A stretch of 23,043 bases of DNA, from IMG/VR virus record IMGVR_UViG_3300043436_003503, positions 1-23,043 of that record; one strand, given 5' to 3'. The position numbers and the translations under genes are program-made. The notes beneath the pieces were generated by a model. That model saw only the letters and a program-made list of their open reading frames with translations. It did not search any database and had not been told where the DNA came from. Source of the stretch: a virus. The number at the start of each line of letters is the position of its first letter. The stretch's first letter is position 1. Below, piece after piece: positions 1 through 23,043 of the stretch.

Positions 1-136
1 GTATGGGGTAGGTTGCCATGCGGCGCTTCTACACCATGACTCTACAGCCGCGCAAGTTTTTTCTACAAAAAGTTTCTACAAGCCGCAGCCGATGCGCTGG
101 GCCACACGACGACGGCGACGACGGAGAAGCATTACG
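1..136. other. Left-end region with TCTACA repeats, no complete gene
   Basis: No complete gene is visible. The stretch holds four copies of TCTACA (near 29, 42, 63 and 75), two of them inside TTCTACAAAAAGTTTCTACA (62-81). The copies are direct repeats in AT-richer DNA beside a tyrosine-recombinase C-terminal fragment. That makes an attachment core or integrase arm sites possible, but nothing in the window proves this. Confidence 0.35.
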
Positions 137-159
137 TCACGCCAGAAGGATATAAGTGA
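40..159 (+). pseudogene. C-terminal fragment of a tyrosine recombinase/integrase
   Basis: Read on the plus strand in the frame of base 91, the peptide contains DALGHTTTATTEKHY and ends at the TGA at 157-159. This matches the end of the tyrosine-recombinase catalytic domain: the LGH motif holding the box II histidine, then the HY that carries the nucleophilic tyrosine about nine residues later. The same frame has a TGA at 37-39, and no upstream HxxR box is visible in any frame, so only the last 20 or so residues look genuine. It converges with the lysis gene and overlaps its end by about 23 bases. It could be a decayed integrase, the 3' end of a gene used as an attachment site, or chance. The recombinase reading rests on one motif. 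Confidence 0.4.
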
Positions 160-694
160 TGGTCTCCCGGTTCCAGCGATTACCGAACACCCGTTGAGCC
201 TCGCCCCGTGCCAAGGTGTAAAACGCATCCCACTGGGTCGGCGGGATGGTCTGGCATCCAAGCGAGGAGGTGCCAGTGCGGCCGCCCCGATGGATGTTGA
301 TGCCGAAGTTGCCCGTGTCCGGCCCTGTGCCGTCGCGCCGCACCGTCACCGGCCCTTTGCGCTGGCAGATGGCGGGATGCGGGACGGACCCGCCGTGAAT
401 GTCGAACTGGTAGGATGCCCACCACCCGGGCTCCAGCACGGCGATCCCCGGGCGGGCGACGCTGGGGTCGGTGTTGCCGTTGAACGCGGCGAAGGTGTGC
501 GGGGAGACGACGAAGAGGGCGTCATCATAGATACCCCTGTCGTTGCGACCGACCGCCCCCATGCTGTCCCGGTAGTACCCGCGGATACCTGCAATGTAGA
601 ACTGCGGGAGGTCGCGCCACTGGTGCGTCTGGATGATTCGGTTCTCCAGTTCGTTCCGAGCGTACTGGGGCCGTGAGGCTGGCGTGAGGCTCAT
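137..694 (-). CDS. Putative cell-wall lysis enzyme, L,D-transpeptidase-like fold
   Basis: 185 residues. The informative part is a C-terminal block with INIHRGG (residues 132-138) and then SSLGCQTI (143-150). This resembles the HG...SxGCxR signature of YkuD-type L,D-transpeptidases, with the Cys at 147 as possible nucleophile; the family's usual Arg is Gln here. I recall similar HRGG/SSxGCQTI proteins annotated near phage lysis genes, so a peptidoglycan-modifying or endolysin role is the best reading. No signal peptide is seen, so release would need the holin-like protein encoded at 3993-4481. It is the last gene of the late operon. Its ATG overlaps the stop of the upstream lipoprotein gene by four bases (ATGA at 691-694), implying translational coupling. 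It is surely a gene; the enzyme class is moderately supported. Confidence 0.6.
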   Translation of the reverse strand: MSLTPASRPQYARNELENRIIQTHQWRDLPQFYIAGIRGYYRDSMGAVGRNDRGIYDDALFVVSPHTFAAFNGNTDPSVARPGIAVLEPGWWASYQFDIHGGSVPHPAICQRKGPVTVRRDGTGPDTGNFGINIHRGGRTGTSSLGCQTIPPTQWDAFYTLARGEAQRVFGNRWNRETITYILLA

Positions 695-885
695 TTAGTC
701 GCCTCCGGTTTCACCTTTCGCCATGGCGCTTGAACAGAGACCACAGCTTTCCCGTCCGCATAGGACACAGCAGCAGGCAGCCCGAAAGTGGCGGTCTCGT
801 AGGCGAAGGAAAGCCCCTGCGTGCTGGTTCCCGCGCATGACGGGAGCAGGATGGCAGCGAGGATGGAAAGGAGGAGTGGCTTCAT
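691..885 (-). CDS. Small phage lipoprotein, possible spanin component
   Basis: 64 residues. The N-terminus is a type II signal peptide: positive MK, a hydrophobic run (residues 4-14), then LPSC with Cys17 as the lipidation site. The mature part is only about 48 residues, with no transmembrane segment. A short outer-membrane lipoprotein directly before a lysis enzyme is the usual setting of an Rz1-like outer-membrane spanin. However, the mature part is not strongly proline-rich and no clear inner-membrane partner lies beside it. The gene overlaps both neighbours by four bases (882-885 and 691-694), as expected in a coupled lysis cassette. The lipoprotein call is solid; the spanin role is inferred from position. 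Confidence 0.65.
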   Translation of the reverse strand: MKPLLLSILAAILLPSCAGTSTQGLSFAYETATFGLPAAVSYADGKAVVSVQAPWRKVKPEATK

Positions 886-1172
886 GGCGTGGTGGAGGGC
901 GGGGTTGACGGTTCTTCGGTTCCCCCTGACGGCCCGAGTGGCGGAATCGGCCCCATGGCGCGGAGCCCTTCCAACACCTTGCCAAGAAGCAGTCTGGCGA
1001 ACGCACCGCCAACGGTTCCAAGCGACTCAATCGCCGCTTCGATGGCTTCGATGGCCTTGGCGATCTTGTCAGCCTGCTCCAGAGTCAGTGGCGGCGGGAC
1101 GATAATGACGGCATCGGTGCCTGCGCCAATCTTGACTGGTGGTCCTGATTCTTCGGTGGTTGGTTCTTCCAT
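882..1172 (-). CDS. Small phage protein of unknown function
   Basis: 96 residues, not recognised. The ends are acidic and rich in Pro, Gly, Ser and Thr. The middle (about residues 29-70) is an Ala/Ile/Leu-rich amphipathic helix pair containing KAIEAIEAAIESLG. There is no signal peptide and no convincing transmembrane span. It lies between another small unknown gene and the lipoprotein gene, whose start it overlaps (882-885). The seven-base gap to the upstream stop and the leader carry no Shine-Dalgarno sequence. Position suggests a tail-tip accessory or a lysis-cassette protein. The gene itself is supported by tight packing and continuous reading frame; the function is open. Confidence 0.6.
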   Translation of the reverse strand: MEEPTTEESGPPVKIGAGTDAVIIVPPPLTLEQADKIAKAIEAIEAAIESLGTVGGAFARLLLGKVLEGLRAMGPIPPLGPSGGTEEPSTPPSTTP

Positions 1173-1179
1173 GGTTTTG

Positions 1180-1530
1180 TTATGGGTTGAGGGTGATGGT
1201 TCCGTCAGGATTGGCGGTGTAGGCTACGGGCGGCATGTACTCCGACGGGTCGAGGAAGTCGTTCAGTGTCTTCCCGTCGATGGCGGCGAGTGCTGCGATG
1301 TGTTCGACGTTCTCTCCCGCAATCTGCATGAATTTCACACCCTGCGTCCCCGCTTCCGCGAAAAACTCCGCTGGTGTGTAGTCGTTGGATGTCCACACTA
1401 GCGGGAAAATCCGTTGGTGCATTGCGATGCGCCGCTGGAGTTCCTCGGCGGTTTCGCTGAAAATCCGCCGGACTGCTGCCCGTGCGGCGGGGTCGTTTGG
1501 TGCTGGCGGCGGGATAAGCATAAAATTCAC
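1180..1530 (-). CDS. Small phage protein of unknown function after the LamG gene
   Basis: 116 residues if the GTG at 1530 is used, 113 from the ATG at 1521. The GTG makes a four-base GTGA overlap with the LamG-gene stop (1527-1530), matching the coupling style of this operon, so I prefer it; the ATG cannot be excluded. The protein has a helical N-terminal half (DPAARAAVRRIFSETAEELQ) and a C-terminal half with DGKTLNDFLDPSEYMPP. No known domain, signal peptide or membrane span is recognised. Its place behind two adhesion-type genes suggests a fibre-associated chaperone or a structural accessory, which is inference from context only. Confidence 0.65.
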   Translation of the reverse strand: MNFMLIPPPAPNDPAARAAVRRIFSETAEELQRRIAMHQRIFPLVWTSNDYTPAEFFAEAGTQGVKFMQIAGENVEHIAALAAIDGKTLNDFLDPSEYMPPVAYTANPDGTITLNP

Positions 1531-2165
1531 GGGTAGATGATTCTTGGATGAGTGGATGCGGTTGTGCCTGTGCCGAGTTCTCCGATTGATAGGCCGCCGC
1601 GCAGGTCCTGAACGGCGCGGATTAGGGGGGCGTAGAATTGGAGCGATGCCGGACGGATCAGGGCTGGATGGAAGCCTTTTGACATTGATGCGATTTCCTC
1701 ATCTGATAGCGCGGCGTTCCATATTGCCACCTCTGCTATGCTGCCTCCGAAGTACGCTCCGAGCGTGGTGTTGTAGCGCGACCCGATGACAATCGAGTCA
1801 ATCCCGGCGGGTGTGATTGACGTTGTGTTTGGTGTTCCTGCGGTCCCGTTCCAGTAGGCGGTGCGGCTAGTGGTTGACGCAAACACTGATGCGGCGTGGT
1901 GCCATTGCCCAGACGTTGGAGCGCCAGCAACCACTGACTGCCCTGTTGTGCCGCTTTGGTTGGCTGTTGCGGCAACAGCTTGCGACCCTGGCCCGTTCGT
2001 AAACATCTGAAACCTATCAATCCCGCCGTTTACTCCGACGGACATCAGGAGTTGAGCGGCGGATGTCGTCTGGTTGAACCAGCAGGCAATCGTGAGCGGT
2101 GCCGCCGTCACAGGCGTCGATGTGGCCCTGAGTGCGTCGTTGGTTCCGTTAAATGTTCTGGCCAT
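1527..2165 (-). CDS. LamG/concanavalin-like tail-associated protein
   Basis: 212 residues from the ATG at 2165, one base after the stop of the tail fibre gene and preceded by GGGAGGGGG. An upstream in-frame start would run back into the fibre gene and is rejected. The opening MARTFNGTNDALR, then TIACWF, a central QWHHAASVF, TAYWNGT and a late IAEVAIWNAALSDEEI are typical of LamG/laminin-G-like jelly-roll domains in phage tails. In this family the WHH.A and Y.NG strands mark the sandwich core and the ALSDEEI stretch ends the domain. The likely role is carbohydrate or surface binding at the tail tip or on a fibre. No catalytic residues are evident. Confidence 0.75.
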   Translation of the reverse strand: MARTFNGTNDALRATSTPVTAAPLTIACWFNQTTSAAQLLMSVGVNGGIDRFQMFTNGPGSQAVAATANQSGTTGQSVVAGAPTSGQWHHAASVFASTTSRTAYWNGTAGTPNTTSITPAGIDSIVIGSRYNTTLGAYFGGSIAEVAIWNAALSDEEIASMSKGFHPALIRPASLQFYAPLIRAVQDLRGGLSIGELGTGTTASTHPRIIYP

Positions 2166-2166
2166 G

Positions 2167-3996
2167 TTATGCGCCCCCTCCCGGCGTAAAGTCTGCGAAC
2201 ACGCCAACCAATTCCGCGTCTCCTGTGTGATTGCTGCCGACGGACGTATTACGGACCACACGCAGCCGGAACATGTCTCCCGCCGCGAAGCTTGCCGGGA
2301 GTTGAGCTTGCGTGAACGTCACCGCAACCCGCGTCATCACGCCGCTTGTTGCGTTGATTGTGTTGCTGCCTGTCTGCGCGGTCCCAAAGTTGTCAGAGTC
2401 CAAGTCTTGCCCTCCGGGTGTAAGCCGCTCCAAAGATACGTTCCAGCCAATAACTCCAGATGTGGCAGACGTTGCGGCTGCGTCAATGTAAACAGTTAGC
2501 GCGGTGCCGGACTCTGCGAAAATAACGCCAGCCGGGATATACTGCCGGAAAATCGCAGTTGGCGACCCTGAAGCAGGGAAGTCTAGGACCGGGTGGCTGT
2601 TGCGCGTGTCGATTGTGGCAAAGCCTGACGCGGGCGGCTCGTTGTCCTTCGGGAAAAACTGGATGATTGTGTTGCTTCCCGCCGTCGAAACCGAAAGCGC
2701 ATCGGATGTCATCACCAACCCGGTGCCGAGCGTGATTTCCCGCACCGCCGTTGTGCCTACGGTCCCACGCCCGAGTAACCGGGACGCTGCCGACACTGCC
2801 TGCATTTTGGCGTATGTGACGGCATTGGCCGCGATGGTTGCAGCGAACGATCCGGTCCCGCTGCCTGTCACGTCGCCCGTCAGTGTGATCGTCTGGTTGC
2901 CCGTGTTCGTCCCGCTGACCGCTGCGGTGCCAGTGACGGTCAAAGCGCCGCTGCCACCGTTCGTGAAGGCGATCCCATTCACGCTCGTTGGCGTGATGGC
3001 TCCCAGCGTGAAACTGAGCGCCGGGGTGGTGGTGCCGTTGGTGACGGTCGCAGAAACCCCGTTCGCCGTCGTCACGGACACGCTTGTGACGGTGCCCGTA
3101 TTCGTAGTGTAGCCGCTTGGGTTCGTCGCCGGATACGCCCCCAGATTGGCCAAGGCTCCCGATGCCGTAGACGAACCCGTCCCCCCGTCTGCAATAGCCA
3201 AGTCGGTGATGCCCGTGATGCTGCCGCCCGTAATCGTGACGCTATTTGCGTTCTGAGTGGCGATGGTTCCGAAGCCCGTTGTTTTCGCGACCGTAACCGC
3301 ACCGTCTGCGATTTTCGCCGTGGTGACGGCGTTGTTGGCAATCGTCGTCGTCACCGTGCCCGTTCCGCTTCCCGTAACATCCCCCGTAAGCGTAACCGTT
3401 CCGCCCCCACCCCCTCCGCTGAGGACGACCCAAAATGACTCCCATTCCATCCCCACCCCTGGCTCATCGTCCGCCGTGCTGAGGTTGTCTGCGGTGCAGA
3501 CGTAGGCGGTGGTGCCTACCGTGACGACGGTGCCGGTGACGTAGCTGCGGCCGGCGGCCCATGCCACGCCGCCTTTCTCGATGAGGATGGACGTGGCGGG
3601 CGGGTCGGCGGTGAGGCGGCTGACGGCGTGCCACCCCAACAACAAGTCTGCGGCGGCGAGAGTGTACAGTCGATCAGCATCCCCGACGCCGTACAGCACC
3701 AACCAGCAGGCGCGGACGCTGTTCGGTGTGACGGTCTGGTTGGTCTGCGGGCTGTCGAAAGTGACCTCAAAGCTGGTGGCATCAGCCGCAACGCTGACGG
3801 TGGTGGATGCCAGTGGCGCAGTCTCGGCGGCGACGTTGCGGGACGTGTGGATCTCCGCCGTCACCGTGAGCCCCGATGGAAGGGTTTCCCCGGCCCTCAG
3901 CGTACACGCCAGCTTCAGCGGGTTCGCCTGCGGGTGTTCGATCCGCAGGATGGAGAGCCGCTGGAGGCTTACTTCGATGTTGGCGGTGCGGATCAT
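2167..3996 (-). CDS. Large tail fibre / receptor-binding protein
   Basis: 609 residues. An N-terminal domain (1-125) resembles baseplate-attachment BppU-type modules. Residues about 143-190 (GVAWAAGRSYVTGTVVTVG ... YVCTADN ... W) look like a CBM5/12-type carbohydrate-binding module. A hexaglycine hinge (194-199) leads to a shaft with two copies of TLTGDVTGSGTG (202-213 and 371-382), each followed by ANNAVT/AANAVT and AK, and low-complexity Thr/Gly/Val repeats. The C-terminal head (about 445-609) has FATIDTRNSHPVLDF and SATSGVIGW, resembling a recurrent phage receptor-tip domain. It starts at ATG 3996, overlapping the holin-like gene by four bases, and ends one base before the LamG gene. The fibre call is confident; the glycan target is unknown. 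Confidence 0.85.
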   Translation of the reverse strand: MIRTANIEVSLQRLSILRIEHPQANPLKLACTLRAGETLPSGLTVTAEIHTSRNVAAETAPLASTTVSVAADATSFEVTFDSPQTNQTVTPNSVRACWLVLYGVGDADRLYTLAAADLLLGWHAVSRLTADPPATSILIEKGGVAWAAGRSYVTGTVVTVGTTAYVCTADNLSTADDEPGVGMEWESFWVVLSGGGGGGTVTLTGDVTGSGTGTVTTTIANNAVTTAKIADGAVTVAKTTGFGTIATQNANSVTITGGSITGITDLAIADGGTGSSTASGALANLGAYPATNPSGYTTNTGTVTSVSVTTANGVSATVTNGTTTPALSFTLGAITPTSVNGIAFTNGGSGALTVTGTAAVSGTNTGNQTITLTGDVTGSGTGSFAATIAANAVTYAKMQAVSAASRLLGRGTVGTTAVREITLGTGLVMTSDALSVSTAGSNTIIQFFPKDNEPPASGFATIDTRNSHPVLDFPASGSPTAIFRQYIPAGVIFAESGTALTVYIDAAATSATSGVIGWNVSLERLTPGGQDLDSDNFGTAQTGSNTINATSGVMTRVAVTFTQAQLPASFAAGDMFRLRVVRNTSVGSNHTGDAELVGVFADFTPGGGA

Positions 3997-4481
3997 TCGT
4001 TAGTGTCCGTGGTGTTTTTGGTTAGCCAGCCCTTGAGGGTGGCGGATGCGGCGTGAATGACCAGCCAGCCATTCAAGCCGCACACAAAACCGGCCGCCGC
4101 CCATGCCTCCCACGCCTTCACAATCACTGATTCATGGGTGAGTGTACCTAGCTGAACCAGAAACAGGAACCCGATTTTAGGTGCGCAGACTCCAGCGAGT
4201 GCGGAGGCGATGAAATTTGTGATGGCTGGCCGGAAGTCGCGGCCTTTATACCTCGCCTCAATCAGTGAGATGAGCGATGCCAGAATGGCACCAAGGACAG
4301 CATAAACGTCCGCAGCCCTGGGATGCTCCACGACGAGGGCCGTGGCCGGGATAGCAAGGGCGGTGGCGATGGCGGGGATGGTGAAAGCGGCGGCGAGTAA
4401 CGGCATGGGGCGGCGTTTGGTGGCGATGTGATGGACCGTGGAGATGGATCCGGCGGAGATGGAAGCGGCTGGGGGTGGCAT
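3993..4481 (-). CDS. Holin-like multi-pass membrane protein
   Basis: 162 residues with about three or four hydrophobic helices (roughly 27-50, 58-74, 86-112 and 122-148), short charged loops (EARYKGRDFRP) and a polar C-terminal tail (LTKNTTDTNE). A small multi-pass membrane protein in a late operon that also carries a cell-wall enzyme is best read as a holin, which would permeabilise the inner membrane at a timed moment. No named holin family is recognised with certainty. It sits among tail genes, 3.3 kb upstream of the cell-wall enzyme, so the lysis genes are split. The ATG at 4481 follows the upstream TGA after four bases. The N-terminal 25 residues are polar; translation could instead begin at Met26. 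Confidence 0.6.
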   Translation of the reverse strand: MPPPAASISAGSISTVHHIATKRRPMPLLAAAFTIPAIATALAIPATALVVEHPRAADVYAVLGAILASLISLIEARYKGRDFRPAITNFIASALAGVCAPKIGFLFLVQLGTLTHESVIVKAWEAWAAAGFVCGLNGWLVIHAASATLKGWLTKNTTDTNE

Positions 4482-4485
4482 GGGA

Positions 4486-4992
4486 TCAGGACGAGAATCC
4501 GGCGGCGGCTCCGATGATGATGACGTCGATGGCGAGGTTGGCGGAGCCGACGGCTGACTCGATGACCAGGCTGGTTCCGCTCCCGGTGGTTACGCCGATG
4601 GCGTTTGTTAGCGCCATGACGTCGCCGACGTTCATCGGGTGGAGAGACCCGCCTGAGGCGAACAGGTCGTTGGTGGTCACTTCCGCCGCTCCGGTGGCTG
4701 GGATAAGTGGGTCGTATGGTGTCAGCGTGACGACCAATCCCTTGATCTTGGTGCAGTCGATGGCATCCCCGGCGAGGTCGAGAACAGCCACCCCATTCAA
4801 CTCCAGAGCCCCGAACGTGTCGATGGTGTACAGCACATTCCCAACGGGCAGGAAGCGGAATTTGTGGGCGACGTTCCCGGAGATGCCCGTGCTGGTCGTC
4901 GGGATTTCCCGGTAAAGCTGATCCGTCTCCCCGGTCGGCAGAAAGGCAAAAGCGGCGCCGATTTTGACGTAGGCGTAGGGGACGGTGGACAT
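4486..4992 (-). CDS. Tail-tip region protein of unknown function
   Basis: 168 residues from the ATG at 4992. A GTG immediately upstream (4995) is in frame and could add one residue. The protein is rich in Val, Ile, Thr and Gly and looks all-beta, with no membrane span; the C-terminal stretch NLAIDVIIIGAAAG is hydrophobic but short. No family is recognised. It lies between a distal tail protein gene and the holin-like gene, so a structural role at the tail tip is likely but inferred. The start is preceded by one of five shared junction elements (TGGTGGAAAGTG just before ATG), which supports the chosen start. Confidence 0.65.
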   Translation of the reverse strand: MSTVPYAYVKIGAAFAFLPTGETDQLYREIPTTSTGISGNVAHKFRFLPVGNVLYTIDTFGALELNGVAVLDLAGDAIDCTKIKGLVVTLTPYDPLIPATGAAEVTTNDLFASGGSLHPMNVGDVMALTNAIGVTTGSGTSLVIESAVGSANLAIDVIIIGAAAGFSS

Positions 4993-5015
4993 CACTTTCC
5001 ACCAGGAGTGTCAAG
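4990..5015 (-). promoter_or_regulatory. Start-associated junction element, copy 5
   Basis: Read on the minus strand it runs CTTGACACTCCTGGTGGAAA then GTGATG. The TGA inside is the stop of the upstream gene and the final ATG is the start of the gene at 4992. It matches the other copies at TTGAC, the CC.GGTGG core and AAGTGATG. GGTGG may act as an imperfect Shine-Dalgarno sequence. Confidence 0.6.
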
Positions 5016-5787
5016 CTGGGGAGAAGCGGTCGATCCATTCGGCCCGCAACGTCCACTTGAGAATGAGCCACTGCCCGAGAATTCGGGTGTTGCTTGATTG
5101 GAAGTCGCGGACGAGCCAGCCCCCCTGTGGCGTGATGCCGTCGAACCAGTTCGCTTGGCTGATTGCCGCAGCGCCGGAGTTCGGGGCGGCGCTGTTGAAT
5201 TCATCCGACAAGCCGAGCGGGCGAGTGAACCCGACCAACTTCGGAACTGAGGGCGGGAGGTTGCGGGAGACGATCATCACGCCCTCCAGCGTCATTGCCC
5301 ACGCGGGATTTATGATCCGTTGGCGGCTGCGGGAGAGCGACCCTGTGGCGTTGTATGGGGCCGCTCCAGTGACGAGAATGGATGTCTCTCCGTTCTCCAC
5401 TGAAATCGGCAGGGCGAGTTCGGTTGTGGTGGAACTGTTCGTCCAGTTCTTGAGCGACAGCAGGGCGGCCCCGACGCTGACACGTCCGCCGCCGGCGGCG
5501 AGGCTGGACGGCGCTTCGAGGAACCCTTCCCACTCGACCCGCGCCCAGATGTAGCCGAACTGATTCCTCGTTACCCTGACACCCGCGCACAGCATGCGAG
5601 CGCCGACGGGCAGTGGCTTCGGGTAGTTCTCCGCCCCTTTCGGAAAGCGTGCGCGGAGGGCGGCTTCAGTCCCGCGCCAGACGATCTCCATGGATGCCCG
5701 GTCGATCTCCTGATCTCCCTGATCGTCGAGGACGTCGACGAGGGTGGCGAAGTTGTTGAGGGAGATGGTGGTGTGGATCTGTGCCAT
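5011..5787 (-). CDS. Distal tail / baseplate-region protein of unknown family
   Basis: 258 residues, soluble, mixed alpha/beta, starting MAQIHTTISLNNFATLVDVLDDQGD. It has Trp-rich stretches (GYIWARVEWEGF, GGWLVRDFQSSN, WLILKWTLRAEWIDR) typical of beta-rich structural proteins. No catalytic motif, signal peptide or coiled coil is seen. It follows the tape-measure gene with only TGAC before its ATG (stop at 5789-5791, start at 5787), the place where siphophages encode the distal tail protein or lambda gpM/L-like tip proteins. I infer a tail-tip role from position; no specific family is recognised. Confidence 0.65.
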   Translation of the reverse strand: MAQIHTTISLNNFATLVDVLDDQGDQEIDRASMEIVWRGTEAALRARFPKGAENYPKPLPVGARMLCAGVRVTRNQFGYIWARVEWEGFLEAPSSLAAGGGRVSVGAALLSLKNWTNSSTTTELALPISVENGETSILVTGAAPYNATGSLSRSRQRIINPAWAMTLEGVMIVSRNLPPSVPKLVGFTRPLGLSDEFNSAAPNSGAAAISQANWFDGITPQGGWLVRDFQSSNTRILGQWLILKWTLRAEWIDRFSPA

Positions 5788-5788
5788 G

Positions 5789-7801
5789 TCAGTTGGCTTT
5801 CTTGGGGTTGAGCTGATCGGCTACCGGACCCATCCCCGGCAGCTTCTCCTTCAGTACCTCGTAGATATTGCGGAGGAGCAGCCCCACCTCCTGCCCTGCG
5901 GCGGCTTGGAATCCGGCGGCAGCAGCAGCGGGGGCGTTCTTCTTCACTGCCCCAACGCCAGTGTCTCCCTCAAAAGTGGCTGCGCCATCCCCTCGCGGCA
6001 TCAGCTTTCCGGGGTTCTTGTCCCGGTTCTTCAGCCAATCGAGGCCGTTGACGGTGGGTTGAGATTTGGCCCCGCGGATAGTCCCGGCGCGGTCGGGGTG
6101 CTGAATGTCCCACTCCCGCTGCGCGGCCTTTGCGGCGTCGGCGTCGTTCATCCCGAACTCTTTCTTCAACTGGGCGGGGCGGGAGTCCATGAACATCTTC
6201 TTCTCTAGCCGATCCGCCGCCCTGTTTTGCCCCCGCTGCCGGAGTTCCTGCACCTTCAGGTTGCCTTCGAACATGTTGCGGGCCTGCGCCTGCTCCCGCG
6301 TCTTACGGAGGAGTTCCCCGAAGTCGCTGGAGACCTTCTTGAACACCTTCCCCACAAGCTGTCCGAACTCCTGCCCCTGTTGGAAGTTTTTCCTCAAGGT
6401 CTCGTTGAACTCCTCCGCGGCGGTGTTGGCGATGCGGATTTCAGCCGCCTTGTCTGACAGGTCGAGGGCCTTCCGATCCGTGGCAACGTCCGCCGCCCGT
6501 CCCTCGCTGGCACGTGCGCGGGCGTCGGCGGTGGTGATGTTGCCCGCGTTCGCTTGGGTGAAGGCGCGGAGCTTCGACAGGCCCGCTTCGTCCTTCGGGC
6601 TCCATGCAACCGCAGCATTCCCCATGCTGTCCCGGAGGTTCTTGGCGAAGTCAAAACCCACCATGGTGCCGATACCCTCACCGAAGCGTTGCAAGAACGA
6701 TTCCCGCTTGTCCCGCATGATGTTTGCCGCCTTGGCATCCACCTCTGCGTTCACGCGGGTTGCCGTCTTTTCAGCAAGGGCCTTCATCTCCTCGTACTGC
6801 TTCAGCATCTCCAGAGCCTCCGCCTGCGCCCGCTTGATCTCCTCTAGCTTCCGGTTGTCCACGTTGAGCTGACGTGTGGCCAGTGCCTCTTCTGCGGCGA
6901 CGCGCTCCCGCTCCGCCTTGGTCGTCAGTTCGTGTTCCTTCTGCATCCTTTCCGCCCCATTGAGCCGTTCAAGCTGCGCCATCTGAATATCCCTCTCGGC
7001 CGCTGCCAGCTTCTCCTTCCGTGCCAGTTCCGCAGTCTGATACTCGCGTTGCTGGTCCTGCATTCTGAATTGCTCCTGATAGGCATTGGCCTGCGCCTGC
7101 CCCGCGTCCTCAGCATCCTGCACGGCTTTTGTGGTCCGTGCGGTGAAATGCGCGAATCGTTTTGCGTTCCCTTCCGCAAGCTCCTGCTCCTGATTGAGCT
7201 TGGCGAAAACCTTCGTGAGTTGTGTCAGGGCGACAGCAGCAATGGAAACGGTTCCCGCCAGACCTGCGGAGCCACCCATGGCCATGACGAGAGGCGGGAT
7301 GTTATTCAACACGCCTTTCAGCCCATACTGCGCATCCTCCAAGCCCTGGGAAAACATCAGCATCGCCATCCCGGCATTCGTTGCGCCGCCCTCCACCGTG
7401 TTACCCTTCCCCCCCTTCCCTCCTTTGCCGCCGTCCCCACGGGACCAGACGTTGATGGCGCGGCTGGATGCCATGCGTTGCGCGACAGGGTGGGCCTGAA
7501 GGACGGTCTCCAGCTCCTGTTCTTTTTTCCACCGCTTCACTTTCTCCGCCGTCGCCGCTGCGTTCTGCGCCTGCCACTTGGCGAACTTCTCACGCTCCCG
7601 CGCCACCTGCTTTCGGGCTGCCAGTTGCTCGCGGATCTCCTCCTTCTTCCTAGCAGCTTCGTTGTCGGCGGCGATGCGGTCCTTGTAGCGCTTGTTCTGG
7701 CTGATGAGCGACTGGTAGTGCGTGTTCTGCGCACGGATCTTCTTCTGCACGTCGGAGTCGTCGAGCTTGAGCCGGGCGGAGAGTGCTGCTTCGCGTGCCA
7801 T
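5789..7801 (-). CDS. Tail tape measure protein
   Basis: 670 residues, highly charged and helical. Long coiled coils cover about residues 38-100 and 205-345. A Gly/Lys linker (GGKGGKGGKG, 124-133) separates the first from a conserved hydrophobic stretch (about 140-200) that includes SQGLEDAQYG, GVLNNIPPLV and MGGSAGLAG; this motif recurs in tape measure proteins and probably inserts into the host membrane. The C-terminal half is Ala/Lys/Glu-rich, with further helix up to a disordered region near 590. Tape measures set tail length at about 1.5 angstrom per residue, giving roughly 100 nm. It sits directly after a frameshifted chaperone gene, the classic order. The ATG follows the upstream TGA by six bases. 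Confidence 0.92.
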   Translation of the reverse strand: MAREAALSARLKLDDSDVQKKIRAQNTHYQSLISQNKRYKDRIAADNEAARKKEEIREQLAARKQVAREREKFAKWQAQNAAATAEKVKRWKKEQELETVLQAHPVAQRMASSRAINVWSRGDGGKGGKGGKGNTVEGGATNAGMAMLMFSQGLEDAQYGLKGVLNNIPPLVMAMGGSAGLAGTVSIAAVALTQLTKVFAKLNQEQELAEGNAKRFAHFTARTTKAVQDAEDAGQAQANAYQEQFRMQDQQREYQTAELARKEKLAAAERDIQMAQLERLNGAERMQKEHELTTKAERERVAAEEALATRQLNVDNRKLEEIKRAQAEALEMLKQYEEMKALAEKTATRVNAEVDAKAANIMRDKRESFLQRFGEGIGTMVGFDFAKNLRDSMGNAAVAWSPKDEAGLSKLRAFTQANAGNITTADARARASEGRAADVATDRKALDLSDKAAEIRIANTAAEEFNETLRKNFQQGQEFGQLVGKVFKKVSSDFGELLRKTREQAQARNMFEGNLKVQELRQRGQNRAADRLEKKMFMDSRPAQLKKEFGMNDADAAKAAQREWDIQHPDRAGTIRGAKSQPTVNGLDWLKNRDKNPGKLMPRGDGAATFEGDTGVGAVKKNAPAAAAAGFQAAAGQEVGLLLRNIYEVLKEKLPGMGPVADQLNPKKAN

Positions 7802-7807
7802 GAGGTG

Positions 7808-8454
7808 TCAGGATTTTAGGGCGGCGGTGATGACTGCGTCAGCCTCGGCGAGTCGCCGGGCTTTTGTGTGCGGGGTGATCAGGTCGATTCCAATGTCGCA
7901 CCATGCGGCGTGGAGGGCGGCGTAAGCGTCTCGGGCGGGGAGTCGGTGCAAGACGTAGTCGTGGAGTGCAATGTTTCCCCCGGTGACGGCGCGGCAGAAA
8001 CTGACGGTCCAGTGGGGATACTCTCCCCCGTTTTTTTTTGCGGCGTCTCGGTGGCGGCGGTCACCATCGTTTCGTGCGCATCGTGCCAGATGGCTTGAGC
8101 CAGCACGGTCAAGCCGATGTAGTCGGTGTGGGTGAGGTGCTGGTCCGCCCATTCATCCGCTGCCACCCTGACGGCTGCGTACAAGTCCGGCGAGGTCTCC
8201 GCAAGGTCTGGATCCTCACCCGTCTCAGACGGTGCAGGAACGCGCCAGCGTGAGCGCGGGTCGTACTGCGGGGAGCAGAGGTAGAGCAGCAACCCGGCTT
8301 CCTCAGGATCGGAGACGCCCGCCCGTTGCGTGAGTGAAACGTACATGGACTTGCGGGACCACGTCAGGGTGAGCGGCGTGCCGTCGGCGAGGTGGAAGCG
8401 AGCGGGCGGCGCTTCGGGCTGCGGCGCGGTGGGGGATGGTGTTGGCCAGTGCAT
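7808..8454 (-). CDS. Tail assembly chaperone, -1 frameshift fusion product (gpGT-like)
   Basis: The zero frame is read from ATG 8454 to the A-run at 8031-8039. A -1 slip there joins it to a second frame that ends at 7808, six bases before the tape-measure start. The product would be about 215 residues: 141 from the first frame, ending PQKK, then 74 starting NGGEYPHW. The second-frame part (ALHDYVLHRLPARDAYAALH, RRLAEADAVITAAL) looks like real protein, while the zero-frame tail is low-complexity Pro/Thr/Ser. Siphophages commonly make a chaperone pair by -1 slippage just before the tape measure (lambda G/GT). The order, slippery site and tight spacing all support this; the fusion itself is not proved. 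Confidence 0.7.
7879..8454 (-). CDS. Tail assembly chaperone, unshifted product (gpG-like)
   Basis: 191 residues. The N-terminal part (to about 141) has a beta-rich start (RFHLADGTPLTLTWSRKSMY) and a helical section (LYAAVRVAADEWADQHL ... VLAQAIWHDAH). Beyond the A-run the frame continues as a Pro/Thr/Ser tail and ends at 7879. In lambda-type phages the short chaperone is the major product and coats the tape measure during tail assembly. The leader from the upstream stop (8473-8475) to the ATG is C/A-rich, with no Shine-Dalgarno sequence. The sequence is not close to a named family; the call rests on position and the frameshift signal. Confidence 0.65.
   Translation of the reverse strand: MHWPTPSPTAPQPEAPPARFHLADGTPLTLTWSRKSMYVSLTQRAGVSDPEEAGLLLYLCSPQYDPRSRWRVPAPSETGEDPDLAETSPDLYAAVRVAADEWADQHLTHTDYIGLTVLAQAIWHDAHETMVTAATETPQKKTGESIPTGPSVSAAPSPGETLHSTTTSCTDSPPETLTPPSTPHGATLEST
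8014..8038 (-). promoter_or_regulatory. -1 frameshift signal: slippery A-run and small hairpin
   Basis: On the minus strand the zero-frame codons are CAA AAA AAA ACG. The heptamer A AAA AAA (8038-8032) lets both lysine tRNAs slip back one base and re-pair perfectly. Three bases downstream is a five-base-pair hairpin, GGGGA (8028-8024) with TCCCC (8018-8014) and loop GAGTA. It could stimulate slippage, though the spacer is shorter than usual. No clear upstream SD-like stimulator was identified. Confidence 0.65.
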
Positions 8455-8472
8455 GGGGTGTGGGGTGATGGG

Positions 8473-9309
8473 TCAGACTCCGGCAAGGTGGTTTCGGAGG
8501 TGGTCGCGGAATGAGCCGCCCCGCTTCCCTGTCAGCAGGGATTCACTGACGACGGCGGAGCGTTGGCGGGCTGTCTTTGCGCGGAACATGTGGGTCGTGT
8601 TCCTGCGTGCCTGCTCCATGACGTGACGGTAAAGCGCCGCGGTGCGGACGGCTTCGAGGGCGTACAAGAAGGGGTGTTCTCCCACAGGGTAGCCGGGGAG
8701 GGCGTTGGCTGCGTCGAGGGCGTTGCTCGCGGCCTTGATCATGTCGGCGAGGCGGAGGCCGGGCATCGTTACGCTCTCCTCGGTGAGGTGAAGGAATGGC
8801 TGTTGAGCGGTGCCACTGATCTTGATGGGGACACACCCGCAGGTGATGGCGGCGGCGGCGATGTGGAGCGGCAGCGCCGGGAATGGCGTCTTGGCGGAGA
8901 GGGTGGCTGTGATGCAGTCCCGTTCGATCTTCGCCATTCCGGCATGCGAGAGAAGCGGGATGAGCATGCAAGCCGGGGTCTCCTGCGGCCTCCATCCACC
9001 TCCGTTGCTGCCCGTCTCAATGAAGGCACCGTTGCACTTCCAATCGAACACGGACGGACTCAGTGACTGAATGCGCTCCGCCGTGTCAGCCGCAAACAGA
9101 GCGGCGCGAAACGGCGAGTCCGACGGCAGCGCCCCGATCTTCCGTTGATTAAGGAGCTTGCTCGCCTGCGGAACGTGAGAGCGGACGAACCACGTCGGCG
9201 TTTCGTCGCCCGTGGCGTCGGCCCTGTAGTTTTTCGGTGCAATGTCGGCGTGGAGGACGACGCGGATGGCCGCGGCGGTGGATGGGTCGTAGACGTTGAG
9301 CTGGTTCAT
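8473..9309 (-). CDS. Tail-region protein of unknown function
   Basis: 278 residues from the ATG at 9309. A longer frame to 9510 would run through the terminator and into the upstream gene, and its extra 67 residues look non-coding, so it is rejected. The start MNQLNVYDPSTAAAIRVVLH and a middle with several Cys and His (ETPACMLIPLLSH, ITCGCVPIKI) are notable. The C-terminus is basic and helical (RNTTHMFRAKTARQ, SFRDHLRNHL). No family is recognised. Between the tube proteins and the chaperone pair, a tail-assembly role is likely by position. There is no Shine-Dalgarno sequence, and the start lies only about ten bases past a probable terminator, so expression may depend on read-through. Confidence 0.65.
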   Translation of the reverse strand: MNQLNVYDPSTAAAIRVVLHADIAPKNYRADATGDETPTWFVRSHVPQASKLLNQRKIGALPSDSPFRAALFAADTAERIQSLSPSVFDWKCNGAFIETGSNGGGWRPQETPACMLIPLLSHAGMAKIERDCITATLSAKTPFPALPLHIAAAAITCGCVPIKISGTAQQPFLHLTEESVTMPGLRLADMIKAASNALDAANALPGYPVGEHPFLYALEAVRTAALYRHVMEQARRNTTHMFRAKTARQRSAVVSESLLTGKRGGSFRDHLRNHLAGV

Positions 9310-9316
9310 GGGTATG

Positions 9317-9358
9317 GAAAAATGAACGGGCACGCGGCACGGACTGCCAACGTGCCCG
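9317..9358 (-). terminator. Rho-independent terminator after the tube genes
   Basis: On the minus strand CGGGCACG (9358-9351) pairs perfectly with CGTGCCCG (9334-9327). A four-pair inner stem GGCA/TGCC lies within the loop, and TTCATTTTT follows. This is a strong GC stem with a T-tract, placed right after the likely abundant tube proteins. It would reduce transcription of everything downstream. Confidence 0.7.
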
Positions 9359-9380
9359 CTCACCCATTCCCCGAATTGTG

Positions 9381-9860
9381 TCAGGCGTTGCCCTCGTACA
9401 CGTAGTTTGCGCCAGTGAGATAGCCGGGGTTCCAGAGATTGGCCGTAAAGCGGCACTGATTCACAGCGCCGGAGGGGACGTTCAGAGATGGCTCCATGAG
9501 TTCCCACCATGCATCTTCATCCGGAATGACTCCCCCCCGATAAGCCGTGACGTAGTTGGCGATGCCGGTCAATGGCAGGCCTTTCCCGGGGTGGGGATTG
9601 GCGGCCTCGCCCGTATGATCATAAACCTTTCCGTCAAATTGAAGCCGAACACTAGGATTGTTGCTGACTGACATCACCACAAGCCCCGAGTGGTTCTTAT
9701 GTTCCGTCCGCTCTCGTGCGGTGGTAAGATCAAAGCCGTTTTCGATCAACAGCCCGTCTTCGTCGTGAGCCGCCCCCACATGCCCGTCATGGCCGATCAT
9801 GGTGTGGACGATGAGAGCAGCAGCGGTGGCCGCAGAAAGGTCGAAGGATGCAGCAGGCAT
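9381..9860 (-). CDS. Tail tube-type protein, short paralogue
   Basis: 159 residues, beta-rich, beginning MPAASFDLSAATAAALIVHTM. The neighbour at 9907-11160 begins MPAASFDASAAAAASILVHTM, and the resemblance continues over about 140 residues: LLIENG / LLVQSC, SGLVVMSVS / GNLVLSIHY, ANPHPGKGL / ADYHPGRAL. The two genes are therefore paralogues. Just before a terminator, and upstream of the chaperone and tape measure, is where siphophages encode the major tail (tube) protein, so this or its partner probably forms the tube. The start ATG lies 26 bases past a shared junction element. The tube role is inferred; the paralogy is seen directly. Confidence 0.65.
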   Translation of the reverse strand: MPAASFDLSAATAAALIVHTMIGHDGHVGAAHDEDGLLIENGFDLTTARERTEHKNHSGLVVMSVSNNPSVRLQFDGKVYDHTGEAANPHPGKGLPLTGIANYVTAYRGGVIPDEDAWWELMEPSLNVPSGAVNQCRFTANLWNPGYLTGANYVYEGNA

Positions 9861-9880
9861 AGAAAGAAAGGCGGTGGCGG

Positions 9881-9914
9881 GTTGGCTTCACTTCCCACCG
9901 GGGGTGTCAAAGCC
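9881..9914 (-). promoter_or_regulatory. Start-associated junction element, copy 4
   Basis: Minus-strand GGCTTTGACACCCCCGGTGG, then GAAGTGAAGCCAAC. It contains the stop TGA of the upstream paralogue (9909-9907). It matches copy 3 at 15726-15759 over about 34 bases with roughly five mismatches. In both copies the ATG lies about 25 bases further on, so the element is not a simple Shine-Dalgarno site for that ATG. Confidence 0.6.
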
Positions 9915-11160
9915 CGTTAAGGTCCACGCCGAGAATGCCCGTGGCGATGGTGACAGGCTGCCCCGCCCCCGTGGAAATCAAACGCTCCCGGCGGATGAAC
10001 CACGTCCCCACCCCTTCGATGCTGGCGACGAGGATCTGGACGGCCCAGCCTCCCGCCGGCGCAATGTTGGTCCCGATCAGTGGGGCGGCATTCCCGCAGG
10101 TGTCGCCCGTGATGTCCCATGTGGAGCCGTCCCGCGGAACGGTGAACACGTCCAGCGGTTCGGACCCGATGACCGTTGCCGGATAGCAGGAGATGGTGAC
10201 TTCGCTGGCATCCCCGACAAGGTCAACGGTCGGATCGGCGAAGAGATACCGCAGCGCCAGCTCCGCAGGCGTCGTCCCGCCGCTCAATCCATATGGCCAC
10301 TCCAGCTGGGCGGAGAAATCGCCCGCATCTGCCCGCAGCGCATGGTTGGCGGCGAGAGTGAGCGTGGAGCCGAGCGCCACGTCCAGCGCCACCACCGCCC
10401 CACGGAGGAAGCGAACGTGGGTGACGGTGCGGGAGCTTCCCGTGGCTGGGAAGGTGATCTCCGCGGACGTGATGACGCTGGTGTCGCCGCCCGCCACAAT
10501 CGGCGCGGCTGCCGTCCACGGGTCGCACACGACGGCAGAGGAAACCGCCGTTCCCGCCCCTGCTGGGTCGCCGTTGTACAAGGTCGCCATAAGGTCGCCG
10601 GAGATGGCGCTGGCTTGGAAGACGGCTGCAAGGAGCGCATCAGTGGCAGACGCCGGAAGTTCCGCCACTGCCTGCGTGGAAAGGTAGGTGTAGCTGCTGG
10701 TGGTGCCGGTCGGATAGGTTGCCTCGTCGAGGTCGGCGAACAGCCGCTCAACCTGAAAGGCAATGCTGGGAAGTTGCCCGGCGCCCGCCGTCTGCTGCGG
10801 GCTGACGTAAACGAGTGTCCCGGAGTCTTCGAACTGCATCGCCCGTGCCCCGTTGATGAAGTCCAGAGCGCGGGCGGAGAGGGCGCGGCCCGGGTGGTAG
10901 TCCGCCAACCCATCCCACTCCAGCACGTCAGCTTGGATGGAGTACACCAGCCGTTGATCATAATGGATGGAGAGAACGAGGTTTCCCGCGCTGTCGGTCT
11001 CCTCAATCCGCTGTGAGCTGCCCGACCGTTGGCACGACTGCACCAACAGCGCATCCTCCGCCTGGAGGGTTTCGAAGACGGCGGGGTCGAGTGCCTCCAT
11101 CGTGTGAACAAGGATGGAGGCGGCTGCGGCTGCTGAGGCGTCGAAGGAGGCGGCGGGCAT
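9907..11160 (-). CDS. Tail tube-type protein, long paralogue with added beta domains
   Basis: 417 residues. The N-terminal 140 or so match the short tail protein at 9381-9860. The middle (about 165-320) has LMATLYNGDPAGAGTAVSS and SSRTVTHVRFLRGAVVALDV, a pattern like beta-sandwich decoration domains of phage tail or fibre proteins (LYxGDPxGxGT, TVTHV). The C-terminal section (about 325-417) is again beta-rich (TCGNAAPLIGTNIAPAGGWA). It could be a tube protein carrying surface domains, or a minor tube or tail-completion component. The ATG follows the upstream TGA by six bases. The start codon region is distinctive because the same MPAASFD start recurs in the paralogue. A structural role is confident; tube versus minor protein is not resolved. 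Confidence 0.65.
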   Translation of the reverse strand: MPAASFDASAAAAASILVHTMEALDPAVFETLQAEDALLVQSCQRSGSSQRIEETDSAGNLVLSIHYDQRLVYSIQADVLEWDGLADYHPGRALSARALDFINGARAMQFEDSGTLVYVSPQQTAGAGQLPSIAFQVERLFADLDEATYPTGTTSSYTYLSTQAVAELPASATDALLAAVFQASAISGDLMATLYNGDPAGAGTAVSSAVVCDPWTAAAPIVAGGDTSVITSAEITFPATGSSRTVTHVRFLRGAVVALDVALGSTLTLAANHALRADAGDFSAQLEWPYGLSGGTTPAELALRYLFADPTVDLVGDASEVTISCYPATVIGSEPLDVFTVPRDGSTWDITGDTCGNAAPLIGTNIAPAGGWAVQILVASIEGVGTWFIRRERLISTGAGQPVTIATGILGVDLNGL

Positions 11161-11166
11161 AAGGGG

Positions 11167-11724
11167 TCAGTCGGTGAGCTGGAGGGCCATGGCGAGGACT
11201 TCGAACGTCAGAACGAACTCCGGGTGTCCGGCGTTGGAGCGGTCGAGGGCGCATTGGACGTTGCGGACGTCGAAAACGCGAAGCCCTGGAGTGTCGTCGG
11301 TCGGGTCGAGTGAGAGCCGGTCGTGAATGCTCCGTTGTTCCGTCGGCACCGGTGCTGTCATGTCCTGCGTGAAAAGGGCCAACAGGCAGAAGCGGATCTG
11401 GTCGGTCTCTTGCGTGGTGAGGTCGCGGTTCCAGATGACGGAAATGGACGGCGCGAGCCTCCAGTGATGTTGATGGGTGGCAAGGAGCGGTTCGGCATCC
11501 CGCATGAAGTAGAGGACGACGCACGGGGTCTGCATTTCCGCGATCTCGTCCCCACGATACACCCTCGCACCCTGCGGCATCAGCCAATGCCCAGCCGGAC
11601 ACGTTGCGCCCGTCCACTCCGTGCCGTCCAGTGCCGGCGGGAGCCCGGCGCGCAACAGCGCCTCCATCTGAGAGAGGATCTGATCTTCAGGTGGAAACGG
11701 GAGGGAATAGTAGGGGGCGGGCAT
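11167..11724 (-). CDS. Tail terminator/completion-like protein (gpU position)
   Basis: 185 residues with an N-terminal helix (PPEDQILSQMEALLRAGL), an MQTPCVVLYFMRD strand, RLAPSISVIWNRDLTTQETD and a C-terminal HPEFVLTFEVLAMALQ strand. This alpha-beta pattern, with an early helix and a paired-strand ending, is what tail terminator and minor tail U-type proteins show. The position between the neck protein and the tube protein fits a ring that caps the tube and joins it to the head. The ATG is four bases after the upstream TGA. I did not recognise a specific family; the role comes from gene order and general fold. Confidence 0.6.
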   Translation of the reverse strand: MPAPYYSLPFPPEDQILSQMEALLRAGLPPALDGTEWTGATCPAGHWLMPQGARVYRGDEIAEMQTPCVVLYFMRDAEPLLATHQHHWRLAPSISVIWNRDLTTQETDQIRFCLLALFTQDMTAPVPTEQRSIHDRLSLDPTDDTPGLRVFDVRNVQCALDRSNAGHPEFVLTFEVLAMALQLTD

Positions 11725-11728
11725 ATTG

Positions 11729-12484
11729 TCAGGCTTGAACCTTGAATCCGGCGGCTTTCGCTCCTCCCCACAGCAGCCCGTCCTTCACCACGAAGCCGAG
11801 GAACAAGGCGGAGAGGTCGTTCTGCTTCACTTCGAAGGCACCGGGGACGAGGCGGGCAAGGCCGAGCGGAGCGGGGCGGCCCGGGCGCTGCGCTGCCTTC
11901 GGCCATGCGCTCACCACAGCCTCCGCGGCGTTCCCGTTGATCATCTGCGCATAGCTTCCCGGGCTGTTTTTGTACTTGGGGCCCGAGGTGTTGCGGATGG
12001 TGCCGGAGCGTTCCTTGGCGAACTCGATCAAGGCCGGGACGAAGCCGGAGATTTTGTGGTGCTTGGCGGAGTAGCGGCGAGCCTTCACGAAGGTGGCGAC
12101 TGCCCCGTAAGCTCCGGCGTCGTCGCCGAAAGCCGCCTTCAATCGGGCGTTCTTGTAGTTCATGAAGAACACAATCCGGGCGGCGATGGTGTCCCGGTAG
12201 CGGTTCGCCAGTGAGGTCGAGCCCCGCTTCTTCGTCCGCGTCAGGTTCCGCGTCCGCCACCCCACGCGGCTCGCCCGCATCAGTTCCGCAGCGATCTTCG
12301 CGCCGTTCCCGGGTGCCTTGGCGTCGATCTCCGCCATGGCGAAACTCACCCAGTACCGCATGACGGTTTTCACAATCTGGCTCAGCGACTTCCCGCGAAC
12401 CCGCTGCTGGTGATCCTGCCAGATTTTGAAGGCGGGGCCGAGGGTGTCTTCGCCCATCTCAATGACAAAATCAGGGGAGTCCAT
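11729..12484 (-). CDS. Minor tail / neck protein (gpZ or HK97 gp10-like position)
   Basis: 251 residues, basic. The N-terminal helical section (LSQIVKTVMRYWVSFAMAEI) is followed by a Lys/Arg-rich part (GWRTRNLTRTKKRGSTSLAN), a His/Lys stretch (KARRYSAKHHKISGF) and a C-terminal alpha/beta part. Gene order between the head-tail joining protein and the tail terminator matches lambda Z / HK97 gp10-type minor tail proteins. No signature motif makes the family certain. Its ATG (12484) is preceded by a 30-base element with two CACAAGATTT units that recurs upstream of the head protease gene. A neck or tail-completion role is inferred from position. Confidence 0.6.
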   Translation of the reverse strand: MDSPDFVIEMGEDTLGPAFKIWQDHQQRVRGKSLSQIVKTVMRYWVSFAMAEIDAKAPGNGAKIAAELMRASRVGWRTRNLTRTKKRGSTSLANRYRDTIAARIVFFMNYKNARLKAAFGDDAGAYGAVATFVKARRYSAKHHKISGFVPALIEFAKERSGTIRNTSGPKYKNSPGSYAQMINGNAAEAVVSAWPKAAQRPGRPAPLGLARLVPGAFEVKQNDLSALFLGFVVKDGLLWGGAKAAGFKVQA

Positions 12485-12514
12485 GTGAAATCTTGTGAAA
12501 ATCTTGTGGCACTT
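12485..12514 (-). promoter_or_regulatory. CACAAGATTT tandem element, copy A
   Basis: The minus strand reads AAGTGCCACAAGATTT, then TCACAAGATTTCAC directly before the ATG at 12484. It has two CACAAGATTT units 11 bases apart. It matches 16611-16642 almost base for base. It has no SD-like sequence of its own. Confidence 0.55.
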
Positions 12515-12516
12515 GT

Positions 12517-12915
12517 TCAGGCGTGCACTTCGGCCTCAATCCTCCAATGTTCGTGAAACGTCGCCTTGTCGGCGGTGGTAATCCGGTACTTGCGTGGCGG
12601 GCTGTCAGGGTCTGCCATGTAGCTCCCGGGATTCGCCGGATCCCGCACCGCTGGGCCATACTGAATGATGTCCTCCGGCCGCGGTTCGAACGGCAGCCCC
12701 GCGGCTGCAATGTGAAACGTGCGGGTGTCTCCGGGCATCGTCAGCAGACCCATCCCCGGATTCGCCCGCCCGCGGTTCGCCGCTGCCGTGCATGGCAGGA
12801 CGACGCTGTAAGTGGTGCCGCCGCGAGTCGTCGGAAAGAACAGATAGGAACCTTCCCCGAACGTGCGGGACGTCTGAGTGTGCAGGAATCCAAAGATGCG
12901 GTTTGCGATGCTCAT
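12517..12915 (-). CDS. Head-tail joining / stopper-like protein
   Basis: 132 residues, mostly beta. It begins MSIANRIFGFLHTQTSRTFG, with GDTRTFHIAAAGLPFEP and DIIQYGPAVRDP in the middle and a final RKYRITTADKATFHEHWRIE strand region. Small beta-barrel proteins that contain a PxxxDxI...G strand and a late Y.I segment are typical head-tail stoppers (lambda FII / HK97 gp7-9 class). The position after the capsid and before the neck gene agrees. Its ATG overlaps the upstream stop by four bases (ATGA at 12912-12915). The family assignment is by fold impression and order only. Confidence 0.55.
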   Translation of the reverse strand: MSIANRIFGFLHTQTSRTFGEGSYLFFPTTRGGTTYSVVLPCTAAANRGRANPGMGLLTMPGDTRTFHIAAAGLPFEPRPEDIIQYGPAVRDPANPGSYMADPDSPPRKYRITTADKATFHEHWRIEAEVHA

Positions 12916-13376
12916 TGCAGCTGTTCAACAACGACTTGCTCCTTGAGCAGTTCGACGGTGTTTTTAAACGCCCGCTCAAGCAGTTCAGGTGGCATTTGCA
13001 GCTCATAAACAGAACCGCTCCGCGCCATTCCTGCCATCACGCAATCCGAGATGTATTCCAGCACGTCAATCAAATTCACGTCTGCCGGGATGCCGTCTGT
13101 CTGCGCGAGGTGGTGGCGGTGCATCCGCCGATGATTATCCCACCACCCTGTCTCCTTGAACCCCGTCAGGAAGTCGGCGTGGAAATGGTCAATAGCCGTG
13201 AGCTTGTCTGAATCGTGTTCTCCGGCGGCTTCAATCAGCTTCCCCGAGAAGAACGCCAAGGCTTTCACAACGTCCTTGATATGCGTTTGGCTGGATTGAA
13301 GAAGCGTCTCCTTGGTGGTGTTTGCGAAGTCGCATGTCCTAGTGTCTGCGGTTTGGGATGGCTTGATTTTGATCAT
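12912..13376 (-). CDS. His-rich HD-like protein of unknown function in the neck gene cluster
   Basis: 154 residues, nearly all helical. A spaced set of His and Asp residues suggests a metal site: HDSDKL (54-59), DHFHADF (63-69), WWDNHRRMHRHHL (78-90), then NLIDVLEYISDCVMAGMARS (101-120). The pattern recalls small phage HD-like or DUF5662-type proteins that carry HD..K, an H..HH cluster and a late D. A hydrolase or metal-binding role is possible, but no activity can be claimed. It is not a usual capsid or neck component by sequence, though it lies between the capsid and head-tail joining genes, just after a terminator. The leader is C/A-rich, without a Shine-Dalgarno sequence. Confidence 0.6.
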   Translation of the reverse strand: MIKIKPSQTADTRTCDFANTTKETLLQSSQTHIKDVVKALAFFSGKLIEAAGEHDSDKLTAIDHFHADFLTGFKETGWWDNHRRMHRHHLAQTDGIPADVNLIDVLEYISDCVMAGMARSGSVYELQMPPELLERAFKNTVELLKEQVVVEQLQ

Positions 13377-13399
13377 TGGGTGGATGGGTTAGACTCTGA

Positions 13400-13448
13400 A
13401 AAGAGAACGCCCCGGCCCGGAAGTTACACCGGTTCCGGGGCGCTCTTT
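13400..13448 (-). terminator. Rho-independent terminator after the capsid genes
   Basis: The arms GCCCCGG (13409-13415) and CCGGGGC (13435-13441) pair perfectly. The outer stem continues with one mismatch (about 13402-13408 with 13442-13448), and an inner CCGG/CCGG pair surrounds an eight-base loop. On the minus strand the stem is followed by TTCTCTTTT. It would limit transcription after the abundant capsid message. Confidence 0.7.
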
Positions 13449-13464
13449 GCTGCAAGGCAATCGG

Positions 13465-13791
13465 TCAGGCAGCCCGCCCCCGCTTCCCGGACACCCCGGA
13501 GGATGGCTGGACGTCGGGTTGAGCGGGGGGGGCTTCGGCAACAACAGGTGTGACCTCCTCAATCGTCGCGGCTTCCTCCGGCGTCTCGACAACAGGATGC
13601 GGGTCGCTGTACGGCAGGGGCGACTTCCGACGCTTCCGGACGGTCGTCGGGTTGCGGATGATCTCGAAGACAACCGCTTGGCTTTCCGCCATGGCCTTAT
13701 CCGCCTCAGCCGAGTCCCGCCCCGCGTACACGGGGAAGGGCTTCGACGTGCGGGAGTCTTCAGGGTAGCCGATGACAACAATGAGGCGCAT
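13465..13791 (-). CDS. Small protein after the capsid gene, unknown function
   Basis: 108 residues. The N-terminal half is a compact alpha/beta section (MRLIVVIGYPEDSRTSKPFP, then AGRDSAEADKAMAESQ). The second half is disordered, with Pro/Glu/Val-rich PEEAATIEEVTPVVAEAPP and a basic tip (GKRGRAA). This head-plus-flexible-tail layout is common in small head accessory or head-completion proteins, but I recognise no family. It is the last gene before a strong terminator and follows the major capsid gene by 33 bases, so it is probably made in quantity with the capsid. A decoration or completion role is possible. Confidence 0.6.
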   Translation of the reverse strand: MRLIVVIGYPEDSRTSKPFPVYAGRDSAEADKAMAESQAVVFEIIRNPTTVRKRRKSPLPYSDPHPVVETPEEAATIEEVTPVVAEAPPAQPDVQPSSGVSGKRGRAA

Positions 13792-13824
13792 GGTGACAGG
13801 TGGTGCGGTTGGCGTGTGTCAGGC

Positions 13825-15030
13825 TTACGAGGAGGAGACGATGTGGCCGCCGTAGTCGGTATAGGAGCCGATGGCGTTGGTGTTCGCTTGGCGGCCGGCG
13901 ACCTTGCCCCAGAGAAGCACTGGCATCCACGTTAGATTCCCCGTTCCTGCGTCTTGGAATTTGACTGCGCTCATTGTGATGCCGGACTCTGGATCGGTGA
14001 CGGTGTCGAAGGCGATGACGGACGGAATGCCGAGGGATTCAGCCAGAGCCATCTGGCCCGCGTGATCTTCTGGACCGGCGAGGAAGCAGATGCCTGTGGC
14101 GTCGGTGGCGAAGGCCGTGACGTTCTCCGTCGGCGTCAGGACCACCGAGGAGCCATCGACGGTGATGTCGATGCGCGTTCCAGCGATGGCGTTGGCGAGC
14201 GTGGTGGCGAGGTAGCCGCTGTTTGCGTCCGTACGGATGAAGAAATAAGCCGTCCCCGCAGTGACACCCGTACCGCCCGTGAGGCTGGTCAGGATCACCC
14301 GTTGACCGGTGACAAGGCCGTGGGCGGTCTTGGCGTAAACGTCCGTCGAGGCGGTCAGCGTCGCGCCGGTGATGGCAGTGCCGTTGTTGTTCGGCAGCCC
14401 CGGGTATTCCTGAATCAGACGGAACCCATGGACGCGCTCCCAGCTCCGATAACCGTCTTCACCCTGGAGCTGCCCCGCGTAGTCCTTCGAACCCAACCGC
14501 GCATCAGCAGCGAGGGCAGCCGCGACGGCAGAGTTGCAGAACATCACGCGGCCTTGCGGATTGGCTCCGACCGTGTTCATCGCTGTAGTAACAAGGGCGA
14601 GCATGTCCACATCAGAGTCAGCCGCCGCAATCACCGTCCGCTGGCTGAAGTATTCAGCGCGGGCAGTGGAAAGGAGGTCGTCCACCATCGTCTTTGCCAG
14701 CGAGTAACCGGCGGCGCGGATCACTTGCTGATATTCGAACTTGTCGTCCTGAATGGCGAGCAGGTTTTCCCAGAAGAGGCGAGTCCCGAACCGCTTGTCC
14801 ACCGTGACAGGGATGTCAGAGAGGAGGTTGCGGGCGTTGTTGCCAGTAACGGCGTAAGTGCTAGTCACGGCTTCCGTAGTGGCGACCCCCGCGACGTGTG
14901 CGGTGTACTGCTTGTTGAGCTTCAGGCCGGTCTGGCTGAAGTTGCGGCCGAGCAGATTGACGGCGGGGATGGACTGGCGAAACGCTCGCGTGACATCCAA
15001 AAGGATTTCAGCAGAAGAGAGAGTTGGCAT
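13825..15030 (-). CDS. Major capsid protein (HK97 fold) with an inserted beta domain
   Basis: 401 residues. The pattern resembles HK97-fold coat proteins with P22-coat-like features: N-terminal helix (MPTLSSAEILLDVTRAFRQS), a conserved DIPVTVDKRFGTRLFWEN strand (72-89), FEYQQVIRAAGYSLAKTMVD (98-117), a middle GRVMFCNSAVAAAL (160-173), and a C-terminal SAVKFQDAGTGNLTWMPV segment. Residues about 218-302 form an apparent insert rich in Thr/Gly (AKTAHGLVTGQRVILTSLTG) that looks like the FCCH-type beta domain often seen in phage proteins. No N-terminal prodomain is obvious, although a head protease is encoded nearby. It would form the icosahedral shell. The leader upstream is C/A-rich. Confidence 0.85.
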   Translation of the reverse strand: MPTLSSAEILLDVTRAFRQSIPAVNLLGRNFSQTGLKLNKQYTAHVAGVATTEAVTSTYAVTGNNARNLLSDIPVTVDKRFGTRLFWENLLAIQDDKFEYQQVIRAAGYSLAKTMVDDLLSTARAEYFSQRTVIAAADSDVDMLALVTTAMNTVGANPQGRVMFCNSAVAAALAADARLGSKDYAGQLQGEDGYRSWERVHGFRLIQEYPGLPNNNGTAITGATLTASTDVYAKTAHGLVTGQRVILTSLTGGTGVTAGTAYFFIRTDANSGYLATTLANAIAGTRIDITVDGSSVVLTPTENVTAFATDATGICFLAGPEDHAGQMALAESLGIPSVIAFDTVTDPESGITMSAVKFQDAGTGNLTWMPVLLWGKVAGRQANTNAIGSYTDYGGHIVSSS

Positions 15031-15075
15031 AATGAAAAAGCGTTAGAGTGGCGGTTGGTGCGGTGTTGGTGGCGG

Positions 15076-15705
15076 TCAGTTGGCGGAGCGGAGTTTGCGG
15101 GCTTCGTTAGCAAGGCGGCCGAGTTCCTTTGAATCCTTGGCGTTGGCGATCTGCTCGCGGAGTTCGTCCAGCTTGCTTTCTGGGCCGCTGGATTGCGCGG
15201 GAGCGGTCGGGACGGCAGCGGTAGGAATGCCGATGGTGCGGACGGCGGCGGCGACGCCCGTCCCCACTGCATCACCGAAGGCGGCGGCTGGGTTCGTGGC
15301 GACTGCGGCCGGGTCGCTGTGGCCGTTATCGACCAGCCATGCGCCGATCTGCTGAAGCATCTCGGTTTGATCCTGCACGGTGGCTTGAAGCTGGGCGATG
15401 GTGGCATCCCGGGCGCTGAGGGATTGCGTCAGGGTCTCAATCTGCGCCTGAAGAGTGGCGGTATTCTCCGCCGCACGCTGACGCCCGGAGGCGAAAGCGG
15501 CGACCCGTTGAAGAATCGACAGGTTCACCGGCTCATCTTCCTTCCGTGCGACCGGAGCGGGCGTTTGCGCACCCGGAGCGGGTGGAGGATTTGGCGCGGG
15601 CGTCTGCGCGGAGACTCCCGGGACGATAGGCGCGGATGGGTCGGCGTAAACGGGGCCGGACCAGAGGGCCGCGGCAGCGACGAGGGCAAAAAGGCGGAGT
15701 TTCAT
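15076..15705 (-). CDS. Coiled-coil protein with signal peptide in the scaffold position
   Basis: 209 residues. The start is a convincing Sec signal peptide (MKLRLFALVAAAALWSGPVY, then A/DPS). A Pro/Ala linker follows (about 28-55), then a coiled coil (about 65-125, NTATLQAQIETLTQSLSARD), an Ala-rich section, and a C-terminal helix (KLDELREQIANAKDSKELGR). A coiled coil with a C-terminal helix between the protease and the capsid is what scaffold proteins look like. However, a cytoplasmic scaffold should not have a signal peptide, so the reading is unsettled. Alternatives are a mis-chosen start or a membrane-tethered assembly factor. The ATG lies about 25 bases beyond a shared junction element, without a clear Shine-Dalgarno sequence. 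Confidence 0.6.
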   Translation of the reverse strand: MKLRLFALVAAAALWSGPVYADPSAPIVPGVSAQTPAPNPPPAPGAQTPAPVARKEDEPVNLSILQRVAAFASGRQRAAENTATLQAQIETLTQSLSARDATIAQLQATVQDQTEMLQQIGAWLVDNGHSDPAAVATNPAAAFGDAVGTGVAAAVRTIGIPTAAVPTAPAQSSGPESKLDELREQIANAKDSKELGRLANEARKLRSAN

Positions 15706-15725
15706 GCGGTGGGCTGTGAGATGGC

Positions 15726-15759
15726 GTTGGCTTCACAACTCACCGGGGACGTCAAAGCC
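15726..15759 (-). promoter_or_regulatory. Start-associated junction element, copy 3
   Basis: Minus-strand GGCTTTGACGTCCCCGGTGA, then GTTGTGAAGCCAAC. It includes the stop TGA of the protease gene (15754-15752). It is nearly identical to copy 4 at 9881-9914, including the trailing TGAAGCCAAC. Confidence 0.6.
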
Positions 15760-16609
15760 CGAGGGCCGTGGCGAGGAACTCGGCGAACGTGACGAATGCC
15801 GTGCTGTCAGTGATGCCGGCGGGCGCCAGCCGCGCCTCCCATGCTTGCCCGTGCATTGCAGCTGGGGCGACGCCCCGCCGGTCGTTCATCCAGTTCTTGA
15901 ACTCGTCAGAGTAGCTCTGCACCATGTCCTTCATGTGGGTGTCATGGGCCTCGGTGATGGGGCCGCGCCCGAGGTCTTTCAGCGTGCTGTCTGCGGTATA
16001 AACCCGCGTGCTGATTCCGAACTTCTCTTTCATCCCAGAGTAATCCGTGAGGGCGGCGATGGTGCCGATGGAGCCGACGTATGCGCCGGGCGAGGAATGG
16101 AAAGCCTGCGTTGCGGCCGCCAAGTACATCCCCGCCGATGCGTTCAGCCGCTGGGCGTAACTCATCACGGAGAGGTCCGGGCGTTGTTCCTGCAAGGAAA
16201 GCAGCGCATCGGCCGCGCTCCGCAGCCCGAGAACGCTGCCCCCCGGCGTGTCCATCTGAAGAACGAGGCCGGTGATGGTGCTGTCGGCCGCAACGGCAGC
16301 GACGGCGGAGTGAATCCGGTCGAGGTTGTACAGTCCATAGTACTCCTCCTGCACGGCTGATGCCCCAGACACGATGACTCCGCGGACTGGCAGGATGGCG
16401 ATGGCTGAGGTCGGCCCGCGGACGACGTATAGGGCGTTCGGGTCGGTGTTTGGATCCGCAGCCGACTGCACCGCGGCCTGAAGCCGCACCCGTCCCGCCG
16501 CGTACTCCTGAAGCAGCGCGGCGGTGTCGAGAGCCACCGGAAACTGAAGGTAGGAGGCGAGCCCCGCCGTAGTAATCAAAGAGTCGAGAGAAGAATTTTG
16601 GAGGAGCAT
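15752..16609 (-). CDS. Head maturation protease, S49 / ClpP-like fold (lambda gpC type)
   Basis: 285 residues. The core has AILPVRGVIV (71-80), the oxyanion-region TPGG (121-124), the nucleophile elbow NASAGMYLAAAT with Ser158, and GSIGTIA (179-185). A later Lys (Lys211 in STLKDLG) could be the general base, as in the Ser-Lys dyad of SppA-type enzymes. These phage enzymes cut scaffold and capsid or portal tails inside the prohead and sit between portal and capsid, exactly as here. No fused C-terminal scaffold is present; the following gene may supply it. The ATG at 16609 lies just past a CACAAGA element. The role is well supported; the substrates are inferred. Confidence 0.88.
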   Translation of the reverse strand: MLLQNSSLDSLITTAGLASYLQFPVALDTAALLQEYAAGRVRLQAAVQSAADPNTDPNALYVVRGPTSAIAILPVRGVIVSGASAVQEEYYGLYNLDRIHSAVAAVAADSTITGLVLQMDTPGGSVLGLRSAADALLSLQEQRPDLSVMSYAQRLNASAGMYLAAATQAFHSSPGAYVGSIGTIAALTDYSGMKEKFGISTRVYTADSTLKDLGRGPITEAHDTHMKDMVQSYSDEFKNWMNDRRGVAPAAMHGQAWEARLAPAGITDSTAFVTFAEFLATALGL

Positions 16610-16610
16610 T

Positions 16611-16642
16611 GTGGGAAATCTTGTGAAATTCTTGTGGCACTT
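16611..16642 (-). promoter_or_regulatory. CACAAGATTT tandem element, copy B
   Basis: The minus strand reads AAGTGCCACAAGAATT, then TCACAAGATTTCCCAC, ending two bases before the ATG at 16609. It has the same two-unit structure as copy A at 12485-12514. The portal stop codon lies 11 bases upstream. Confidence 0.55.
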
Positions 16643-16653
16643 CGCGGCGCTTA

Positions 16654-18195
16654 TCAGGGCGCGTTCGGATCAGCCGCGGGCGTCGGGTCTGGCGGTGGCT
16701 GGTCTTGGAAAAAGAGGTGAGGCGGCACCCCTTGGCGCTCGCACTCCACCATGGCTTCCCGCAGTTCCGTCACACGCTGACGGACTTCCTGTTTCCACTG
16801 CTGCCCCTGCTCCCCATACTCCGTCTTCCAGTTAGTGAGTCCGGACTTGAGGCGGCGGTCCTGCGCGGCGGCGTCCCGTCCGGCGTCGATGGTGACGGCC
16901 CGCGGATAGTTGACGGTGTGCCGCCACCACTTCGGGTCTTTCGGACGCGGCACCTGTTTCGTGCGGATTGCCCATTCCACCCGCCGCACATAATCGACGG
17001 TCAGGAATTTGACCTGCTGGTCTAGCCAATACTCGCGCCACTCCTGCGCCTGCTGAAGGACGAAGCGGACACCCGGTCCCGTCAGCTTGTCGAGCATGAA
17101 CAGCAGCTCCACCGGGACGCCAAGGCCCATCGCAATCTGCTGATAGATGTCCTCTTTCAACGCCGCCTGCGCGGGGAAGTCGCGCCCGTCGCTGATCGTC
17201 TTGATCTTCGCCCCCGCCGGCATGTTCATCACCTCGCCGTTGTCGAAGACTTGGTTGATGTTCCGAGGGATGTTAGACGGCGCGGACGTACTGGCGGTCG
17301 TCTGCGTGCCACGGTCTGCCAGATTCTCCCTCACCAGCTTCCCGGAGACGGGTGGGAGGTCACCAGTGCTGACGGCGTTGTCGCGCTCGATGGCGAAGCC
17401 GACGAGGCCGTGGACCTTGAGGATTTTCCGCACGTCGTTGTCGATTTCCCGGTAGTCGAGAAGCTGAGGGATGGCATGGATCAGCGAAGGTGTGCCCCGC
17501 GTGCTGCTGTGAGTCTCGAAGTTGGCGAAGAGATGCGCCATGGCAGCCGGGACGCTCTGCCCCGGCCCTTCGGTCGTGAGCCAGTCCGCTTCCGTGCGGA
17601 TGTGATAGGCCTGGTGGACGTAATGCGGCCCGAGCTTCACCCCGTCCGCCCATTCACCGGGCTTCCCGTCTGCCGGATTGGCGATGAGGGCGCTTTCAAC
17701 GGAGATGACGGTGGGCGACCCGTCTGGTGCGGTGGCGTGGATTGCTAGTAAATCGCCGTCCCGGAAGACGGAAAACAGCGCATTTGTCAGGAATCCGCTG
17801 GCGGTGAACTTGCCGGAGGCGTCATAGTTCCCAGGGCGCTTCTCGTATGTCTCAGTCCACCACTCTAACACGGCGTCGTTGAACGCCTCGTCCGCCGTGG
17901 CTGGAATCATCCGCACCGCTCCGACCCAGCGGGCGAGGTCGCGGGTGGCTTTCCTTGCTGGCGGGATGTTCCATGCTGCCCACTGGCTGCGCTTCCGGGC
18001 TTCCCTCAGCGTCAGCTCCCGCAGTTGGGTCTTCCCTGTCAGGTTCGGAAAATAGACGTATCCCCGCGAGGTGCTATGGTCTGCCGCGGCGATGCCGGTG
18101 ATGTACGCGCCGGGGACGGGAGCCGGTGCGGCGTCGGCTTCCGTCGGGACGCTGGCAACTGCCTTTGCGATGCGGTTTCGGGTGCGGTTTTTCAT
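16654..18195 (-). CDS. Portal protein (lambda gpB family)
   Basis: 513 residues. It forms the dodecameric ring at the capsid vertex through which DNA enters and leaves. Lambda-type portal features include the N-terminal LRELTLREARKRSQWAAWNI (about 58-78), ARKATRDLARWVGAVRMIP, the stretch GRDFPAQAALKEDIYQQIAM, GLGVPVELLFMLD and a late tunnel helix (ALKED/QQIAMGLGVP ... VRFVLQQAQEWREYWLDQ). A basic N-terminus and a Pro-rich, flexible C-terminus (QDQPPPDPTPAADPNAP) are also seen. The ATG at 18195 overlaps the gpW-like stop by four bases, reproducing the lambda A-W-B-C order. No shortening is apparent compared with lambda gpB (533 residues). The call is confident. Confidence 0.92.
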   Translation of the reverse strand: MKNRTRNRIAKAVASVPTEADAAPAPVPGAYITGIAAADHSTSRGYVYFPNLTGKTQLRELTLREARKRSQWAAWNIPPARKATRDLARWVGAVRMIPATADEAFNDAVLEWWTETYEKRPGNYDASGKFTASGFLTNALFSVFRDGDLLAIHATAPDGSPTVISVESALIANPADGKPGEWADGVKLGPHYVHQAYHIRTEADWLTTEGPGQSVPAAMAHLFANFETHSSTRGTPSLIHAIPQLLDYREIDNDVRKILKVHGLVGFAIERDNAVSTGDLPPVSGKLVRENLADRGTQTTASTSAPSNIPRNINQVFDNGEVMNMPAGAKIKTISDGRDFPAQAALKEDIYQQIAMGLGVPVELLFMLDKLTGPGVRFVLQQAQEWREYWLDQQVKFLTVDYVRRVEWAIRTKQVPRPKDPKWWRHTVNYPRAVTIDAGRDAAAQDRRLKSGLTNWKTEYGEQGQQWKQEVRQRVTELREAMVECERQGVPPHLFFQDQPPPDPTPAADPNAP

Positions 18196-18479
18196 TCGAT
18201 GCGGCGGCGGCTGAAATCAACTCCCGCTCCCATCGCGGTCTGTGTGAGGACTGGGTCGTCGCCATCTGCGGCAGTGCGCTTGGCGTCGATGGCTGCGGTG
18301 GTTTCCGCGATGATCTGGGTGCAGTTCTCGATGGAGATTGAGAAGCTGGACCCCTCGTAACTGCGGGAGACAGTTCCACCCTCCAGCTTCACCTGAAGCG
18401 CGGCCTTCCGGAGGTCGCGGAGGTCTTCAATGGTGAACTCTTCCGCGAGGGCGCGGACGGTGGCGGAGTCTGGGAGCAT
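18192..18479 (-). CDS. Head-tail connector, gpW-like
   Basis: 95 residues from the ATG at 18479; a GTG one codon upstream is also possible. The core (IEDLRDLRKAALQVKLEGG, then VSRSYEGSSFSISIENCTQI) matches the two-helix-plus-beta-hairpin layout of lambda gpW, where the YEG turn lies between the strands. Position between terminase and portal equals lambda's A-W-B order. gpW binds the portal after DNA packaging and stabilises the filled head. The start is preceded by one of five shared junction elements (CCCGGTGGAAAGTGATG), and the gene overlaps the portal start by four bases. Confidence 0.8.
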   Translation of the reverse strand: MLPDSATVRALAEEFTIEDLRDLRKAALQVKLEGGTVSRSYEGSSFSISIENCTQIIAETTAAIDAKRTAADGDDPVLTQTAMGAGVDFSRRRIE

Positions 18480-18503
18480 CACTTTCCACCGGGCGCGTCA
18501 AAG
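18477..18503 (-). promoter_or_regulatory. Start-associated junction element, copy 2
   Basis: Minus-strand CTTTGACGCGCCCGGTGG, then AAAGTGATG; the final ATG is the gpW-like start. The TTTGA does not end the methyltransferase here, whose stop is TAG at 18514-18512. It instead looks like a relic of the terminase stop codon. Confidence 0.65.
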
Positions 18504-18508
18504 TTGCG
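18498..18508 (+). repeat. 11-base direct repeat flanking the methyltransferase, left copy
   Basis: The plus strand reads TCAAAGTTGCG, identical to 19770-19780. The two copies sit immediately outside the methyltransferase gene (18512-19768). Confidence 0.75.
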
Positions 18509-18511
18509 CCC

Positions 18512-19768
18512 CTAGGCTGCCTTTTTCTCCGCCGCGGCAATCCTTGCGCGGGCAATCTCCACATACTCGGCTTCCCGCTCGCACCCGATGAAGCGGAAGC
18601 CTTCGGCAATGGCTGCTTTTCCCGTGCTGCCCGACCCCATGAACGGATCAAGGACGACGCCACCGGGCGGTGTCACCAGTCGGCAGAGATACCGCATGAG
18701 TGCGGTGGGCTTGACGGTGGGGTGGTGGTTGCGGCGCTTTACTTCTGGCCTGATTCGATTCATACGCTCCGCAAAATCACCTGAAGGCCGATGGTCAAAA
18801 TCGGCTGCCTCATGTTGTTCCAACCCCTCGCACCCCTCGTCCCTGTCCGCCTTGCTCGCCTTTGCGCAGTAGAAGAACCGGGCGGCGGAACCGGAGTCGG
18901 AATAGCCAATATCACGGGTATCCTTCCGCCAGCCTCCTGAATAACCGCCCATGTCGCCTTTCTCGTCGCGTGATTTTCCCACATGTTTTCCGGAGTTTCC
19001 AAGCTGCGGAAACAGCTCCACCACCTCCTCGCTGCCGTCGTGAATCAGGTTCGCGGGCCAGCGGCCCGGGGGTGGCTGCTTGCCTTGGCTTGCGCGCTTG
19101 CCGTTTCCAAATGTGCCGTCCTGTTTCCAGTCGCGGTCAAACTGGCAGCTCATGTCCTCAGTGCCCACCCTGCACCCGTCAACGTTCAGCGCCCCGGTTC
19201 CGTGTTGCTGGACGTTCTCCGCCACCGTACCAACCAGCGGCTTGCGGGCGACCGTGATAGGCTCAAGCGCGGGCTTTAATGCGGTCCCCCAGCCGTCCCA
19301 TTGCTTCGCGGCTTCTGTTGCGGGGGCGGTGGCGTCTGGTCTGCTTGGCGCTCCGTATGTATTGGCCTGAACCAGCCCGCCACGCTCAGCCCATTCGTTC
19401 GGCCCGACAGTCTCCCTCTCTGCCCCCGCCGCCTTGTCTATCGCCTTAGACACGTCCAGCGATTTCGGAAATCCGGACCCATACACCCACGCGATCATGT
19501 CGCGGATCTCGAATCCGGCGTCTTCAATCCTCACCGCCATCCGGTGTTGTGTCCGCGTCCCCGCGAACGCCAGCAGGTGCCCGCCCGGCTTCAGCACCCG
19601 CAGGCACTCCGCCCACACGTCAACGGCTGGCACGTCGTAATCCCACCGCTTCCCCATGAAAGAAAGGCCGTAAGGAGGGTCGGTCACGACCGAATCGACT
19701 GAATTGTCAGGCAGTTCGCGCAACCGCTCTAGGCAGTCACCGTGGAGGAGTGTGATAGGGTTGTGCAT
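18512..19768 (-). CDS. Orphan DNA methyltransferase, beta group, probably N6-adenine
   Basis: 418 residues from the ATG at 19768, one base after the large terminase stop; a longer in-frame start inside the terminase gene is rejected. Motif IV is DPPY (30-33, in VVTDPPYGLSFMGKRWDYD), and the AdoMet-binding motif I DPFMGSGSTG (374-383) comes near the C-terminus. IV before I is the beta-class order, and DPPY favours adenine, although cytosine-N4 is not excluded. Between them, about 200 residues (VARKPLVGTVAENVQQHGTG, GRWPANLIHDGSEE) form a target-recognition-type insert. No restriction gene lies beside it, so self-protection against host restriction is likely. The flanking 11-base direct repeat suggests insertion between terminase and gpW. 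Confidence 0.88.
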   Translation of the reverse strand: MHNPITLLHGDCLERLRELPDNSVDSVVTDPPYGLSFMGKRWDYDVPAVDVWAECLRVLKPGGHLLAFAGTRTQHRMAVRIEDAGFEIRDMIAWVYGSGFPKSLDVSKAIDKAAGAERETVGPNEWAERGGLVQANTYGAPSRPDATAPATEAAKQWDGWGTALKPALEPITVARKPLVGTVAENVQQHGTGALNVDGCRVGTEDMSCQFDRDWKQDGTFGNGKRASQGKQPPPGRWPANLIHDGSEEVVELFPQLGNSGKHVGKSRDEKGDMGGYSGGWRKDTRDIGYSDSGSAARFFYCAKASKADRDEGCEGLEQHEAADFDHRPSGDFAERMNRIRPEVKRRNHHPTVKPTALMRYLCRLVTPPGGVVLDPFMGSGSTGKAAIAEGFRFIGCEREAEYVEIARARIAAAEKKAA

Positions 19769-19769
19769 A

Positions 19770-19780
19770 TCAAAGTTGCG
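19770..19780 (+). repeat. 11-base direct repeat flanking the methyltransferase, right copy
   Basis: The plus strand reads TCAAAGTTGCG, identical to 18498-18508. Here it encodes the last codons and stop of the large terminase (CAA CTT TGA on the minus strand). Confidence 0.75.
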
Positions 19781-21812
19781 TGTTTTCGTCCGCCTCCACC
19801 GCGTCAATCACGACGAGGGCGTACTTGATCAGGTCGGCTTTGTCGTTCGGGAGCCTCTCGTTCCGCTTCCTCCACCGAAGCTCCCGGATGTTCCCCTTGT
19901 CCGGCTTGGTGTGGTAATGCTCCATGTTCCCGATTTCAGTTAGCACCTCTTCGGACGTGTCAACGGGCAGGTTGACGGTCGGGCGGGTCGATTTCCCGTC
20001 TGCTGCCTTGGCGATGCGCTCCAGATGCAGCTCGTGTTCCCAGTGGTCGGCCTTGATCTGGATGATCCGCAGTGTGCAGGCCGCCCCGTACTTGTCCCGC
20101 GCAGGGAATTCCTTCACCCAGCGGGCTTTCACCCGCGCCATCCGATCTTTAATCGCGTCCTTGCCCCGGATGCCGACCCAGCGGATGCCGGCGGCTCCCG
20201 TGCTGCCTCCCTCCCCTGCCAGAAACTCATGGACGAGGTCCGCCCTGTACCCGGTATCAACGCACACCACTGCCACCGTCCACGGGTTGTCCGGGTCGTC
20301 GCGGTCGGTGAACTGCCTGTCGGCGACGACGTCGGGCAGGTCGGACAGCTCCGGCACCGACCCCCAGTCGAGGATCCACACCGATCCGTCCCAGCCCGCC
20401 GCCCATATCATCCACTCAACGCTGCCAATCTCTCCGGATGCGTTCCCCTGCCCGCGTTGAACGTCCGCCGTCATGCCCAGAAATCGGATGTCTGCCGCGT
20501 TGAGCGGGATTTTGAGCCGTGGCTTCCCGTCCCACTCCAGCCGACGATACCCCCTCTTCAGTTTCGCAACCGGCGCCACTGCCGCCCGCCGGATCTTGTA
20601 GCGGGAGAACGGGAGGCCGAGAATATCGGTATAAAACGCCTTCATCGTCCCCTCTCCGCCGCTCTCCGTCGCCTTTATGAACTCGTTAGCGATGGCTCCC
20701 CACCTGCGGGAGGCGAAGGCCATATTCAGAAACGCGCCACCCTGAAGCGAGCGGTGCCCGACGTCCGGCGAAAGGTTGGTCGCCACATAACGACGGCGGG
20801 CGATCATCCCGGGCTTCATGTCCTCAGTGATCGGCGGGCACTCGTCGCTGGCTTCGCATTGGTAGAACGTCTCCGCATCGACCCGCGACTTGTTCCACAC
20901 CGACTGCACGCCCTTGTCGCTCGTCTCCACGTCCTCCTTGCAGTGACCGAACCGCAGTTGATCCATCTTCAATTCCTGATAGTGCCCGCAGTGCGGACAC
21001 GGCACCTCCACTCGTTCCTGCGTCCCCCGCAGGTAGGACGCATGCACCACCGTCTCTTTCGTCACCACGGGCAGCAGCTTCCCGGATAACGGGTGCTCCT
21101 CGTACTCTAACGCATTGTCAGGCGTCGAGAACGCCAGCAGCTTCCCTTCGTCGTCCGCCGTAATCCGCCCCTCAAGTAGCTTGAGGCTGGGCATCTCGTT
21201 AATCAGGTCATGCTTTGCCACCTCGTCGGCGATCGTCAGGGAGGCGGGCTTACTGATGAACTCACTAGCCGATTGTCCGCCGCCGAGGTACAGCGTCCCG
21301 CCCCGGTTGTATCTCAGCGCAAGGGCCGTCGTCCGCTTCTCGTCCTTCGTCGCCGCCAGTTCCGGGTAGGCGTCGAGGATCGGTTCCAGCCGGTCACGGG
21401 CGAAGTCCCGCGCCTGCTGTCGGCAGTCGGTCACAAGGATGGCGTTGCCGCCCCGGAAGTTGATCCACCAGGCGAGCGCGTGCATGGCAATCGTGGAGAG
21501 GCCGGACTGCGAGTCCTTGAGGACCGTCGCCACCCGGTTCTTCACCCGTCGCGTGCTGCCGTCAGAGAAGAGAACGTCCGCTTCCGACTCCCGCAGGAAC
21601 TCGAACACCCAGTCGGCCAGAACGGCGAACTTGGAAAACTCCCACGTTTGCCCCGCCGCGGCTGCCATCCGGTTGTGATTCGCCGGAACGGGCAGCTTGT
21701 GCCCCTCCACCCACTCCCGGATCCCCGGCTCAGGCTCATAAAGCGGCATCCCGCGGATGATGTCGATCCACTGCCCCACCATCTGGAGGTTGAGGTGCCG
21801 ACGGTCACTCAT
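19770..21812 (-). CDS. Large terminase subunit, GpA type
   Basis: 680 residues from the ATG at 21812, which overlaps the small-subunit stop (ATGA at 21809-21812). It cuts concatemeric DNA and powers packaging. The N-terminal ATPase has a degenerate Walker A (KDSQSGLST, 99-107), Walker B LTIADE (192-197) and coupling motif STPD. A Cys pair CPHCG (272-276) and later Cys at about 319 and 325 resemble the zinc-binding element seen in GpA-type terminases. The nuclease part has FLGMTADVQRG (Asp450) and VVCVDTGYRADL (Asp519), the acidic metal ligands. Length and order match lambda gpA (641 residues), pointing to cos-type packaging. All key residues are present. Confidence 0.93.
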   Translation of the reverse strand: MSDRRHLNLQMVGQWIDIIRGMPLYEPEPGIREWVEGHKLPVPANHNRMAAAAGQTWEFSKFAVLADWVFEFLRESEADVLFSDGSTRRVKNRVATVLKDSQSGLSTIAMHALAWWINFRGGNAILVTDCRQQARDFARDRLEPILDAYPELAATKDEKRTTALALRYNRGGTLYLGGGQSASEFISKPASLTIADEVAKHDLINEMPSLKLLEGRITADDEGKLLAFSTPDNALEYEEHPLSGKLLPVVTKETVVHASYLRGTQERVEVPCPHCGHYQELKMDQLRFGHCKEDVETSDKGVQSVWNKSRVDAETFYQCEASDECPPITEDMKPGMIARRRYVATNLSPDVGHRSLQGGAFLNMAFASRRWGAIANEFIKATESGGEGTMKAFYTDILGLPFSRYKIRRAAVAPVAKLKRGYRRLEWDGKPRLKIPLNAADIRFLGMTADVQRGQGNASGEIGSVEWMIWAAGWDGSVWILDWGSVPELSDLPDVVADRQFTDRDDPDNPWTVAVVCVDTGYRADLVHEFLAGEGGSTGAAGIRWVGIRGKDAIKDRMARVKARWVKEFPARDKYGAACTLRIIQIKADHWEHELHLERIAKAADGKSTRPTVNLPVDTSEEVLTEIGNMEHYHTKPDKGNIRELRWRKRNERLPNDKADLIKYALVVIDAVEADENTQL

Positions 21813-22504
21813 GCGGCCAGAAGTTGGGTCACGTTCTCCGGCGCTCGCTTCCACGCCCTGCGCACGGCATCCTTCACTTTCTCCGCGGGGAAGTCGGCGA
21901 CCAGTTCGCGCACCACGGCCTGCATCAGGGCGGTAAAGAACGCGGGAAGGGCGGTGTTTACCTCCGACGGGTCGAGGATGTCGCGGGACTTTTCCAACCG
22001 CTGCCGCGTCTGCACCACCAGCTCAGACATTTCCGCCCATCGTGCCCGGTGGACGTCCAGCTCCGAGTCAGTGCCGCCCCGCGACAGCACCTCCACATAC
22101 CGCCGGTGCAACCGCGCCTCCTCGTCCTCCAGCGCCTCCAGCCGCCGCTTCGGCGTCATCACCTCCGGCTGCCCCTGCGGGATGCCCGGGAGCGTCGGTT
22201 GAGACGGCGGACGGCTGGCGGGAGCGGCGGGCGCTGGCGTCACCGTGCTGTGCTTCGCCGCCGCTTCACTCAGCACCGACGGGCAGACGTGGGTGATGTG
22301 GCCCGCCCTGCGCATCTGGCCGTACCACTCGACCATCGCCACTGGATCCCCCAGCGGGGCTGGCGTCCCGACCTCCTTCCCCAATCGCTGCCATCGCTGG
22401 AGTTGCTTCAGGATGCCCGGGCTGCGCTCCGCCGCATAGAGCGGCCAGAACGCGGCCGACTTCCTTCCGGAGTCTGGCGGGGGTTGGGGATTATCGGGGG
22501 CCAC
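21809..22504 (-). CDS. Small terminase subunit (candidate)
   Basis: 231 residues if translation begins at the GTG at 22504. An in-frame ATG at 22711 would add 69 residues translated from the intergenic repeat array; that stretch looks non-protein. A shared junction element with GGTGG lies just before the GTG. The N-terminal part (SAAFWPLYAAERSPGILKQL, then PLGDPVAMVEWYGQMRRAGH) may be the DNA-binding part, a Pro-rich linker (APAAPASRPPSQPTLPGIP) follows, and the rest is helical coiled coil (RRLEALEDEEARLHRRYVEV). No standard Nu1 helix-turn-helix is certain. Position directly upstream of, and overlapping, the large subunit makes the role likely. It would bind the adjacent repeat array and present DNA to the large subunit. 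Confidence 0.72.
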   Translation of the reverse strand: MAPDNPQPPPDSGRKSAAFWPLYAAERSPGILKQLQRWQRLGKEVGTPAPLGDPVAMVEWYGQMRRAGHITHVCPSVLSEAAAKHSTVTPAPAAPASRPPSQPTLPGIPQGQPEVMTPKRRLEALEDEEARLHRRYVEVLSRGGTDSELDVHRARWAEMSELVVQTRQRLEKSRDILDPSEVNTALPAFFTALMQAVVRELVADFPAEKVKDAVRRAWKRAPENVTQLLAA

Positions 22505-22527
22505 ACCTTCCACCGGGCATGGCAAAC
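22501..22527 (-). promoter_or_regulatory. Start-associated junction element, copy 1
   Basis: Minus-strand GTTTGCCATGCCCGGTGG, then AAGGTGTGG. The in-frame GTG at 22504 lies inside it and is taken as the small-terminase start. It is the most divergent copy (TTTGCC instead of TTTGAC) and the only one not following an upstream gene's stop codon. Confidence 0.5.
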
Positions 22528-23043
22528 TGAAATGGACAGAAAACGGACAAATGACGGCTGACGGGTTCGCTCCGCCCAGCACCCTGCAACCCGTCAGCCC
22601 GTAACTCATTGATTGTTCAACGTTTTCTGCCAGCGGCTGACGGGATGACGGGTAAAAGCGCCACTCCCAACCCATAGATGCGCCCCGCCCGTCCATCTCA
22701 TCCAGCACCACCCCTCTCCTTCAAGCCAAAATCAACCGTCATCCCGTCAGTTTTGGCTAGTAAGTCGCAGAACTCGTTGATAATAAAGGAGAAATGGGCT
22801 GACGGGTTGGTTTTGCACCCGTCAGGCAACCCGTCAGCCGCGGCGCAACCCGTCAGCCTTGCCGGAACGGGTTCCCGGAACCGGAGGCGGGGCGTTCCGA
22901 CAACCGGCGGCCGCAAAATCCACCCCCAACCCACCCATGGAAAAGCACGCAAAAACCAGTTAGAAGCGTGCCGGATTAGTATCAAATGGACTCAAAAAAA
23001 ACATCCTAACGGCGCGCATTTTGATCGCGGCCTTCGGGCAACT
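22505..23043. other. Gene-free region upstream of the terminase genes
   Basis: No credible gene is seen. The region holds the CTGACGGG motif array (22556-22858) and compact dyads around 22862-22882 (GGAACGGGTTCC and GGTTCCCGGAACC). Paired near-repeats of TGTCC[AG]TTT occur near 22535-22555. On the minus strand an imperfect GC hairpin near 23014-23036 is followed by a T8 run (22993-23003 area) and could be a weak terminator for a gene further right. This is where lambda-type phages keep the cos site and the start of the late operon. Confidence 0.55.
22556..22858. repeat. Array of 12-base GGCTGACGGGTT motifs in both orientations
   Basis: Five perfect copies: plus at 22556-22567 and 22797-22808; minus at 22588-22599, 22828-22839 and 22847-22858. 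Partial copies lie at 22635-22653, 22734-22750 and 22816-22825. The first two perfect copies form a 12-base inverted repeat with a 20-base spacer. Two composite copies, CTGACGGGATGACGG plus GT at 22637-22653 and its inverse at 22734-22750, match at 16 of 17 bases. Candidate terminase-binding (cosB/pac-like) or regulatory sites. Confidence 0.75.

Follow-up and report, generated by a model that had tools for sequence, protein, structure and literature searches.

What is the role of some ten copies of one 12-base word that are packed into about 300 bases beside the terminase genes of a phage? The array lies in IMGVR_UViG_3300043436_003503, a virus record from an environmental sample, and the window analysed here is the whole record (positions 1-23,043; 23,043 b). 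The initial annotation had proposed a new cosB-type site, a pac site or an operator array. Comparative analysis leads us to consider it fairly probable that the array is an initiator-binding replication origin of the iteron/stem-loop kind and of the P4/D5-family SF3 type, carried on a segment of ~458 bases, and that a neighbouring GTCC box serves packaging.

The array and the genome end

The late operon is on the minus strand and runs leftward through terS, terL, a DNA methylase gene, portal (PF05136), an S49 protease and a protein that weakly matches a major-head PHROG. The methylase gene (N6/N4 type, PF01555; window 18512-19807) sits between terL and portal. The array is upstream of the terminase genes, as the initial annotation had it: the domains of the large terminase were found in the listed frame and terS lies just before it. 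The terS product had no match in Pfam or PHROG. The elements at this end of the window are listed below.

19770..21854, minus strand: terL (large terminase), with GpA_ATPase (PF05876, 4.8e-27) and GpA_nuclease (PF20454, 3.7e-15) domains
21809..22504, minus strand: terS (small terminase), 231 aa with a proposed GTG start, assigned by position and relatives
22530..22550, minus strand: two TGTCC boxes, 11 b apart, beside terS and common to L006 and L017
22552..23009: extra non-coding segment of ~458 bases carrying the array, delimited by blastn breakpoints
22556..22858, both strands: GGCTGACGGGTT array of 303 bases, with five exact copies and about five near ones
22988..22991, minus strand: GTCC box, candidate cosB/terminase box, 19 bases past GCGCGCC
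23010..23031: conserved cosN flank (GATCAAAATGCGCGCCG on the minus strand), part of the 34-base end
23032..23043: probable 12-nt cosN cohesive overhang (CTTCGGGCAACT / AGTTGCCCGAAG), the last bases of the record

The record ends at cos and the early genes are absent from it. Related phages were used to locate the end. The first 12 and the last 12 bases of G004 (36,802 b) are the same (GGTCGGGAAACT), as left by a filled-in 12-nt 5' overhang, and both the start of G008 and the end of the window fall at the base homologous to the G004 end. Positions 23032-23043 therefore represent a probable cohesive end, and the last base of the window is, on this sequence evidence, the probable cosN of the phage. 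The overhang and the GCGCGCC element are conserved in nine sequences, and the remaining relatives were assembled across the cos joint, as expected for concatemers or circles. The 34-base window end showed 97% identity to L006 and L017 and 88% to L007. Two further candidate members of the family, L174 and L178, were picked up through the cosN motif and rejected as chance matches. The G004 ends and the G008 stop place the array next to the genome end, between the probable cosN and terS, in keeping with the cos-like position that had been suspected.

Five exact 12-mers occur in the 303 bases of the array, against a mean of 0.00005 and a maximum of 1 in 20,000 first-order Markov simulations of the array region. 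For CTGACGGG sites with at most one mismatch the count was nine, against an expected mean of 0.44 and a maximum of 5, and every other 310-base stretch of the window held at most three of them. The exact GGCTGACGGGTT word was found nowhere in the rest of the record. The copies and the structures that they form are as follows.

22556+, 22588-, 22797+, 22828-, 22847-: exact GGCTGACGGGTT copies
22635+ (one mismatch), 22643+ and 22816- (two), 22733- and 22741- (three): near GGCTGACGGGTT copies
22556..22599: two exact copies in inverted orientation with 20 b between them (hairpin z -3.95)
22635..22654, plus strand: tandem pair CTGACGGGATGACGGGT, 8-base step
22733..22752, minus strand: inverted tandem pair, 8-base step, pairing with 22637-22651
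22751..22796: AT-rich stretch and possible melting region between the two site groups, at most 60% AT per 40 b, a moderate rise judged against a record of ~63% GC
22797..22858: four-site block, strands +,-,-,- and steps 18, 12, 19, matching blocks in L021-L024

The many exact and near copies in both orientations that had been read from the sequence were borne out, with all coordinates right, and the perfect 12-base inverted pair 22556-22567 / 22588-22599 consists of the exact copies at 22556+ and 22588-. The inverted composite units are also present. Their perfect inverted repeat comprises 15 bases (22637-22651 / 22736-22750), so that a 15-bp stem could form around 84 b; the predicted single-strand fold (z -2.79) differs from this stem-loop, which is possible and is not the lowest-energy form. 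A GC-rich palindromic patch (CCGGAACGGGTTCCCGGAACCGG) at 22859-22903 adjoins the array.

Close relatives and the packaging question

The ~458-base segment was present in one record only. In L006, L007 and L017 the conserved 34 bases at cosN run directly into the TGTCC boxes and terS, and segment and array are absent, although the TerS proteins of L006 and L017 are 90% and 91% identical to that of the window (L007, 71%). The expectation that related phages would carry the array at the same place was not supported by these three.

This bears on packaging. A cosB/pac-type site bound by the small terminase and expanded in the window phage would suit the position of the array, which is 185-488 b in from the genome end and immediately precedes terS, in the manner of lambda cosB, whose R sites are likewise repeats between cosN and the small terminase gene. 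The R sites are fewer and have a different word. The window array differs from them further in that it is not conserved among relatives that have the same TerS. Any site on which TerS depends for packaging should be found in all TerS relatives, so the lack of the array in L006, L007 and L017 leaves the cosB or pac suggestion unsupported. Conserved instead is a GTCC/TGTCG box, kept at a fixed distance from cosN (offset 18-19 past GCGCGCC) in nine of nine sequences, the window and eight relatives; by its sequence conservation this box is a better cosB candidate than the array. The word of the array is also found in other phages at genes for replication, the part of those genomes that was compared. 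We regard a packaging role for the array as improbable.

No homologue of the segment was found in named phages or plasmids, and Rfam gave no match to an RNA element in it. The GTCC box of the window lies within the segment, next to cosN and at the usual offset of the family, which argues against a simple insertion into plain sequence; the segment may have arisen by duplication or recombination at cos. The position of this box inside the segment, and a record that stops exactly at the cosN base, also speak against an assembly chimera. A single record carries the array and the match beyond the segment is confined to 34 bases, as a chimera would have it, and we hold that explanation to be very improbable.

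The main rival to the origin reading is a foreign insertion, either the origin piece of another replicon or a mobile repeat, that is functionless in the window phage. It would account for a segment that is seen in one phage and missing from L006, L007 and L017, and for the fact that no matching initiator was seen. Against it, the copies have stayed intact and have kept their layout, neither terminal inverted repeats nor a target duplication were seen at the segment breakpoints, and phage non-coding DNA is usually short-lived. A functionless insertion appears rather unlikely to us.

The same word at replication genes

IMG/VR was searched for the word without regard to genes. Thirteen contigs were returned, eight of which had at least three clustered copies (L021, L022, L023, L024, L158, L159, L162 and L164). 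The other five (L020, L157, L160, L161 and L163) had only 2-4 copies and were left out of the array count; L160 has a Prim-Pol gene nearby. The exact paired arrangement (12-mer, 5-30 b, inverted 12-mer) was found in no second IMG/VR contig and the composite inverted tandem nowhere else in IMG/VR.

All six arrays with a complete gene beside them were inside or 3' of a P4/D5-family (SF3) primase-helicase gene. In L021 and L024 a single gene codes for both a P4-type SF3 helicase and DNA polymerase A, and the linker between these parts contains 9-10 copies. A Pfam Prim-Pol domain was present in L024, and L021 had no Prim-Pol match at the threshold used. L022 and L023 showed the same linker and polymerase, with the remainder of the gene cut off. 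In L158, L159, L162 and L164 the array is 3' of a D5_N/DUF5906/Pox_D5 gene, directly at the gene end in L162 and L164 and with another reading frame intervening in L158 and L159. The D5_N-type gene belonged to the P4 primase family TIGR01613 in both loci of this group that were tested.

The arrays inside the coding linker (L021:3872-4130, L024:9128-9415, L023:9855-10117 and L022:68-327) recall the lambda origin, which lies inside gene O. Their loops hold an alternating purine-pyrimidine tract, such as GCGCGTATGTGTGTGCGCGC. At L158:3425-3560, downstream of the D5-family gene, a very strong stem-loop (z -7.33) carries CTGACGGG sites in each of its arms. The arrays of L023 and L158 had no homologues in named phages, and that of L023 had none in plasmids either.

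Bacterial genomes gave a different picture. The D5 profile detected the gene in six of six array loci with complete genes and in none of 116 inverted-pair-only bacterial genome loci; as these 116 are a different collection obtained with a looser pattern, the result is a contrast and not a matched control. The 116 stretches were mostly single inverted pairs of 25-26 b in Flavobacterium and Chloroflexi and included no dense array. A host repeat or MITE was rejected on this result, and the motif did not prove to be a common host repeat, which the initial annotation had allowed for. Many of the Flavobacterium and Chloroflexi genomes (L039-L154) have single CTGACGGGTT inverted pairs of 25-26 b in total, often several per genome, and these are possibly terminators.

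The layout of the sites was compared as well as the word. The order in the window is tandem pair (step 8), 89, inverted tandem pair (step 8), 57, and then steps of 18, 12 and 19. That in L021 is 9, 85, 8, 48 and then 19, 11 and 21, and the spacings in L022, L023 and L024 are 79-80, 8, 48-49, 18-19, 11 and 18-21. In 1000 permutations, which shuffled gaps and strands and were based on few sites, hand-listed positions and unequal tolerances, the layout match at a tolerance of 10 bases had P values of 0.001 (L021), 0 (L022), 0.004 (L023) and 0 (L024), and at 2-3 bases it was reached in at most 27 of 1000 permutations (P <= 0.03) for L021-L024. The four-site block at 22797..22858 matched L023 over 60 b at 85% identity (blastn, E 4e-12 in a small database of five loci). 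The fine layout was not common to L158 and L162 (P 0.04-0.85), though the word is. The word of the window matches arrays at SF3/D5 initiator genes, which are themselves putative origins, and the layout matches L021-L024 only.

These comparisons also bear on the reading of the array as an operator or another regulatory site, bound near the late genes by a repressor or an activator. Such a role would be in keeping with inverted copies that lie, on both strands, upstream of the late operon. However, a simple operator does not look like an array of some ten sites that includes an inverted tandem pair at a distance of 84 b, and the comparison arrays are inside or 3' of replication genes and not at promoters. 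The operator option of the initial annotation came closest in that a protein-binding array of another kind is proposed here; its regulatory part did not hold, with the matched arrays sitting at replication-initiator genes, and we rate it as quite improbable.

Replication genes are also found near cos in relatives of the window phage. G003, G004/G005, G007/G008 and L013 have a replicase-like ATPase gene left of cos (NANQxxSGK, FFDD, TGN and RR motifs), which ends ~450-500 b from cos in the three relatives measured. Several relatives also have a primase-like gene just left of cos, beside the ATPase with SF3-like motifs. The cos junction is thus a replication-gene neighbourhood in this family, and an origin could plausibly be sited where replicase gene, cos and terS meet. 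The cos-adjacent ATPase gave no match in a profile comparison with the D5 set and no meaningful match in a PDB search, and a model of its structure, built on four sequences, was of poor quality (mean pLDDT 42) and was set aside, so its SF3 kinship is argued from motifs and weak PHROG matches only. D5_N was absent from all 15 family records searched, and no SF3/D5 initiator gene was seen in the window, whose record is without the left side of cos. In L017, the closest full relative, there is a RepA-like ATPase module and the array is missing.

Other repeats (GAGGTTCGCGGAC and AGGTGTGC) lie between the replicase-like gene and cos at L169:12900-13390, L170:1-530 and L171:14205-14531, and they are perhaps the relatives' own origins. 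The reading frame at L170:5770-7668, in relative G004, matched both the central and the C-terminal domain of DNA polymerase III beta, and its product is a probable phage sliding clamp.

A putative acquired origin and known systems

What was observed is an array that sits next to the genome end, that close relatives lack and whose word recurs at P4/D5 initiator genes. As it is absent from close relatives and matches clusters at the replication genes of other phages, the array probably represents a replication start site that was acquired, rather than a packaging signal. Against an origin, the comparison arrays are always inside or beside their own initiator gene, whereas the window array is on the terS side of cos. 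In the proposed mechanism the initiator would be an SF3 protein with a winged helix, whose gene would lie either in the early region that the record lacks or on another element. It would bind the CTGACGGG sites that flank the inverted tandem pair and form rings. It would then melt AT-rich or stem-loop DNA and prime replication, and the neighbouring GTCC box, not the array, would serve packaging.

If the origin reading is true, the origin word CTGACGGGTT is common to phages with very different P4/D5-family replicases. The word would occur in three settings, namely within a gene for a helicase-polymerase, directly behind a helicase gene and next to cos, with one site layout common to the first and the last. 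It would provide a sequence signature for phage origins that otherwise have no annotation, the binding code of a winged-helix initiator family would become testable, and origins could move separately from their initiator genes. A more speculative extension, which we put forward as doubtful, is that a compact origin cassette read by a P4/D5-type initiator was acquired beside the cos of the window phage, the nearest relatives of which replicate with a different module, maybe via recombination at cos with a cos-carrying satellite; phage and satellite could then share or compete for one initiator.

Three kinds of known origin can be compared with the window. In pRN1 a stem-loop of ~100 bp lies 3' of the Prim-Pol/SF3/winged-helix gene and is functional when moved (PMC4234260). 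The likeness is a possible long stem-loop (15-bp stem and 84-b loop in the window); pRN1 differs in being without iterons, and the window stem-loop is not the lowest-energy fold. The phage P4 alpha origin has iterons that are read by a winged helix (PMC4234260). Many short sites, and a P4-family helicase-primase (TIGR01613) at the comparison arrays, make up the likeness to P4, and the Toprim primase carried by the P4 alpha protein is counted as a difference. In PICIs the origin follows the initiator gene directly on its 3' side, with AT-rich DNA between two sets of iterons (PMC6092414), and the D5-family helicases of SaPI and SCCmec bind repeats just downstream of their own genes (PMC7581432). 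Unlike these, the window array lies beyond cos, on the terS side and with no initiator in view, and the likeness is one of general arrangement. The PICI/SaPI arrangement is like L158, L159, L162 and L164 in having the origin at an SF3/D5-type initiator gene, and there are cos-packaged elements among them, as the window phage has cos. It is like the window in its short iterons and its two sets around a melting region (PMC6092414, PMC7581432): the window array consists of multiple short sites in two sets around AT-rich DNA, as in an iteron origin of the PICI/SaPI/P4 type.
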